DNA of 64,000 nucleotides from Haladaptatus sp. R4. Its GTDB lineage: Archaea > Halobacteriota > Halobacteria > Halobacteriales > Haladaptataceae. Below are positions 1-64,000 of this stretch, one piece after another; the first letter of the stretch is position 1; every line of letters starts with the position of its first letter. The position numbers and the translations under genes are program-made. The DNA is taken from NCBI RefSeq assembly GCF_001625445.1, contig NZ_LWHG01000028.1:372001-436000 (forward strand), in the 5' to 3' direction. The notes under the pieces are model-generated. The model was not told the DNA's origin, searched no databases, and worked only from the letters and a program-made list of their open reading frames with translations.

Positions 1-195
1 GTCATGGCGCTCGTCCGCGGCGTTTCCGGAATGGCCCATTATCACCTTCCGGTTCCGACGTCCAACCCGGTCGTTCAGGAGTTGACGCCGTTGTTCGATG
101 CGCGCGTCGAACTCCGCCAGTCGAACGGCCTCGTTCCGGAACAGCGCTGGCACATTCCTGAGTACGACCAAACGACCAACTGGGTTCAGCTATGA
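1..195 (+). CDS. C-terminal end of an unidentified protein, cut by the window edge
   Basis: The frame is open from base 1 and stops at 195, so only the last 64 codons are seen. I do not recognise the family; the tail ends in HIPEYDQTTNWVQL. Its TGA overlaps the ATG of the first CHAT-domain gene (ATGA, 4-bp overlap), so the two are almost certainly translationally coupled and co-transcribed. That makes this protein the most likely functional partner of the CHAT protein. An internal ATG at base 4 is not necessarily the real start. Confidence 0.55.
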   Translation, partial: VMALVRGVSGMAHYHLPVPTSNPVVQELTPLFDARVELRQSNGLVPEQRWHIPEYDQTTNWVQL

Positions 196-2291
196 GCCAC
201 GACGAACGAACGAATCCGAACGCACCGGTGTTCGAATCGAACCCGGATGCGTCGGGGATTCGGATCTGGGACCCCATCGACAAGGGCAGTTTCGTGTTTC
301 ATACGCCCGTTCCCGTCTCCCTCGAACGGGCCGATACCGACACGTTTCCCGTCCCGATCGATTCGGCGGTCAGGTTGCGGACGAACCGTCTCGACGTCCC
401 CGAACGGGTCGATTTCAACGTCTGGGATTCGGATGGGTCCATTTCTGACCTCGTAAACCCGTGTGACGGTGACTGGCACTCCGAACAGGTGGCCTACCTC
501 GAAATACCGACGTCCCCGATGAAACTGTACGTCCACGTCGACTGTCCGCTCTCCATTCGGGAACGGAACGGGGGCGTTCACATCGATCTGGGCGAAGAAC
601 GAACGATCTTCATCGGCAGTCGATCACACAGCGATTCGCCCGTCGGGACGATCACCGTCACCGACAACGTAGAGGACGTGATGCGTGCGGTCTCGCTGCT
701 CGGGTCCTCGCTGAAAACCCTCGACCCCGAACGCTCGTTTCCCACGCTTCGTGGCCACCCACCGCTCATCGAGCGCGGTGACGAGTTTTCGGTCCCCCCG
801 AACATCGTTCGTCCCGAAACGGAGGTACGACTGGTACTGCCACCGGAGCGACGGTACGTCTACGCCGCGACGTCACTCGCGTACTATCTGGGCGCGAACG
901 TGGTTCCCGGCGATTCCCCGCGACTCGAAACCCCAAATCGTCGGTATTCGCTGGATGGAACGGGAGGGTTCGACGGATTCGAAGCGGAAGTGTCCCGCGT
1001 CTTTCAACACCTCTTCTTCCTCGACTGTATCATCCGGGACGAAGGCTCGTACGACATCCCCGTGCAGGAACGCGAAGCGGTCGAACCGCTCCTGGATTTC
1101 GACTGTTCCAGCCTCTACGAACGGTCGCTGGCGGAACAGGTGGACACGTATCTCGACGTCCCGTTCGACGTTACCGAACCGCATCTTCCCAAATGGTGCC
1201 TGACGACCGACCTGGTGCCATCGGAAGCGAACGTTGGTGCGCTCCCGTTCATCGCGGACGAGCTCTCGTTAGTTCGGTGCCCCACACCCACCACTCACGT
1301 GCAACCGGCGGCGGAGGCCCCCGAAATAGCTGATTTCTGTCGAAGCATCCAGACCCCTTCCGAATCGGGGGGGAGTACGCCCGCCGTCAGTCCTCAACCG
1401 ACGACGTCGAAGGAACACGTTTGGATCGGTGACGGCGTTCCCGTCGGCGGCAACAAGGCGACGGTGGACTCCTACCGTCGCCGCGTCGATCACGATTCGT
1501 CGGAACGCTCGACGATTCGGGTCCAGATCGTCTGCAACGACACGAACATGAAGGACGAGGGAGAGGTGCGCGAACAGTACAGTTTCCGGGATACGAGTCG
1601 TCACGAGGTGGATATCGCCTACGACTTGACCGTCGAGGAACTACGAACCGTATTCGCCGCCGACGTCGATTACCTGCATTACATCGGCCACGTCAATCAC
1701 AGCGGTATCGAGTGTGCCGACGGCGTGCTCGATACCCGGACGTTGGACGCGGTGAACGTCGAGTCGTTCCTGCTCAACGCCTGTCGCTCGTACGAACAGA
1801 GCGCCACCTTGGTCGAAAAGGGGTGCCGGGTCGGTGTCGCAACCCTGTCGGACGTGTCCAACGACCCGGCCACGAAGATCGGGTGTCTGCTCGCCCGCGG
1901 ACTCGGTGCGGGCCTTTCGTTCTGGAGCGCGCTCTCCATCGCCCAGTCGGAGACGCTGTCGGGCGACCAGTACGTCGTCATCGGGGACGGGAGTCTCACC
2001 CTCTGCCAACCGTTTTCGAGGATCAAGCCGATGCTGTTCATCGAGACGGACAGTGATGGAGGGTACACGATTCGGATCAAACCGTTCTATCCCCCCTGCG
2101 ACAGCGCCGGTTCGATGTTCGGATCGGTGTGGGACGACGACATGACACAGCACCTCCAATCGGACTGGATCGGCGACTTCCACTTGGAGGCGGAGACGCT
2201 CGACGAGGTATTTCGAGAGGAGTCGATGCCGATCAAATACGACGGCGACCTGTACTGGAGCGACGACATCACGACGAAGGATTTGCGGTGA
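192..2291 (+). CDS. CHAT-domain (caspase-like) protein, copy 1 of 3
   Basis: A 699-residue protein whose C-terminal third (about 415-620) reads as a CHAT peptidase domain of the caspase-like clan. Strand 1 is the VQIVCND segment, the histidine box is HYIGH (H496/H500) and the cysteine box is LLNACRSYEQ (C531), followed by the GxxTLSGDQY element. The H/C pair is intact, so catalysis is plausible (inference). The first ~400 residues form a region shared with the two downstream copies, with the motifs GIRIWDPI near residue 20 and PERSFPTLRGHPPL near 185. I see no TPR repeats, signal peptide or membrane helix, so it is probably cytoplasmic. The start ATG overlaps the stop of the preceding ORF. 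This is the most GC-rich and most divergent copy. The protein ends in YDGDLYWSDDITTKDLR. Substrate is unknown. Confidence 0.85.
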   Translation: MSHDERTNPNAPVFESNPDASGIRIWDPIDKGSFVFHTPVPVSLERADTDTFPVPIDSAVRLRTNRLDVPERVDFNVWDSDGSISDLVNPCDGDWHSEQVAYLEIPTSPMKLYVHVDCPLSIRERNGGVHIDLGEERTIFIGSRSHSDSPVGTITVTDNVEDVMRAVSLLGSSLKTLDPERSFPTLRGHPPLIERGDEFSVPPNIVRPETEVRLVLPPERRYVYAATSLAYYLGANVVPGDSPRLETPNRRYSLDGTGGFDGFEAEVSRVFQHLFFLDCIIRDEGSYDIPVQEREAVEPLLDFDCSSLYERSLAEQVDTYLDVPFDVTEPHLPKWCLTTDLVPSEANVGALPFIADELSLVRCPTPTTHVQPAAEAPEIADFCRSIQTPSESGGSTPAVSPQPTTSKEHVWIGDGVPVGGNKATVDSYRRRVDHDSSERSTIRVQIVCNDTNMKDEGEVREQYSFRDTSRHEVDIAYDLTVEELRTVFAADVDYLHYIGHVNHSGIECADGVLDTRTLDAVNVESFLLNACRSYEQSATLVEKGCRVGVATLSDVSNDPATKIGCLLARGLGAGLSFWSALSIAQSETLSGDQYVVIGDGSLTLCQPFSRIKPMLFIETDSDGGYTIRIKPFYPPCDSAGSMFGSVWDDDMTQHLQSDWIGDFHLEAETLDEVFREESMPIKYDGDLYWSDDITTKDLR

Positions 2292-2354
2292 TCGATTCGG
2301 TTTTTATCGATGAGTGCCATCGTTGCGATATGATTGTTCGTTCCACCACGATTC
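2238..2354 (+). repeat. Direct repeat spanning CHAT copy 1 3' end, unit A
   Basis: A 117-bp segment covering the last ~18 codons of CHAT copy 1, the intergenic promoter region and the first eight codons of the micro-ORF. It matches 4462-4578, at the end of CHAT copy 2, with only a handful of substitutions and no gaps. The identity is higher than over most of the two genes, which suggests the tandem duplication carried its junction with it or that gene conversion keeps it uniform. Confidence 0.85.
2301..2307 (+). promoter_or_regulatory. TATA-like box ahead of micro-ORF 2
   Basis: TTTTTAT lies about 25 nt upstream of the ATG at 2330, the spacing expected for a haloarchaeal leaderless transcript. 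The equivalent position in the next repeat unit (4524-4530) reads GTTTTCA, so the second promoter may be weaker. Confidence 0.45.
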
Positions 2355-2425
2355 TGACCGACGTTTCGGTGCGATTCGGACGATTCGAGCGGACAGTCTC
2401 CGGAACGAACACCGGGGAATCATGA
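2330..2425 (+). CDS. 31-residue micro-ORF coupled to CHAT copy 2
   Basis: Starts MIVRSTTI, ends ES and stops with a TGA that overlaps the ATG of CHAT copy 2 (ATGA). It lies about 25 nt behind a TATA-like box, so it could be translated from a leaderless mRNA. The micro-ORF before copy 3 has exactly the same length, the same first eight codons and the same last two codons, although the middle has diverged. The retained length and overlap argue for function in translational coupling; whether the peptide itself matters is unknown. Confidence 0.5.
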   Translation: MIVRSTTILTDVSVRFGRFERTVSGTNTGES

Positions 2426-4515
2426 CGCGGGGCGAAGATCGGTCGATGGGAACCGAACTACAGGTCGAACGCGTTTCGGACGGGTGTGGAATTAGAATCT
2501 GGGATCCCATCGAAAAAGCCGCCGTCGTATTACGGACGCCGTCTCGAATCGACATTCAACGAGGTTCGACGGACGGATTCCCGTTTCCCGTCGAGACGGC
2601 GGTCGAATTCCGAACGGATCGGATCGATATCCCCGCAGGTATGTCGTTCAATGCCTGGAATCGTTCCGACGAGGTACGCGATACCATCCATCTGGGCGAC
2701 GGATTGTGGGAATCATCGTTCTGCGTCGACCATCTCGAATTGATCGGCGCCGCAATGCGGTTTTATATCCATGTCGATTGCTTTCCCACGATTCGATCCG
2801 GAGACACCTCCTCGACGGTCGAGTTCGGAAAGGAACGGCGTATTACCGTCGGTGTCGGGTCGATGCATCGATCCCCCGAGGGAACGATTACGGTCACGGA
2901 CGATCCCGAGGACGTGATGCGTGCGGTTTCGCTGTTCGGATCGGCGCTGGATACCCTCTCGCCCGAGCGCTCGTTTCCCACGCTTCGGGGTCACCCCCCG
3001 CTCGTCAAACGCGGCGACGATTTCTCAGCACCGTCGAAGCTCGAACGTCCGGATACCGGGATTCAACTGGTCGTTCCTCCCGAGCGGGAGTACGTCTACC
3101 CGATAGTCTCGTTGGCGTACTATCTGGGTGCGAAGGTGGTTCCGGGGAATCGCCCGCGGCTCGAAACCCCCGATTCCAAGTACAGATTCGGTGGTACTGC
3201 ACCATTCGAACGACAGGTCAACGAACTACTCCGTCACGTCTTTTTCTTCGATTGTCTGACTCGCGAAGAGGGTTTTTACCCGGCACCGCTTCGAATCCGT
3301 CCTGAAGTAGAGTCGCTAGTAGACTTCGACTTCGAGGAACTCTACGAACGGTCACTATCGAAACAGATCGATGCATACTTGGACGTGCCGTTCGACCGGG
3401 TCGACCCGTATTTCCCCGATTGGTACGTCACGATAGCGCTGGAACCGACGACACGAAACGTCGAAGCGCTCCCGTACGTTTCATCCGCCCTCGCGTTCGT
3501 TCAGTGTCCCTCTTCGACTGCACGGACGCCGCATGAAGCGCCACCACAGACCGTTTCTGACTTCTGCCGGAGTCAAGTGTTGACTTCGGAAAAAGCGAGG
3601 AAGACGACAATAGTGGACATTCCCGAGACGACGACCATCCACGACGAGTGGCTCGGCGAGGGTGTTCCGATCGGCGGCAATAAGATCACCCTCGATTCGT
3701 ATCGTCGTCGAACGGAGAACGCGAAACCGAAGACGTCGACCATCTCGGTCAAAATCGTCTGCAACGACCCGCGGATGAAAGCGGAGGGGAAAGTGACGAA
3801 CCTATACGGATTTCGGGAGACTACCGACCACGTGATCGATATCGTCTATGACCTCTCCGTCGAGGAACTCGCCTCGGTGTTCGCCGCCGACATCGACTTC
3901 CTTCACTACATCGGCCACGTCAGTGACGAAGGTATCGAGTGTGCCGACGGCGTGCTCGATACCCGAACGTTGGACACGGTAAACGTCGACTCGTTCCTGC
4001 TCAACGCCTGCCGCTCGTACGATCAAAGCATGGTGCTGATCGAGAACGGATGTCGAGGCGGTATCGCCACGCTTTCGGATGTTTCGAACGGCCCTGCGAC
4101 CGAGGTCGGTTCGTGGCTTGCCCGTTTGCTTGGGCAAGGATTCGCGCTCCGTGATGCACTTTCCACTGCACGGACAACGACACTGAGCGGAAACCAGTAC
4201 GTCGTCCTTGGCGATCCCTCGACGACCGTCTGTCGGGCATTCCAGTCGTCAAATCGCAGTGTTCACGTCGATTCGTACGCGGACGGGATATATGCCGTAA
4301 ATCTGGAAACCCACTTCGCCCATGACTACGGTCTGGGCGGGTTTTACGAGCTCACACAGGAAGACAGTGAGCGCCACTATCTGTCCCCCGAAGTCGCACG
4401 GAAGGAGATGACCGCCGCCGAACTCGATGAACTCTTCGATCTGGAACCGATGCCGGTCGAATACGACGGCGACCTGTACTGGAGCGACGACATCACGACG
4501 AAGGATTTGCAGTGA
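2422..4515 (+). CDS. CHAT-domain (caspase-like) protein, copy 2 of 3
   Basis: A 697-residue paralogue of the preceding gene, much closer to copy 3. The start at ATG 2422 was chosen over a GTG at 2314 because copy 3 begins with the same MTRGEDR residues and because it forms an ATGA overlap with the micro-ORF. The CHAT dyad is intact: HYIGH with H499 and LLNACRSYDQ with C530. The shared N-terminal motifs (GIRIWDPI, PERSFPTLRGHPPL) and the DEWLGEGVPIGGNK segment before the CHAT domain are present. The stretch between DFCRSQ and DEWLG is a poorly conserved linker of about 25 residues. The protein ends in YDGDLYWSDDITTKDLQ. Confidence 0.85.
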   Translation: MTRGEDRSMGTELQVERVSDGCGIRIWDPIEKAAVVLRTPSRIDIQRGSTDGFPFPVETAVEFRTDRIDIPAGMSFNAWNRSDEVRDTIHLGDGLWESSFCVDHLELIGAAMRFYIHVDCFPTIRSGDTSSTVEFGKERRITVGVGSMHRSPEGTITVTDDPEDVMRAVSLFGSALDTLSPERSFPTLRGHPPLVKRGDDFSAPSKLERPDTGIQLVVPPEREYVYPIVSLAYYLGAKVVPGNRPRLETPDSKYRFGGTAPFERQVNELLRHVFFFDCLTREEGFYPAPLRIRPEVESLVDFDFEELYERSLSKQIDAYLDVPFDRVDPYFPDWYVTIALEPTTRNVEALPYVSSALAFVQCPSSTARTPHEAPPQTVSDFCRSQVLTSEKARKTTIVDIPETTTIHDEWLGEGVPIGGNKITLDSYRRRTENAKPKTSTISVKIVCNDPRMKAEGKVTNLYGFRETTDHVIDIVYDLSVEELASVFAADIDFLHYIGHVSDEGIECADGVLDTRTLDTVNVDSFLLNACRSYDQSMVLIENGCRGGIATLSDVSNGPATEVGSWLARLLGQGFALRDALSTARTTTLSGNQYVVLGDPSTTVCRAFQSSNRSVHVDSYADGIYAVNLETHFAHDYGLGGFYELTQEDSERHYLSPEVARKEMTAAELDELFDLEPMPVEYDGDLYWSDDITTKDLQ

Positions 4516-4578
4516 CCGATTCGGTTTTCATCCGTGAGTACCATCGTTGCCGTATGATTGTTCGTTCCACCACGATTC
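4462..4578 (+). repeat. Direct repeat spanning CHAT copy 2 3' end, unit B
   Basis: Second member of the 117-bp direct repeat described at 2238-2354. It includes the end of CHAT copy 2, the spacer and the first codons of the micro-ORF that precedes copy 3. The end of copy 3 (about 6680-6736) keeps the YDGDLYWSDDIT coding segment, but its downstream spacer is unrelated. Confidence 0.85.
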
Positions 4579-4649
4579 GGAGACGCGTTTGGCTGCAATC
4601 CGGACTGGTTGGCGGGGCCGTTACCGGGTCCGGGCTAAGTGAATCATGA
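4554..4649 (+). CDS. 31-residue micro-ORF coupled to CHAT copy 3
   Basis: The partner of the micro-ORF at 2330: same length (96 nt), same first eight codons, same final ES, and the same ATGA overlap with the following CHAT start. The interior instead encodes RRRVWLQSGLVGGAVTGSGL, which looks like the core of a twin-arginine signal or a short hydrophobic segment. It could be a coupling leader or a real small peptide; the sequence alone cannot decide. Confidence 0.5.
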   Translation: MIVRSTTIRRRVWLQSGLVGGAVTGSGLSES

Positions 4650-6736
4650 CGCGGGGCGAAGATCGGCCGAAAGGGACTGGAATACAGGTCGAACGCGTTT
4701 CGGACGGATGTGGAATTAGAATCTGGGATCCCATCGAAAAGGCGGAAGTCGTGTTACGGACCCCGTCACGAATCGATCCACGACAGGGTTCAACGGAGGG
4801 TTTCCCGTTCTCGGTCGAGACGGCGGTCGAATTCCGGACGGATCGGATCGATATCCCTTCCGGAATATCGTTTAATGCGTGGGATCGTTTCGATGAGCTA
4901 CGCGATACCGTCCAGATGGACGATGGAACGTGGGAATCGTCGTTCCACGTGAGCCATCTCGAGTTCAAAACGGCTCCGGTGCGACTGTATGTTGCCGTCG
5001 ATTGCCCACTCACAATCCAATCTGGCCATTCTTCCTCCACGATCGAATTCGAGACAGAAAAAGGAGTCACCGTCGGCGTTGGATCGATGCACCGGTTTCC
5101 CACTGGTACGGTCACCGTTACCGACGACATTGAGGACCAGATGCGTGGAATTTCATTGTTCGGATCGGCATTGGATACGCTCTCACCGGAGCGCTCGTTT
5201 CCGACGCTTCGTGGCCACCCGCCGCTCCTCGAACGCGGCGACGAGTTTTCGGCTCCGTCGCACCTCCAACGGCCGGATACCGGAGTTCGGTTGATCGTGC
5301 CGCCGGAGCGGACGTACGTCTATCCGGTCGTATCGTTGGCGTTTTATCTTGGTGCGAAAGTCGTACCGGGAACGCCTGCGCGGCTTGAGACTCCCGGTTC
5401 GAAGTACGTGTTCGGAGACGACGTCACGTTCGAACAGCAGGTCAACGAACTGCTCCGCCACGTTTTCTTCTTCGATTGCCTGATTCGTGAGGAGGGGTTC
5501 TATCCGGTACCACTTCACATCCGTCCGAAAATTGAACCGCTGGTGGATTTCGACTTCAAGATCCTATACAATCGGTCGCTATCCGAACGACTCGACACAT
5601 ATCTGGACGTCCCGTTCGACCGTGTCGATTCGCTCTTCCCGGATTGGAGTCACACGGTAATACTCGAACCGACGAAACGAAACGTCGAGGTACTGCCGTA
5701 CGTTTCGTCGGATCTCGCATTCATTCGGCATCCGTCTGCTACTGCCCGGATATCACAAGTAGAGCGACCACAGACGGTCACTGACTTTTGCCGAAGTCAA
5801 GCAAGTGCTCCTGGAAATGTAGCGGAAGCAAAAGTCGTGAGTACGCCGGAGACGAAAGCCCTTCACGACGAATGGCTCGGCGATGGCGTTCCTATCGGAG
5901 GCAATAAGGTTACACTCAATTCATACCGCCGTCGAATCGAAGACACGAAACCGAGGACATCCACCATCTCGGTCAAAATCGTCTGCAACGACCAGCGGAT
6001 GAAAGCTGAGGGAAAAGTGACGGATTTATATGAATTTCGAGAGACCACCGATCACGAAATCGATATCGTCTACGATTTGACCGTCGAGGAACTCGCCTCG
6101 GTGTTCGCCGCGGACATCGATTTTCTGCATTACATCGGGCACGTCAGCGACGAGGGGATCGAATGTGCCGACGGCGTCCTCGATACACGGACGTTGGAGA
6201 CGGTGAACGTCGAATCGTTCCTGCTCAATGCCTGTCGGTCGTACGAACAGAGCATGGAACTAGTCGAGAAGGGTTGTCGAGGCGGCATTGCCACGCTTTC
6301 GGACGTCTCGAACGGGCCTGCGACCGAGGTCGGTTCGTGGCTTGCTCGCCTCCTCGGGAAGGGATATACACTTCGTAGCGCGCTCTCAATCGCACGAACG
6401 ACGACACTAAGTGGGAACCAGTATGTCGTCCTTGGAGATCCTTCAACGAGCGTTTGCCAATCATTCGGTTTGGCGAACAGCAGCATTCACATTGATTCGT
6501 ATGCGGACGGAGTATACACGACAGATCTGAAGGTCCACATGATGAATGAAAACAATAACGGCTCTTTTTATGAAATCGCACAGGAGGACAGTGGACGATT
6601 CTATCTGTCTCCCGTTATCCGGAAAAGTATGACTGCCACTGAACTCGATGAATTCTTCAAAATGGAGTCGGTGCCGGTCGAGTACGACGGCGACCTCTAC
6701 TGGAGCGACGACATCACCGCGGCGGACCTGCACTGA
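4646..6736 (+). CDS. CHAT-domain (caspase-like) protein, copy 3 of 3
   Basis: A 696-residue paralogue closest to copy 2. The CHAT dyad is intact (HYIGH with H499, LLNACRSYEQ with C530), as is the GNKVTLNSYRRR/KIVCND entry to the domain. The three genes become progressively more AT-rich at third positions from copy 1 to copy 3. The C-terminal tail YDGDLYWSDDIT is retained, with a different end (AADLH). The array stops here: an unrelated pterin gene follows after 40 bp with its own TATA-like box. Substrate and activating signal are unknown. Confidence 0.85.
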   Translation: MTRGEDRPKGTGIQVERVSDGCGIRIWDPIEKAEVVLRTPSRIDPRQGSTEGFPFSVETAVEFRTDRIDIPSGISFNAWDRFDELRDTVQMDDGTWESSFHVSHLEFKTAPVRLYVAVDCPLTIQSGHSSSTIEFETEKGVTVGVGSMHRFPTGTVTVTDDIEDQMRGISLFGSALDTLSPERSFPTLRGHPPLLERGDEFSAPSHLQRPDTGVRLIVPPERTYVYPVVSLAFYLGAKVVPGTPARLETPGSKYVFGDDVTFEQQVNELLRHVFFFDCLIREEGFYPVPLHIRPKIEPLVDFDFKILYNRSLSERLDTYLDVPFDRVDSLFPDWSHTVILEPTKRNVEVLPYVSSDLAFIRHPSATARISQVERPQTVTDFCRSQASAPGNVAEAKVVSTPETKALHDEWLGDGVPIGGNKVTLNSYRRRIEDTKPRTSTISVKIVCNDQRMKAEGKVTDLYEFRETTDHEIDIVYDLTVEELASVFAADIDFLHYIGHVSDEGIECADGVLDTRTLETVNVESFLLNACRSYEQSMELVEKGCRGGIATLSDVSNGPATEVGSWLARLLGKGYTLRSALSIARTTTLSGNQYVVLGDPSTSVCQSFGLANSSIHIDSYADGVYTTDLKVHMMNENNNGSFYEIAQEDSGRFYLSPVIRKSMTATELDEFFKMESVPVEYDGDLYWSDDITAADLH

Positions 6737-6776
6737 AAGGGCCGATTTTTAACCGTGCTCGCCCTCGTTTTCGGAT

Positions 6777-7595
6777 ATGCAGAACGTTTCCGCCGCGGGA
6801 CTCGGAATCGGGCCGGAACATCCGCCGCGAATCATGGGCGTGTTGAACGTCAGCGAGGAATCGCCGTACGACCCGAGCGTGTACGACGACCCCGCCGACG
6901 CCGCGGCGTACGTGGATGCGGAACTCGTCGCGGAAGGCGCGGACATCGTGGACGTCGGTCTCGAATCGGCGAACAAACGGTTCGACGTGCTCTCCGCGGA
7001 GGAGGAACTCGACCGACTCGATACCGCGCTGGAAGCCATCGAACAGGTGGAAGGGAACCCCGTCTTCTCCATCGAAACCCGATATGCGGACGTGGCGGAT
7101 GCGGCGCTGTCGGGTGGCTTCGACATGGTGAACGACATCTGTGGTTTCGCGGACCCGGAGATGGCGACGGTCTGTGAACGCCACGACGCCGCCGTCGTGA
7201 AGATGGCGAGTCCGCCGGACCTGACCCGTCCCGGCGCGATCGAGCGCGTGGACGACATTTACGACGCGCTCGCCGCCGAACCGCTGACGGACAAGACCAT
7301 CCTCGATCCCGCGTTCGGCGGATGGAGCGAGGGGAAGACGCTCGCTGACGACCGCGAGACGTTCCACCGACTCGGCGAGTTACGAGAACAGGGGCGGCCA
7401 ATCCTCGTCTCCATCAACCGGAAGAACTTCTTGGGTGACGTGGTGGGCAGGGACACCGAGGAGCGACTCCCGGCCAGTCTCGCAGCGACCTCGCTGGCCG
7501 TCGAACGCGGGGCCGACGTGATCCGAACGCACGACGTGGCCGAAACCCGTGACGCGGCCGTTATCGGCCACGCGTTCGGCCGCGAACGGCAATGA
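6777..7595 (+). CDS. Dihydropteroate synthase-like protein
   Basis: A 272-residue TIM-barrel protein of the DHPS/pterin-binding family. It carries IMGVLNVSEESPYD near residues 20-33, equivalent to but not matching the classical NVTPDSFSDGG loop, then DIVDVGLES, NDICGF and a C-terminal IRTHDVAETRDA close to the family's RVHDV motif. It would join a dihydropterin pyrophosphate to an aryl amine in the folate or methanopterin pathway. The altered substrate loop leaves open a distinct archaeal substrate. It has a TATA-like box (gatttttaa) about 27 nt upstream, so it is leaderless. Its TGA overlaps the start of an MptE-like kinase, which supports a pterin role. Confidence 0.8.
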   Translation: MQNVSAAGLGIGPEHPPRIMGVLNVSEESPYDPSVYDDPADAAAYVDAELVAEGADIVDVGLESANKRFDVLSAEEELDRLDTALEAIEQVEGNPVFSIETRYADVADAALSGGFDMVNDICGFADPEMATVCERHDAAVVKMASPPDLTRPGAIERVDDIYDALAAEPLTDKTILDPAFGGWSEGKTLADDRETFHRLGELREQGRPILVSINRKNFLGDVVGRDTEERLPASLAATSLAVERGADVIRTHDVAETRDAAVIGHAFGRERQ

Positions 7596-8294
7596 AGTTC
7601 GACGAGTGGGACCCCGTCTACCGCGCGATTCTCGCGGATTTCGGCTTCCCCCGAGCGGACGACGAACGCGCCCGCGACGACCTCGCCGAACTCGCGGTTC
7701 CGTTCGACCGCGCGAAACTCGACCGGATCACCGGGAACACCGTCGCAATCGCGGGAGCGGCCCCCTCGCTGGCCGACGAACTCGACACGGCACGAGGAGC
7801 GGAGTGCGTCGTCGCGGCCTCGACGGCCGCCGACGTGCTCCTCGATGCGGGTATCGACGTGGACTGCATGGTGACAGACCTCGACAAAAACCCGGAAACG
7901 GCGCGGGAGTTGAGCGAATCGGGGATTCCGGTCGCGGCGCACGCACACGGGGACAACATCCCGGTGATACGCGAGTACGTCCCGACGTTCGACCCGGAGA
8001 ACGTCCTCGCCACGACGCAGGCGGAACCGCACGGACCGGTCGAGAACTTCGGCGGCGTTCACGGACGGCGACAGGGCGGCGTTCCTCGCCGACGAGTTCG
8101 GCGCGGCCGAACTCGTCTTTCTCGGATGGGATTTCGACGACGCTACCGTGAACCCGATGAAACGGAAGAAACTCGACTGGGCCGAGCGGTTGCTGTACTG
8201 GTTGGAACGGCGGCGCGACGAGCGGTTTTCGATTTTGGATGGCCGACGGGCGGAAATCGATTTCGACACCGGCCTATTTGAATCGGGGACGTAA
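7592..8294 (+). pseudogene. mptE: 6-hydroxymethyl-7,8-dihydropterin pyrophosphokinase (MptE/DUF115 type), frameshifted
   Basis: The N-terminal ~155 residues match the archaeal MptE-like pyrophosphokinase (GNTVAIAGAAPSL, CMVTDLDKN). The frame breaks at about 8057, where ggcggcgttc reads as if one base had been inserted. The frame starting at 8058 then continues with FTDGDRAAFLADEFGAAELV and LGWDFDD down to a TAA at 8294. The rejoined protein would be about 233 residues, a normal length. It makes the pterin pyrophosphate used by the upstream DHPS-like enzyme, with which it overlaps by 4 bp. No other decay is visible, so a sequencing error is possible. Confidence 0.8.
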
Positions 8295-8305
8295 ACCGTC
8301 ACGCG

Positions 8306-8884
8306 ATGGTCTCCGAGAAGGAAAAGATGCTGGCGGGCGAATTGTACGACCCATCGGACGCCGAACTCGTCGAGGGGCGACAGCGGGCGAGACGACTCGC
8401 GCGACGGTTCAACACGACGGCGGTAACGGAGGCGAACGAACGGGAGTCCCTGCTCCGGGAACTGTTCGGCACCGTCGGTTCCTCCCCGCACGTCGAACCG
8501 CCGTTTCGGTGTGACTACGGTTCGAACATCCACGTCGGCGACGGCTTCTACGCGAACTTCGACTGCGTGATTCTGGACGTCTGTCGGGTCGAGATGGGGG
8601 ACGACTGTTGGCTCGGACCGGGCGTCCACATCTACACGGCAACCCACCCCCTCGACGCGGAAACCCGTGTCGAGGGACCGGAGTACGGAAAGCCGGTGAC
8701 GATGGGGGACAACGTCTGGGTCGGCGGGAGGGCGGTCATCAACCCGGGCGTCGAAATCGGCGACGACGCCGTCGTCGCCTCCGGAGCGGTCGTCACCGCC
8801 GACGTTCCGGACGCCGTCGTGGTCGGTGGCAATCCGGCGACGGTCGTCAGGGAACTGGATGGTGATGGTGAATCGGACGATTAG
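8306..8884 (+). CDS. Maltose/galactoside O-acetyltransferase-type protein
   Basis: A 192-residue left-handed beta-helix acetyltransferase. The N-terminal Maa domain ([18 protein letters not shown]) is followed by hexapeptide repeats ([36 protein letters not shown]). The histidine in THPLD is the family's catalytic residue, and the last repeats end in [13 protein letters not shown]. It would transfer acetyl from acetyl-CoA to a sugar hydroxyl in the cytoplasm. The exact acceptor cannot be read. It starts 12 bp after the pterin kinase stop and may be in the same transcript. Confidence 0.85.
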
Positions 8885-8932
8885 GGAAGCCGCCAGAACA
8901 GCTTTATTTCATCGCGCGCCGAGTGCTATCGT

Positions 8933-10342
8933 ATGGCGCACGATTGTTCGTTCCTCCGCGACCTGCCGCTTCCCGACGACCGATTTTCCTTCGGCGACTC
9001 GCACCGCACCGGGCACGCGGGGGATTTCGGAACGATGGAGGCCGACGAGGTGGAACCGGACGCGGTCGTCTGGCCGGAATCGACCGAGGAGGTATCGACG
9101 GTGCTCGCGGCGGCAGACGAGCGGGGCGTTCCGGTGACGCCCTTCGCCGCCGGGACGGGATTGGAAGGGAACGCGACGCCGACCCGTGGCGGAATCAGCC
9201 TCGACATGACGCGGATGGATTCGGTGCTCGACGTTCGTCCGGACGACTTCCAGGTGGACGTCGAACCGGGAATCTTCGGGAAGGAAGTGGACGAAGCCGT
9301 CGCCGGGGACGGGCTTTTCTTCCCGCCGTTGCCGTCGTCGGGCGACATCTCGACGATCGGTGGGATGATCGCCAACGACGCGAGCGGGATGAAGACGGTG
9401 AAGTACGGCGAGGTCCACGACTGGGTGCTCGAACTCGAAGCCGTCCTCGCGGACGGTTCCGTCATCACCGCGGGGAGCAAGGCGGTCAAAACGTCCAGCG
9501 GTTACAACCTCAAGGACCTCATCGTCGGCAGTGAGGGGACGTTGGCCGTCGTCACCCGTGCAACCCTCGAACTCGCGGGACGACCACAACAGATTCGCGG
9601 GGGACGCGCTGTCTTCGATTCGCTCTCGGACGCCGTGGACGCGATTTCGGACGCGGTTCGGTCGGGCGTGGACGTGGCGAAGATCGAACTCGTGGACGAG
9701 ACGAGCGCGACGATGGCGAACGCCTACACCGGGTCGTCGCTGCCGGACGTGCCGATGGTGTTCGTGGAGTTCCATGCGAACCACGGCATCGAGGACGAAA
9801 TCGAGTTCTGTCGGTCGGTGTTCGAGGCACACGACGTCTCCCAGTTCGAAATCGCCGAGGGGGAAGAGATGAGCGAGCTATGGCAGATTCGGCGGGAGAT
9901 GGCCTTCGCGGTCGAAGCCTACGACCTCGACCTCTCGCCGCTCCATCTGGGCGACGTGACCGTCCCGATCAGCAGATACCCCGAGATGGTTCGGCTAGTC
10001 CGGCGACTCGCCGACGAGCACGACCTGCTGATTCCCTGCTTCGGCCACGCCGGGGACGGCAACCTCCATTACACCGTTCTGGTGGACGAATCGGACGACG
10101 AGCACGTCGAACGCGCGAAGGAGGCCCAAACCGAAATCGTCCACACGGCCATCGAGTGGGGCGGAACCTGCACCGGCGAACACGGCATCGGACGCGGAAA
10201 ACGCGAATACCTCGAACTCGAACACGGTGCGGCGAGCATCGACGTCATGCGTCGGATAAAGCACGCGCTCGACCCGAACGACACGCTCAATCCGGGCAAG
10301 ATGTTCCCCGAGACGGTCGATGGCGGTCGGGTCGGAAACTGA
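8933..10342 (+). CDS. FAD-linked D-lactate dehydrogenase / glycolate oxidase GlcD family
   Basis: A 469-residue flavoenzyme with an N-terminal FAD_binding_4 domain (PFAAGTGLEGNATPTRGG at about 70-87, GGMIANDASGMKTVKYGEV) and a C-terminal FAD-oxidase domain with the metal/substrate motif CFGHAGDGNLHY and EHGIGRGKREYL. It oxidises D-lactate or a similar 2-hydroxy acid and passes electrons to the respiratory chain. No iron-sulfur domain is fused. A TATA-like box (ctttattt, about 8902) lies ~28 nt upstream, so the transcript is probably leaderless. A frameshifted L-hydroxyacid oxidase lies at 18.4 kb. Confidence 0.88.
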   Translation: MAHDCSFLRDLPLPDDRFSFGDSHRTGHAGDFGTMEADEVEPDAVVWPESTEEVSTVLAAADERGVPVTPFAAGTGLEGNATPTRGGISLDMTRMDSVLDVRPDDFQVDVEPGIFGKEVDEAVAGDGLFFPPLPSSGDISTIGGMIANDASGMKTVKYGEVHDWVLELEAVLADGSVITAGSKAVKTSSGYNLKDLIVGSEGTLAVVTRATLELAGRPQQIRGGRAVFDSLSDAVDAISDAVRSGVDVAKIELVDETSATMANAYTGSSLPDVPMVFVEFHANHGIEDEIEFCRSVFEAHDVSQFEIAEGEEMSELWQIRREMAFAVEAYDLDLSPLHLGDVTVPISRYPEMVRLVRRLADEHDLLIPCFGHAGDGNLHYTVLVDESDDEHVERAKEAQTEIVHTAIEWGGTCTGEHGIGRGKREYLELEHGAASIDVMRRIKHALDPNDTLNPGKMFPETVDGGRVGN

Positions 10343-10343
10343 G

Positions 10344-10616
10344 TCAGAAATCGTCGGCGAAGTCGCGTTTCGGCACTTCTCGATAGCGTTCACGCCCGAC
10401 GGGCGTTCGCGTCCGCACGAGGTAGGTCTCCTCGGTGAGGTCGTACACCGTCTTCCGTCGTCCCGTGTCGGTGGTTTCGGTCACCCGCGAAACGTCGTCG
10501 GAGTTCGAAAGGTGGTCGCCTAGCTGCCAGCTAATCGGGGTGCCACGGGGACCGGTCTGAGGGCGGTTCGCTTCGGACGCACGTGTGCCGTTCTGCCATT
10601 CCCCACGCAAATCCAT
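10344..10616 (-). CDS. Small haloarchaeal protein of unknown function
   Basis: A 90-residue hydrophilic protein with no recognised domain. It contains the repeated-looking charged segment GRRKTVYDLTEETYLVRTRTP. The ATG at 10616 has a TATA-like TTTTAT about 25 nt upstream on the minus strand, the leaderless arrangement that supports this start. It converges on the D-lactate dehydrogenase with only one base between stop codons. Confidence 0.6.
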   Translation of the reverse strand: MDLRGEWQNGTRASEANRPQTGPRGTPISWQLGDHLSNSDDVSRVTETTDTGRRKTVYDLTEETYLVRTRTPVGRERYREVPKRDFADDF

Positions 10617-10702
10617 GCCAATGGGAACGATATAAGGTGATAAAACGATATCGACATCGGACTATCACGGAAAATTTATATCTTCGGGAGAGGCAACCGG
10701 CG

Positions 10703-10735
10703 TTTTAGGTATAACCGACGTTTTACGTATGGGGT
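10703..10735 (+). promoter_or_regulatory. Promoter with near-repeat cgttttaNgtat ahead of methyltransferase
   Basis: Two near-identical motifs, cgttttaggtat and cgttttacgtat, lie 17-18 bp apart just before the methyltransferase at 10750. The second is placed as a TATA box for a leaderless start; the first may be an alternative TATA box or a factor-binding half-site. Confidence 0.35.
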
Positions 10736-10749
10736 TCGTAGAACCGTGA

Positions 10750-11409
10750 ATGGATCCCAACAGCGTCCGCCAACAGTGGGAAGAACGGTCGGGAGAGTAC
10801 TCGCCGGACTACTACGCTTACTACGGGCCGAACGAGACGAGCGAGTTGATCCGCGCTCGCCTCGACTCCGCTATCGAATCGGACGCGACCATCCTCGAAC
10901 TCGGCTGTAGTTCGGGACGGCACCTCGCACACCTCCACGACGGGGGATACGAGGACCTTCACGGCATCGAAATAAACGGCGAGGCGCTTTCCGTGATGGA
11001 GGAAAACTATCCCGAACTCGCCGCGGACGGAACGTTTTACATCGACGCCATCGAGGACACCGTCACCGAGTTCGACGACGATCATTTCGACGTCGTGTTC
11101 TCCGTCGAGACTCTCCAGCACGTCCACCCCGACGGGGGAGTGTTCGAGGAACTGGAACGAATCACCGCCAACCGCCTCATCACCGTGGAAAACGAGCGAA
11201 GAGCCGATGAGAACGGGGGAGAAGGAGACGACGGGTCGTCTGAAACCCCCGTGAACTACGTCCACGACGAGTTCCCGCTCTACTTCAGGAACTGGAATCG
11301 GGTGTTCACTGACCGAGGATTCACCGAGATTTTCTCCGAACAGACCGACCGGGACGTGTTTCGGGAATTCCACCTCGACGGCGGGGATGACGCGACCATT
11401 CAGTCGTGA
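10750..11409 (+). CDS. Class I SAM-dependent methyltransferase
   Basis: A 219-residue protein with a Rossmann-type methyltransferase core: motif I LELGCSSGRHL near residues 48-58, motif II GIEINGEAL, and post-II FDVVFSVETLQHVHPDGG. The substrate cannot be inferred. The acidic insert around residues 155-172 is typical of haloarchaeal surface loops. It overlaps the 3' end of the convergent TPP enzyme by 10 bp. Confidence 0.8.
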   Translation: MDPNSVRQQWEERSGEYSPDYYAYYGPNETSELIRARLDSAIESDATILELGCSSGRHLAHLHDGGYEDLHGIEINGEALSVMEENYPELAADGTFYIDAIEDTVTEFDDDHFDVVFSVETLQHVHPDGGVFEELERITANRLITVENERRADENGGEGDDGSSETPVNYVHDEFPLYFRNWNRVFTDRGFTEIFSEQTDRDVFREFHLDGGDDATIQS

Positions 11410-13092
11410 ACTAGCACGTCCACGACGCTCGGTCCGTCCTCGTCCAACGCCGTTTCCAACGTCTCCGCTATCGTATCGGGTGACTCGACGAGATAACCGC
11501 TCGCACCGTGGCTCTCCGCGTTCTTCGGGATATCGACCGGCGGTTCGAAATCCATGCCGACGTACTCGTGGTCGGCGTCCTCGCCGCCGAGCAGTTTCAG
11601 CGTGTTGTCCTTCAGGATGCGGTAGTTGCGGTTGTCGGAGACGACGACGGTCACGTCCACGTCGTATCGCGCCGCCGAGTAGAGCGAATGTGGGTAGTAT
11701 AGATACGACCCGTCGCCGACGAAGCCAACGACCTGCCGCGGGTCGTCCCGCTCGGCTTCCGCCATCGCGGCCCCGATAGCGGCGGGGAGGCCGTAGCCGA
11801 GACCGCCGCCCTTGTTCGAGATGTAGGCTTCCCGCTCGAACGCCCAGCGAAGGAGCATGACGTACTTCGACGTGATGCCCTCGTCCACGATGTACGGGGA
11901 AGAAAGAGTCTCCCGAAGGGTATCGACGAGTTCGGCCTTCGAGGCGCGCGGGTCCGTCGGTGTCGTCGCCCTCTCCCATCGACGCCATCTGTCCCTTCGC
12001 GAACTCCTTGAACTGCGCGACGCGTTCCAACCGTCCCGCGAGTTCGTCGTCCCCTATTTCGACTTCCTCGGCGAGTTCGTCCATCACGAGTCCCAGATCA
12101 CCCGTCACGGCGACGTCGGCGGGCGTGTTCTTGCCGACCTGCCACGGTTCGTCGTTCAGGTCGATGATGGTCGCGTCCTCGGGGACGAGGTCACGGTCGT
12201 GGCGCGTCAAGGTGGTATTCGTCGAACACCCCGCGAACACGACGGTGTCGGCGTTCATCGTCGCCGCGGCGATACCCTCGTCCGGCGGGATGTGGGACAC
12301 CCACTGGTCGTGCGTGCCGGGGAAGTCCACCTCGCACGCCAATATCTCGGCGTGAACCCGCGCGCCGGTCGCTTCCGCCAACTGGACCGCCGCGTCGAGC
12401 GAGTCGACCTCGGAGTACGCGTTGTGCCGGGGGATGTGGTCGCCGACGACGATGACGGGGTCCTCGGCGTCTTCGAGCAGGTCGGCGGCGTGCGCGATGG
12501 CGGCCGGGTCGCCGGAACCGGGGTTCTGAATCCGCCCCAATCGTTCGGGTTCGGCGTCGGTCTCGGCCATCATCACGTCCAGCGGGAGCGAGAGGAAGAC
12601 CGGACCCGTCGGCGGCGTCTGGGCCACGCGGAACGCCCGCCGGAGCATGGTCGGGAGGGCTTCCACGTCCGATACCTCCGCGCTCCACTTCGTGAACTGG
12701 TCGGTCATGGCGAGCACGTCACCCGAGAGGATCGGTTCCTCGTGGCGGAAGTCGAGGCTGTGTGCCCCGGCCGTGACGACGAGCGGCGCGCCCGTCACCG
12801 ACGCGCCGTAGAGGTTGCCAAGTCCGTGGGCGACGCCCGGCGCGACGTGCAGGTTGACGACGCCGACCGGACTGTCGTCTTCGGTACCTCGATAGTTCTT
12901 CGTGCTCGCGTATCCCGCGGCCATTCCCACCGCGATGTCCTCGTGCGGCGCGAGGACGTACTCCAGTTCGCTCTCTCCAAGCGCTTCCATGACCGGGAGT
13001 TCGGTCGTTCCGGGGTTGCCGAACACGTGTCGAACGCCGTAGGCTTCGAGCGCGTCGGTGAACAACGTCGCGCCCGTGCGTGTGTCTGCCAT
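11400..13092 (-). pseudogene. Thiamine-pyrophosphate enzyme of the acetolactate synthase / benzoylformate decarboxylase type, frameshifted
   Basis: The N-terminal frame starts at ATG 13092 with GNPGTTELP and the catalytic glutamate E51 (APHEDIAVGMAAGYAS), followed by a central domain with VVVGDHIPRHNAY. The reading frame breaks at about 11955 by one extra base. The C-terminal half then continues to the stop at 11400 with the TPP/Mg motif VGDGSYLYY...SDNRNY. Rejoined length is about 560 residues, normal for the family. It would carboligate or decarboxylate a 2-oxo acid. No ilvN-like small subunit is adjacent, so a catabolic decarboxylase is as likely as branched-chain amino-acid synthesis. Confidence 0.8.
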
Positions 13093-13252
13093 GCCGATGA
13101 CTGGTCGTGAACCCCCAAAGGATTTCCGGGGGAACATAACGGTCCGAAACTGTTCCGTGAGGGCGTGTACCGTGGTATCGTGTCTTCGAGAATTTTCAAG
13201 TGTACCCGCACACTACCAGCGTCACCAACTGAATACAGGTGTTCACTCTCGC

Positions 13253-14239
13253 ATGATTCCGTCACGATATCGAAATTCGGTACTGTTCGCTCTGCTCGCG
13301 GTGATCTGGGGGTCGTCGTTCGTCGCCATCAAGTCTGGCTTGCACGCGTTCCCACCCGTCCTCTTCGCGGCGTTCCGGTACGACGTCGCCGGTGCGGCCC
13401 TGCTGACCGTCGTCGTCGGCCTCGGCCTGCGAAACGACGACTTCCAGTGGCGACCGACGACACGAACCGACTGGACGCTCGTCGGCATCGGCGGGACGTT
13501 CATGTTCGGTGCCTACCTCGCGCTCCTCTTCACCGGCCAGCAGTACGTCACGAGCGGCGTGGGTGCGGTCATCCTGAGCCTGAAACCCGTCGTCACGCCG
13601 CTGTTCGCATTGGCGCTCCTGCCGAACGAACGGTTCAACGCACTCGAAGTCGTCGGCGTCCTGCTCGCGCTGGTCGGCGTGGTCGTCGTCGCCGACCCCA
13701 CCTCGATCGGCGGTTCGACGGTCGGCATCGCCCTGCTGCTCGTCGCGGCGCTCGTCTTCGCGTTCGCGTCGGTGGTAACCCAACGGCTCCGGACGACGCT
13801 CCCGGCGTTGACCCAGCAGGCGTGGATGATGGTTGTCGGCGCGCTCGTCCTCCACGCGACGAGCGCCGCCATCCGCGGCGTACCGTCCGTCACGTTCACC
13901 CGCCCGGCGCTCGTTTCGCTCGCGTACCTCGCCTTCGTCGCCAGCATCGGCGGGTACGTCATCTACTTCGACCTGCTGGAACGAATCGGCGCGAACGAGG
14001 TCAACCTCGTGAACTACGTCGTTCCGGTGGCCGCCACCCTGTTCGGGTGGGCCCTCCTCGGCGAACCCATCACCGAATCGACTGTTTCGGGCTTCCTCGT
14101 CATCGTCGCCGGGTTCGTCCTGCTGAAGTGGGCGACGCTCAAACGCGGCGTCGTCGCCGTCCAGCGGCCGTCCCGACGCATTCCCCAGGGAGGCTCGGAA
14201 ACCGTCGTCGTCTCCGGGAACGCCTACTATCGCGGGTAG
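13253..14239 (+). CDS. EamA/DMT-family transporter
   Basis: A 328-residue membrane protein with about ten predicted transmembrane segments in two EamA halves. The signature AVIWGSSFVAIKSGLHAFPP lies near residues 16-35 and the second half ends in VIYFDLLERIGANEVNLVNYVVPV. ATG 13253 was chosen over an upstream in-frame start (13058) that would read through the divergent promoter region. It probably exports small metabolites or amino acids. It is divergent from the TPP enzyme and has a paralogue at 30458. Confidence 0.85.
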   Translation: MIPSRYRNSVLFALLAVIWGSSFVAIKSGLHAFPPVLFAAFRYDVAGAALLTVVVGLGLRNDDFQWRPTTRTDWTLVGIGGTFMFGAYLALLFTGQQYVTSGVGAVILSLKPVVTPLFALALLPNERFNALEVVGVLLALVGVVVVADPTSIGGSTVGIALLLVAALVFAFASVVTQRLRTTLPALTQQAWMMVVGALVLHATSAAIRGVPSVTFTRPALVSLAYLAFVASIGGYVIYFDLLERIGANEVNLVNYVVPVAATLFGWALLGEPITESTVSGFLVIVAGFVLLKWATLKRGVVAVQRPSRRIPQGGSETVVVSGNAYYRG

Positions 14240-14403
14240 TAGGGCGGTGCGGTTGCGGTATGTTGTGGCTCGGCGGTCGTCCCTGAAAAACCAAACAGAA
14301 CCGTTCGTAGTGAGCACGGAAGGGGTTCTCAAAATCATCGTCGCAGTGGTCCCAATCACGGGAAAATAAAATCGGATTCGCTCCTTCTCGCCCGAACGTA
14401 CAA

Positions 14404-14712
14404 GTGCGAACCCGTCGTGGCGAATTCTACGATGATTCGTCCCGAGTACGAGCGAGACAGCACCGCCTGGAGGTCGTCACAGTGCCGATAGAAGGATGGC
14501 GGCGGCGGGAGGATTTGGAGGGTGGCAAACAGATCCGAATCTGGTTGCGCGACGACGGCACCGAGGAGCTGTACGTCGAAAATCTGACCTACCGAGACGA
14601 GGGCTACGCGGTTTACGTCTACGATGTGGAAGAAGACGAGTGGGAGACTATCGCCGAGACCGATTCACGAGCGGACGCCGTCGAGCGGGCGACGGATTGG
14701 GCGGGGAATTAG
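14404..14712 (+). CDS. Small haloarchaeal protein of unknown function, possibly frameshifted near its start
   Basis: The clear coding part begins around VPIEGWRRREDLEGGKQIRIW and runs to 14712 (about 77 residues); it is acidic with no known domain. The GTG at 14404 looks artificial. An ATG at 14432 in the next frame gives MIRPEYERDSTAW and would join the main frame if one G were restored in tggagg at about 14470. That fits the other single-base errors in this window. If so, the true product is about 93 residues. Confidence 0.55.
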   Translation: MRTRRGEFYDDSSRVRARQHRLEVVTVPIEGWRRREDLEGGKQIRIWLRDDGTEELYVENLTYRDEGYAVYVYDVEEDEWETIAETDSRADAVERATDWAGN

Positions 14713-14722
14713 AAACGGACGC

Positions 14723-15142
14723 TCAGAGGAGCGCCCGCAGTTCGTCGCTCGGTCCGAGGGTGGAAAGCTCCGAGTCCACGTCGAGGGTCGAAAGCGTGTC
14801 GTCCCCGTCCGCCCTGTCCGCCGTGTTCGCCATCGCGCTGGCGTGAAAGAGGTACGAGAGCCGCAACAGCCAGAGCGCACGCTCCACGTCGTCCGGACCC
14901 TCGACGTGGAACGTGGTCCACCCGGATTTCGGGTAGATGTGATGCGGCTCCGTTTGCCCTTCCGCGACGAGTTCGTCGCGGACCCGACGCGGAAACGCGA
15001 TGTCGAGGATACCCCACTGGTGGACGTGGCCGATTTCCCGTTCCCCGAGGGTGAACTCCGTGCCCCCGAATCGGTGTTCACCGACCTCCACGCCGTCCCA
15101 TTCCGATACCTCCGTGACGACCGTCTCGATTGCTTGCGTCAT
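14723..15142 (-). CDS. Luciferase-domain (DUF5519-like) protein
   Basis: A 139-residue protein with the pattern HRFGGTEFTLGEREIGHVHQ, then LDIAFPRRVRDELVAEG and a Trp/Gly-rich strand before a C-terminal helix. This resembles the small 'luciferase family' DUF5519 proteins (family number from memory). No catalytic role is established. A ~210-nt region with a hairpin lies between this gene and a possible minus-strand TATA box at 15378-15388. Confidence 0.65.
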   Translation of the reverse strand: MTQAIETVVTEVSEWDGVEVGEHRFGGTEFTLGEREIGHVHQWGILDIAFPRRVRDELVAEGQTEPHHIYPKSGWTTFHVEGPDDVERALWLLRLSYLFHASAMANTADRADGDDTLSTLDVDSELSTLGPSDELRALL

Positions 15143-15287
15143 GGTTTCCGTTCACCGTCTCCCACAGTATGTGACTAGATCACACGGAGGTTTGCTCCTT
15201 TCGCAAAACGAGGACGACGGCGGAAACGGCTGGAATCGAGTTGGACTCGAAGTTGGTACTGACCAGCGTACTGAAAGGCAATACAGG

Positions 15288-15309
15288 GGGTAGCCCCGGA
15301 AGGCTACCC
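15288..15309. other. Perfect 8-bp hairpin in intergenic region
   Basis: GGGTAGCC and GGCTACCC form an 8-bp stem around a 6-nt loop (ccggaa). A second short stem (ggggc...gcccc, about 15332-15357) lies next to it. On the minus strand a TTTATAT box at about 15378-15388 could start a transcript through both. This could be a small RNA or a structured leader for the gene at 15142, or a relic of a mobile element. The rest of 15143-15421 shows no gene. Confidence 0.4.
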
Positions 15310-15421
15310 ATCGCGGTTGCACTGTCCTATGAGGCACTTGGGGCAGCTATGACGCCCCGATCTATCATCATCGATCTAGATATAAATCGGCAGTTCCTAA
15401 CTCGTTTGGTCGGGCACCGAT

Positions 15422-16423
15422 TTACGGGGCCAGCGCGGCCATCGTCTCGCGTGCGTCCTCGACCGTCGCGCCGCGGGGGAACCCGACGGCGACCGAATCG
15501 ACGCCGTCGATTTCGGCGAACTTCTCGAACGCCTCGCGGGCGCGTTCGGCCGTGCCTGCGGCGGCGAGGTCGTCCAGCAGGTCGTCGGTCACCAGTTCGG
15601 TCGCCCGCTCCTTGTCGCCGTTCGCCCACGCTTCCGAGATGTCGTAGGCGACGTCCTCGTACCCCTGTCGGGCCAACGAATCGCGGTAGTAGGTTCCCAT
15701 CCCGCCGATGTAGAATGCGGCGTGTTGCCGTGCGAGGTTTCGGGCGCGCTCGCCGTCCGAAAGCGCACAACAGGTCAGCGAGAGCGTCACTTCCACGTCG
15801 TCCGCGTCGCGGTTCCCGAGGTCCACACCGCGCCGCAGGTCGTCGAGTCGGTCGGCCATCCCGTCGGGCGTGAAGAGGGTCGCGTGCCACCCGTCGGCGA
15901 ACCGTCCCGCCAATTCCACCGACTTCGGTCCCATCCCGGCGGCGTCTATCGGCGGCGGCGTTTCCGGTGGCTCACACCGCAGTCGGAAGCCACCCAGCGT
16001 GAAGCAGTCACCGTCGTAGTTCACCGTCTCGCCCGACAGCACCTTCCGAACGATGTCGATGGTTTCGCGGGTGCGCCGTAGCGGGCGGTCGAACGCCTCG
16101 CCGTGCCACCCCTGAATGACGGCCGGTCCGCTCGGACCGATGCCGAGCCGAAATCGCCCGTCCGACACTTCCTGTAGCGTCGCGGCGGTCTGCCCGATGA
16201 GCGCGGGCGACCGCGAGTAGACGTTGACGATGGACGGCCCGAGACCGATTTTTTCCGTACCGAGCGCCATCGCGGTCAGGCTCGTCACCGCATCGCGCCC
16301 CCACGTCTCCGGAAGCCACGCGTGTTCGTAGCCCAGTTCCTCGGCCTGCTGTGTCAGTTCGACGAGCGTCTCGACGCTCGGTTGCGCCGCGACCGGGAGA
16401 TGAACGGTTCTCTTTGCAGCCAT
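15422..16423 (-). CDS. F420-dependent LLM-class oxidoreductase
   Basis: A 333-residue luciferase-like (bacterial luciferase/Mer-type) TIM barrel. Features are QAEELGYEHAWLPETWGRDAVTSLTAMAL near residues 26-54, GLGPSIVNVYSRSPALIGQ and the glycine-rich RFRLGIGPSGP. These are typical of coenzyme F420-dependent oxidoreductases in haloarchaea. The substrate is unknown and a methanopterin reductase role is not implied. It appears to be a single-gene transcript. Confidence 0.85.
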   Translation of the reverse strand: MAAKRTVHLPVAAQPSVETLVELTQQAEELGYEHAWLPETWGRDAVTSLTAMALGTEKIGLGPSIVNVYSRSPALIGQTAATLQEVSDGRFRLGIGPSGPAVIQGWHGEAFDRPLRRTRETIDIVRKVLSGETVNYDGDCFTLGGFRLRCEPPETPPPIDAAGMGPKSVELAGRFADGWHATLFTPDGMADRLDDLRRGVDLGNRDADDVEVTLSLTCCALSDGERARNLARQHAAFYIGGMGTYYRDSLARQGYEDVAYDISEAWANGDKERATELVTDDLLDDLAAAGTAERAREAFEKFAEIDGVDSVAVGFPRGATVEDARETMAALAP

Positions 16424-16564
16424 TTCCTACGAATCGTTCGTGTAGTTACCTATCGGTGTCGATATTCACGATTTACGGGTTTCCGAGAGTTGTTCGCCGA
16501 CGGGGACCGATAGGTATCGAGGAGTGGTGTTCGAGGGAATCACCCGGCCGACGGAAGACAGTGT

Positions 16565-17854
16565 TCACGTCCCGAAGGAGTTGGGTTCGACGCTCGTGAC
16601 CGGCGGGAACTCGCGGAGTGCGGGCACGACCAGCCAATAGCCGACGAGCAAACAGTACCCTATCGCGGAGAACCCGATGACCGTCGCACTTCCGTATCTG
16701 TCTCCGAACGCCCCACCGATGAGATACCCGAGCGGACCGACGGCCGCGACGAGACTTCCGGTCGTGGAACTCACCCGCGCGAGCAAGTCGTTCGGAACGC
16801 CGGTCTGAATCGTCGCGCTGACGAGGACGTTGTAAATCCCGATTGGGATGGTGGCGATTCCGTAACAGAGGAGCACCGCCGGGAGCCAACCGACCGTGAC
16901 GATGCCGAGTTGGCCGACCGCGGTGATCAGAAAGCCGACGATTACGAAGCGGCCGAACCGAATCGTCTCGAATCGAGATGCGACGAGCGAACCCACGAGG
17001 AGACCGACGGTCATGGCCGCGATGAACAGTCCGTACGTCTCCGCGCCGCCGAGCGAATCGGCGAACGCCGGGAGCACTGCCGTCGAACCGGCAGTGAACG
17101 CGCTCACGAAGCTCGCCGCGACGACCATGTGCCCGACGACCGAGTTCCGAATCAACTCGAACCCCTCGCGCATGTCGGCGAGGTACTCCGTAACGCTCGG
17201 TGACGTTCCGGTCTTCTCGGTCGTGGGAACGCTCAGTAGGGCGAAAAAGACGGCACTCACGACGAACGTCGCCGCGTCGAAGGCGAACAGCGCGACGGCA
17301 CTGAACACGGCGATGAGCGCCCCCGATAGGGCTTCTGCCACCGCACCGATGGTCTGATGCGTCGCCGATTCGAGCGAGTTCGCACGCGGCAGGAGTTCGT
17401 CGTCCACGAGTCGAGGAAGGGCGGCTTTCTCGGCCGGAGCGTTGAGTCGTCCGAGAAGGGCGAGCAGTCCGACGACTGCGAGGACGAGGGAGACGCTCAC
17501 CGTGTGAACGCGTGCGACCACGGGAACCGAAACGACGACGATGGCCTGTGCCGCCCCGACCAGAACGAGGAGTCGGGAGAGGCGTGAGCGGTCGACGATG
17601 GGACCGAACAGAAACCCGAATACTATCGGAAGCCGGGACAGAAATCCGGCGAGTCCGGTATAGAACGTCGAACCGGTCAGCTGATACACCAACCACATCG
17701 ACGCGATGGAGTACAGTTTGTCGCCGACGCGGTTGACGATGCGAGCGAGATACAGCCGACGAAATCCGGTATTGGCGAGGAGCGTCCCCGTCTTGGATGC
17801 CCTGAACCGTCCGCGCCATCCCGTCGATTTCGCCGACGAGTCGATGTCAGCCAT
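16565..17854 (-). CDS. MFS transporter (MFS_3 / enterobactin-exporter-like)
   Basis: About 429 residues with 11-12 predicted transmembrane helices. The first helix pair holds NTGFRRLYLARIVNRVGDKLYS and the loop 2-3 region reads GPIVDRSRLSRL (the D-R-x-x-R motif of MFS). It is probably a drug or metabolite exporter in the cytoplasmic membrane. ATG 17854 (MADIDSS) is preferred over a GTG two codons upstream. It is divergent from the small HTH protein at 17936. Confidence 0.85.
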   Translation of the reverse strand: MADIDSSAKSTGWRGRFRASKTGTLLANTGFRRLYLARIVNRVGDKLYSIASMWLVYQLTGSTFYTGLAGFLSRLPIVFGFLFGPIVDRSRLSRLLVLVGAAQAIVVVSVPVVARVHTVSVSLVLAVVGLLALLGRLNAPAEKAALPRLVDDELLPRANSLESATHQTIGAVAEALSGALIAVFSAVALFAFDAATFVVSAVFFALLSVPTTEKTGTSPSVTEYLADMREGFELIRNSVVGHMVVAASFVSAFTAGSTAVLPAFADSLGGAETYGLFIAAMTVGLLVGSLVASRFETIRFGRFVIVGFLITAVGQLGIVTVGWLPAVLLCYGIATIPIGIYNVLVSATIQTGVPNDLLARVSSTTGSLVAAVGPLGYLIGGAFGDRYGSATVIGFSAIGYCLLVGYWLVVPALREFPPVTSVEPNSFGT

Positions 17855-17935
17855 ACGCACTGTCGAGCCGAGTGAACAATCAAGCTTCGGCGAACGCCAG
17901 TTCTGTAAGAGTTCTTATTGTTTTTCGGGGGATTG

Positions 17936-18328
17936 ATGGCGAGGGCCGTCGAAAGCACCGCTATGACGTATGGGACGGAACCCTCGATGGACGCGCTCAC
18001 CGTGCTGGGCAACGAGATTCGCATGTCCATCCTCCGGGAACTCGCCGACGCCGAGGAGTCGCTTTCCTTTACCGAACTCCGCGAGCGCGTCGGCATACGT
18101 GACACCGGGAAGTTCAACTACCATCTGACGAAGCTCTGTGAGTACTTCGTCCGGCAGACGGAGTCCGGGTACGAGTTGGGGCACGCCGGAACGCGGGTCA
18201 TCACGGCCGCGAATCCGACGGCATCGAGCGAGGACGGCGCAGGCAACGACGACAGTGCGTGCCCCGTCTGCGGCGAGCGGGACTGCGAGAAGTTGTTTCA
18301 CGTCCATCTGACGCCCGGTTCGTTCTGA
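17936..18328 (+). CDS. Winged-helix regulator with C-terminal zinc motif
   Basis: About 130 residues. An ArsR-like winged helix (MDALTVLGNEIRMSILREL ... KFNYHLTKLCEYFV) is followed by CPVCGERDC, a likely zinc knuckle. Haloarchaeal relatives usually have a longer C-terminal domain, so this is a short form; no frameshift extending it was found. ATG 17936 has a TATA-like ttcttatt about 25 nt upstream. It may regulate the divergent MFS exporter. Confidence 0.7.
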   Translation: MARAVESTAMTYGTEPSMDALTVLGNEIRMSILRELADAEESLSFTELRERVGIRDTGKFNYHLTKLCEYFVRQTESGYELGHAGTRVITAANPTASSEDGAGNDDSACPVCGERDCEKLFHVHLTPGSF

Positions 18329-18385
18329 CTCGGTTCGTGAAGCGTTCGGAACAAAGTATAATTCTACACGGTCTTTCGATTTGGT

Positions 18386-19569
18386 ATGGACGATTCCTCG
18401 GAGCCGTTCGGCCCGAACCGACAGAACGAGGTGTTCGCTGGCGGCATGCTCGCCGATCAAACGCCCGATTTGCCGACTTCCCCCGAAGCGCTCGCCGAAC
18501 TCGCACGCGAGAACCTCTCCCCGGAGGCCCACGCCTACGTCGCCGGGTCCGCCGGGTCCGAAAGCACGAAGGACGAGAACCGCCGCGCCTTCGACCGCTG
18601 GCGTATCGTCCCTCGGATGCTCCGCGACGTGTCCGAACGCGACCTCTCGGTCGAAATCCTCGGCCAGAGGCTTCCCGTCCCCGTCATGCTCGCACCGGTC
18701 GGCGTTCAATCCATCATCCACGAGGAGGGCGAACTCGCCACCGCGCGGGCCGCCGCCGAACTCGACGTTCCGCTCGTGTTGAGTTCCGCTTCGTCCGAGA
18801 CGATGGAGGCCGTTTCCCAGGAACTGGGTGATACGCTCGGGTGGTTCCAACTCTACTGGAGCGCCGACAGGGACGTCGCCGCGAGTTTCCTCTCGCGGGC
18901 CGAGGACGCGGGCTACGAGGCCGTCGTCTCACGCTCGACACACCGATGATGGGGTGGCGCGAGCGCGACGTGGACCACGCCTACCTTCCGTTCCTCGACG
19001 GCGAGGGTGTTGCGAACTACCTCAGCGACCCCGCGTTTCGTGCGTCGCTCGACTCGCCACCGGAGGAGGACACCAGTGCCGCCCTCTGGCGGTTTACCGA
19101 GATTTTCGGCGACCCGTCGCTGTCGTGGGACGACCTCGCGTTCCTCCGCGAACACACCGACCTTCCCATCGTGCTGAAGGGAATCCTCCATCCGGACGAC
19201 GCACGGGAAGCGATCGAGCGTGGCGTGGACGGGGTGGTCGTCTCGAACCACGGCGGGCGGCAGGTGGACGGCGCTATCGGCGCGCTCGATGCGCTCCCGG
19301 CCATCGTGGACGAAGTCGGTGACGAGGTTCCCGTCCTCTTCGACAGCGGCATCCGTCGCGGCGCGGACGCCGTCCGCGCCGTCGCGCTCGGCGCGGATGC
19401 GGTTCTGCTCGGCCGACCGTACATCTACGGACTCGGAATCGCGGGCCAAGACGGCGTGCGGGAAGTCCTGCGAAATTTCCTCGCGGATCTCGATCTGACG
19501 CTGGCGCTGTCCGGACACACCTCGTTCGACGAACTGTCCCGTTCGACCCTGCGCGAAATCGAGCGGTGA
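18386..19569 (+). pseudogene. FMN-dependent L-2-hydroxyacid (lactate) oxidase/monooxygenase family, frameshifted
   Basis: Residues 1-~185 carry the N-terminal barrel of the family ([42 protein letters not shown]). One base is missing at about 18929 (gtcgtctcac), after which the adjacent frame continues with [13 protein letters not shown] and the active-site block [10 protein letters not shown], then [13 protein letters not shown] and LLGRPYIYG. Rejoined length is about 394 residues, normal for the family. The product would oxidise L-lactate or a similar 2-hydroxy acid using FMN. Both halves look free of other damage. Confidence 0.82.
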
Positions 19570-19642
19570 CGGGGGTCGGGCGAGGAAACCCTTTGGGGGT
19601 CGCGGCCGTATCGGAACGGGCTATGGGGGAACACGGAACGTG

Positions 19643-20575
19643 ATGCGGGGAGAGGACTCGTACGACATCGAATCGTGGGAGCCACGGACCCTGATGGATC
19701 GGTTCTCGTTGCGGTTGTACGGCTTCCTCGCCGAGGCGGTCCGCGGCGCCACGCTCGTGCTCGCGCTGACGTTCGTGTTCGTCGAACTCGGGTTGGTAGC
19801 GACGACGCTCGAAAAACGTCCGATCCTCGGCTTGCTTTCGTTCGTCTCCATCGTCCCGGCGCTCCTCCTCGCACTCTACATCTGGCGCGTCGATCCGACG
19901 GAACGGGAACCGATTCCCACGCTCGTCGCCACCTTCCTCCTCGGCGTGGTGTTCGCCGCCTTCGCCGCGATCATCAACACCTTCGGGATGGGCGTCCTCG
20001 ACGACGTGGGTATCGAGACGCTCGCCATCGTCCCCTTTTTCTTCCTCGTCGTCGGGCCGGTCGAGGAGACGGTGAAATGGCTCGCCGTTCGGTTCCACGC
20101 CTACCGCACGCCGCACTTTCAGACCGCCGTCGACGGTGCCGTCTACGGCGCGATGGCCGGATTGGGCTTTGCGACCATCGAAAACCTGACCTACGTCGTC
20201 GGATCGGTCGGAACCAACGGCGGTACCGCCGTCACCGTCTCGGGTGTCGCAGTGACGCGCGCCATCGTCGGCCCGAACCACGTGCTCTGGGCGGCCATCT
20301 CGGGGTACTACCTCGGACTTGCGAAGATAGTCTCCTCGAACCGCGGGCCGATAATCGTCAAAGGAATCGCCATTCCCGCGTTCCTCCACGGGTTTTACAA
20401 CTCGACCGCCGGGGTCGTGACGAACCTGCTGTCGTCGATATTCGGCGGTGACGCGTTGGCCTGGTTGCTCGTCTACGTGCTCGTCTTCTCGGGACTCGTC
20501 GCGTCATACCTGTTCCGGAAGATTCGGCGGGCGCGCGAGTATTACGAGGATCAAATGCGATTGGGGTGGCAGTGA
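19643..20575 (+). CDS. PrsW-family intramembrane metalloprotease
   Basis: About 310 residues with seven or eight transmembrane segments. It has the PrsW glutamate motif VEETVKW (E141/E142), FATIENLTYV, and the histidine motifs GPNHVLWA and AFLHGFYNS that complete the metal site in the CPBP-like family. It would cleave membrane proteins; bacterial PrsW cuts anti-sigma factors, but archaea lack these so the substrate is unknown. ATG 19643 is preferred over a GTG one codon upstream. A 21-bp direct repeat straddles its stop codon. Confidence 0.85.
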   Translation: MRGEDSYDIESWEPRTLMDRFSLRLYGFLAEAVRGATLVLALTFVFVELGLVATTLEKRPILGLLSFVSIVPALLLALYIWRVDPTEREPIPTLVATFLLGVVFAAFAAIINTFGMGVLDDVGIETLAIVPFFFLVVGPVEETVKWLAVRFHAYRTPHFQTAVDGAVYGAMAGLGFATIENLTYVVGSVGTNGGTAVTVSGVAVTRAIVGPNHVLWAAISGYYLGLAKIVSSNRGPIIVKGIAIPAFLHGFYNSTAGVVTNLLSSIFGGDALAWLLVYVLVFSGLVASYLFRKIRRAREYYEDQMRLGWQ

Positions 20576-20602
20576 GACGAAGATCAAATGCGATTGGGGT
20601 GG
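20549..20602 (+). repeat. 21-bp direct repeat across the prsW stop codon
   Basis: gatcaaatgcgattggggtgg occurs at 20549-20569 and again at 20582-20602, a 33-bp offset. The first copy is the last seven codons of the protease and the second is just downstream of the stop. It looks like a small slippage duplication of the 3' end. Confidence 0.85.
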
Positions 20603-20624
20603 TGTGAGTACCGAGGATTTCCAG

Positions 20625-21089
20625 TCAGGCACCCGACCGACGCTGGCGCGTCGGATCGAGACGCTCGTGCAACCAGCCACCCACGAACCCGCAGGCCATC
20701 CCGACGAACAGCAGGACGATAGGCGTGATGAGCAAAGTAACGACCGCCGCCGCGACCGAAATCACGGCCATCAGCCACGAATTCCCGACGGCATCGACGA
20801 GGACCGGATTCCCCCACCACTCATCCAACCCGATTCCGGCGTTCCAAACGGCGATGGGAACCCCGCCGACGATGCCGGTCACGGCCCCCACACGAGTTCC
20901 GCGTATCGACCGCGGGCCGTAGCGATAGCCGGAGAGTACACAGGCGACGGCCAGCGGTGTCACCGAAACGGGGTCCGGAGACAGTAGCCAGTTGTAACCG
21001 ACGGTAAACGGGATGGAAGCGACACCGAGGAGGACGGCAGTTCGGAACCGGTCGTCGTGCAAATCTCGGAGGGTTCGGGACGCGATCAT
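20625..21089 (-). CDS. DUF5518-like membrane protein
   Basis: A 154-residue protein with four or five hydrophobic segments and a Gly-rich region (GAVTGIVGGVPIAVWNAG). It ends in a basic tail after GFVGGWLHERLD. This pattern resembles the DUF5518 family common in haloarchaea (assignment from memory). Function is unknown. Its 3' end lies close to the prsW 3' repeat. Confidence 0.65.
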   Translation of the reverse strand: MIASRTLRDLHDDRFRTAVLLGVASIPFTVGYNWLLSPDPVSVTPLAVACVLSGYRYGPRSIRGTRVGAVTGIVGGVPIAVWNAGIGLDEWWGNPVLVDAVGNSWLMAVISVAAAVVTLLITPIVLLFVGMACGFVGGWLHERLDPTRQRRSGA

Positions 21090-21178
21090 CGGTTGAATAT
21101 TTATCAGTTTGTGGCTTAGCTCTTTTCCGTTCGCGGACGAAAAATCGATCTTCTCCGGTCGTCGATCTTCTCCGGTCG

Positions 21179-22729
21179 TTACTGTTGTTGCAGTTCGAAC
21201 TTCTGCACCTTCCCGGTCGTCGTGCGCGGGAGTTCGTCCACGAAGACGACTTCGCGTGGGTGTTTGTACGCCGCGAGGTTGTCGAGGCAGAATTGTTGAA
21301 TCTCGTCCTCGGTCACGTCAGCATCCGGCGTGAGGACGACGAACGCTTTCACGGTCTCGTTTCTTCGTTCGTCCGGGATACCGACGACGGCGACGTCGGC
21401 CACGGCGGGGTGTTCGAAGAGGAGTTCTTCCACTTCGCGCGGGTAGACGTTGTAGCCCGCCGTGTTGATCATGTGCTTCTTCCGATCCACGACGTAGAAG
21501 AAGCCGTCCTCGTCCCAGTACCCGATGTCGCCGGTGTGGAACCACCGCTTTCCGTCCGCTTCGGTGAACGCATCCGTCGTCGCATCCGGCAGGCTAGCGT
21601 AGCCCCGCATCACGTTCGGACCCGCGATCACGATCTCGCCGGTCACGTCGTCCAGTTCCGCGTCGTCCTCGGCGAGCGGCCCTTTCTCGACGGGCGGCAG
21701 TTCCTCGAAGTCGTCGGTCACGATGCGAGCGCTGACGTCGTCGATGGTTCGACCGATACTGCCCACCCGACGGCCCTTGTCGGGCGTGTTGAAGTGCGTG
21801 ACTGGACTCGTCTCGGTCAGGCCGTACCCCTCGTAAATCTTCGCGTCGTACAGTTCCTCGAATCGCCGAAGTACTTCGATGGGGATGCCACCGCCGCCGA
21901 CACCGGCCATCCGGATGGACGAGAGGTCGAACTCGGCGGCGTTCGGTTGGTTGATGATGTCGTTGTACATCGCGGGAACGCCGTGCATCATCGTCAGTTC
22001 TGCGTCCTGAATGAGCGAGAGCGCCTGCTGGGCGTCCCACGTCGGCAGCGGATAGAACGTCCCGCCGCTGAACAGCGTCGCGTTCATGCAGACCGTCATG
22101 CCGTAGATGTGGAACAGCGGGAGGACGCCCAACAGCGAGTCGTCCGGTCCGACGCCGCCCGGAGCGAGGGCCGCCGCTCCGTGCGCGTTCGAGGTGAGGT
22201 TTCGATGGGTGAGTTCCACCCCTTTCGGCGTGCCCGTCGTTCCGCTGGTGTAGGGTTGAACGGCGAGGTCGTCGTCTTCGCGCGATTCGACGTCGCCCTC
22301 CCCCTCGGCGAGGAAGTCACCGAAGAAGGTCGCGTCCCCCGGACCGAGCGAAACGATGTGTTCCACATCGGTTTCGTCCCGGACCTCCTCCACGAACGGG
22401 ACGAGGTCTGGAAGCGTCACGACGACTTTCGCGCCGCTGTCGGCGAGCAGGTGGCTGATCTCCCGCGTTCGATACTGCGGGTTCATCGGCACCACGACGC
22501 CGCCCGCCGCGAGCGTCCCGTGGAACGTGACCACGAATTCGGGCGTGTTCGGAAGGTAGACGGCGACCCGGTCGTCCACCCCGACGTCCCGTTCCGCCAG
22601 TCCCGCGGCGAACCCGCTGATCTGCGCCCAGAGATCTTCGTACGTCAACTCCCTATCGTCGGTGACGATGGCCAAATCGTTCGGCTGTTCGGAAACCGTG
22701 TCCCTCACCGACGTGGTAAGATTCACCAT
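21179..22729 (-). CDS. Acyl-CoA synthetase (AMP-forming), long-chain fatty acid-CoA ligase type
   Basis: About 516 residues of the ANL superfamily. The P-loop-like A3 motif is YTSGTTGTPKGVELTH, the A5 region is GYGLTETSP, and A7/A8 are TGDIGYWDEDGFFYVVDRKKHMI. The C-terminal lysine is in TTGKVQKFEL. It activates a carboxylic acid through an acyl-AMP to the acyl-CoA. The ATG at 22729 is preferred because a TTTTAT box sits about 27 nt upstream. Chain-length specificity cannot be read from sequence. Confidence 0.88.
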   Translation of the reverse strand: MVNLTTSVRDTVSEQPNDLAIVTDDRELTYEDLWAQISGFAAGLAERDVGVDDRVAVYLPNTPEFVVTFHGTLAAGGVVVPMNPQYRTREISHLLADSGAKVVVTLPDLVPFVEEVRDETDVEHIVSLGPGDATFFGDFLAEGEGDVESREDDDLAVQPYTSGTTGTPKGVELTHRNLTSNAHGAAALAPGGVGPDDSLLGVLPLFHIYGMTVCMNATLFSGGTFYPLPTWDAQQALSLIQDAELTMMHGVPAMYNDIINQPNAAEFDLSSIRMAGVGGGGIPIEVLRRFEELYDAKIYEGYGLTETSPVTHFNTPDKGRRVGSIGRTIDDVSARIVTDDFEELPPVEKGPLAEDDAELDDVTGEIVIAGPNVMRGYASLPDATTDAFTEADGKRWFHTGDIGYWDEDGFFYVVDRKKHMINTAGYNVYPREVEELLFEHPAVADVAVVGIPDERRNETVKAFVVLTPDADVTEDEIQQFCLDNLAAYKHPREVVFVDELPRTTTGKVQKFELQQQ

Positions 22730-22865
22730 GAACAACTGTAAGAAGGGCACCCTCATAAAACATCATTGTAAATTCGTGTCGAATGGTTGATCTGCTGTGG
22801 CGCTCCAAGGGGAACCCTACAAAGTGGGTTCGCTCGTTAAGAGGGTCGTCCTCGTTCCCTCGCCC

Positions 22866-24263
22866 ATGCACCTTCACTGGCATCGGCGCGACCTCCGGGT
22901 CGAGGATAACCGGGCGCTCTCGATGGGTGACACCGTCCTCCCGGTGTTCGTCTTCGACGACGAGGTTCTCTCCCACGCGGCCCCACCTCGGGTGTCGTTC
23001 ATGTGCTCGGCGCTCGAATCGTTGCGTGAGTCCTACCGTGAACGCGGCGGCGACCTGCTGATCGTCCGCGGCGACCCCCGCGAGGAATTGCCGCGAATCG
23101 CCGAAGCGTGTGACGCCGACGCCGTCGTCTGGAACCGGGATTACTCCGGGTTGGCGAAGGCACGCGACGCGGACGTTCGGGACGCGCTGGATGACGCGGA
23201 AATCGAGCATCGAGCGTTTCACGACGCGCTCCTTCACACGCCGGGTTCCATTACGACGAACAAAGGGGAGTACTACTCCGTCTACACCTACTTCTGGAAG
23301 AAGTGGCGCGACCGGGACAAGGACGCGCCGTTCGACGCGCCCGACGAAATCGTCTCGCCGGAGGAAGCGGTTGGCGAGGCCGACGGCGCGATTCCGTCCC
23401 TCGCCGACCTCGGATTCGAGGAACCCGAGGGGAACATCCCTCCCGCCGGAACAGAGGCGGCCCGCGACCTCGCGGCCGAATTCTGCGACCGGGACGTGTA
23501 TCGGTACGACGACGCCCGCGACTATCCCGCCCGCGAATCGACTTCGCGTCTCTCGCCGCATCTCAAGTTCGGGACCATCGGAGTTCGGGAACTGTGGGAG
23601 ACGACGGAGGAGGCGAAAAACGACGCCGAAAGCGCGAACGATGCCGACTCCGTCGAGGAGTTTCAGGGCCAACTCGCGTGGCGCGAGTTCTACATGCACG
23701 TGTTGGACGACAACCCGGACGTGGTCGTGGAGAACTTCAAGGACTACCAGTACGACATCGCGTGGCGCGACGACCCCGACGGCGTGCGGGCGTGGAAGAA
23801 CGGGGAGACGGGCTATCCCATCGTGGACGCCGGAATGCGCCAACTGCGCGAGGAGGCATGGGTGCACAACCGCGTTCGCATGATCGTCGCCTCGTTTCTG
23901 ACGAAGGACCTGCTGGTGGATTGGCGCGAGGGCTACGACTGGTATCGGCAGAAGCTCGTGGATCACGACACCGCGAACGACAACGGCGGGTGGCAGTGGG
24001 CCGCTTCGACCGGCACCGACGCACAGCCTTACTTCCGCATCTTCAACCCGATGACGCAGGGCGAGCGCTTCGATTCCGACGCGACGTACATCAAGCGGTT
24101 CGTCCCCGAATTGGAGGACGTCCCCCCGGACAAGATTCACGATTGGAACGAACTCGACCCGGACGAACGGGAGAAACTCGCGCCCGAGTACCCCGGTCCA
24201 ATCGTGGACCACTCGGAGCGCCGGGAGATGGCCATCACGATGTTCGAAAACGCGAGGGGGTAG
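22866..24263 (+). CDS. phr: Deoxyribodipyrimidine (CPD) photolyase
   Basis: A 465-residue cryptochrome/photolyase family protein. The N-terminal antenna domain starts MHLHWHRRDLRVEDNRAL, and the C-terminal FAD domain contains GETGYPIVDAGMRQL, HNRVRMIVASFLTKDLL and WQWAASTGTDAQPYFRIFNP. The WxWxxSxGxDxxPYFRIFNP core is typical of class I CPD photolyases. It repairs UV pyrimidine dimers using light. Upstream in-frame start 22797 was rejected because it extends the conserved N-terminus by unmatched residues. Confidence 0.92.
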   Translation: MHLHWHRRDLRVEDNRALSMGDTVLPVFVFDDEVLSHAAPPRVSFMCSALESLRESYRERGGDLLIVRGDPREELPRIAEACDADAVVWNRDYSGLAKARDADVRDALDDAEIEHRAFHDALLHTPGSITTNKGEYYSVYTYFWKKWRDRDKDAPFDAPDEIVSPEEAVGEADGAIPSLADLGFEEPEGNIPPAGTEAARDLAAEFCDRDVYRYDDARDYPARESTSRLSPHLKFGTIGVRELWETTEEAKNDAESANDADSVEEFQGQLAWREFYMHVLDDNPDVVVENFKDYQYDIAWRDDPDGVRAWKNGETGYPIVDAGMRQLREEAWVHNRVRMIVASFLTKDLLVDWREGYDWYRQKLVDHDTANDNGGWQWAASTGTDAQPYFRIFNPMTQGERFDSDATYIKRFVPELEDVPPDKIHDWNELDPDEREKLAPEYPGPIVDHSERREMAITMFENARG

Positions 24264-24572
24264 TCGGGGAATCGGAAATCGTGGTGGCACCGTTCACGAA
24301 TCCAAAGGATCGAACGGTGATGAAGCGTCGTCTTTTATTCAGGTAACTATCTGTTGTTCGACAGTAACCCGCGTTGACCGTCGAGTGACTTGCTCACGGA
24401 GCGGATCGGTAACCGATACTACGGTCGGTTTAACCACGAACACGGGAGTTAGCGGGCGGCATACGACGCTCAACGGTGGCCGGGATTGAAATACGACTCT
24501 CCCGACGAGCGACGACAGGGTCGCACCCATCTCACGGAGGAAGGAGGTGGGACTCGCGCCCAAGAGGCAACC
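24264..24572. other. 309-bp gap between photolyase and exported protein
   Basis: No longer gene is evident. Its 3' end holds a doubled purine-rich Shine-Dalgarno-like sequence (ggaggaaggaggtgg, 24536-24550), unusually far (24 nt) from the ATG at 24573. A nine-codon ORF described separately could explain that distance. Confidence 0.5.
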
Positions 24573-24576
24573 ATGA
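24547..24576 (+). CDS. Possible nine-residue leader ORF coupled to exported protein
   Basis: GTG at 24547 directly follows a strong SD-like sequence (ggagg about 7 nt upstream). It encodes VGLAPKRQP and its TGA overlaps the ATG of the next gene (ATGA). This would put the ribosome in place for the exported protein. GTG start and brevity keep the call weak. Confidence 0.25.
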   Translation: MGLAPKRQP

Positions 24577-24923
24577 AAAAAACGATCAAGATACTACTCG
24601 TTGCAGCTATGGTCGGCAGTGTGTTCGCGATCGGCTTCGCGGGCAACGCTGCTGCATTCGCAGACGACAACCAGGTACAGGTCAACGGCCAAGCGGCATC
24701 GTCTAACGTGGACCAAGGCCAGGCCGTCGCACAGGGTAACTACAACTCGCAGGAGGACAACTACGCGGTCTCGGGTGCGCTCAACGTGGGCCTGGATGAC
24801 GGAGAGAGTGGTGCGTCGTCCGGCAACGCCGTCGCGGTCCAAGCGAGCGCCCAGAGCAACGACAACTCGCAGTTCGCCTGGTCGAACGCCCAGAACGCCA
24901 ACTGGCAGAACCAGGACGACTAA
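24573..24923 (+). CDS. Small exported Gln/Asn-rich protein
   Basis: A 116-residue protein with a Sec-type signal peptide (MKKTIKILLVAAMVGSVFAIG, with a likely cleavage after AAAFA). The mature ~92 residues are rich in Q, N, S, A and G, with spaced QxQ and NxxQ patterns (QVQVNGQAASSNVDQGQAV, QSNDNSQFAWSNAQNANWQ). There are no cysteines and no known domain. The composition recalls functional amyloids or surface adhesins such as curlins, but no family match is claimed. Confidence 0.75.
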   Translation: MKKTIKILLVAAMVGSVFAIGFAGNAAAFADDNQVQVNGQAASSNVDQGQAVAQGNYNSQEDNYAVSGALNVGLDDGESGASSGNAVAVQASAQSNDNSQFAWSNAQNANWQNQDD

Positions 24924-25033
24924 ACCTCGGTCATCGACGCGACCGGGACTTTGAAGCCTATTTTCTGAGCCACCTCGGACCGTCGCCTCAACACTTAACA
25001 TCACGACCGTTGACCACTGTCCGGGGGTTACCA

Positions 25034-25633
25034 ATGGCAACGTACGAACTACCGGAATTGCCGTATAGCTACGACGCGCTCGAACCGAGTATCGATGCGC
25101 ACATCATGGAACTGCACCACGACAAACACCATCAGGGCTACGTCAACGGTGCGAACGCGGCGCTCGACACGCTCGAAGCGATGCGGGAGAACGACGAGTG
25201 GGGGGACGTGAAAGGCGTCGAACGAAACCTCGCGTTCAACCTCGCGGGCCACATCAACCACTCCGTCTTCTGGGAGAACATGTCCCCGGACGGTGGGGGC
25301 GAACCGGGCGGCGAACTCGCCGATGCGCTGGACGACCAGTTCGGGTCGTTCGACGAGTTCAAGGCCAACTTCTCGGCGGCCGCGAAGGGCGTCGAAGGCT
25401 CCGGGTGGGGGATGTTGCTCTACGACCACGTCGGTGAAATCCCGATCGTGACCATGGCCGAGAACCACCAGAATCAGTCACCGATGGCAACGCCGCTGTT
25501 GGTACTCGACGTGTGGGAACACGCCTACTACCTCCAGTACGAGAACAACCGCGGCGAGTACGTGGACAACTTCTGGGACGTCGTCAACTGGGACGACGTA
25601 GAGGAGCGCTACGACGAAGCGAGCAGCAGGTGA
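25034..25633 (+). CDS. sod: Superoxide dismutase (Mn/Fe family), first copy
   Basis: A 199-residue protein with both SOD domains. The N-terminal hairpin has ELHHDKHHQGYVNG and GHINHSVFW, and the C-terminal domain has the ligand motif DVWEHAYY; together these give the three His and one Asp ligands. The AENHQNQSP segment provides a Gln in the Mn-type position. The GHINHSVFWENMSP and AYYLQYENNRGEYVDNFW blocks resemble bacterial Mn-SODs more than the canonical haloarchaeal enzyme encoded next door. It removes superoxide in the cytoplasm. Confidence 0.92.
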   Translation: MATYELPELPYSYDALEPSIDAHIMELHHDKHHQGYVNGANAALDTLEAMRENDEWGDVKGVERNLAFNLAGHINHSVFWENMSPDGGGEPGGELADALDDQFGSFDEFKANFSAAAKGVEGSGWGMLLYDHVGEIPIVTMAENHQNQSPMATPLLVLDVWEHAYYLQYENNRGEYVDNFWDVVNWDDVEERYDEASSR

Positions 25634-25685
25634 CGACCGAGCAATCGCCCTGAAATCGGTCTATTTTGCCGCCGTATCGTGTGAT

Positions 25686-25699
25686 ATGTTAGCTAACAT
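25686..25699. promoter_or_regulatory. 14-bp perfect palindrome upstream of second SOD gene
   Basis: ATGTTAGCTAACAT is an exact inverted repeat 56 bp before the SOD start. It lies just upstream of a TATA-like tttaac (about 25709) and an SD site (ggaggt, 25740-25745). It shares TTAG/CTAA half-sites with the DtxR-type boxes elsewhere in this window but lacks their 6-bp spacer. It is a good candidate operator for a metal- or redox-responsive regulator. Confidence 0.55.
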
Positions 25700-25754
25700 C
25701 TCCTCAAGGTTTAACAGGCTAAGACGAGATACAGTTAGTGGAGGTAATTCATAT

Positions 25755-26366
25755 ATGCCAGAAAAATCGAACGCGGAACTACCACCGCTCCCGTACGACT
25801 ACGACGCGCTGGAACCGCACATCTCCGAGCAGGTTCTCACGTGGCACCACGACACGCACCATCAGGGCTACGTAAACGGCCTCAACAGTGCCGAAGAGAC
25901 CCTCGCGGAGAACCGCGAGTCCGGTGACTACTCCAGCACGGCGGGTGCGCTGGGTAACGTGACCCACAACGGCTGTGGTCACTACCTCCACACCCTCTTC
26001 TGGGAGAACATGGACGAGAACGGCGGCGGCGAACCCGAGGGCGAACTCGCCGACCGCATCGAGGAGGACTTCGGTTCCTACGAGGGATGGAAGGGCGAAT
26101 TCGAGGCCGCCGCGAGCGCCGCAGGTGGCTGGGCACTCCTCGTCTACGACCCCGTCGCCAAACAGCTTCGCAACGTCAAAGTTGACAAGCACGACCAAGG
26201 CGCACTCTGGGGTAGCCACCCGATTCTCGCGGTGGACGTGTGGGAGCACTCCTACTACTACGACTACGGTCCGGACCGTGGCGACTTCATCGACAACTTC
26301 TTCGAAGTGGTCGACTGGGACAACGTCGCAGAACAGTACGACAACGTCGTGTCGCGCTACGAATAG
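25755..26366 (+). CDS. sod: Superoxide dismutase (haloarchaeal Mn type), second copy
   Basis: A 203-residue protein with the blocks LTWHHDTHHQGYVNG, NGCGHYLHTLFW and DVWEHSYYYDYGPDRGDF, characteristic of the classical haloarchaeal Mn-SOD. ATG 25755 was chosen because it is preceded by ggaggt with 9-nt spacing and because the family starts at this point. The in-frame ATG at 25686 sits inside a palindrome. It is 120 bp downstream of the other SOD gene but has its own promoter region. Confidence 0.92.
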   Translation: MPEKSNAELPPLPYDYDALEPHISEQVLTWHHDTHHQGYVNGLNSAEETLAENRESGDYSSTAGALGNVTHNGCGHYLHTLFWENMDENGGGEPEGELADRIEEDFGSYEGWKGEFEAAASAAGGWALLVYDPVAKQLRNVKVDKHDQGALWGSHPILAVDVWEHSYYYDYGPDRGDFIDNFFEVVDWDNVAEQYDNVVSRYE

Positions 26367-26411
26367 GTCCGAACGCACCGATATTTTTCGAGACAGCGAG
26401 GGAAGCGACGG

Positions 26412-26840
26412 CTATTTCTCGTCCGACGTTACCGTCGGAACGTCGTATCCGGAAGCGATGTCGCTGACGTGCCGATAGAGCGATTCGTAATCGTATCCGC
26501 CGGGTTGCAGGTCGAAACTGGCGAATACGCCGACGTTTCGCTCGTCGTCGTCGAAGAACATGCGGAACTGTTCGAAGTCGGTGAATCCCCTGACCGTGTA
26601 CTGATAGCTGGCGTAGTAGAGTTGGTCGTAGGTGTCCCGGGTGATGAATCCGAACCGTTCGTTGTCCACGAACTTCTCCACGTCGACGGTTTCGAGTTTG
26701 TCAGCGACGTCCTCACGGAGAAAGAGCATCTCGAAGTCGTGTTGGTCGAACAGCCAGATATCTCGCAGATAGGTACCCCCGAACTCGGCGAAGGCCGAGA
26801 CGAGCGCTTCTTTCGTCTCGCTTCCCGATTCCTCATCCAT
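26412..26840 (-). CDS. Haloarchaeal conserved protein of unknown function
   Basis: A 142-residue acidic soluble protein with mixed alpha/beta character (YLRDIWLFDQHDFEMLFLRED, FGFITRDTYDQLYYASYQYTVRGF). I recall haloarchaeal DUF-type homologues (DUF7522-like) but cannot confirm this. It converges with the SOD gene and no partner is obvious. Confidence 0.65.
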   Translation of the reverse strand: MDEESGSETKEALVSAFAEFGGTYLRDIWLFDQHDFEMLFLREDVADKLETVDVEKFVDNERFGFITRDTYDQLYYASYQYTVRGFTDFEQFRMFFDDDERNVGVFASFDLQPGGYDYESLYRHVSDIASGYDVPTVTSDEK

Positions 26841-27005
26841 GTCGTTTTCTATCTCTAATGCACCAATATAAAAACTCGGATATAATGCTCATTTATTATA
26901 TTTGTTCGAGTATGATCGAACGATAGTACGCTCACGCATATCACATAGCTCGTCGACGCGCTTCGATTCGGGAGCTTTTACGCTCGGTCGGACGTAGGCA
27001 CACGT

Positions 27006-27272
27006 ATGCCGAAGCCAAAAGACGATTTCGAGGAGTTGTATCCGTGTGATTTCTACGAACCGGAAGAACTGCTCGACGAAGAGTTGATGTACTCGGTCTA
27101 TGAAATCGCCCGCCTGCTTCAGGGTCTCGACCCCGACGCCGAACTCGACGTCGAAACCGAGGAGATACTGCTGGATTGGGCGATTCCGTGGGTGATGCGA
27201 AACTCCGAGCGCCTGGTCGTCGGCGAACCGCCGAGCGACGAGGAACCGGGGTACTACGGGCTAAAGGAATGA
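27006..27272 (+). CDS. DUF5827-like small acidic protein
   Basis: An 88-residue protein, MPKPKDDFEELYPCDFYEPEE..., with a conserved-looking segment YEIARLLQGLDPDAELD and a Trp-containing helix (LLDWAIPWVMRN). It ends in EPGYYGLKE. It resembles the DUF5827 proteins of haloarchaea (from memory). Its stop overlaps the start of a P-loop ATPase (ATGA), so the two are coupled. Confidence 0.7.
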   Translation: MPKPKDDFEELYPCDFYEPEELLDEELMYSVYEIARLLQGLDPDAELDVETEEILLDWAIPWVMRNSERLVVGEPPSDEEPGYYGLKE

Positions 27273-28057
27273 CGATACTCGTCGCCGGAAGCGACCGCGT
27301 GGACGCCGGGAAGACGACGTTCACGGTCGGACTGCTCGCCCATCAGGACGCGGTCGGATTCAAACCCCGTGCGGGCAACGACTTCTGGTTCGACCACGAC
27401 GACGCCGTGCGCGCCCTCTCGGACGGACGACTGTACGGCAAGGACGCCAATCGACTGGCAGACGCGAGCGCCGGGAATCACGCACCGGAGGACGTGAATC
27501 CGGTGCACCGACTGTGGCGGCCCGCACCCGGCAAAGGAAACGGGTTGCTCGGACAGTCCCGACGCGAGTTCCTCGTGGACCGCGTCGGCGAGGGGTTCGT
27601 CGTCAACGGAACGGTCTCGCTCCCCGAAGAAGTACACGAGAACCTCCCGCTCTCGGATGCCGTCGTCGTGGATTCCCTGAAGGAGTTGAACGACCAGACC
27701 GAGCGGCGCTATCTCCCACACCTTCGGGCACTGGCCGAACGGATTCGAGCGGAAGACCGGGCGGTCGTGGAATCCTACAGCGACATCGCCCTGCCGATAC
27801 GGGATCTCGAATTCGACGCTGTCGCCGTGGTCGAACCGCGGCGCGTCCGAATCTACGACGGCGCACGCTACGCGAAGGCCTGCGAAGTCGCGGACAGCAG
27901 CGTCCACGACGGAACGATGGAGAAACGCGTGGAAGACGTCGTGAGCCTGCTCGACCCCGCCGAAACCATGACGCTCGAACCGCTGGCGAAAGAGGAGCGG
28001 AACGACCCCGAAAAAATCGCGTCAGTGTACGGGGATGCCTACGAGGCGCTTCTGTAA
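27269..28057 (+). CDS. Predicted P-loop ATPase/GTPase
   Basis: A 262-residue protein with a variant Walker A (GSDRVDAGKTTFTV) at residues 7-20 and VVVDSLKELND as Walker B-like strand. The arrangement matches the archaeal predicted ATPases related to dethiobiotin-synthetase-like SIMIBI NTPases. The role is unknown. Translational coupling to the DUF5827-like protein suggests that pair works together. Confidence 0.75.
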   Translation: MTILVAGSDRVDAGKTTFTVGLLAHQDAVGFKPRAGNDFWFDHDDAVRALSDGRLYGKDANRLADASAGNHAPEDVNPVHRLWRPAPGKGNGLLGQSRREFLVDRVGEGFVVNGTVSLPEEVHENLPLSDAVVVDSLKELNDQTERRYLPHLRALAERIRAEDRAVVESYSDIALPIRDLEFDAVAVVEPRRVRIYDGARYAKACEVADSSVHDGTMEKRVEDVVSLLDPAETMTLEPLAKEERNDPEKIASVYGDAYEALL

Positions 28058-28066
28058 CCCTGCTTC

Positions 28067-28645
28067 TCACCGCATCCGCGCCGCTTGCGACGCCAATTCG
28101 ACGTCCTGATACGGATTCGTCGTCACGCTCGGCCCGTGGCCGACGTGCATCTCCGCCAACTCCTCGTCCACCGTGTCGATGACGGAATCGATGCTCTCGA
28201 TGAGCACTCGGCGGTCACCCTCTTCAAGGTCCGTCCGGCCGAAGCCGCCGTTCTGGAAGATGAGGTCGCCCGCGAACAGGATTTTCGGGGAGTCGGCGTA
28301 GAAGCAGAGATGGTCCTCCTTGTGTCCCGGCGTGTGGAGCGCGAGGTAGTCGTGGTCCCCGATTTTCACCGTGTTCCCGTCCTCGATGGCGATATCGACC
28401 CCGGGTTGGTCCGTGTCGAAGCCGAACGCTTCGACGTCGAACGCGTCCTTGACGGCCTCTAGATTGCCGACGTGGTCCGGATGGGTGTGCGTGATGATGA
28501 CCGCATCGAGGTCGTCCACTTCCGCTTGGACTCGACCCACGGCATCGAAGTTCGATCCGGTATCCACGAGGACGGTCCGCTCTCCGTCCACGAGGAACGC
28601 GTTGCTGGTAAACGCCTGCACGCCCGTTGCGATGTTTCGAATCAT
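28067..28645 (-). CDS. MBL-fold metallo-hydrolase (glyoxalase II-like)
   Basis: A 192-residue metallo-beta-lactamase fold protein. The metal motif THTHPDHVGN near residues 52-61 is HxHxDH, followed by TPGHKEDH, FAGDLIFQNGG and the final histidine in MHVGHGPS. It hydrolyses an ester, thioester or lactone; the substrate is unknown. ATG 28645 is preferred over 28657 because the TATA-like ttatat lies about 21-26 nt upstream, at a better leaderless distance. Confidence 0.85.
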   Translation of the reverse strand: MIRNIATGVQAFTSNAFLVDGERTVLVDTGSNFDAVGRVQAEVDDLDAVIITHTHPDHVGNLEAVKDAFDVEAFGFDTDQPGVDIAIEDGNTVKIGDHDYLALHTPGHKEDHLCFYADSPKILFAGDLIFQNGGFGRTDLEEGDRRVLIESIDSVIDTVDEELAEMHVGHGPSVTTNPYQDVELASQAARMR

Positions 28646-29740
28646 GTTTTCTCTCATTTACTCACATATAACCGATCTACTCACAGATCTCTTCCTCTCT
28701 AAACACTCACCAGAATCAACGACAGACACACTGTGAAGGTGGGTCGCCGCTGTCATGGGATTGTATTTACCGACTTCAGTGAAAGCGATAAAGCCATCGG
28801 AATTTCAGCGGTGTTGCGGGGACATGTGTGAGGATGGGCAGTCATGTGACACGCCGCCGCGATGAGGTTGGTTTACAGTGGTGGGACGAGAGTTTTACCT
28901 CAGTCACGTTCATACCCGTAATGTTCTACGTCGATCTTATACTTTCTGAATTGCTGTATCACGATGATGGGGATTGCACTTATAGCATGAAAAATGAAGT
29001 GTGTATTCTTATCTTCACAAGAATGTGGGAACTACCAGATTGAATCCGCGCGTTTATTAGTAATATCGACGATTAACTAACTGTCTGTGAAAGCGAGAGT
29101 AAGTAGCAGACGACGAACGATGGAAGCAAACGCATCGACGTTGATTGCTTCCAGCCTAATCGGAGGTGGTTGCACGATAGTGAGCGGTGGTCACACGCCG
29201 GGCTATCTGCTAATCATCTTTGGTATCATGGTATGGAAGCGCAACGGGGATGGTTCCTAAGCCTTCAAATCCCCGTTGAATCCACCTATTTCTTCGTCAG
29301 GCGGATACCACGCGTCTCCAGGTATCCAGTTGCCACTATGTTGCCGTGGCAAATTAGTCTTTCCACTAATTTTCACGGAATTACACTTGTCACTCCCGTT
29401 CAATCGACATCGAATCGCCGTCCGGCCGCGAAAGCAAGGTAATAACCGCACTCACAGACACGAGAGAGGTTGCCAAACGTATCCGCACGGAGTGCAATTA
29501 TAAGTGATAATATAGGTAGGAAAGAACCGTTCGACCGGGGAGTGACGGAAGAGAATCCATCGCGGTCTCCCGAACGAGTGATGTAATCAAGCCGTGGATA
29601 CGCCAGTATCGTCATCCCCATACCCCACTTCCCCTTTTACGACTGTTCGGCACCATCGTCGTGGTAGCACGCTCAGCAGCGGAACCGATGTCTCCCGAAG
29701 AGGGTGGAAACGGTGACCTGGCGGGAACGGTGGGACGGCC
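28646..29740. other. 1.1-kb gene-poor, AT-richer stretch
   Basis: Between the MBL hydrolase promoter and the Lrp gene's 3' end no ORF shows convincing coding character. GC is visibly lower than in flanking genes, especially 28930-29060 and 29480-29520. Open frames of 60-90 codons at 28828 (+), 29170 (+), 29257 (-) and 29400 (-) lack recognisable motifs or haloarchaeal acidic composition. One 46-codon membrane-type ORF (29120) is listed separately. It may be degraded acquired DNA or house a small RNA. Confidence 0.5.
29120..29260 (+). CDS. Possible 46-residue membrane peptide
   Basis: ATG 29120 to TAA 29258-29260. The peptide has a Gly-rich first half (SSLIGGGCTIVSGGHTPG) and one hydrophobic helix YLLIIFGIMVW followed by basic KR. 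It is a typical single-span small membrane protein by pattern, but no homologue is recognised and no SD is visible. Confidence 0.3.
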   Translation: MEANASTLIASSLIGGGCTIVSGGHTPGYLLIIFGIMVWKRNGDGS

Positions 29741-30226
29741 CTACTCCTCCGCGAGTTCGTCGAGCAGGGTGTCCAAACTGTAGCTCTGGAGCACCCGGTG
29801 GGAGTCACGAAGGGTGGAGATGACGAACGTCGAGTTCGTCCGCTCGACCTCCTCGATACGTTCGAAATCCCCGATGAGGCGTTCGACCATCTCGCGCCCG
29901 GTGAGGTGCGCGACGACGATGAAGTCGGTTTCGCCCATGGTGAAGTACGCCTGTGTGACCCCTTCGATGTCGAGGATTTTCTCCCCGAAGTCCGAGTACG
30001 ACCCGGTGTAATCGGCGAACACCTCGACGACGACGGTGACGCCGAGTCCGAACTGTTCGAGGTCGATGTCGTACAGGTCGTTTTCGATGACGCCCGCCTC
30101 GCGCAGGTTGTTCAACCGGTAATGAATCGTCGAGACTGGGATGTCGGTCTCCTCGTGTAGCTTCTCGGGACTGCCGGTCTCCAGATCCGAGATGGCCTTG
30201 AGCAGTGTAACGTCACGTTCGTCCAT
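29741..30226 (-). CDS. Lrp/AsnC-family transcriptional regulator
   Basis: A 161-residue protein with an N-terminal HTH (LHEETDIPVSTIHYRLNNLREAGVI) and a C-terminal RAM/ligand domain (VTVVVEVFADYTGSYSDFGEKI ... GETDFIVVAHL). It is divergent from the EamA exporter at 30458, the classic arrangement of an Lrp-type regulator with an amino-acid exporter. Its ligand is unknown. A TATA-like attaag lies about 30 nt upstream. Confidence 0.85.
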   Translation of the reverse strand: MDERDVTLLKAISDLETGSPEKLHEETDIPVSTIHYRLNNLREAGVIENDLYDIDLEQFGLGVTVVVEVFADYTGSYSDFGEKILDIEGVTQAYFTMGETDFIVVAHLTGREMVERLIGDFERIEEVERTNSTFVISTLRDSHRVLQSYSLDTLLDELAEE

Positions 30227-30457
30227 TGATTTCGAACTATACGTCGGTCATACTTAATATCACGACTTCGGCGGGGCGACGAATGGTGATGCACGAGGAG
30301 TGATCTCCTCTGCTGTTTGGCAACCTATGTCTATAACGATTCAATACCAAGAATTTACTCTAACTGTCTCAATAGATCTTGTATGTGATTCAGTTGCAAC
30401 GCTGTTCCTTGTAGAAGGGTTTAACAATGGCGGGCTGTTACAGTTGGATAGAAATCT

Positions 30458-31402
30458 ATGAATACGACAAAGCTTGGAAGATATCTTCCGATGAATGGAG
30501 TGATGTTCGGATTACTGGCCCTCTTCTGGGGTGGCTCGTTCGTCTCCATCGACGTCGGGTTGCACCACTTCCCGCCGCTCCTGTTCGCGGCGGTTCGCTA
30601 CGATGCGGCCGGTGTGCTCATCCTCGCGTACGCGGCGTTTACGACCGACCGCTGGAAACCCCGGACGCGCGGTGACCTGCTCGCCATCGCCACTATCGGC
30701 GCGTTCATCATCGCGGGTCACCACAGCCTGCTCTACCTCGGACAGGAACACGTCCCCGGCGCGCTCGCGGCCGTCATCGTCAGTCTCTCTCCGGTTCTCA
30801 CGGCCGTCTTCGCCAGTGCGCTCTTCGCCGACGAACACGTCTCACCCCTCGGTGCGCTCGGTTTGGTGCTCGGCGTCGCTGGCGTCGCCATCGTCGCCAA
30901 CCCGACCTCCGCGAACCTCCTCTCGACGGACGCGGTCGGAATCGTCCTCGTCTTCCTCGCCGCGGCGAGTTTCGCCCTCGGTTCGGTGCTGAGCCAACCG
31001 TTCGAGACGACCGTCTCGATTCCCTCGCTTCAGGGCTGGTCGATGCTGTTCGGTTCGATCATCATCCACGGCGTCAGCTTCGCCAGCGGCGAGTCGCCTG
31101 CCGCCATCGACTGGTCGTTTTCGGCCGTCGCGTCGTTGGGATACCTGGTGCTCGTCTCCGGCGTCATCGCGTTCCTCATCTACTTCCACCTGCTCGACTC
31201 CATCGGCGCGACCGAACTGAACCTCGTCGGCTACCTCGAACCCGTCGTCGCTACCCTCCTCAGCTGGATGCTGTTGGGTGAACTGGTCGCCAACACCACC
31301 ATCATCGGTTTCGCCGCCATCTTCGCGGGCTTCGCCCTGCTGAAACGGCACGCGCTCTTCGACTTCGTCCGCATGGCCTCGCCGAACGTCGGACGCGCGT
31401 AA
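30458..31402 (+). CDS. EamA/DMT-family transporter
   Basis: A 314-residue membrane protein with ten predicted helices in two EamA repeats. FWGGSFVSIDVGLHHFPPLLFAAVRYDAAG closely parallels the signature in the protein at 13253, so the two are paralogues. The second half has AFLIYFHLLDSIGATELNLVGYLEPV. It is divergent from an Lrp regulator, which suggests amino-acid or metabolite export under Lrp control. The start could also be the internal ATG twelve codons later. Confidence 0.85.
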   Translation: MNTTKLGRYLPMNGVMFGLLALFWGGSFVSIDVGLHHFPPLLFAAVRYDAAGVLILAYAAFTTDRWKPRTRGDLLAIATIGAFIIAGHHSLLYLGQEHVPGALAAVIVSLSPVLTAVFASALFADEHVSPLGALGLVLGVAGVAIVANPTSANLLSTDAVGIVLVFLAAASFALGSVLSQPFETTVSIPSLQGWSMLFGSIIIHGVSFASGESPAAIDWSFSAVASLGYLVLVSGVIAFLIYFHLLDSIGATELNLVGYLEPVVATLLSWMLLGELVANTTIIGFAAIFAGFALLKRHALFDFVRMASPNVGRA

Positions 31403-31441
31403 GCGGAAAAACGTACTCGTACGAAAAGCGGAGTTTTTCGA

Positions 31442-32052
31442 CTATTCTTGCACGCGTTCGGCGACCAGTACCCCGACCTGCTCGTGAACCCGCTCGACGG
31501 CGGTCAACGAGAAGCCGTTGTCGGTCAACACGTCGGCCAGATGGCCGACGTCGAGGGGTCGTCCACCTCGGGACTGTAAAACGGGACCTCCGGGTCGGGC
31601 GTGCCGAAAAACATCACGTCGCCCAACACGAACTTTCGCGGCCCCAATTCGGCGATTGCTTCGATGGCTTCGCTCTTTTCCTCGTCGGAGAGGTGGTGCA
31701 TGGCGAAGTTCGATACCACGATATCCACATCCTCGCCGACGTTCGGGTCACGGAAGCGCCCCTCGCCGAACTCGACGTTTCCGATGTCGTTCTCCTCGGC
31801 CTTCGTTCGCGCCTCGTCCATCATCCCTTCGCTGATGTCACGGCCGATGACGCGCTTCGCGTCGGGGGCGAGCGCGAGGGCGATTGCGCCCGTGCCGGTC
31901 CCCAAATCGAGGACGACGTCGTCCGCACCGGGGTCGGCGTGATCCACGACCAAGGAGACACAGGCGCGGTACTCCTCGCTGTCCTGGGAATCGTCGTAGT
32001 CGCCAGCGATGTCCGAAAAGCGGTCGGCGTGTTCCTCAATCGTCTTCTTCAT
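31442..32052 (-). pseudogene. SAM-dependent methyltransferase downstream of Rpp30, frameshifted near its 3' end
   Basis: Residues 1-~165 form a class I methyltransferase: motif I VVLDLGTGTGAIALAL, IGRDISEGMM, and FAMHHLSDEEK. At about 31552 the frame runs into an early stop. Restoring one C in the run gacgacccctc would continue as LDVGHLADVLTDNGFSLTAV to the TAG at 31442. The start at ATG 32052 overlaps the end of rnp3 by 17 bp, so it is in the same operon. This context hints at RNA methylation, but that is inference. Rejoined length is about 203 residues. Confidence 0.75.
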
Positions 32053-32740
32053 ACCGCCCACGTTTCACGCCGGGCGCAATGAAATCGTCGGACTGAATCG
32101 TCCGGTTTCGGTCGGCGAGGTGACCCCACTCGCGCAAGCCATCCTCGATCTGTTCGGGCGAAAACCCGATGATCTCGCCGACTGCCGTGAGTTCGCGGGG
32201 TGCCCGCAGTTCGAGGTGCGTACTCGGGTTGGCGCTGACGACGAACGGGGCGTCGTATTTGACCACCAACTCGCGGAGTTTCCGGAGGTCTTGGATGGCC
32301 TGCACTCGCGGGCCGCCGTCGGTACGGAGGACACGAGAGAGGTCGAACTCGACGCGAACGCCGTGTTCGGCGGCGGCCTTCGCCAGCACGTGGTTGAAAT
32401 CCCCGCGCCCGCGCATCGGGTGGGCCAACACGTCGATCCGCTCCTCCTCGACGGCGAACCGGTTTAGCTTCGCCGTGCCGCCGTGGAGCAGGAGGATGGT
32501 CGTCTTCGGGCGAAAGTTACCGACGTGGCCGCTGGCCTGCGATGGGTTGTCGGCGCGGATTTCGAGGCCGTCCACCACGTCCACGCCGAACTCGTCGCTG
32601 ACGGTCTCGGCGTCGAACTCCGCCCGTGAATCGCCGTGATTGCGAACGACGACGCCGTCGAACTCGTACTCACTCGCCGTGGCCGCAAACCGCGCGACGG
32701 TAGCTTCCCCATCCGGGACGGCGTGGACGCCCTCGTACAT
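32036..32740 (-). CDS. rnp3: RNase P protein component 3 (Rpp30)
   Basis: A 234-residue PHP-like TIM-barrel protein. It begins MYEGVHAVPDGEATVARF with FDGVVVRNHGD following, and contains RIDVLAHPMRGRGDFNHVLAKAA and a C-terminal GFSPEQIEDGLREWGHLADRNR. These are the Rpp30 signatures. It binds RNase P RNA with Pop5 for tRNA 5' maturation. In many haloarchaea it sits near L15e and rnp2; here neither neighbour is present and a methyltransferase follows. Confidence 0.9.
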   Translation of the reverse strand: MYEGVHAVPDGEATVARFAATASEYEFDGVVVRNHGDSRAEFDAETVSDEFGVDVVDGLEIRADNPSQASGHVGNFRPKTTILLLHGGTAKLNRFAVEEERIDVLAHPMRGRGDFNHVLAKAAAEHGVRVEFDLSRVLRTDGGPRVQAIQDLRKLRELVVKYDAPFVVSANPSTHLELRAPRELTAVGEIIGFSPEQIEDGLREWGHLADRNRTIQSDDFIAPGVKRGRYEEDD

Positions 32741-32903
32741 TCTCGTGTTCGAGTGCGGGGTGGTGAGACTTGGTGCTTGCGACTCTCGGTCCAGGGAGAC
32801 GGCGTCACCGGGAGTCGGAACTGATTAGCCGCTCCAGCCAAACCGGAGTGGTAAGCCCAAGGGGTTTTCACGTCTCAACCCGGAAGGAAGGTTCAATAAC
32901 AGA

Positions 32904-33989
32904 ATGGATAACCAGCCACTGACCTCCGCGACCGCCGACGAGCCGCCAGGGGCAGACATCGAATGGTGTCACCAAGCGGTTCAAGGTGTCTCCCGCACGT
33001 TTGCCATCACTATCGACCTGCTCGATACGCCGATGGCCGACGCCATCTGCGTCGGATACCTCCTCTGCCGTGTCGCGGACACGATCGAGGATGCGGGCCA
33101 CATCCCGCCCGTCGAACAGGTGCGTCTCCTCCACCAGTACGACGCCGTCCTCGACCCGACCGATGCGACGACGGTCGAGGAGTTCCGTGAGAGTGTAGAC
33201 GAGTGGATTCCCGACGATGTCGACGGCGACGATGCCGATTGGTCCGTCGTCAGTCACGCCCCCCGCATCGTGCGAACGTTCGATACGTGCTCGCCCTCGG
33301 TCCGGCAAGCGGTTCGACCGCCGGTTCGGGAACTCGTGAACGGGATGGCGATGTTCGTCGAACGGTATGCCGACACGGGTGGTCTTCGAATCGGAAGTAG
33401 AGCGGAACTCGAAGAGTACTGCTACTACGTTGCGGGAACCGTCGGTGAACTCATCACGAACCTGGTCTGCCAGGATGCGGATTCGGCGCAGGCGAGCCGT
33501 CTGCGCGAAACCTCGGAATCGTTCTCGCTCCTCCTCCAACTCGTCAACGTGACGAAGGACGTGTACGTGGACTACCACGACGAGAACAACGTCTACCTTC
33601 CCGAGACGTGGTTGGACGAGGCCGATGTCCCGCAGGACAAACTCTGTGACCCCGAACACAGCGACGACGTCGCGGACGTCGTCGCCCGAACCGCGGACCA
33701 CGCACACAGCTTTACCGACGACGCCCAGACGTATCTGGAGACCATGCCGCGCGAGCGGGGCAACCGACTCGTCGCGTGGACGATTCCCTACTTGCTCGCT
33801 GTCGGGACGCTCCGCGAAGTCAGAAAACGACCGGAGGACGCGCTTCGCCGGGCAGGTATCAAGGTTTCACGCGAAGAGGTACACTCCCTCATCGCCTCGC
33901 TCTCCGGCGGCGTCGATCGAGAGACGCTCGGCGAACTGCGGCGAACGATCTCCGAGAGGCCGTTTCACCGGTCTCCGAATTCGATTTAG
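32904..33989 (+). CDS. Squalene/phytoene synthase family, farnesyl-diphosphate farnesyltransferase type
   Basis: A 361-residue all-alpha prenyl synthase. The first Asp-rich motif is CRVADTIED near residues 53-61 and the second region is VTKDVYVDYHDENNVYLPETWL. These fit squalene synthase more than CrtB phytoene synthase. It condenses two farnesyl diphosphates to squalene, a lipid abundant in haloarchaeal membranes. Its stop overlaps the convergent membrane protein by 4 bp. Confidence 0.85.
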   Translation: MDNQPLTSATADEPPGADIEWCHQAVQGVSRTFAITIDLLDTPMADAICVGYLLCRVADTIEDAGHIPPVEQVRLLHQYDAVLDPTDATTVEEFRESVDEWIPDDVDGDDADWSVVSHAPRIVRTFDTCSPSVRQAVRPPVRELVNGMAMFVERYADTGGLRIGSRAELEEYCYYVAGTVGELITNLVCQDADSAQASRLRETSESFSLLLQLVNVTKDVYVDYHDENNVYLPETWLDEADVPQDKLCDPEHSDDVADVVARTADHAHSFTDDAQTYLETMPRERGNRLVAWTIPYLLAVGTLREVRKRPEDALRRAGIKVSREEVHSLIASLSGGVDRETLGELRRTISERPFHRSPNSI

Positions 33990-34540
33990 CGACCGGTTTC
34001 GACGGAAACCGAAAGACGACCGACGGCGTCCGTAACCCACCCGGACAGTAAGAACACCCACGCCGTCGTACAGGCGACGCCGAATCCGACCGCGACTGCC
34101 TCGATGGCGAACGGCGGCCGTCCGCCGAACGCGTTTCCGACGACGACGGACGCGACGGAGACGACGATAATCGGCCAACCGAGGACGAGGCCGAGGAGGC
34201 GGACTACGAAGTCGAGTTCACCGGGGAGAAACGGGAATCCCGTAACCGCGTAGCCGCCGAGCGACAGCGAAACGACGGCGAACACGGCGAGCGTTTCGTT
34301 CGACGGGGAGAACAGGGTTCGAACGATTCTCGACCGGGTGCCGTCGGGATTCACCGCGGCAACCACGAGGACTGCGAGCAGATAGCTGATGGCAACGGAT
34401 GCGACGCCGAGTGCGACCGTTCGGGGAGCGATCCCGGAAATTTCCGTGTCCCGGTTCACGAACCACAGGAGGGCGGACGCCGTCACGGCAAACGGAAAGA
34501 CGTGGCTCCGGTGCGGGCGGACGCTGGAGAGGGAAGGCAT
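33986..34540 (-). CDS. Membrane protein of unknown function
   Basis: About 184 residues with five predicted transmembrane segments (HVFPFAVTASALLWFV, TVALGVASVAISYLLAVLVV, TLAVFAVVSLSLGGYAV and two more). No conserved motif is recognised. The ATG at 34540 was preferred over a start seven codons upstream. It overlaps the squalene synthase 3' end by 4 bp in the convergent orientation. Confidence 0.65.
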   Translation of the reverse strand: MPSLSSVRPHRSHVFPFAVTASALLWFVNRDTEISGIAPRTVALGVASVAISYLLAVLVVAAVNPDGTRSRIVRTLFSPSNETLAVFAVVSLSLGGYAVTGFPFLPGELDFVVRLLGLVLGWPIIVVSVASVVVGNAFGGRPPFAIEAVAVGFGVACTTAWVFLLSGWVTDAVGRLSVSVETGR

Positions 34541-34655
34541 AGAACAACCGTTGGGTAGCAACTGTTATCGATCCTTCGACAATAGGGAAAAAGCGAAGTG
34601 GGAGGTTTTGGAGTTCCCTATCGGTTCGACGCGACGGATCGACGACTTCCGCCGG

Positions 34656-35912
34656 TCAGACGTCGTCGGCCCGTCCGGTCACGATGTCCGCGACCCGTCG
34701 TTTGTCGAACAGCGCTTCGTCCTTCGAGAACTTCGGATACGGCTGGCTCTCGGCGAACTTCGGCCACTCGCCGAACACGTCGGGGTACAGCTGTTTGGCC
34801 GTCATCTCCAGTTGGAAGAGGTTGACGAGCGGGCCCTGATAGCGCATTCCCTGCACGAACACGCGGTCGTTCTTTACCGCCGAGATGTTCGAGGCGACGG
34901 GGTCGCTTTCGAGTATCTTCCGTGTCTTGGACATCTCGTGGTTCGGTGCCATGCCGCCGAGGACGAGTAACACGTCCGGATTCGCCTCCAGCATCGCCTC
35001 GAAGTCCACTTTGTCGTTCGAGGAAACCTTGCTGCCGAAGGCGTCGGTTACCCCGAGCGGACGGATGTGTGCGCTGAGGAATCCGGGCGCGTTCAGCTTG
35101 TAGGCCCAAATATCGGAGAGGTCCGCGGACCCGGTGACCATGATCGCCGTCGGTCGTTCGTCCTCGGGTGGTAGCTTCGATTCGATGGTCGAAACGAGGT
35201 CGGCGTGAACCGTCGCGAGCGCCTCGTAGCGCGCTTCCTCGCGGAACGCCTGTGCGACCTTGCCGAAGATGTCCCAGAGGGAGTAATACTCGTAGTCATC
35301 GCGCCAGCCCTTCGGCGGCTTCCGGTTGGCGTCGCTGTAACTGTTGCCGAACCACGGGCCGACGTTCTTGGCGATTTCGTTCACGTCCGAGCGCGACCAG
35401 TTCTTCATCGACACCATCTCCGCCGGGTCCGCGAGGTGAACGTCGCTGTCGAGTTCGTACAGTTCCTCTTTCGGTGCGCCCCACGACGAGAAACAGTCCG
35501 ACCAGTCCACCGAGACGCCGTCGAGGCGCTCGTAGTAGAGGTTCATCACGGTGTCGTAGTACTCCGGCGCGTGGAGTGCGTTGACGCCGTCGCCGTGGCC
35601 GAGCGCGACGGCCATCCCCGCGTGGTGGGTGAGGACGGTGAAGATGTCCTCCGGAACGGCGTCGAACGTCACTTTCCCCATCGGCGACATCGACACCGAG
35701 TAGCTCCCGTCCGCGGTATCGGACGTTTCCGTTTCGGTATCGGTCGTCTCGGCCGAGGTCGTGGAACCCTGATCGTCGGATTTCGACCCCTCGTTTCCGT
35801 CGCTACTGCCGGTACAGCCAGCGAGGAGGGTGGTGGCGGCGACGCCAGTGCCGACTCCGAGAAACCGCCGACGCGTCGGACACCACTGCCCTGCTTGCGT
35901 GTCTCGTGCCAT
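34656..35912 (-). CDS. Iron-siderophore ABC transporter substrate-binding lipoprotein (Tat-exported)
   Basis: About 418 residues. A twin-arginine signal with lipobox (PTRRRFLGVGTGVAATTLLAGC) and a Ser/Thr/Asp-rich linker precede a type III periplasmic-binding fold (FepB/BtuF-like) with VTFDAVPEDIFTVLTHHAGMAVALG and NPDVLLVLGG. It captures ferric siderophores or a similar chelate at the outer membrane face; no permease or ATPase gene is in the window. The start at 35912 sits immediately behind a DtxR-type box, with a second box 36 bp upstream, so iron repression is very likely. Confidence 0.88.
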   Translation of the reverse strand: MARDTQAGQWCPTRRRFLGVGTGVAATTLLAGCTGSSDGNEGSKSDDQGSTTSAETTDTETETSDTADGSYSVSMSPMGKVTFDAVPEDIFTVLTHHAGMAVALGHGDGVNALHAPEYYDTVMNLYYERLDGVSVDWSDCFSSWGAPKEELYELDSDVHLADPAEMVSMKNWSRSDVNEIAKNVGPWFGNSYSDANRKPPKGWRDDYEYYSLWDIFGKVAQAFREEARYEALATVHADLVSTIESKLPPEDERPTAIMVTGSADLSDIWAYKLNAPGFLSAHIRPLGVTDAFGSKVSSNDKVDFEAMLEANPDVLLVLGGMAPNHEMSKTRKILESDPVASNISAVKNDRVFVQGMRYQGPLVNLFQLEMTAKQLYPDVFGEWPKFAESQPYPKFSKDEALFDKRRVADIVTGRADDV

Positions 35913-35915
35913 GGT

Positions 35916-35931
35916 TTTAGGCTCGCCTAAA
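35916..35931. promoter_or_regulatory. DtxR/Idr-type iron box 1
   Basis: TTTAGGCTCGCCTAAA has 7-bp inverted arms (TTTAGGC/GCCTAAA) around 2 bp. It lies only 3 bp from the start codon of the siderophore lipoprotein, over the probable transcription start. Binding here would block initiation. Confidence 0.8.
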
Positions 35932-35951
35932 CCTTGATAACTGTTGCGAAT

Positions 35952-35967
35952 TTTAGGCGAGCCTAAA
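35952..35967. promoter_or_regulatory. DtxR/Idr-type iron box 2
   Basis: TTTAGGCGAGCCTAAA is the same box with the reverse 2-bp centre. It lies 36 bp (centre to centre) upstream of box 1, on the far side of the TATA-like ttatca. Two boxes flanking the core promoter fit cooperative repression. Confidence 0.8.
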
Positions 35968-36104
35968 GGCATTTCGAGTCGTCGGTGAGTTTGCTACCAC
36001 AGCGATAATACCGCGAAACTGCGGACGTGAGAGCCATTCTCAGGGAATGGTAATGGTTGATGGGGATTATTTATTTTTGTGCTGTACTGATGGCGTTGGT
36101 AATA

Positions 36105-36197
36105 ATGAACGATCCCCGCCCAACACGACCCGGACGAACTGGCCCTCGAACGATGCTGCCACACTCGGTGAACGAGACGGTCGGCGGTGAACGCTGA
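36105..36197 (+). CDS. Possible 30-residue leader ORF coupled to LolA-like lipoprotein
   Basis: ATG 36105 lies ~30 nt after a TATA-like ttattt (36070-36076), as for a leaderless transcript. The Arg/Pro-rich 30-residue peptide stops with a TGA that shares one base with the next ATG (TGATG). It may couple translation of the lipoprotein. The same layout occurs ahead of two CHAT genes. Confidence 0.35.
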   Translation: MNDPRPTRPGRTGPRTMLPHSVNETVGGER

Positions 36198-37075
36198 TGC
36201 GGTCACGATTACCGCTCCTCCTCGCCGTTTGTCTGGTGCTGGCAACCGTCAGCGGTTGTGTCGGACAGTTGCCCGATGACGACGCCGGTGCCGGTGTCGA
36301 AACGACTTCCCCGACGACGACTACAACGACCGATACGAACACGACACAACGGACACCGACCGCGACGTTCAGCGACGCGAAAGCCCACGAGGTCGTGGAC
36401 GACATCCGCGCGAAGCAGGAGAACATCAGCACGTACCACGCTGTCGAGGTGGAAAAACGGATCTACCACCTGCCGAACGGCAGTACGTATACTCGAACGA
36501 AGAAAGTCGATCGTTCGGAGCGGTACGCGGACGGGACGAAGCTTCTGCGAGTGGAATACCTCCACCCGACCAGGAACAGGATCATCATCGAAAACCGCAC
36601 GAATACGATAGCGTACGAAAGTGCGACGAACACGTACGACGTGAGTGACCGGCGCGACGGCCCCGCGCACTACTACATCAGCGGCGTCTACGAGGCCAAA
36701 CACGAGTTCGAAGCCGCGTTCGACCACGACGCGCTCACGTACCACGGGAAAACGCACGTACTCGGCCACGAGGTGTACGTCATCGAGTTCGACAATCCGA
36801 AGAAGCACTCCGAGAGAGCGTCGTGGTACAACTCGACGCTCTGGATAGACGCGCAAACCGGTGCACTCGTCAAGAGCAAAACGAACTATCCGCTACCGAT
36901 CGATCAGACGCTCGATCAGCTCAAGAACAGGTTCGAATCGGGCCATCAGAAATCGAAGAACGCAACCGTGATCCACAACGGAACGGTCGTCTCCACCTAT
37001 CGTGACCTCGCCGTGAATCAGAAACTGCCCGAGGGAACGTTCGCACCGCCGAAGAACGCGACCCGAGAGGACTGA
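36197..37075 (+). CDS. Lipoprotein, LolA-like outer-membrane-lipoprotein-sorting fold
   Basis: A 292-residue protein with a lipoprotein signal (LLLAVCLVLATVSGC) and a Thr-rich linker. The mature part reads as a LolA/LppX-like half-barrel: DDIRAKQENISTYHAVEVEKRI..., KLLRVEYLHPTRNRIIIENRTN, and LWIDAQTGALVKSKTNY. Many N-x-S/T sequons suggest surface glycosylation. Haloarchaea lack an outer membrane, so lipid or hydrophobic ligand binding at the cell surface is a guess. Confidence 0.75.
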   Translation: MRSRLPLLLAVCLVLATVSGCVGQLPDDDAGAGVETTSPTTTTTTDTNTTQRTPTATFSDAKAHEVVDDIRAKQENISTYHAVEVEKRIYHLPNGSTYTRTKKVDRSERYADGTKLLRVEYLHPTRNRIIIENRTNTIAYESATNTYDVSDRRDGPAHYYISGVYEAKHEFEAAFDHDALTYHGKTHVLGHEVYVIEFDNPKKHSERASWYNSTLWIDAQTGALVKSKTNYPLPIDQTLDQLKNRFESGHQKSKNATVIHNGTVVSTYRDLAVNQKLPEGTFAPPKNATRED

Positions 37076-37095
37076 TAACGGCGTCCCGCCGTTTT

Positions 37096-37953
37096 TTAGT
37101 ACTCGTAGAAGCCCTTGCCCGTCTTCTTACCCAAGTCGCCCGCATCGACTTTGCGCTTGAGCAGGTAGGCTGGCTTGTATCGGTCGCCGAGTTCCTCGAA
37201 GAGGGTTTCGCTGGCGTCGAGACAGATGTCCAGTCCGATGTGATCGGCGAGCGTGAGCGGTCCCATCGGGACGTTCGTTCCGAGCGTCATTCCCTTGTCG
37301 ATGTCCTCCTTGCTGGCGACGCCTTCGTCGTAGGCGCGGATGCCCTCGTTGATCCACGGCATGAGGATGCGGTTGGTGACGAAGCCGGGTTTGTCGTCGG
37401 ACTCCCACGTCTCCTTGCCGAGGTCCTCCGCGAGATCGTGGGCGAGCGTGACGACGTCCTCGTCCGTCTTCTCGCCGACGACGAGTTCGACGCCCTTCAT
37501 GATGGGGACGGGGTTCATGAAGTGGAGGCCGACGATTTCGTCCTCGCGCTCGGTCACGCTGGCGATGGTCGTGATCGAGAGCGTGCTGGTGTTGGTGGCC
37601 AGCACGACGTCCTCGGGGAGCACCTCGTCTAGGTCGGCGAAGATGTCCTGTTTGATCTCCATGTTCTCGACGGCCGCCTCGACGACGAAGTCACAGTCCG
37701 CGAGGTCTTCGAGGTCAGTCGTGCCCGTGATTCGGTCGACGGCGGCCTCGGCTTCCTCCTTGCTCATCTTCTCCTTGCCCACGAATCGGTCGAGACTTCC
37801 CTCGATGGTGTCGAACCCGTGCTGGACGAACTCGTCCTTGATGTCGCGCATAACCACGTCGTAGCCGTTCGTGGCGGCGACCTGCGCGATGCCGCTGCCC
37901 ATCGTCCCCGCGCCAACTACGCCGATACTGTCGATGTCGGAAAGCGAACGCAT
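37096..37953 (-). CDS. 3-hydroxyacyl-CoA dehydrogenase
   Basis: A 285-residue NAD-dependent enzyme. The N-terminal Rossmann motif is [17 protein letters not shown] near residues 11-27, then [12 protein letters not shown] and [12 protein letters not shown]. The catalytic region reads [15 protein letters not shown] with the His-Glu dyad, and the C-terminal domain has [13 protein letters not shown]. It oxidises (S)-3-hydroxyacyl-CoA in beta-oxidation. The acyl-CoA ligase (21 kb), MaoC (46 kb) and carboxylase genes fit the same metabolism. Confidence 0.92.
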
Positions 37954-38120
37954 GATGGCAAGTGCTGCCGGAACCGTTGTAAGGATAGCGGAACGCTGGC
38001 GAGAAAGCCGAACCGAACTGCCGTGATATCTGAAATGTGCGACATCTCCGGACAGTAACGAAACGGATAGGTCGTGTACGAAACATTAATGGGGGTCGGG
38101 TGGGAGAAAGAAACGAATCG

Positions 38121-38696
38121 GTGAGGGACGTGAGGGAACACGAGACACGCGAAACGGCCGAGACCGAAACGACGGACGTGAAATACGTCGGGCCAGCGAC
38201 GGCGGCGGTCATCGAGGACGCGCCGTTCGACGTAACGGATATCCGAAATCGCACCGCCTCCTACGAGATGTTGCGCGAGGCAGGCGTCCATCCGGGCGTC
38301 GCTGGCCATCTGCGCCGGGAACACTCCCTGTCGTGGTCGTTCGAGTCCGGCAACGACCTGACGGACCGTTCGAGTCAAATCCGTGGCCTGCAGGACGGCG
38401 AGCGTGCGTGGATTGCCGCCAGTTCAGGCGATTGGGAGGCCGAGACGACCGAAACCGCGACGGACGGAAGCGGTGACGCCGAGGCGGAAGAGGCAGCGTG
38501 GCGCGACCGGAGTAGCCCGGACCCCGTGACCGACGTGCCGGAAATCGACGACGAACTGGCCGGTGAACTCGCCGAAGCGGGCATCACCTCGGTTCGAAGT
38601 ATGGCCATCGCCAACCCGGAACGCGTGGCGGACTCGTTGGCCTTCGATTTGACTCGTGTCGCGAAATGGCGCGATTCGGCCCACGAGCTATTGTGA
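38121..38696 (+). CDS. Helix-hairpin-helix protein (DUF7409-like)
   Basis: About 191 residues with two HhH-like modules. The first is DVKYVGPATAAVIEDAPFDVTDI; the second, near the C-terminus, is IDDELAGELAEAGITSVRSMAIANPERVADSL. The linker is acidic. HhH pairs bind DNA or protein, and the function is not known. GTG 38121 is suggested by a TATA-like cattaat at about 38085; GTG 38100 and further upstream starts are possible. Confidence 0.65.
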   Translation: MRDVREHETRETAETETTDVKYVGPATAAVIEDAPFDVTDIRNRTASYEMLREAGVHPGVAGHLRREHSLSWSFESGNDLTDRSSQIRGLQDGERAWIAASSGDWEAETTETATDGSGDAEAEEAAWRDRSSPDPVTDVPEIDDELAGELAEAGITSVRSMAIANPERVADSLAFDLTRVAKWRDSAHELL

Positions 38697-38812
38697 ATTT
38701 ACTACTATCGTAGTTTCCCATTCTCACAATAGAGCTACTGAGAACCCCGAAATCAATCGTTTAGGTTCGACCGTTACCAGTACACTCTTATATATCGTCG
38801 GCGCAGTTGCGC

Positions 38813-39603
38813 ATGATGATTCCGCTGACTGACTCGCAAGTCACGCGAGACGGCAAAGCACTTATTCTCGCCCACGATCACGGCCTGGAACACGGGCCTC
38901 GGCCGACTTCGGTTCCGTTCCGGAGACGCTGGACCCCGAGAAGGTTTTCGAAACCGCAACCCACGACGCAGTTACGTGTCTCGCGGTTCAGAAAGGCCTC
39001 GCGGAGACGTACTACCCCTCCTACGAGGACGACGTCAACCTCCTCGCCAAACTCAACGGGACGAGCAACCTCTGGATGGGCGAACCGTACTCGCCACAGA
39101 ATTGGACGGTCGATTACGCCGCCGAACTCGGCGCGGACGCCGTCGGTTACACCGTCTACTCCGGGTCGAACAACGAGACGAGGATGTACGAGGACTTCCG
39201 CGACGTGCAGGAACGGGCACACCGCGAATACGACATGCCCGTCGTCATGTGGTCGTACCCGCGTGGACAGGGTCTCAAGAACGACACGAAAGAGAGCACC
39301 ATCGCCTACGCGACCCGAATCGCGCTCGAAATCGGCGCAGACATGGCGAAGGTCAAGTACCCCGGAAGCCGCAAGTCGATGGAATGGGCCGTCAAGTCCG
39401 CCGCCGACATGCCGGTCGTCATGAGCGGCGGGTCGAAGACCAGCGACTACGAGTTCCTCTCCAGCGTCGAAGCCGTGATGGACGCCGGTGGTTCCGGACT
39501 CGCCGTCGGTCGCAACGTCTGGCAGCGTGATGACCCCGAGCGAATCCTCGACGCACTCGAAAAGGTCATCTTCGACGGCGCGACCGCCGACGAAGCGCTC
39601 TAA
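38813..39603 (+). pseudogene. fba: Class I fructose-bisphosphate aldolase (archaeal DhnA type), frameshifted
   Basis: Begins MMIPLTDSQVTRDGKALILAHDHGLEHGP with a TATA box (cttatata) about 25 nt upstream. One base is missing at about 38898. The next frame continues with ADFGSVPETLDPEKV, KLNGTSN, VVMWSYPRGQGLKND, AKVKYPGS (Schiff-base lysine region) and MSGGSKTSDYEFL to the TAA at 39603. Rejoined length is about 264 residues, normal. It would convert fructose-1,6-bisphosphate to two triose phosphates. It is directly followed by fructose bisphosphatase. Loss in a live cell seems unlikely, which argues for a sequencing error. Confidence 0.85.
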
Positions 39604-39605
39604 CG

Positions 39606-40493
39606 ATGGAGACGGTTACAAAAATCATCGATGTCGTCGCGGCCGCCGCGCCGGAAATCCGTGGCGGTCTCACCGGCCGCCGTCGAAAGGCGGACGAGGA
39701 AAACCCAAGCGGGGAAATCCAGATGGCCGCAGACGTCTGGGCCGACGAGTACCTCGAATCGGAACTGACGGCTATCGACGGCGTCGGCGAGTTCGCCAGC
39801 GAGGAGCGAGAGGCGGTCGTCGATTGCGGCGACGGACTGTCGGTCGCTATCGACCCGCTCGACGGCTCGTCCAACCTCAAATCCAACAACTCGATGGGGA
39901 CCATCGTCGGAATCTACGATGCGCCGCTCCCGGCGAGGGGAACGGACCTCGTCGCGTCGGCGTTCGTCCTCTTCGGTCCGATCACGACGATGATGGTCGC
40001 CCGTGACGATTCCGTGACCGAGTACGTCATCGAGGATAGCGCGGTGCAAGGCACCGCCGATAAGTCGAGCGGTGAAACACCGCGAGACGGGGAACACCGG
40101 GTCGTCACCGAGGACGTGACGCTCCCCGACGACCCCACGGTTTACGGGTTCGGCGGCCGCGTTCCGGATTGGCCCGAGGCGTTCACCGCCTACGCGCGAG
40201 GGATCGAAGACGAACTCAAACTGCGCTACGGCGGCGCAATGATCGGCGACGTGAACCAAGTGTTGACCTACGGCGGCGTGTTCGCCTATCCCGGTCTCGA
40301 ATCCCGCCCGGAAGGAAAGCTTCGCTTGCAGTTCGAGGGGAACCCGATGGCGTACATCATCGAATCCGCCGGTGGCCGGTCGTCCGACGGCGAGAAATCC
40401 ATCCTCGAAGTGACGCCCGAGCGACTGCATCAACGGGTACCGCTCCACATCGGGAACGCGAACCTCATCGAACGACTCGAAGCCGCGCTGTAG
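39606..40493 (+). CDS. fbp: Fructose-1,6-bisphosphatase class I
   Basis: A 295-residue sugar phosphatase. The metal-site motifs are ASEEREAVV near residues 65-73 and IDPLDGSSNLKSNNSMGTIVGIY; the substrate region includes FGGRVPDWPEAF and YGGAMIGDVNQVLTYGGVFAYP. It carries out the irreversible step of gluconeogenesis. It starts two bases after the aldolase stop, so both are one operon, as in other haloarchaea. Confidence 0.93.
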   Translation: METVTKIIDVVAAAAPEIRGGLTGRRRKADEENPSGEIQMAADVWADEYLESELTAIDGVGEFASEEREAVVDCGDGLSVAIDPLDGSSNLKSNNSMGTIVGIYDAPLPARGTDLVASAFVLFGPITTMMVARDDSVTEYVIEDSAVQGTADKSSGETPRDGEHRVVTEDVTLPDDPTVYGFGGRVPDWPEAFTAYARGIEDELKLRYGGAMIGDVNQVLTYGGVFAYPGLESRPEGKLRLQFEGNPMAYIIESAGGRSSDGEKSILEVTPERLHQRVPLHIGNANLIERLEAAL

Positions 40494-40520
40494 TCGGATT
40501 TCGGTTTTCGATCTTTTTCG

Positions 40521-42915
40521 TTAGCTGCTATTCGTCGGCGTCGTCCGTGGCCCGGTCGTCGTCGCAACGGTCGTCGGAGCAGCAGTCGCCGTCGGTCCGC
40601 CGACCGTCGTCCGTGCCGCAGTCGTTCCATTCGTGCCGCTCACCTGTCGGATACACCTCTGCACGTCGTTTTGCTGCACGGTCGCGACGTCTGGTTGTTC
40701 GAATCGAAGAACGTCGCGTTGACGAAGACGTATCCCGGAACGCCGAGGTTCGCCGTCGAGTTCGTCCACGTCACGTTGCCGTCGGCCGCCGGTTGGAAGT
40801 CCCCGGCGGAGATGTTCTGTGTCACCAGCACGCCCGACTGCGGGTTCGAGGCGTTGACCAACAACGCCTGCATTCGGTAGTCATCGGGTTGCGTCGCGTT
40901 CGCCGTGATCCGGGTGCAGGACAGGTTCGCCGATAGCGGTGCGGTCGGCGGTGCGGTCGTCGTTGTCGTGGTGGCGTTCGGTGTCGTAGTGACGTTCGGC
41001 GTCGTTGTCGGCGTCGCGGTGGCGTTCGGCGTGGTGGTCGTGGTAGCGTTCGCCGTCGTGGTTGGTGTCGTCGTGACGCTCGTGGTAGCGTTCGCCGTCG
41101 TGGACGGCGGTGCGGTCGTCGATGTCGTTGTCGGTGTCTGTGTCGACGTCGTCGCGGGTTGTGCCGATGTCGTGGTCGGCGTCGCTGTGGTCGACGTCGA
41201 AGTCGGCGACGGAGTCGCCGTCGCCTCGCCGCCCGCTCCCCGTTGTGCCACCGACTGGAGCGTTTTCGGCGGAGCGTTCGCCCCCGACTTCACTCGGTTT
41301 GCCGCCTGTTCGGTCCCCGAAACCGCCGTTTGCTGAATCTGGCCCGCGCTGTTCACGTTCCCTTGCGTGGCGGACTGCGTCGCACCGGCGGCCGCGCCGA
41401 AGGTAATCGCCTGAATCTGCGTGACCGAGGCTTTCTGCACCTGCGTGATTCCACCCACAGCGGCACCCTGCGCGCGGCTTGTATCTGCGTGACGTTCGCC
41501 TGCTGGCTCTGGGAAACCGCGCCGTTCGCCGCACCTCGCGTCGCTGCCTGCACCTGTGAGATGCTCGCCTGCTGGCGCTGACTCGCCACGACGCCGCCTT
41601 TGCACGCCCCTCTTGCGGCGGCTTGCACCTGCGTGACGCTCACCTGTTGGCTCTGGGTAATGGCCCCTGCCGCCGCCCCAGCACAGGCCGACTGAATCTG
41701 GGTGATTCGAACGGTCTGCACCTGCGTGACTCCGCCCTGTGCCGAACCCTTCGCGGCGGCCTGAATCTGTTTGACGTTCACGACCTGCTTCTGGACGGCA
41801 CCTTGGGTCGCACCTTGTGCCGCCCCCTGCGCGACGATTTGAATCTGCACGATGTTCACGACCTGCACCTGCGTGATGCTCAACGCCCCAACCGCCGCAC
41901 CGCGACAGGCCGACTGAATCTGTGAAACGGTGGCTCCCTGCGCCTGTGTGAGTCCACCCGTCGCCGCGCCTTGCGCGGCGACTTGTATCTGTGTGACGCT
42001 CACCCGCTGGACTTGTGAGACGGCCCCCGCCGCCGCACCGCGGCAGGCCGCTTGAATCTGTTCGACGTTCACCTGCTGAATCTGTGTCGCACCCCCTCTC
42101 GCCGCGCCCATCGCGGCGACTTGAACCTGCTTCGCGTTCGCGGTCTGTGCTTGTGCGGCCCCGGTCGCCGCGCCCTGTGCCGCCGCCTGCACCTGCTGGA
42201 CCGAAACGCTCTGACGCTGGTCGAGCGCGCCGAACGCCGCACCCTGTCCGGCCTCCTGAATCTGTGAGACGCTCGCTCCCTGATTCTGCACCGCACCGGT
42301 CGCCGCACCCTGTGCGGCACCCCGCGCCGCCACTTGTACCTGCGTGATTTTCACCCGTTGGCTTTGAGCGACTGCACCGTGGCACGCGCCGAACGCCGCG
42401 GCTTGTATCTGCGTGACGTTCGCCTGTTGAGTCTGGGAAACCGCGCCGGTCGTTGCCCCCTGTGTCGCTACCTGTATCTGGGTGACGTTCACGTCCTGAC
42501 TCTGGAGGAGTGCACCGTGTGCGGCACCGCGTGCCGCGGCCTGAACCTGTTCGACGCTCGCCGATTGATTTTGTGAGACAGCCTGCGTCGCCCCCTGTAC
42601 TGCGGCCTGTCGCTGTTCCTGACTGATGGAGACGCCTTGTCGCTGTGCCAACGCGGCCCCCTGTGTGGCACCGCGAGCGGCCGCCTGCTCACGGGTCGAA
42701 CGGTTCGAATCGGCCTGTAACAGTTCACTCCTTCCGTCGTTCACCGACAGTACGGGGAGCGTTGCCGCCGACTCCCCGACCGGGGGTGCCGACGCCTCCA
42801 TCGACTGGGTGGATGACGCCGTGCCGGAGTTGGTGGGAGAAACGACGGCGATGCTTGCGATGCTGACGAGGAAGACGAGTCCGACCGCGACTACTGCCCG
42901 TGTGAATCGGTCCAT
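40521..42915 (-). pseudogene. Large exported repeat protein: ~18 units of a 23-residue QIQ/glycine-zipper repeat, twice frameshifted
   Basis: Starts at 42915 with a signal or anchor helix (FTRAVVAVGLVFLVSIASIAVV). From about residue 75 there follow some 18 tandem units with the pattern QxAAxGAAxGAVxQxQxxxVxQI, usually 23 residues long, each with a GxxxG step and a Gln-alternating strand. A Thr/Pro/Asn-rich linker with many NAT sequons comes next, then a ~110-residue beta-rich domain with two cysteines (LSCTRI..., VQRCIRQV) and a Thr-rich tail. One base is missing at ~41472 and another at ~40691; rejoined length is about 797 residues. It is probably a cell-surface or matrix protein. I recognise no family. 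Confidence 0.75.
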
Positions 42916-43218
42916 AATATACGACTCACACGCGCGAGACGCACGTCAACCGGAGCCATCGTTAATTCCGTTTCCTCACGTCCCCGGCCGGTTGTGATCG
43001 TTGACACGAGGTAGCGTCGCCCGACGATTCCGGCAATCGTTGCGAGCCATCGTGGTAATCGAAATTTCGCGCTGACGAGTGACAACCGAATATAGTCGGT
43101 GGTGTACTTATTGGAAATAAATTTATTCGGGCCGATGATTTCATCTCAGTTGGCACGTTTCTAGGTGTCTAGATTCACCATTCTTTATCTATGCTGGTCA
43201 ACTCCTCTTGAGCGTCGC
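42916..43218. other. Divergent intergenic region with a 12-bp palindrome
   Basis: About 300 bp between the repeat protein and the DUF7344-like gene, with no gene seen. AATAAATTTATT at 43118-43129 is a perfect palindrome. A TATA-like ctttat (43183-43188) lies about 31 nt before the ATG at 43219. Confidence 0.5.
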
Positions 43219-43641
43219 ATGAGCAATGAGTCACCATACCGTGACGACTCGGGGAACCGCCCGTCGGGACATCCGCCCCACGTACTTCGTGCCGAACCAG
43301 GAGTGAGTAGACCGTCTTTCGACGACATCTTCGAACTCCTGTCGGACAAGCGGAGACGATACGCAATCCACTACCTTTCAACGACTGCGGATGGCGTAGC
43401 AACGCTGTCCGACCTCGTAGAACAGGTCGTCGAGTGGGAAACGGAAACGTCGCCCAACGACGTTCCGGACGATTACCGACGACGTATCGAAGCATCCCTT
43501 CATCACACACACCTCCCAAAACTCGCTGACGCGAACATCATCGATTACGATGCACGGAGCGAATCACTTCGGTACTGGGGGCAACCAGTGCTCGAAGAGT
43601 ACGCGGAGCACGTCGCGGCCATGGAACTGCCGGACCAGTAA
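43219..43641 (+). CDS. DUF7344-like winged-helix protein
   Basis: About 140 residues. After a disordered start, PSFDDIFELLSDKRRRYAIHYLSTTADGVATLSDLVEQV forms the first helices of a haloarchaeal winged helix (DUF7344-type, from memory). LHHTHLPKLADANIIDYDARSESLRYWG is the recognition helix and wing. It is probably a transcription regulator. The upstream GTG 43165 was rejected because of the TATA position. Confidence 0.75.
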   Translation: MSNESPYRDDSGNRPSGHPPHVLRAEPGVSRPSFDDIFELLSDKRRRYAIHYLSTTADGVATLSDLVEQVVEWETETSPNDVPDDYRRRIEASLHHTHLPKLADANIIDYDARSESLRYWGQPVLEEYAEHVAAMELPDQ

Positions 43642-43782
43642 CCACGTCTCGACCCCGCTCCGGTCGCCCTTCTCCCCTTAGACGATTCTTTCTCCACTCT
43701 CCCCCGTCTCCGCCCCTCGCTCGAAAATATTGTCGCGATAGAAAGGGAAAACGGTTTGAAATCCCTTCGCGCATTCTCATTC

Positions 43783-45485
43783 ATGAAAGTCCGTATCGGT
43801 GAAGGGGCGACCGACGAGGAAGCCTCGGCGATCGCCAGTGCACTCGCCGAGCACGTCGGCAGCGAGGTGGAAGTGTTCGTCGGTGACGAAACGGAACCGA
43901 CCGTCACCTGGGACGACCCCGGCGAACCGCTGGAGGACGACCTCGGACCGACCGAGCGCGAGGAACTGCTCTGGGAAGAGATCGAGGAGATCGAGTTGGG
44001 CGGTCCGGAGAAGTACAAGGAGCGCCTCTCCGAGAAGGGAAAGCTATTCGTTCGGGACCGACTCGACCTCTGGTTCGGTGAAGCGGGAATCAAGTTCGAG
44101 GACGGCCGGTTCGCCGAGTTCGACGCGGACGACCAACTGCCCGCCGACGGCCTGCTCACCGGCGCGGCCACGTTCGAGGACCGCGACCTGCACTTCATGG
44201 CGAACGACTTCACGGTCAAGGCCGGAAGCATGGCCGCCAAAGGAGTCGAGAAGTTCCTGCGCATGCAACAGCGGGCGCTTCAGAACGGGAAACCAGTCCT
44301 CTATCTGATGGACTCCTCGGGCGGGCGTATCGACCAGCAGTCCGGGTTCTTCGCCAACCGCGAAGGTATCGGGAAGTACTACTACAACCACTCGATGCTC
44401 TCGGGGCGTGTTCCACAGATCTGCGTGCTCTACGGGCCGTGTATCGCCGGTGCGGCGTACACCCCCGTCTTCGCCGATTTCACCATCATGGTCGAGAACA
44501 TGTCCGCGATGGCCATCGCCTCGCCGCGGATGGTACAGATGGTCACCGGGGAGGACATCAGCATGCAGGACCTCGGCGGCGCGCACATGCACGCGGCGGA
44601 ATCGGGAAGCGCGGACCTCGTCGCCCGCGACGAGGAACACGCCCGCGAACTCGTGGCGGACCTCATCACGTATCTCCCCGACAAGGCACACGAGAAACCG
44701 CCTCGAAGCGAACCGAAAGCGCCGAAACTGTCGCCGGACGGCATCGACGAGGTCATCCCGTCGAGTCCGAACCGGGCCTACGACATGACCGACCTCGTAG
44801 AGCGCGTGGTCGATTCGGATTCGTACTTCGAACTCAGGCCTGAGTTCGGCGGCGAAATCATCACGGCGTTCGCCAAAATCGACGGCCGTCCGGTCGGCAT
44901 CGTCGCCAACCAACCGGCACAGCGCTCGGGTGCCATCTTCCCGGACGCGCCGAGAAGGCGGCCGAATTCATCTGGAAGTGTGACGCCTTCGAGATTCCGC
45001 TCCTCTACCTCTGTGACACGCCGGGATTCATGGCCGGGTCCGGAGTCGAGAAGGACGCGATCCTGGAGAAAGGCAAGAAGATGATTTACGCCACCTCCTC
45101 GTCCACCGTCCCCAAAATCTCAGTCGTCGTCCGGAAGGCGTACGGTGCGGGAATCTACGCCATGTCCGGCCCCGCGTACGACCCCCAGAGCGTCATCGCG
45201 CTCCCGTCCGGCGAGATCGGCATCATGGGTCCCGAAGCGGCGATCAACGCGGTGTACGCGAACAAGTTGAACGACATCGAGGACCCGGAGGAACGCGCCC
45301 AGCGCGAGCAGGAACTCCGCGAGGAGTACCGCGAGGACATCGACGTGCACCGCATGGCGAGCGACATGGTCATCGACGACATCGTCCCGCCGAGTACCCT
45401 CCGCGAGGAACTCGTCCAGCGCTACGACTTCTACGCCGGTCTCGAAAAGGACCTCCCGGACAAGAAGCACGGGACAATCCTGTAA
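43783..45485 (+). pseudogene. Acyl-CoA carboxylase carboxyltransferase (PccB-like) with N-terminal extension, frameshifted
   Basis: The main domain carries the carboxyltransferase signatures GKLFVRDRLDLWF, LYLMDSSGGRIDQQSG, GPCIAGAAYTPVFADF and, in the second frame, VVRKAYGAGIYAMSG with IALPSGEIGIMGPEAAINAV. One base is missing at about 44948. Rejoined length is ~567 residues, against about 515 for usual PccB. The extra ~50 residues (MKVRIGEGATDEEASAIASALAEHVG...) look like the small epsilon/PccX-type subunit fused in front. It would carboxylate propionyl- or acetyl-CoA with a separate biotin subunit that is not in the window. Confidence 0.82.
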
Positions 45486-45662
45486 TCGGACGACGGGAAC
45501 CGACATCTACTTTTCACGTCCGAACGGCGAAATGACCGTATGAATATTATTCGAATCAGACAGTAGCACCCACTTGAACACCGGGTGAGCCGATAAGGCA
45601 CTTCATAATAAAGCACCGTTCAGGCGTATCCGAGATGACGTGGAACTACCGCGCCATCACCT

Positions 45663-46010
45663 ATGAGTCATCAGCAGTTCTCTTACCGCTATCAACGCAC
45701 TGGTTGGTTCGATTTCGGCGACGTGGAACGACTGCTCTGGGCCGTCGTCCTCCACGCGCTGGTCGGCGACCTGGTTACGACGTACGTCGGGTTACAGGTG
45801 GGACTCGCCGAATCGAATCCGGTCGCGCGCGGCGCGCTCGGCCGATTCGGATTCCTCTCGCTCGTCGGCCTGAAGACGTTCGCGTTGGCCGTCGGATTCG
45901 TCTGCCGGACGCTCGTTCCTCGACAGTACGTCACGCTCGTCCCCGCCGGACTCGCGTTCCCGTGGGTGTTCGCCGTCGTCGTCAACCTCTCCCTGTTCAC
46001 CCGACTGTGA
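45663..46010 (+). CDS. DUF5658-like membrane protein
   Basis: A 115-residue protein with three hydrophobic segments and the motif VERLLWAVVLHALVGDLVTTYVGLQVGLAESNPVARGAL, typical of DUF5658-type proteins (from memory). Function is unknown. It is convergent with the MaoC gene. Confidence 0.7.
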   Translation: MSHQQFSYRYQRTGWFDFGDVERLLWAVVLHALVGDLVTTYVGLQVGLAESNPVARGALGRFGFLSLVGLKTFALAVGFVCRTLVPRQYVTLVPAGLAFPWVFAVVVNLSLFTRL

Positions 46011-46022
46011 AACCTCCTCTGT

Positions 46023-46487
46023 CTACTCGGCGTTCGCCTTTTTGAGCGACAACGCCGTCCTGTCGAACTCGCAGACGAGCGTCTCGTCCTCACCATCGAT
46101 CTTGAACACCTCGACGTGCATGGTGACGACTCCGCGCTCGCCGTCGCTCGTTTCGCGTTTGTCGGTCACGGTGGACTGTGCCCGAATCGTGTCGCCGTGG
46201 AACACCGGGTTGGGGTGCGAGACGTTGTCGTAGGAGAGGTTGGCGACGATGGTTCCGTCCGTCGTGTCCGGGATCGAGACGCCGACCGCGATGCTCATCG
46301 TATAGAGACCGTTGACGAGGCGCTCGCCGAACTGGGTGTCGGCCGCGAACTCGGCGTCCAGATGGAGCGGCTGTTGATTCATCGTCATATCACAGAATTT
46401 CTGATTGTCGGCTTCGCTGATAGTGCGCCGCCTCTCGTGTTCGATAGTCCGGCCCACCTCGAACTCCTCGTAGTACAGTCCGGTCAT
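46023..46487 (-). CDS. MaoC-like (R)-enoyl-CoA hydratase/dehydratase
   Basis: A 154-residue hot-dog protein. YYEEFEVGRTIEHERRRTISEADN is followed by QPLHLDAEFA, FGERLVNGLYTMSIAVGVSI and NPVFHGDTIRAQSTV. The N-x-x-P-L-H-x-D pattern is the MaoC hydratase motif. It hydrates an enoyl-CoA; the substrate is not known, but chain-length or mesaconyl-type variants exist in haloarchaea. The start at 46487 is preferred to 46592, which adds unmatched residues. Confidence 0.85.
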   Translation of the reverse strand: MTGLYYEEFEVGRTIEHERRRTISEADNQKFCDMTMNQQPLHLDAEFAADTQFGERLVNGLYTMSIAVGVSIPDTTDGTIVANLSYDNVSHPNPVFHGDTIRAQSTVTDKRETSDGERGVVTMHVEVFKIDGEDETLVCEFDRTALSLKKANAE

Positions 46488-46652
46488 GGCAAAATTTGGG
46501 TCAGCGGTGGGAAAAATCCTGTCGGTCTCCGCCGGGTCCGTTGCAACCGTTCCAACCGTTGCACGGCCGATAGCGGGGTGTAACCGGTTCATAACAAAGT
46601 AGACAGTATTCGAGTATCTGGACAGTCAGGCGGAATTCAGGTCTGGAGGAAT

Positions 46653-47822
46653 ATGAAAGATTACAGTACACGACAGTCGGCGACGGACGACACGACGTTC
46701 ATTTCGGATGGCGGCACCGATTCGGGTTCGAAGCCCCCTCGACCGTCCACCGACGGCGGTATCGACTCGGAACCGGATATCCGCCCCGGCCCCGTCGATC
46801 CCGGGAGCGAGGAGGAACCGACGACGCCGACGACTCCGATGACACCGTTGAGCGACAGCAGGCGCGTTCACGCGCGGTGGTTCGCCCAAGTCGGTGGGCC
46901 GGTCGAAACCGCACCCGTCGTCAGGGACGGGTCGATGTACGTCGGTACCGAGAACGGGTTCGTCTGTAGTATCGACCAGCAGGATGGCGTGAGCAACTGG
47001 CTGTTCCAAGCACCGAACGCGGTCGGGTCGCCGACGCCGGGTGGGGACCTCACCTACGTCGGTGACAGGAGCGGGAACCTGTTCGCACTCGACGGGACGA
47101 ACGGAACGCGTGAATGGTGTTTCGAGTCGGATGCTGGCGTGGAGGAAGCGCCGATACTCGTCGGGAACACGCTGTACGTCGCTTCGCGCGATGGACAGGT
47201 GTCCATGCTCGACGCCGAAACGGGTGAGTTGAAATCGTCCTTCCGAACCCCCGCACGAGCGCTCACGTCCATGCAGATAGCGGGTAATACCCTCTACGCG
47301 ACCGGACTCGACGGTGGGCTGTTCGCCCACGACGTGGACGACGGGGAGGAGTTCTTCCGCTTCGCGCCGTCACTCGCCATCGCGGGCGCTCCCACCGTCG
47401 TCGGTGACACGGCCTACGTCGGGACCGTGGACGGCGACCGAATCTACGCGCTCGACGCCGAAACGGGCAAAACCAAATGGCGGTATCAGACGGACGCCGG
47501 TGTCTGGTCGTCGCCGGTCGCCGTCGGCGGTATCGTTTACACCAGTTCCGCGGACGGGAATATCTTGGCGCTCGACGCGCGGGAGGGGACCGTCAGGTGG
47601 TGTGTCGAAACCGACGCCCGCGTGTGGGGGTCGCCCGTCGTCACGAACGAACTGGTTTACGCCTGCAACGACGACGGCTTGCTGGTCGCGCTCGACCGCG
47701 CCGACGGCCGCACCAGGTGGCATTTCCGAGCACAGGACTCGCTGGTCGGATCGCCAGCGGTCAGCAGCGAATCCGTCTACGTCGGTGACGTGGCCGGGAT
47801 GGTCTACGCCCTGCCGCAGTAA
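46653..47822 (+). CDS. PQQ-like beta-propeller repeat protein
   Basis: A 389-residue protein. After a ~75-residue disordered Ser/Thr/Pro/Asp linker come seven or eight WD/PQQ-like blades with the recurring pattern [16 protein letters not shown]... DG...W.F and [22 protein letters not shown]. It lacks the catalytic residues of alcohol dehydrogenases and has no signal peptide, so it is probably a cytoplasmic scaffold or binding protein. An SD-like ggagga precedes the ATG. Confidence 0.82.
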
Positions 47823-47980
47823 GTCGCTGTCACCGGACTTTCTCCCGATTTTCCCCAGCAACGGCAACCGTCTTCCTCAGTATCGTGCCGTGGTATCTCA
47901 TGCCGACGCAACGACGGATGACAAGGCATTTCTCGTATTACTACCGACTAAACTGGCAAGCCTGTCGGAGGCGTCCAACT

Positions 47981-49255
47981 ATGGCATCTACTGGGAAGCA
48001 GACTACGGACGAACCGGAAACGGCGGTTGAAACGGCACGACGACAACTGGAGCGCGCGGCGGCGCACCTCGACGTGGACCGCGGCACGATCGAGCGCTTG
48101 AAGCACCCCGACCAAGTACACCGGGTTTCGGTGCCGCTGAAGCGGGACAACGGTGACACGGATATCTTCACCGGCTACCGCGCCCAACACGACAGCGTGC
48201 GCGGACCGTTCAAGGGCGGAATGCGCTACCACCCCGGCGTCACCGAAGACGAGTGCGTCGGCCTCTCGATGTGGATGACGTGGAAATGCGCCGTCATGGA
48301 CCTCCCGTTCGGGGGCGCGAAGGGTGGCATCATCGTCAACCCGAAGGAACTCAGCAACGAGGAAAAAGAACGGCTCACCCGCCGCTTCGCCGAGGAACTG
48401 CGCGACTTCATCGGCCCGATGCGCGACATTCCCGCGCCGGACATGGGAACCGACGCGCAGGCGATGGCGTGGTTCATGGACGCCTACTCCATGCAGGAAG
48501 GCGAAACGCAACCCGGCGTCGTCACCGGTAAACCGCCTGTCATTGGCGGGTCCTACGGCCGCGAGGAGTCGCCCGGTCGCTCGGTCGCCATCATCGCCCG
48601 CGAAGCGTGTGAGTATTACGACTACGACCTCGAAGACACGTCGATCGCCATCCAAGGGTTCGGGAGCGTCGGCGCGAACGCCGCCCTCTCGCTCCACGAG
48701 TGGGGTGCGAACGTCGTCGCCGTCTCCGACGTGAACGGTGCGATCTACGACGAGAACGGACTCGACATCGACGCGATTCCGACCCACGAGGAGGAACCCG
48801 AGGCGGTCACGACGTTCGACGGCCACGAGGCGATTCCCAACGAGAAACTCCTCGAACTCGACGTCGACGTGCTCATCCCGGCCGCAATCGGGAACGTCCT
48901 CACCGAGTCGAACGCCCACGACGTCGAGGCGGACATCATCGTCGAGGGTGCGAACGGTCCGACGACGACCACCGCGGACGAGATATTCGAGAAGCGCGGT
49001 ATCCACGTCATTCCGGACATCCTCGCCAACGCGGGCGGGGTGACGGTCTCGTACTTCGAGTGGCTACAGGACATCAACCGCCGCCAGTGGTCGCTCGAAC
49101 GCGTGAACGAGGAACTCGAATCCGAGATGCTCACCGCGTGGGACGACGTCCGATCCGAAGTCGAAGAGCGCGGCGTGACGTGGCGTGACGCCGCGTACAT
49201 CGTCGGCCTCTCGCGTATCGCCGAGGCTCACACGGCGCGCGGACTCTGGCCATAA
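47981..49255 (+). CDS. gdhB: Glutamate dehydrogenase, first copy
   Basis: A 424-residue Glu/Leu/Phe/Val dehydrogenase. The substrate-binding segment is [14 protein letters not shown] with the catalytic lysine in [11 protein letters not shown], and the NAD(P) motif is [36 protein letters not shown] lies in the hinge region. It interconverts 2-oxoglutarate and glutamate. A paralogue lies 1.3 kb downstream. The start at ATG 47981 is supported by similarity with the paralogue's length; gene symbol choice between gdhA and gdhB is uncertain. Confidence 0.9.
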
Positions 49256-49321
49256 AACGGCAAGCGTCCTTCGGGACGTTTACCAGCGAAATTTTTCTGT
49301 CGTCGTCCGGGGGCAGAACCA

Positions 49322-49522
49322 TCACCGGTCGGACATCCCGGCACCGAGCGCTACGCCGATAGCGATTCCGACCCCCATTCCGAGTGCGATATTATCCAGT
49401 GCGACACCGATACCGGCACCGAGAGCGACGCCAATGCCGATACCGAGCCCCATGTTGGTGTTCGAATCGCCTTCTTCGTCCGCGTCCGACTCTTCCCTTC
49501 CCGACCCTTCCGTTCGTTCCAT
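49322..49522 (-). CDS. Glycine-zipper mini-protein
   Basis: A 66-residue protein. An acidic N-terminus (ERTEGSGREESDADEEGD) precedes two hydrophobic Gly-rich stretches, MGLGIGIGVALGAGIGVAL and MGVGIAIGVALGAG, linked by DNI. The GxGxGxxxG spacing predicts a tight helical hairpin in the membrane. Homologous small proteins seem common in prokaryotes. Function is unknown. Confidence 0.65.
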   Translation of the reverse strand: MERTEGSGREESDADEEGDSNTNMGLGIGIGVALGAGIGVALDNIALGMGVGIAIGVALGAGMSDR

Positions 49523-49666
49523 GCCGACGTACCGAAGGGTGACGGGATAAACCTATCTGGGGAATTTCCGATTCGATACGCTCTTCGAACGCCGAGATCG
49601 GGACGCCGAGGGTGCACGAACGAACCCGTTCGGTGGGTTGAAATCGACGCCACGCGTCGTTCCCGT

Positions 49667-50512
49667 ATGCCACGACGAAGCGTCATGTTCACGCCGGGCG
49701 ACCGCCCGGAGATGATGCGAAAAGCACCCGGAGCAGGGGCCGACGTGATCGTGTTCGACTTGGAGGACGCGGTCTCCCCCGATCGAAAGGACGAAGCCCG
49801 CGAGGCCGTCCGTGACGTGCTCACGGACCCGGCGTTCGACCCGGACTGTGAGGTGTGTGTTCGCGTCAACCCGACGGGGATCGCGGCGGACGACGACCTC
49901 CGTGGAATCGCCGACGGTGCCGACGCCATCGATTCGGTCATGCTGCCGAAAACGGAATCGGGCGACGATACCGAGACGCTGGTTCGACTGCTCCACGAAC
50001 ACGACTGTCGGGTCCCGATCCTCGCGCTGGTCGAGACGGCGAGCGGGGTTCTCAACGCCGCGGAGATCGCGGCGGTGGACGAAACGGCCGCACTCGTGTT
50101 CGGGGCGGAGGACCTGTCGGCGGACATCGGCGCGACTCGAACCAACGAGGGGACCGAGGTGCTCTACGCCCGGGAACACGTCGTCATCGCGGCGAGCGCC
50201 AACGGCGTCGACGCCATCGATACCGTCTACACCGATTTCGGAGATACGGAGGGGTTGAGCGAGGAGACGGAGTTCGCCATCCGACTCGGCTACGACGGAA
50301 AGATGGCGATCCATCCGGCACAGGTCGCGCCCATCAACGAGGCGTTCACGCCCGACCCGGAGCGGGTGGAGTGGGCCGAAGCCGTCCTGACGGCGAAAGC
50401 GGACGCCGACGAGGACGGACGCGGCGTTTTCAGAGTCGACGGTGAAATGATAGATGCGCCGCTCATCGCCCAAGCGGAGCGTATCGTGGAGTACGCGGAC
50501 GCTGACAACTGA
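49667..50512 (+). CDS. HpcH/HpaI aldolase, CitE-like CoA ester lyase
   Basis: A 281-residue TIM barrel. MPRRSVMFTPGDRPEMMRKA is followed by VIVFDLEDAVSPDRKDEAR (metal ligands E and D), PKTESGDD, LVETASGVL and AEDLSADIGATRT. C-terminal DGKMAIHPAQV is typical of citrate lyase beta/malyl-CoA lyase family. It cleaves a CoA ester such as malyl-CoA or citramalyl-CoA; the substrate is not determined. It sits between two glutamate dehydrogenases. Confidence 0.85.
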   Translation: MPRRSVMFTPGDRPEMMRKAPGAGADVIVFDLEDAVSPDRKDEAREAVRDVLTDPAFDPDCEVCVRVNPTGIAADDDLRGIADGADAIDSVMLPKTESGDDTETLVRLLHEHDCRVPILALVETASGVLNAAEIAAVDETAALVFGAEDLSADIGATRTNEGTEVLYAREHVVIAASANGVDAIDTVYTDFGDTEGLSEETEFAIRLGYDGKMAIHPAQVAPINEAFTPDPERVEWAEAVLTAKADADEDGRGVFRVDGEMIDAPLIAQAERIVEYADADN

Positions 50513-50521
50513 CCCTCTTCC

Positions 50522-50542
50522 TTATACCTCATTTAGGTATAA
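50522..50542. promoter_or_regulatory. Inverted repeat upstream of second glutamate dehydrogenase
   Basis: TTATACCT and AGGTATAA form perfect 8-bp arms around 5 bp (catttt-like spacer cattt). It lies 10 bp after the citE stop and 55 bp before the gdh ATG, and overlaps a TATA-like gtataata. It may be an operator for the gdh gene or a terminator for the lyase gene. Confidence 0.5.
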
Positions 50543-50596
50543 TAGTTCATGGTTATTTCGTCACGTTTAACAGTGGGTGGGTGGGACTGACATACG

Positions 50597-51853
50597 ATGT
50601 CCGAACAAGCTAATCCGTTCGAGAGCTTGCAGGAACAGATAGACGACGCGTCCGAATATCTCGACGCGTCCCCTGACGTTTTCGAGCGGCTCAAGCACCC
50701 CCAGCGGATTCTCGAGACGAATCTCTCTGTCGAGATGGACGACGGGTCCATCGAAGTGTTCAAAGCCTTCCGTTCGCAGTTCAACGGCGACCGCGGCCCG
50801 TACAAAGGTGGCATCCGCTACCACCCCAACGTCTCCCGCGACGAAGTGAAAGCCCTCTCCGGGTGGATGGTCTACAAGACCGCCGTGGTTGATATCCCCT
50901 ACGGCGGCGGGAAAGGCGGTATCGTCATCGACCCCGACGAGTACAGCGAGGCCGAACTGGAGCGTATCACGCGTTCGTTCGCCAAGGAACTCCGCCCGTT
51001 CATCGGCGTCGACCAGGACATTCCCGCGCCGGACGTGAACACCGGCCAGCGCGAGATGAACTGGATCAAGGACACCTACGAGAAACTCGAAAACACGACC
51101 GAACCGGGCGTCATCACGGGTAAAGCGCTCGAAAGCGGCGGCAGCGAAGGCCGCGTCGAGGCGACGGGTCGCTCGACCATGCTCACCGCTCGTGAGGCGT
51201 TCGACTACCTCGGCAAGGAGATGGACGGCGCAACCGTCGCCGTGCAGGGCTACGGGAACGCCGGATGGATTGCCGCGAAACTCATCGAAAACCTCGGCGC
51301 GAAGATAGTCGCCGTCTCGGACTCCAGCGGCGGTATCTACAACCCCGACGGACTCCACGCCCGCGACGTCAAGGACCACAAGAACGAGACCGGTAGCGTC
51401 GTCGAGTACGCCGGTGCCGAAGAGGAAATCAGCAACGAGGAACTCCTCACGCTCGACGTGGACCTGCTCGTTCCCGCGGCGCTCGAAAACGCCATCGACG
51501 GTGACCTCGCGAAGGACGTTCAGGCGGACGTCATCGTGGAAGCCGCGAACGGCCCGCTCACGCCGGACGCCGACGACGTGCTCACGGAGCGCGACGTCCA
51601 CGTCTTCCCCGACATCCTCGCCAACGCGGGCGGGGTGACGGTCTCGTACTTCGAATGGGTCCAGAACCGCCAGCGCTTCTACTGGTCGGAAGAGCGCGTC
51701 AACGAGGAACTCGAAGACGTCATCGTCTCCGCGTTCGGCGACCTGACGGACGCCTACGAGGCGAACGACCTGCCGAACTTCCGGACCGCGGCCTACGTCG
51801 TCGCCCTCCAGCGCGTCATCGACTCCTACACCGAGAGCGGCAACTGGCCATAA
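50597..51853 (+). CDS. gdhA: Glutamate dehydrogenase, second copy
   Basis: A 418-residue Glu/Leu/Phe/Val dehydrogenase. [14 protein letters not shown] and [11 protein letters not shown] carry the substrate and catalytic lysine sites; the nucleotide-binding motif is [19 protein letters not shown]. It shares [16 protein letters not shown] with the upstream copy but differs in the Rossmann turn (GYGNAG against GFGSVG), so cofactor preference may differ. It is likely the main ammonium-assimilating or catabolic form; which is which cannot be told. Confidence 0.92.
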
Positions 51854-51995
51854 CAGCCGAATAACGCCTCTCCCACGGCGGGTTTCGACTGACAGAAGTT
51901 CGATTCGAACACCTTTTTCGGCCCGGCAGTTGCGTGCGAACGGAGAGCATCCTCCCACCGAAGCGTACTTTCCACCGGGATAGAGATATCATCTA

Positions 51996-52649
51996 ATGAC
52001 GACTGCCGTTTACTTCGACCTCGACAACACCCTCCTCGAATACACCGCTTCGTTCGGGGAGATAACTGCGGGGTCGTTGCCCGTCGAACCGACCGAGGAG
52101 ATGCTGGTACGGTACTCGGATGCGGTGTTGGGGGCCATTACGGAACTGCAATCGAACCCGTACGAACGCGCCTTCGCCGCGGTCTGTGAGGAACACGGTC
52201 TCGATTCGGACCCGAGTACGTTGGCGACACGGCACATCGAAAACGAGGCCGAAGCCACGCGCATCCAACCGGCCGTACGGCGGTTGGTCGAAACCGTTTC
52301 CGCTCGACACCCGACCGGAATCCTCACGAACGGGGACGGGCGGGCACAACGGCGAAAGATCGAAGCGCACGGACTCGAAACGCTCGTCGACACCGTCATC
52401 GTCTCGAACGAGTTCGGTGCCCGGAAACCCGACCCGGAAATCTTCGAGGAAGCGAAACGGCGACTCGACGCGGACGAGTACATCTATATCGGCGACACCT
52501 TCGAAGAGGACATCGTCCCCGCCCGCGAGCAGGGATTCGGAACGGTGTACGTCGGCGACGAATCACGACCGGCGGCCCCGGTCTCGGCCGCCGATATGAC
52601 GGAACTCGCGGACGTACTCCTCCCGTTGATCGAAACGAAGGGGAAATAA
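51996..52649 (+). CDS. HAD-family hydrolase
   Basis: A 217-residue haloacid-dehalogenase-like phosphatase. Motif I YFDLDNTLLEY is at residues 6-16 with both aspartates; motif II is GILTNGDG; motif III lysine is in FGARKPDPEIF; motif IV is IYIGDTFEEDI. A four-helix C1 cap fits between motifs I and II. It dephosphorylates a small metabolite such as 2-phosphoglycolate or a sugar phosphate; this is not resolved. Confidence 0.88.
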   Translation: MTTAVYFDLDNTLLEYTASFGEITAGSLPVEPTEEMLVRYSDAVLGAITELQSNPYERAFAAVCEEHGLDSDPSTLATRHIENEAEATRIQPAVRRLVETVSARHPTGILTNGDGRAQRRKIEAHGLETLVDTVIVSNEFGARKPDPEIFEEAKRRLDADEYIYIGDTFEEDIVPAREQGFGTVYVGDESRPAAPVSAADMTELADVLLPLIETKGK

Positions 52650-52761
52650 GAGAACCATCAGAAGCGAACGGAGAAGGACCGTCGAAAGCGGACGGGAACG
52701 AGGAGTCTGAAAGGGAGACGAAAGGGCGTCATCTGCCACTGAGCACACGACAAATTAAAGG

Positions 52762-52777
52762 TTTAGAAGCGTCTAAT
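52762..52777. promoter_or_regulatory. DtxR-type box at its own regulator's promoter
   Basis: TTTAGAAGCGTCTAAT shares the TTTAG-N6-CTAA frame with the two iron boxes at 35916 and 35952. It lies between a TATA-like aaattaaa (52752-52759) and the start of the DtxR gene, 11 bp before ATG 52789. This suggests autoregulation. Confidence 0.6.
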
Positions 52778-52788
52778 CCCCGGTAGTG

Positions 52789-53458
52789 ATGCTGAGCGAC
52801 GTGATGGAGGACTACTTGAAGGCCATCTATACGCTCCAGACGGAGGACGGGGGTCCGGTAGCGACCTCCGAAATCGCGGACTATCTGGGAGTAACACCGC
52901 CGACGGTCACCAGTATGGTCGAAAAGTTGACCGACCGCGGACTGCTCGATCGAGAGAAGTACAAGGGGGTGGAACTCACCGCCGAGGGCGAGACGGTTGC
53001 GCTCGAAGTGCTCCGTCACCACCGACTGCTGGAAGCCTACCTGACGGAACATCTGGACTACTCGTGGAGCGAAGTCCACGCCGAAGCCGACCGCCTCGAA
53101 CACCACATCAGCGAGGAGTTCGAACAGCGCGTCGCCGAGCGCTCGGGAATCCGACCATCGACCCCCACGGGGACCCGATTCCCGACGCGAACCTCTCGCC
53201 CATCGAGGAGGACGACACGACGCGGCTGAGCGAACACGAGGCCGGTCAACACGTCGTCGTGGCGCGCGTCAGCGACCGCGAGACGAGGAGTTGCGCTACC
53301 TCGCCGAAGCGGGTATTTCGCCGGGAACGGAACTCGAAATCGTCGACGTCGCCCCGTTCGGCATGGTAACCGTGTCCGTCGTCGGTGGCGAACAGAGCCT
53401 TCCGGAAAGCGTCGCTCGGTCGATTCGCGTCCGGGCAGTCGTCGAAGAAATCGCCTGA
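52789..53458 (+). pseudogene. DtxR/MntR-family metal-dependent regulator, twice frameshifted
   Basis: An N-terminal winged helix (VMEDYLKAIYTLQTEDGGPV, ADYLGVTPPTVTSMVEKL) and the metal-binding dimerisation domain (LRHHRLLEAYLTEHLDYSW, EADRLEHHISEEFEQRV) are intact. Frames change at ~53140 and again at ~53289, each by one base. The rejoined C-terminus has GNPTIDPHGDPIP, then a FeoA/SH3-like domain (HEAGQHVVVARVSD ... LRYLAEAGISPGTELEIVDV). Total is about 224 residues. It is two bases ahead of a TMEM165/GDT1 gene, so it is likely a manganese (MntR-like) or iron regulator. Confidence 0.82.
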
Positions 53459-53459
53459 G

Positions 53460-54176
53460 ATGGTCGGAGAACCGACGCCGTTAGCGGCGGGTCTCCAAGG
53501 GATCATCCACCGCTACGACGGCTACGGCCCGCTCCTCGCCGCCTTTCTCGCCAACCTGCTCGCCACCTTCGGGGACAAAGGACAACTCGTCGTCGTCACC
53601 CTCGCGTCACGCTACGACGCGAAGAAGGTATTTCTCGGCGCGATGGCGGCGTTTTCGTTGTGGAGCACCGTCGAAATCGCGTTCGGTCACATCGTCGAAT
53701 CCACCCTCCCCGGGAACGCGATCACGGTACTGACCGGCGGTTTGTTCGTCATCTTCGGGCTCTGGACGTTGACGAACGCGGTGCCGAAGTTCGCCGAGGA
53801 CTCCTCGTCAGACCCGCCGCTCGTAACCGGCGGCGGAATGGACGTGGGTACGACCGGGAGGCTGATTCCGGACGGGTTACTGAATCGGATGGGTGCCTAC
53901 GGCGGCGTGCTTTCGACGTTCGTCTTCATCATGTTCGCCGAGTTCGGCGACAAGACCCAACTGCTGACGATCAACCTCTCGACGACGTTCCCGCACTCGC
54001 CGCTTTCGATATTCGTCGGCGTCATCGCGGCGCTCGGTCTCAGGACGGGACTCGACGCCTTCATCGGCGAGCGCTTCGAGCGCGTCCTCCCGACGAAGTG
54101 GCTCGAACTCGTCGCGTCGCTCGTCTTCCTCGCCTTCGGCGCGCTCGTCTTCGCCGAATGGCTCGGGTTCCCGTGA
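53460..54176 (+). CDS. TMEM165/GDT1 (UPF0016) cation transporter
   Basis: A 238-residue membrane protein with six predicted helices and two copies of the family's E-x-G-D-K-[TS] motif. The second copy is intact (FAEFGDKTQLLTINL); the first reads LLATFGDKGQLVVV, lacking the glutamate and the Thr/Ser. It belongs to a family implicated in Mn2+ (and Ca2+) export. ATG 53460 lies one base past the stop of a DtxR gene, so the pair is a metal-homeostasis operon. Confidence 0.88.
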   Translation: MVGEPTPLAAGLQGIIHRYDGYGPLLAAFLANLLATFGDKGQLVVVTLASRYDAKKVFLGAMAAFSLWSTVEIAFGHIVESTLPGNAITVLTGGLFVIFGLWTLTNAVPKFAEDSSSDPPLVTGGGMDVGTTGRLIPDGLLNRMGAYGGVLSTFVFIMFAEFGDKTQLLTINLSTTFPHSPLSIFVGVIAALGLRTGLDAFIGERFERVLPTKWLELVASLVFLAFGALVFAEWLGFP

Positions 54177-54247
54177 CCTCCCCGCGCCACTCACCTCTTT
54201 CCCCTAACCGCGGTCTTTTACTCACCCCAACCCAAACTGGGTGACAG

Positions 54248-54904
54248 ATGCTTGCCGCACTCGTCTCGGCGTTCGCGGGGGTCGTTCTCGGACTCTCGCT
54301 CGCCGCACCACCGGGTCCGATGAACGCGGTCATCGCCGAGGAGAGCGTTCTCCGCGGGTGGCGGTCGGGCTTTTTCGCCGGACTCGGTGCGATGACCGCC
54401 GACGCGTGCTTTTTCGTCCTCGCACTCGCGGGCGTCGTCACGGTCGTTCGGGAAGCCCCGCTCGTCCGCGGACTCATGGTCGGTGTCGGCGGGGTATTGA
54501 TGCTGTATTTCGCCTACGGCGCGGCGAAGGACGCCACCTCCACGTTCACCACGGACTCAGTGGACGAGGACGCGAGGGGGTTCCGGAAGGCGTTCGCGCT
54601 CGCCATCACGAACCCGTTTCAGATCATCTGGTGGCTCACGGCCGGCGTCGGTCTGCTCGACCCCGGTCAGTTCGACGTGCTCTCGGGACTCCCCGGACAA
54701 CTCACGGTTTCGACCGGCGGGCCGATAATCATCGTCGGTTTCTTTTTGGGCATCGCGTGCTGGATCACCGGTTTTCCGGCGGCGCTGTCCGCGGCAGAAA
54801 AGCGGATCGACTCGCTCGCACCGGCCGTCGCCTACATCAGTGCGGGAATTCTCGCGCTGGCGGGGGTTTCGTTCCTCTACGACGCCGTGACGACGCTCGC
54901 ATAA
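54248..54904 (+). CDS. LysE-family amino-acid exporter
   Basis: A 218-residue membrane protein with six helices and the family's N-terminal signature GLSLAAPPGPMNAVIAEESVLRGW, RSGFFAGLGAMTADACFF and ITNPFQIIWWLTAG. It exports amino acids or similar small solutes. The gap to the upstream transporter is 71 bp, so it may have its own promoter. Confidence 0.88.
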   Translation: MLAALVSAFAGVVLGLSLAAPPGPMNAVIAEESVLRGWRSGFFAGLGAMTADACFFVLALAGVVTVVREAPLVRGLMVGVGGVLMLYFAYGAAKDATSTFTTDSVDEDARGFRKAFALAITNPFQIIWWLTAGVGLLDPGQFDVLSGLPGQLTVSTGGPIIIVGFFLGIACWITGFPAALSAAEKRIDSLAPAVAYISAGILALAGVSFLYDAVTTLA

Positions 54905-54937
54905 AATAGTCGGATTCGAATACGATCTTCCGTCCAG

Positions 54938-55645
54938 TCAGCGTCCGGTGCCGCGGGGCGACCCCGACGGTTCGGCGTCCATCTCTGGGACTTCGTCTTC
55001 GAGCCATTCGCGGAACCACTTCACGCGCTTGAGTCTGCGGTGAGCGATGTCCTGTGCCGTCTCGCTCTGCACGCGGGAAGACGCGTCCTTGCCGCGTTCG
55101 AGGACTCGGTCGACCATCTCGGCGGCGGCCATGTGCGTCCGCGCCTCGTATCCCATGCGCAACAACATCAGTGCGGTCCCGTTCGCGCCGACCTTGTCGA
55201 GCATGTCGGCTTCGATGAGGGACTGGGCCTCCTTCGAGAGGCGCGAGAGGTCGCCCTGATAGGAGTGGTCTTCGACGGCTTTGCACACCTGATCGACGAA
55301 CGATTCGGGGAACTCGCCGTGCGATTCGAGATACTCGCGGGCGACCCGCGCACCTTCCTCGGCGTGGACTTCCTGATCCGCGTCGAGTTTGGCGATGTCG
55401 TGAAACAGCGAGGCGACGCGGGCGACGTCCACGTCTGCCCCTTCGCGTTCCGCAATCGTTTCCGCGAGGTTCACGACGTTGAGAATGTGGTTGAATCGGT
55501 AATCCGCGGAGTGCCACGGGTACCACCGCATGCGTCCCCCTCCCTCCTCGTTTTGTACGCTCGCATCGAGATACTCGTACACGAACGTCTTCATCTCCTC
55601 GAATTCGGGATCGGAGACGGGTGAACCCTTAATTTCGACACCCAC
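54938..55645 (-). CDS. HD-domain phosphohydrolase
   Basis: A 235-residue protein with an HD domain. The first histidine is in FNHILNVVNLAETIA, the HD doublet in VASLFHDIAKLD, then HAEEGARVAREYL and AVEDHSYQGD. It probably cleaves phosphodiesters or nucleotides. The GTG at 55645 (MGVEIKGSPVSD) is preferred as start since the sequence before the HD core looks conserved in character. It is convergent with LysE. Confidence 0.82.
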   Translation of the reverse strand: MGVEIKGSPVSDPEFEEMKTFVYEYLDASVQNEEGGGRMRWYPWHSADYRFNHILNVVNLAETIAEREGADVDVARVASLFHDIAKLDADQEVHAEEGARVAREYLESHGEFPESFVDQVCKAVEDHSYQGDLSRLSKEAQSLIEADMLDKVGANGTALMLLRMGYEARTHMAAAEMVDRVLERGKDASSRVQSETAQDIAHRRLKRVKWFREWLEDEVPEMDAEPSGSPRGTGR

Positions 55646-55755
55646 AAAAATCCCTCCATCGTTCAGTATTCGTACTCATTACTGATACAAACGCACGATT
55701 CGCTCTTTAGCGTTACGACGAGGTCATTAAGTCCCGGGTGTTCTTCTCCCCGTGT

Positions 55756-56460
55756 ATGACCGATGCGTTGTACCTCGAAGCGACCGAGGAACGGGAATTC
55801 GAAGCCACAGTCGAGCGCGTCGTCGACGACCGCGTCGTGCTCGACCGAACGCTGTTCTACCCGGAAGGCGGTGGCCAACCCTTCGATACGGGGGTTCTCG
55901 TAGCCGACGGCGAGACGTGGAACGTCACCGACGTACAGAAGAAGGACACCGTCTACCACACCGTCGATGGAACCCCGCCCGAAGCGGGGACGACCGTCAC
56001 CGGACGAATCGACTGGGACCGACGCTACGCCCACATGCAGTATCACACCGCCCAGCACCTCCTCTCGGCGGTGTTGTTGGACGAGTACGACGCGAGCACG
56101 ACCGGAAACCAGTTGTACACCGACCGCGCCCGAATCGACTGTGCCTACGAACGGTTCACCGACGAGGAGTTCGCCCACATCGAGTCGGTCATGAACGACC
56201 GCATCGAGGACGGACTGGAAGTCTTGTGGTACGAACTGGACCGCGAGGAAGCCGAGTCCTCCCTCGACCCGGAGCGAACGCGGATCCACCTGCTTCCCGA
56301 AAGCATCCGCGAAATCCGTATCGTGGAGATCGAAGCGTTCGACAAAACCGCCTGTGCGGGGACACACGTCCGACGGACCGACGAACTCGGGGAGTTCCGG
56401 ATTACCGGCCGGGAGACCAAAGGAAGCGACGAAGAGCGATTGAAGTTCGTGCTGGATTAG
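55756..56460 (+). CDS. alaX: Alanyl-tRNA editing protein AlaX
   Basis: A 234-residue trans-editing protein. The N-terminal beta domain (TLFYPEGGGQPFDTGVL) is followed by the zinc motif HTAQHLLSAVLL (HxxxH) and CAGTHVRRTDELGEF with the Cys and His ligands. It hydrolyses mischarged Ser- or Gly-tRNA(Ala). ATG 55756 was taken as the start, since it is close to the family start. Its 3' end overlaps the convergent phosphoesterase by 4 bp. Confidence 0.9.
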   Translation: MTDALYLEATEEREFEATVERVVDDRVVLDRTLFYPEGGGQPFDTGVLVADGETWNVTDVQKKDTVYHTVDGTPPEAGTTVTGRIDWDRRYAHMQYHTAQHLLSAVLLDEYDASTTGNQLYTDRARIDCAYERFTDEEFAHIESVMNDRIEDGLEVLWYELDREEAESSLDPERTRIHLLPESIREIRIVEIEAFDKTACAGTHVRRTDELGEFRITGRETKGSDEERLKFVLD

Positions 56461-57473
56461 TGGGACGCCAATAGCCGTTCGTCCACGAGCGGCAACGAGT
56501 CGAGTCGCGCCGCCGTGATCTCGGCGAGGGCATCGCTTCGGGCGGAATCCTTCTTCGCGTGCATGTAGGCTTCACTCGTGCCCTCCGGACCTGCCGTGGG
56601 AACGAACCGAACGGTCGTCCCGTGTCGGTCGATGTCGAACAGAAGGTACGCCTGTGGGAACGAACACAGCGACGGGGCGAGGAGTTCGCGTACGCCCATC
56701 GTCTCTGCGGTCGCCGGGACGTGCAAGTGACCGGAGACGTGGAGCGGAACGTCGTGTCGGGAGAGGAGTTCTGCCAGGTCGCTCGCGTTTTGCATCGGGA
56801 ACGACGACCGCCACGAATGAGCGTCGGTCTCCTTTGCGAGACCCGGGAGGTTGTGATGGGAGACGACGATTGGGGCGTCCGTCTTCGGGAGCGTTTCGTC
56901 CAGCCACGCGAGTTGGTCGGCGGAGATACAGCCGTCGTGGCAGTCCGACAACGTCCCGGTCGGCGTCGATGCGCTGTTCAATCCGATGACGTCCACGCCG
57001 CCAACCTGCCGATGGAACGGGAGTTCGTCGGGTGTGAAGTTCGATTCGAACGAGGAGAGCGCCGGTGTCTCGTGGGCGTCGAACGACTTCGGAACATCGT
57101 GATTGCCGGGGACGGCCACGAACGGAACGTCGAGGCCAGCGAGGATCGATCGGACGGTTTCGAAATCCGCGACGGACCCGTCCTCCGTGAGGTCGCCCGC
57201 GAACACGACCGAATCCACCTCACGGCTGTTTACGTCCTCGATAACGGTTCGGAGGCGGTCGCGTGTTCGGTGGAAGACCTTCCACGTACCCTGCTTTTCG
57301 GTAGAGACGTGCATGTCGGAGACGAGCGCAATCCTCGTTCGCGTCTGACTTCGAGGATGCGAGAATCGAGCGAACAGCGGACCGGAGTCGGTAGTCGCCT
57401 CGGATGATTCGATGACCGCGTCAGTCGGGCTGGATTTCCCGTTGATTTCCAGCGCCATCCCCTCTTCGAGCAT
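56457..57473 (-). CDS. Metallophosphoesterase (calcineurin-like)
   Basis: About 338 residues. Metal motifs are ALVSDMHVS (DxH), VFAGDLTEDG (GD), AVPGNHDVPK (GNHD), VVSHHNLPGL and HVSGHLHVP (GHxH). It is probably a cyclic-nucleotide or phosphate-ester phosphodiesterase. ATG 57473 was chosen because a TTTATA box lies about 25 nt upstream. A 10-bp inverted repeat lies just beyond that box. Confidence 0.85.
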   Translation of the reverse strand: MLEEGMALEINGKSSPTDAVIESSEATTDSGPLFARFSHPRSQTRTRIALVSDMHVSTEKQGTWKVFHRTRDRLRTVIEDVNSREVDSVVFAGDLTEDGSVADFETVRSILAGLDVPFVAVPGNHDVPKSFDAHETPALSSFESNFTPDELPFHRQVGGVDVIGLNSASTPTGTLSDCHDGCISADQLAWLDETLPKTDAPIVVSHHNLPGLAKETDAHSWRSSFPMQNASDLAELLSRHDVPLHVSGHLHVPATAETMGVRELLAPSLCSFPQAYLLFDIDRHGTTVRFVPTAGPEGTSEAYMHAKKDSARSDALAEITAARLDSLPLVDERLLASH

Positions 57474-57511
57474 CACACGTGTAGACTGCCGCGAGAAGTA
57501 TAAATCTAGCG

Positions 57512-57543
57512 TATAGAATATATATCTAACACCATATTCTATA
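57512..57543. promoter_or_regulatory. AT-rich inverted repeat upstream of metallophosphoesterase
   Basis: TATAGAATAT and ATATTCTATA are perfect 10-bp arms separated by 12 bp. They lie 12-45 bp upstream of the TTTATA box of the minus-strand gene. The distance and symmetry suit a dimeric regulator. Confidence 0.5.
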
Positions 57544-57639
57544 TAGATTCGGCCGAATAGTCTATTAGGGTTCAGGTCACGTTCGGCACACATGTCTGAC
57601 TGACTTTCATTACGTCACACGTCGAAACGGAAGGTGAGG

Positions 57640-58074
57640 ATGAGCACGAGAAGCCTCCAAGGAATCGGAACAACGAGGACGACGACGACAACGGAGTCGT
57701 CGTCTTCCTATCTCAACAAGATTCTACTGTTGATGGGGTTGTTTTTCTTCATCAACGGGATCTATGTAGCGTTTTTCTCGGATAACATATTCACGGCGTT
57801 CGGCTACTACTTCGTGGTGATCGCTGCCGTCTGTGCGATACTGTCACGGGCAATCTCGCCGGAAGAACCACTCATTTCCAAGGAAACGCAACGCAAAGTT
57901 CGACAGCTAGCTGGCGGTTCGACGTCGACCCAGACACCCCGTTCCGGACACCAACGGTCGGGACGACAAAACGAGTTCGACGTTCGTCGGTATCTTCGTA
58001 AGGTCGTGAAAGCAGTAGAGCGAATCGACGTGGGCGGATCGACGTCGCGTGGCAACGGCCGCGACCGTCTCTAA
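57640..58074 (+). CDS. Small two-helix membrane protein
   Basis: A 144-residue protein with a Ser/Thr-rich N-terminus, two hydrophobic segments (ILLLMGLFFFINGIYVAFF and FGYYFVVIAAVCAILS) and a basic C-terminal tail. No family is recognised. ATG 57640 follows an SD-like ggaaggtgag; an in-frame GTG lies two codons before. Confidence 0.6.
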   Translation: MSTRSLQGIGTTRTTTTTESSSSYLNKILLLMGLFFFINGIYVAFFSDNIFTAFGYYFVVIAAVCAILSRAISPEEPLISKETQRKVRQLAGGSTSTQTPRSGHQRSGRQNEFDVRRYLRKVVKAVERIDVGGSTSRGNGRDRL

Positions 58075-58149
58075 ACCTCTATTTTCCATATTATCGCACA
58101 AATTCGGATCACTCGCTATCGAAATCACGTTCCCCCATACTGGCCGTTT

Positions 58150-58365
58150 TCAGCAACGAGACCGCTCGTAGAGAGTCAACGTTCCGTCTTCGACAAAATC
58201 GTCCCCATCGTACACACTTAGTTTAACGTACCCCTTCGTGAGCAGTTTGTCCAACGGTGGTGTCTCGCTCGGATCGAAACGAAGTGACAGACACAACGAA
58301 CCGTCCTCCTCGAACTGTGCTTTTTTTACTGTCATCCCATATCGCCCATGTTGTCTATATTCCAT
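58150..58365 (-). CDS. Small protein of unknown function
   Basis: A 71-residue protein with predicted beta strands (SLCLSLRFDPSETPPLDKLL, YVKLSVYDGDDFVEDGTLTLY). The ATG at 58365 has a TATA-like taatat about 26-30 nt upstream on the minus strand, supporting a real leaderless gene. No homologue is recognised. Confidence 0.5.
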   Translation of the reverse strand: MEYRQHGRYGMTVKKAQFEEDGSLCLSLRFDPSETPPLDKLLTKGYVKLSVYDGDDFVEDGTLTLYERSRC

Positions 58366-58796
58366 AATGTATCTCGATTGGTGGTAGATATTACGGAAGT
58401 AACGCGAGGGTATATGTCTTGTTTCTATTTGTCATCGAACCTATTCACTTGTCTGTAGAAAGGACATATCCAAATACAACTGAACGAAGGCTGTAACGGA
58501 CTGTTTCGGCGATATCGATCCGTGTTACTTTCGACGCTCTGGTGTGTGCTACCGATAGTCTGACGTCTTCGAATCGTCTTATAGTGGAATATTTGTCAGT
58601 ATCGGGTAGGGAGATTCGACTCGCTTGTGGACGAACCGACGAGCGTGCGCGACCGGTTCAGAGTCGAGTAACGTCCCCCTACTGACGAATGATCACGTTA
58701 CTCTCCCCCTGACTGGTTTCGAAACGAGGAAATGGCAGATTAATTACTGACAACAGGATATTTATGGAGCATCGCGTATATATGAACATACCACAT
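58366..58796. other. Intergenic region without recognised gene
   Basis: About 430 bp of lower-GC sequence. It contains the promoter of the small minus-strand gene at one end and a TATA-like atatttat (about 58758-58765) for the lipoprotein at the other. I see no ORF with coding character and no tRNA. Confidence 0.5.
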
Positions 58797-59429
58797 ATGA
58801 ATCGGAATCGTTCAATCGCAATCGTCCTCGTCATCTCCGTGCTCCTCGCTGGTTGTGCTGGTCTCGGTGGTTCGGATACGACGAGTTCGAGTACGGCGAC
58901 GACGACCGCGACCACGACGAGCGCCCCCACATCGACGAGTTCGAGCGCATCGACGACTACGGCGACGACTACGACCACCACGACCACCACGACGACGGAG
59001 GAAACCACGACGACTGAAGAGGCTTGGGAGCCGCCAAAAGCACCGAACACGCCGTTCCAACATAAGGAGGACCCCACCCGCTTGAAGAGCGTCAAACTCG
59101 TGGACAAGGTGAAAGCCAAGAGCGGTAACGGCTACTCCAACTTCAACGTCGAAGTCGTCGCCAACACGTCCATGAAGAACGTGGACCCGGAACCGCTCGT
59201 CGACGGTGACCCGTACTTCCTCGTCCAGATCAACGGCAAGAACGTCGGTCGGACGGGCGTCCGGTTCCAACACGACGAAGGGACTTACCCCGTCGAAATC
59301 GACGAGGGCGCGTTCGAGCAGTTCGACGACGGCACGCTCCACGTGACGGTGTACCTGCTCGACAAGGACCACGAGCACGACGACGTGTACGCCAAGTGGA
59401 CCGGCACCATCCAGTATAGCTCGAAGTAA
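58797..59429 (+). CDS. Secreted lipoprotein with Thr-rich linker
   Basis: About 210 residues. The lipoprotein signal MNRNRSIAIVLVISVLLAGC is followed by a ~55-residue Thr/Ser/Glu linker. A beta-rich domain then follows (VKLVDKVKAKSGNGYSNFNVEVVANTSM, YFLVQINGKNVGRTGVRF, HVTVYLLDKDHEHDDVYA), which resembles an Ig-like or FxLYD-type extracellular fold. Function is not known. Starts at 58764 or 58782 in frame are possible and would lengthen the N-region. Confidence 0.7.
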   Translation: MNRNRSIAIVLVISVLLAGCAGLGGSDTTSSSTATTTATTTSAPTSTSSSASTTTATTTTTTTTTTTEETTTTEEAWEPPKAPNTPFQHKEDPTRLKSVKLVDKVKAKSGNGYSNFNVEVVANTSMKNVDPEPLVDGDPYFLVQINGKNVGRTGVRFQHDEGTYPVEIDEGAFEQFDDGTLHVTVYLLDKDHEHDDVYAKWTGTIQYSSK

Positions 59430-59564
59430 GCGGTTCGATTCTTTTTTATAGTTTTTTAGCTCGTGATGAGTAGCACTCCGCTATCGCTACTCCGGATGCA
59501 TCGGTGGCAGAATTCGTTCCGACTACCGACAAAGCACTTACCACGACTGTTCCAAAATCCGGAC

Positions 59565-59795
59565 ATGATCGAAGTCGGAAAAACGCTCTTCGGACTCGTA
59601 CTCCTCGTCGGAGGTGTGTTTGCGTACCGGTACGCCTATGAGCTGTCACGGTTGGGTGAACGTCTCGATTCCATCGGGAGCACGACGCCGTGGGACGAAG
59701 TCGAACCGACAAACTGGCGGGTCCTCCTCAGTCAGATCACGAGCGTCATCGTGGCGGGCGTCGGCGCACTGATGGTGCTCGGAGGAATTTTTTGA
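59565..59795 (+). CDS. Small membrane protein
   Basis: A 76-residue protein with two hydrophobic segments (VGKTLFGLVLLVGGVFAYRYAYELSR and ITSVIVAGVGALMVLGGIF) linked by a polar loop. The start at 59565 is preferred over 59463 because the upstream part lacks haloarchaeal composition. No family is recognised. Confidence 0.6.
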   Translation: MIEVGKTLFGLVLLVGGVFAYRYAYELSRLGERLDSIGSTTPWDEVEPTNWRVLLSQITSVIVAGVGALMVLGGIF

Positions 59796-59804
59796 TTCCC
59801 CGAA

Positions 59805-60647
59805 TTATCGAGAATTGGCCGGAACACGTGCCACGGCGAGCATTTCTCGGGAAACGTCTACGACCGTTCGGTCCTCACGAAGTTCCCGGAGGAGTTCTCG
59901 CACCGTCCCCCGAGCCTCTTTTTCGTGAGTTTCGAAATCGACGTCGAGCATCGTGCAGAGACCGTTGAACCCTGCGGTCCGCTCTACGCGCAAGTTGGCT
60001 CGCTCGAACTCCGCTTCCAGTTCAGCGAGGCGGTAGTAGTGGCACTCGGTCCAATCCGGTTCGTCGTACGTCTGCATGGCGAGTTCACGGGTGTAGTCAC
60101 CCGAGCGTGCCTCGGGAAGCAGTAACGGATACGTCGTCTCCAAATTCCCTTCGCGAAGGATGATTTCGAGGTTCGCCAACCGCCCGAAGACGGAGACGAC
60201 GATAGGTGAACCGGGAGTCGCGACCCGACGGAGTTCGTCGAGCGCCGCTGCCCTCCCGTCGGCATCGAGAACATGTGAGAGCGCACCACCGAGACAACAC
60301 ACGCCGTCGAAGGTGTCATCGTCGAACGGAAGTCCACGGAGGTCACCTTGAACGGTACGAACCCGATCAGCAACGTCGTGCTCGGCGATTTTCTCACGCC
60401 CGGTACGAAGCTGTGTTCGACTCACGTCGAGGAGAACGGGGCAGTTTCCACGCTCGGCGAGTCGGATCGAATACCGACCGGGGCCGCCACCCGCATCGAG
60501 AACCGATCCGTCCTCCGGAAAGAACTCATCGAGATACTCGAACGTTCCTTCGAACGCTACCTCCGAGAGGAACGAACCCCGGCGTCGGCCCCACTCCCAG
60601 TCGGCTTCTTCGTTGTAGAACCGACGGGGGTTCATCGAGTCGAACAT
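59805..60647 (-). CDS. Class I SAM-dependent methyltransferase
   Basis: A 280-residue protein. Motif I is VLDAGGGPGRYSIRLAERG near residues 49-67, LLDVSRTQLRTGREK motif II, then FDGVCCLGGALSHVLDA (motif IV). A long C-terminal arm with RLAELEAEFERANLRVERTAGFNGLCTMLD follows. The substrate is unknown; ubiquinone/menaquinone or small-molecule methyltransferases have this shape. Confidence 0.83.
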   Translation of the reverse strand: MFDSMNPRRFYNEEADWEWGRRRGSFLSEVAFEGTFEYLDEFFPEDGSVLDAGGGPGRYSIRLAERGNCPVLLDVSRTQLRTGREKIAEHDVADRVRTVQGDLRGLPFDDDTFDGVCCLGGALSHVLDADGRAAALDELRRVATPGSPIVVSVFGRLANLEIILREGNLETTYPLLLPEARSGDYTRELAMQTYDEPDWTECHYYRLAELEAEFERANLRVERTAGFNGLCTMLDVDFETHEKEARGTVRELLRELREDRTVVDVSREMLAVARVPANSR

Positions 60648-60776
60648 ACTCGTTCTGTGAATTCTTCAGTTATAATCTCTTCCGTAGGAATTGAAATTTC
60701 GTTCAGATAGTCTTCTGGATTTACTCCGCGACAGAAGTCACTGTGTCATGGGATAGATTGCTGTAGAATTTCTAAT

Positions 60777-60848
60777 AGTCCCGGGCGGATTCGAACCGCC
60801 GTCAATGGCTCCAAAGGCCATTATGATTGGCCACTACACCACGGGACT
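60777..60848 (-). tRNA. tRNA-Gln (anticodon TTG)
   Basis: Read on the minus strand, the acceptor stem AGTCCCG pairs with CGGGACT, followed by the discriminator A. The anticodon stem ATGGC/GCCAT holds the loop CTTTGGA with anticodon TTG, and the T-arm is GGCGG-TTCGAAT-CCGCC. It is 72 nt long without an intron; CCA is not encoded. Confidence 0.93.
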
Positions 60849-60959
60849 GCACTCACTTCGATCTCTCACCTTCTGCTACGAAGGCTACGTCGTCACGTAA
60901 TTCGGGTGGCTACTTGAACGTAACGCATGCGCTTCGTCGTGAAATTCGATAGCCCGCGC

Positions 60960-61388
60960 TCAGTCCGCGAATCCGTCTTCGACCAGATGTTCACACATGT
61001 CCTCGTCGGCGTAGAAGCAGTCCGGACACTGGGGTTCGCGGTCGATGATGGTGTCCAATCGGTTCGCGACGGTTTCGTCGATGACGCTTTCCAGTTGTTT
61101 CGCCTCCATCTGGAAGTCATCGACTTCGAGGACGTTGGCGAGGAAGCGTTCCAGAATGCAGTAGGTCTGAAGCGCGTCGCTGGCACGGGCTTCGCCCTCT
61201 TCGGTAAGCGTAACCCCGCGATACTTTTCGTGTTCGACCAACTCCCGTTCCTGGAGTTTGCCGACCATTTCGTTGACGCTCGCGGGACTCACGCCGAGTC
61301 GGTCCGCGAGTGCGCCGGTCGCCGCCGGGCCGTCTTCGATACGCTGGACGAGATAGATCGCTTTGAGGTACTGATCTGCTGTGTTCAT
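60960..61388 (-). CDS. sirR: SirR-type DtxR-family metal-dependent regulator
   Basis: A 142-residue regulator. The winged helix MNTADQYLKAIYLVQRIEDGPA, ADRLGVSPASVNEMVGKLQE and VTLTEEGEARA precedes the metal-binding dimer domain (ILERFLANVLEVDDFQMEAKQLESVID). The tail CPDCFYADEDMCEHL suggests extra Cys ligands for Fe or Zn; there is no FeoA/SH3 domain. Its start overlaps the stop of the ferritin-like gene (ATGA), and the suf genes lie upstream. It is probably an iron-responsive regulator. Confidence 0.87.
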   Translation of the reverse strand: MNTADQYLKAIYLVQRIEDGPAATGALADRLGVSPASVNEMVGKLQERELVEHEKYRGVTLTEEGEARASDALQTYCILERFLANVLEVDDFQMEAKQLESVIDETVANRLDTIIDREPQCPDCFYADEDMCEHLVEDGFAD

Positions 61389-61885
61389 TCTGCGTCCTCC
61401 ATCAATTCCGCGACTTCTTCGGCACCCGCCGCTTCCTCCGCTCGAATCCCCGAGAGCGTTTCGAGCAGTCGCTCCCGCTCGACGCCGAACGTCGTCTCGC
61501 TCTCCTCGATGGCGACGATGAGGTCGTCGTAGAACTTGTACGCCGTCTCCTCGCCGTGCAGTTGGTCGTAGAGCACGCCGTCGAAATCGTCTGGGGCGGT
61601 CTGTGCGTACTGCTCGCCCACCAACAGTTCGATCTCCTCGAACGGAATCGTCTCGGCATCGAGTTCGTCGATCAACGATTCGAGTCGACCCCTGTGTTCC
61701 GCCGATTCCTCGCGTGCCTCCGCGAGCATCTCGCGTATGTCCTTGTGAAGCTCGTCCTGTTCCTCCGAAGGGAGGGTCTCGAAATGACGCGCAGCCCGTG
61801 CCTCGACGACTTCTTCTAGAACGACGCCGATTTGGAGCAAGCGCGCGAGTTGGCGGTCCGACGAGACGCGCTGACTCACACTCAT
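61385..61885 (-). CDS. Ferritin-like diiron protein
   Basis: A 166-residue helical protein with the ferritin-like pattern: LQIGVVLEEVVEARAARHFETL in helix 1, EESAEHRGRLESLIDE in helix 2 and YDQLHGEETAYKFYDDLIVAIEES in helix 3. The ExxH pairs (EEVVEARAARH, EESAEH) are the likely metal ligands. It may store or oxidise iron, or protect from peroxide. Coupling to SirR supports an iron role. Confidence 0.8.
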   Translation of the reverse strand: MSVSQRVSSDRQLARLLQIGVVLEEVVEARAARHFETLPSEEQDELHKDIREMLAEAREESAEHRGRLESLIDELDAETIPFEEIELLVGEQYAQTAPDDFDGVLYDQLHGEETAYKFYDDLIVAIEESETTFGVERERLLETLSGIRAEEAAGAEEVAELMEDAE

Positions 61886-61963
61886 ATCCGTGAAAAAGTG
61901 GTGGGGAAACTTAACACTCCCTGATGTCGGTCGGGAAAACGAAGGAAAAGAAAACGACGGAAT

Positions 61964-63172
61964 TCAGTAGTCGAGTCGTTCGACGATCTTCGCGTCGAGG
62001 TCCTCGCGGAGTTCCTCGACTTCGACTTCGTCGAGAACGGGGACGAAGAACCCTTCCACGAGCATGTTCTTGGCCAGTTCGTCCGGCACGCCGCGCGATC
62101 CCATGTAGAACAGGTCCTCCTCGTCGACCTGTCCGACCGTCGCGGAGTGGCTGGCTTCGGTGTCGTGGTTGTTGATGATGAGTTTCGGCGAGGCGTCGGC
62201 TTCGCTCTGGTCCGAGAGCATCAGCGTGTTCTCACGCTGGTAGGAACTCGTGTCCCACGCGTCCTTGCCGACGTCCTGCACGCCCTCGTAGACGGAGCGT
62301 GCTTCGTCGTCGAGCACGCCGCGAGTGACGAGGTCGGCCGTCGTGTGTTCGTTCTTGTGCCAGACGCGAGCAGCGACGTCGAAGTGCTGGTCGTCGTGGC
62401 CGAAGAACGCGCCGACGGTCTTCGTCTCCGAACCCTCGCCGTCGAGCAGCGTCTCGACGGAGGACTTGGTGAGTCGCGAACCGACGTTTCCTTCGACCCA
62501 ATTGACGGTGGCGTGGTCGGCGGCGGTGCCGCGCTTCAGCGTGTAGGTGTACGTCTCCTCGTCGACGTCCTGTAGGGAACCGTACTGGACGTGGCTGTTC
62601 TCGCCAGCCGAGATTTCGACCAAGCCGCTGTAGTAGCGTTCGCCCTCCAACTCCTCGCTCTCCTGGCGTTCCAGGATGGTCACCGAGCTCGATTTCTCGG
62701 TGACGACGAGCGTGTAGTTGAACAGCGACTGACTCTGCATCGTCGTCCGAATCGTCACGTCCTCCGCGTCGACGCTTTCGGGGACGTAGACGAGCGTACC
62801 GGACGTGAACAGCGCCGTCGAAAGCGCCGTCAGGTAGTTGTCTTTCGGGTCGATGACGGAGCCGAAGTACTCCTCGACGATGTCTTCGTGCTCGTCCAGC
62901 GCGTCGGACAGCGAGAGGACGGAGACGCCTTCGGGTTCGACGCGTTCTTTTTCCTCTGCGGCCGACAGCGGGTCGACGAACTCGTCGTAGTCGAGCGCAT
63001 CGAGGTTCGTCCAGTCGCGTCCCGGCGTTCGGATGACGTCGGGCATGTCGATGTCGTCCAGCGCTTCGAGAGCGTCGAGACGAGTTTCGAGCAGCCACTC
63101 GGGCTCGCCGAGGTCGCTCGAAATCTCGCGGACGGTCTCCTCCGAGAGGGTGCTGTGAACCTGCGTGCTCAT
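61964..63172 (-). CDS. sufD: Fe-S cluster assembly protein SufD
   Basis: A 402-residue SufBD-family protein. The right-handed beta helix core includes YVPESVDAEDVTIRTTMQSQ, GLVEISAGENSHVQYGSLQD and KTVGAFFGHDDQHFDVAARVWH. The C-terminal helices have ASHSATVGQVDEEDLFYMGSRGVPDELAKNMLVEGF. It works with SufB and SufC as the cluster scaffold. The ATG overlaps the sufB stop by 4 bp. Confidence 0.92.
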   Translation of the reverse strand: MSTQVHSTLSEETVREISSDLGEPEWLLETRLDALEALDDIDMPDVIRTPGRDWTNLDALDYDEFVDPLSAAEEKERVEPEGVSVLSLSDALDEHEDIVEEYFGSVIDPKDNYLTALSTALFTSGTLVYVPESVDAEDVTIRTTMQSQSLFNYTLVVTEKSSSVTILERQESEELEGERYYSGLVEISAGENSHVQYGSLQDVDEETYTYTLKRGTAADHATVNWVEGNVGSRLTKSSVETLLDGEGSETKTVGAFFGHDDQHFDVAARVWHKNEHTTADLVTRGVLDDEARSVYEGVQDVGKDAWDTSSYQRENTLMLSDQSEADASPKLIINNHDTEASHSATVGQVDEEDLFYMGSRGVPDELAKNMLVEGFFVPVLDEVEVEELREDLDAKIVERLDY

Positions 63173-64000
63173 CCGAGGCTGCCCTCCATTTCGAGTTCGA
63201 TGAGGCGGTTGAGTTCGACCGCGTACTCGATGGGGAGTTCTTCCGTGATGGGTTCGATGAACCCGCTCACGATCATCTGTTTTGCGTCGTCGTCGTCGAG
63301 ACCGCGGCTCTGGAGGTAGAAAACGTCCTCGTCACCGATTTTCCCGACGGTCGCCTCGTGGGCGACGTTGACGCGGTTTTCGTTGATCTCCATGTACGGC
63401 ATGGTGTCCGACGTGGACTCGTTGTCGAACATCAGCGCGTCACACTCGACGGACGTTGACGAGTCCACCGCACCTTCGCTGATGTGAACGAGGCCGCGGT
63501 AGTTCGTGCGGCCGCCGTCCTTGCTGATGGACTTCGACTCGATGGTCGAGTTGGTGTTCGGCGCGTTGTGGTACACCTTCGCGCCGGTGTCGATGTTCTG
63601 TCCCTCGCCCGCGAAGGCGATGGAAATCTGGTTCGCGGACGCGCCGCGACCCTTGAGGATCGAACACGGGTAGAGCATGGTGGATTTCGACCCCATGCTT
63701 CCGGAGACCCACTCCATGCGGCCACCGGCTTCGACGATGGCGCGCTTGGTGTTGAGGTTGTACGTGTTCTTCGACCAGTTCTGCACGGTCGAGTACTGGA
63801 CGTGAGCGTCCTCGCCGACGAAGACCTCGACGCCGCCGGAGTGGAGGTTGAACGCGGAGTATTTCGGTGCCGAACAGCCCTCGATGTAGTGGACTTCGCT
63901 GCCCTCTTCCGCGATGATGAGCGTGTGTTCGAACTGGCCCATTCCTTCGGAGTTCATGCGGAAGTACGCCTGCACCGGCATCTGGACGGTCACGTCCTCG
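63169..64000 (-). CDS. sufB: Fe-S cluster assembly protein SufB, C-terminal part
   Basis: The C-terminal ~276 residues; the N-terminus lies past the window end. The beta-helix core (HTLIIAEEGSEVHYIEGCSAPKYSAFNLHSGGVEVF) and GRMEWVSGSMGSKSTMLYPCSIL are present. SVECDALMFDNES has the cysteine of the SufB-SufD interface site. The end AHEATVGKIGDEDVFYLQSRGL parallels SufD. It is co-transcribed with sufD; sufC is expected further upstream. Confidence 0.92.
   Translation of the reverse strand, partial: EDVTVQMPVQAYFRMNSEGMGQFEHTLIIAEEGSEVHYIEGCSAPKYSAFNLHSGGVEVFVGEDAHVQYSTVQNWSKNTYNLNTKRAIVEAGGRMEWVSGSMGSKSTMLYPCSILKGRGASANQISIAFAGEGQNIDTGAKVYHNAPNTNSTIESKSISKDGGRTNYRGLVHISEGAVDSSTSVECDALMFDNESTSDTMPYMEINENRVNVAHEATVGKIGDEDVFYLQSRGLDDDDAKQMIVSGFIEPITEELPIEYAVELNRLIELEMEGSLG

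Follow-up and report, generated by a model that had tools for sequence, protein, structure and literature searches.

Among the closest described counterparts of the gene studied here are the curlin proteins (CsgA/CsgB, PF07012), which are likewise exported and consist of Q-rich repeats of about 23 residues with a Q-x-hydrophobic-x-hydrophobic-x-Q stretch. Curlin repeats measure 23 +/- 5 residues and are modelled by AF2 as beta-solenoids (PMC10192328), and in a survey only one archaeal protein was noted to carry curli-like repeats (PMC3521004). Here we describe a repeat-protein gene in a 64,000-nucleotide stretch of the Haladaptatus sp. R4 genome (the window), for which a previous sequence-only reading had proposed a surface fibre or adhesin, with a repeat period recalling that of curlin but a motif of its own.

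The gene runs on the minus strand from an ATG at 42915 to a stop at 40521-40523, in agreement with the coordinates 40521-42915 of that reading. It is interrupted by two frameshifts, one within the repeat array (41467-41476, minus) and the other within the C-terminal domain (40688-40694, minus). In all eight other genomes of the genus that we searched, the gene is intact, with open frames of 811-837 amino acids. The two frameshifts, together with the lack of a second copy in the window's genome, would suit a genuine recent pseudogene. We nevertheless consider this improbable, because an aldolase gene (38813-39600) and a carboxyltransferase gene (43738-45482), both less than 5 kb from the repeat-protein gene, are equally frame-broken in the window, although Haladaptatus sp. 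DYF46 carries both of them unbroken. The frameshifts thus most likely stem from errors of sequencing or assembly. The predicted product begins with a hydrophobic export signal of about 28 residues (42832-42915, minus), in which residues 2-19 form a helix in the AF2 model of an ortholog; the hydrophobic N-terminus fits the earlier proposal of an exported protein with repeats.

The repeat array (41333-42690, minus) spans the first frameshift and comprises about 17-20 units of 22-26 residues. From 331 strictly defined units we derived the consensus AAAxGAAxGALxQxQxVxVxQIQ, which retains the GxxxG steps noticed earlier. The 23-residue period is real: identity at lag 23 reached 0.32, far above the maximum of 0.206 obtained over all lags from 5 to 59 in 1000 shuffles. 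An intact ortholog contains 17 units by a strict anchor, with more degenerate copies at either end, close to the approximately 18 copies first counted. Between genera, repeats paired best by position in 1643 of 2709 comparisons, and mean identity was 58% for positional pairs versus 40% for other pairs. This position-by-position orthology indicates an array that is old and fixed in copy number rather than expanding, and it fits a fixed folded domain. Such constancy argues against an open-ended fibre repeat, although the protein might still assemble. An octad, QxQxVxVx, has been inserted recurrently, giving a spacing of 31 residues in 27 cases.

Relatives of the protein were found only among haloarchaea. 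A scan of contigs yielded 38 loci, all haloarchaeal (Haladaptatus, Halorussus, Natrialbaceae and others), and a sample of the class contained relatives in 109 of its 391 genomes, spread over 35 of the 86 genera. When the phylum was sampled, the 20 matching genomes all belonged to the same order, with none outside it, and no relative was encoded on viral contigs. Pfam searches with the array returned nothing even at E values up to 1, known helical-repeat families (TPR, HEAT, TALE and others) included, nor was there a match in NCBIfam, PHROGs or the PDB sequences, so that the motif does lie outside the known families, as had been suspected. One NCBIfam match, to CfxA (E 0.0025), fell far below the family cut-off and was dismissed as an effect of composition. 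Literature searches on this repeat, haloarchaeal curli and DUF7282 found nothing about the repeat. This is a real, conserved, exported and unannotated family of repeat proteins, present in more than a quarter of the sampled haloarchaeal genomes yet devoid of a Pfam or NCBIfam profile or a solved structure.

How the array folds was addressed mainly by structure prediction, which the sequence-only reading had advised for the rejoined protein and which we ran on an intact Haladaptatus ortholog. AF2 placed a single helix of about 17 residues in each repeat, confidently for the first half only: residues 69-320 mostly scored pLDDT of about 75-97 and residues 321-506 about 20, the five models ranging from 39.6 to 57.9. 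Five repeats of the window modelled with 48 in-register rows were also helical, at low confidence (pLDDT 42). Independently of AF2, the sequences themselves also point to helices. Position 18 is S, T, D or N in 87% of 383 units, versus 34-39% at positions 14, 16 and 20, as expected of a helix N-cap. When positions were counted back from the next unit, proline filled only one of the 5334 cells spanning positions 21-9, against 24 of 4919 elsewhere, but the corresponding p-value of 4e-7 overstates the case because 11 of those 24 prolines sit in one repeat and may reflect a single inherited event. Counting from unit starts alone gave no effect, a misleading outcome given units of 22 and 26 residues, and a tally based on regular-expression anchors was unusable because the anchors themselves ruled proline out at certain positions. 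Cap-like units that are in register with the repeats have the sequence V-S-P-Q-E-V-Q or D-P-A-Q, which also agrees with a helix. A Fourier test of helical periodicity was not significant for positions 1-12 or 19-12.

These results bear on the proposal that the protein is a curlin-like beta-solenoid or amyloid fibre protein. Its period of 23 residues matches that of curlin repeats, and the Q-x-V-x-V-x-Q stretch resembles the curlin N-x-Psi-x-Psi-x-Q kernel. In contrast to curlins, however, PF07012 matched neither the repeat gene nor anything else in the window's genome, and profile comparisons gave probabilities of 0.2% with Escherichia coli CsgA and 0.05% with a true haloarchaeal curlin-repeat protein. 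AF2, which models curlins as solenoids of strands, predicted helices for the array, confidently for residues 69-320 only, and the fixed copy number is likewise unlike that of curlins. Kinship with curlins thus appears very improbable, and the amyloid reading is not supported. A true curlin-repeat protein, exported, rich in Asp and 347 residues long, is encoded at L102:1420-2463 on the minus strand of genome G022, a haloarchaeon of the same taxonomic family; PF07012 matches 13 of its stretches (E 1.8e-47). No relative of the window's repeat gene was found in that genome.

The main rival is a mixed solenoid, in which each repeat would contribute a short strand (positions 13-21) to a parallel sheet as well as a helix (positions 1-12). 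The strictly alternating conserved and variable residues at positions 13-23 (p=0.003) are strand-like, the eight-residue insertions duplicate QxQxVxVx, and Haladaptatus paralogs carry NQNVNVNV in the same stretch, while their GAxx stretch varies in length by 4-5 residues, about one helical turn. Yet AF2 assigned no strand in either the ortholog or the five-repeat model, and the N-cap and proline patterns place the start of the helix at about position 19. We therefore regard the mixed solenoid as rather unlikely, and the original reading of the VTQIQ segment as a beta strand is not supported, even though the alternation at positions 13-23 is strand-like. The most likely reading, which we favour at about an even chance, is that the array forms short packed helices and not amyloid-like strands.

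If the array is helical, it departs from familiar helical-repeat (alpha-solenoid) proteins in having one helix per 23-residue unit, a Gly/Ala/Gln composition and no matching Pfam family. Foldseek retrieved no solved structure at E <= 0.001. The best VIA-align match was 8ugc, a designed FD15 flat helix-turn-helix-turn protein that resembles the array in its tandem helices (predicted in our case) with short turns; its Z of 10.7, with an rmsd of 8.7 over 252 residues, is too low to signify anything beyond the arrangement that helical repeats commonly share. The AmtB and terpene synthase rows of VIA-align were set aside as common helix arrangements.

Downstream of the array lies, as the first description had it, a Thr-rich linker (40943-41230, minus); it has 49 Thr in 96 residues. 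It is followed by a C-terminal domain of about 100 residues (40640-40942, minus; boundary approximate) and a Thr/Pro-rich tail extending to the stop (40521-40639, minus). The C-terminal domain has no Pfam match. The two Cys ascribed to it are conserved in the orthologs, and the third Cys in the window translation is an artefact of the second frameshift, where the translation is out of frame. A PDB search with this domain found no relative at E below 0.1. Relatives retain the array and exchange what comes after it: the unnamed two-Cys domain is the Haladaptatus type, DUF7282 follows the array in Halorussus and Natrialbaceae, and TSP3 repeats follow it in two loci (L095 and L098). The array's relatives thus include proteins with the C-terminal domains of haloarchaeal secreted DUF7282/TSP3 proteins, but the two-Cys domain of the Haladaptatus members does not align with DUF7282, and its identification as such was rejected. 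In the L095 protein, which comes from Halorarius halobius, nine TSP3 repeats and a CAP domain accompany the array.

Surface attachment is putative, since the tails of the Halorussus proteins matched no anchor motif and the Haladaptatus orthologs have no obvious C-terminal membrane segment. Five relatives examined for a C-terminal sorting tail (PGF-CTERM) had no NCBIfam match, and several end, by eye, in a hydrophobic stretch followed by Arg.

We propose, as a model with an even chance of being correct, that the gene encodes a secreted helical-repeat scaffold that displays interchangeable C-terminal domains. The product would be an exported structural protein whose 17-20 repeats fold after export into one array, each contributing a helix of about 17 residues (from about position 19 to 12), with short extended links (13-18) joining the helices. 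A small Ala/Gly face (A2, G5, A6, G9) may permit close packing of neighbouring helices, and the near-invariant Gln residues at positions 13, 15, 21 and 23 probably hydrogen-bond neighbouring repeats in a Gln ladder. The resulting stiff arm, continued by the Thr-rich, potentially glycosylated linker, would present the C-terminal domain at the cell surface, in a scaffold or adhesin role.

Haloarchaeal proteins are usually acidic, and the charge of the Haladaptatus array is unusual for a halophile. Haladaptatus arrays have a pI of 11.4-12.0 and contain 1-2.4% D+E, versus 14.5-19.2% in the neighbouring proteins; in DYF46, six neighbouring proteins have a pI of 4.3-4.7. Across the other genera measured, array pI ranged from 4.6 to 11.9, and every array was lower in D+E than its own C-terminal part. 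The basic Haladaptatus array might bind extracellular DNA, acidic glycans or an acidic S-layer as a kind of matrix glue, a function compatible with any of the proposed folds. This is a guess and a long shot, as the four Natrialbaceae arrays measured are mildly acidic (pI 4.6-5.7), so that basic charge is not a family-wide trait. An exported domain of pI near 12 nonetheless runs contrary to the usual haloarchaeal acidity, and the array probably has a repeat fold that is both new and stable in high salt. More tentatively, it may define a structural class of tandem repeats confined to haloarchaea, with a helix per 23 residues, Gly/Ala packing and a Gln ladder, strongly basic in Haladaptatus though exported into high salt; we find this broader claim possible but doubtful.

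The window locus is of the Haladaptatus type, in which the repeat gene lies between a gene that we take, by reading, to encode a fructose-bisphosphatase-like protein and a divergent DUF7344 gene (43219-43638, plus). The latter adjoins the repeat gene in five Haladaptatus loci, and a functional link is putative. In some 16-18 Natrialbaceae loci (L072-L100) the gene adjoins divergent genes that, by reading, presumably encode a biotin-type ECF transporter. Neighbours differ in other clades as well, with no partner gene conserved across genera, and this comparison of neighbours argues against a curli-type operon.

Haladaptatus genomes (G001, G002, G005, G006 and G008) also encode paralogs with the motif NQNVNVNVVQNAAxGAAxGA, homologous in the N-terminal part and the repeat plan (BLASTP E 1e-15), but with a spacing of 21 or 25-26 residues and Asn in place of Gln, Ser or Thr. 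They likewise have no Pfam match over the cut-off. Three of those at loci L103-L108 start with KRRTxLSGLIATVG, a twin-arginine-like signal. Elsewhere in the window, positions 58897-58996 hold an 18-base tandem repeat of 5.6 copies with 59% matches.
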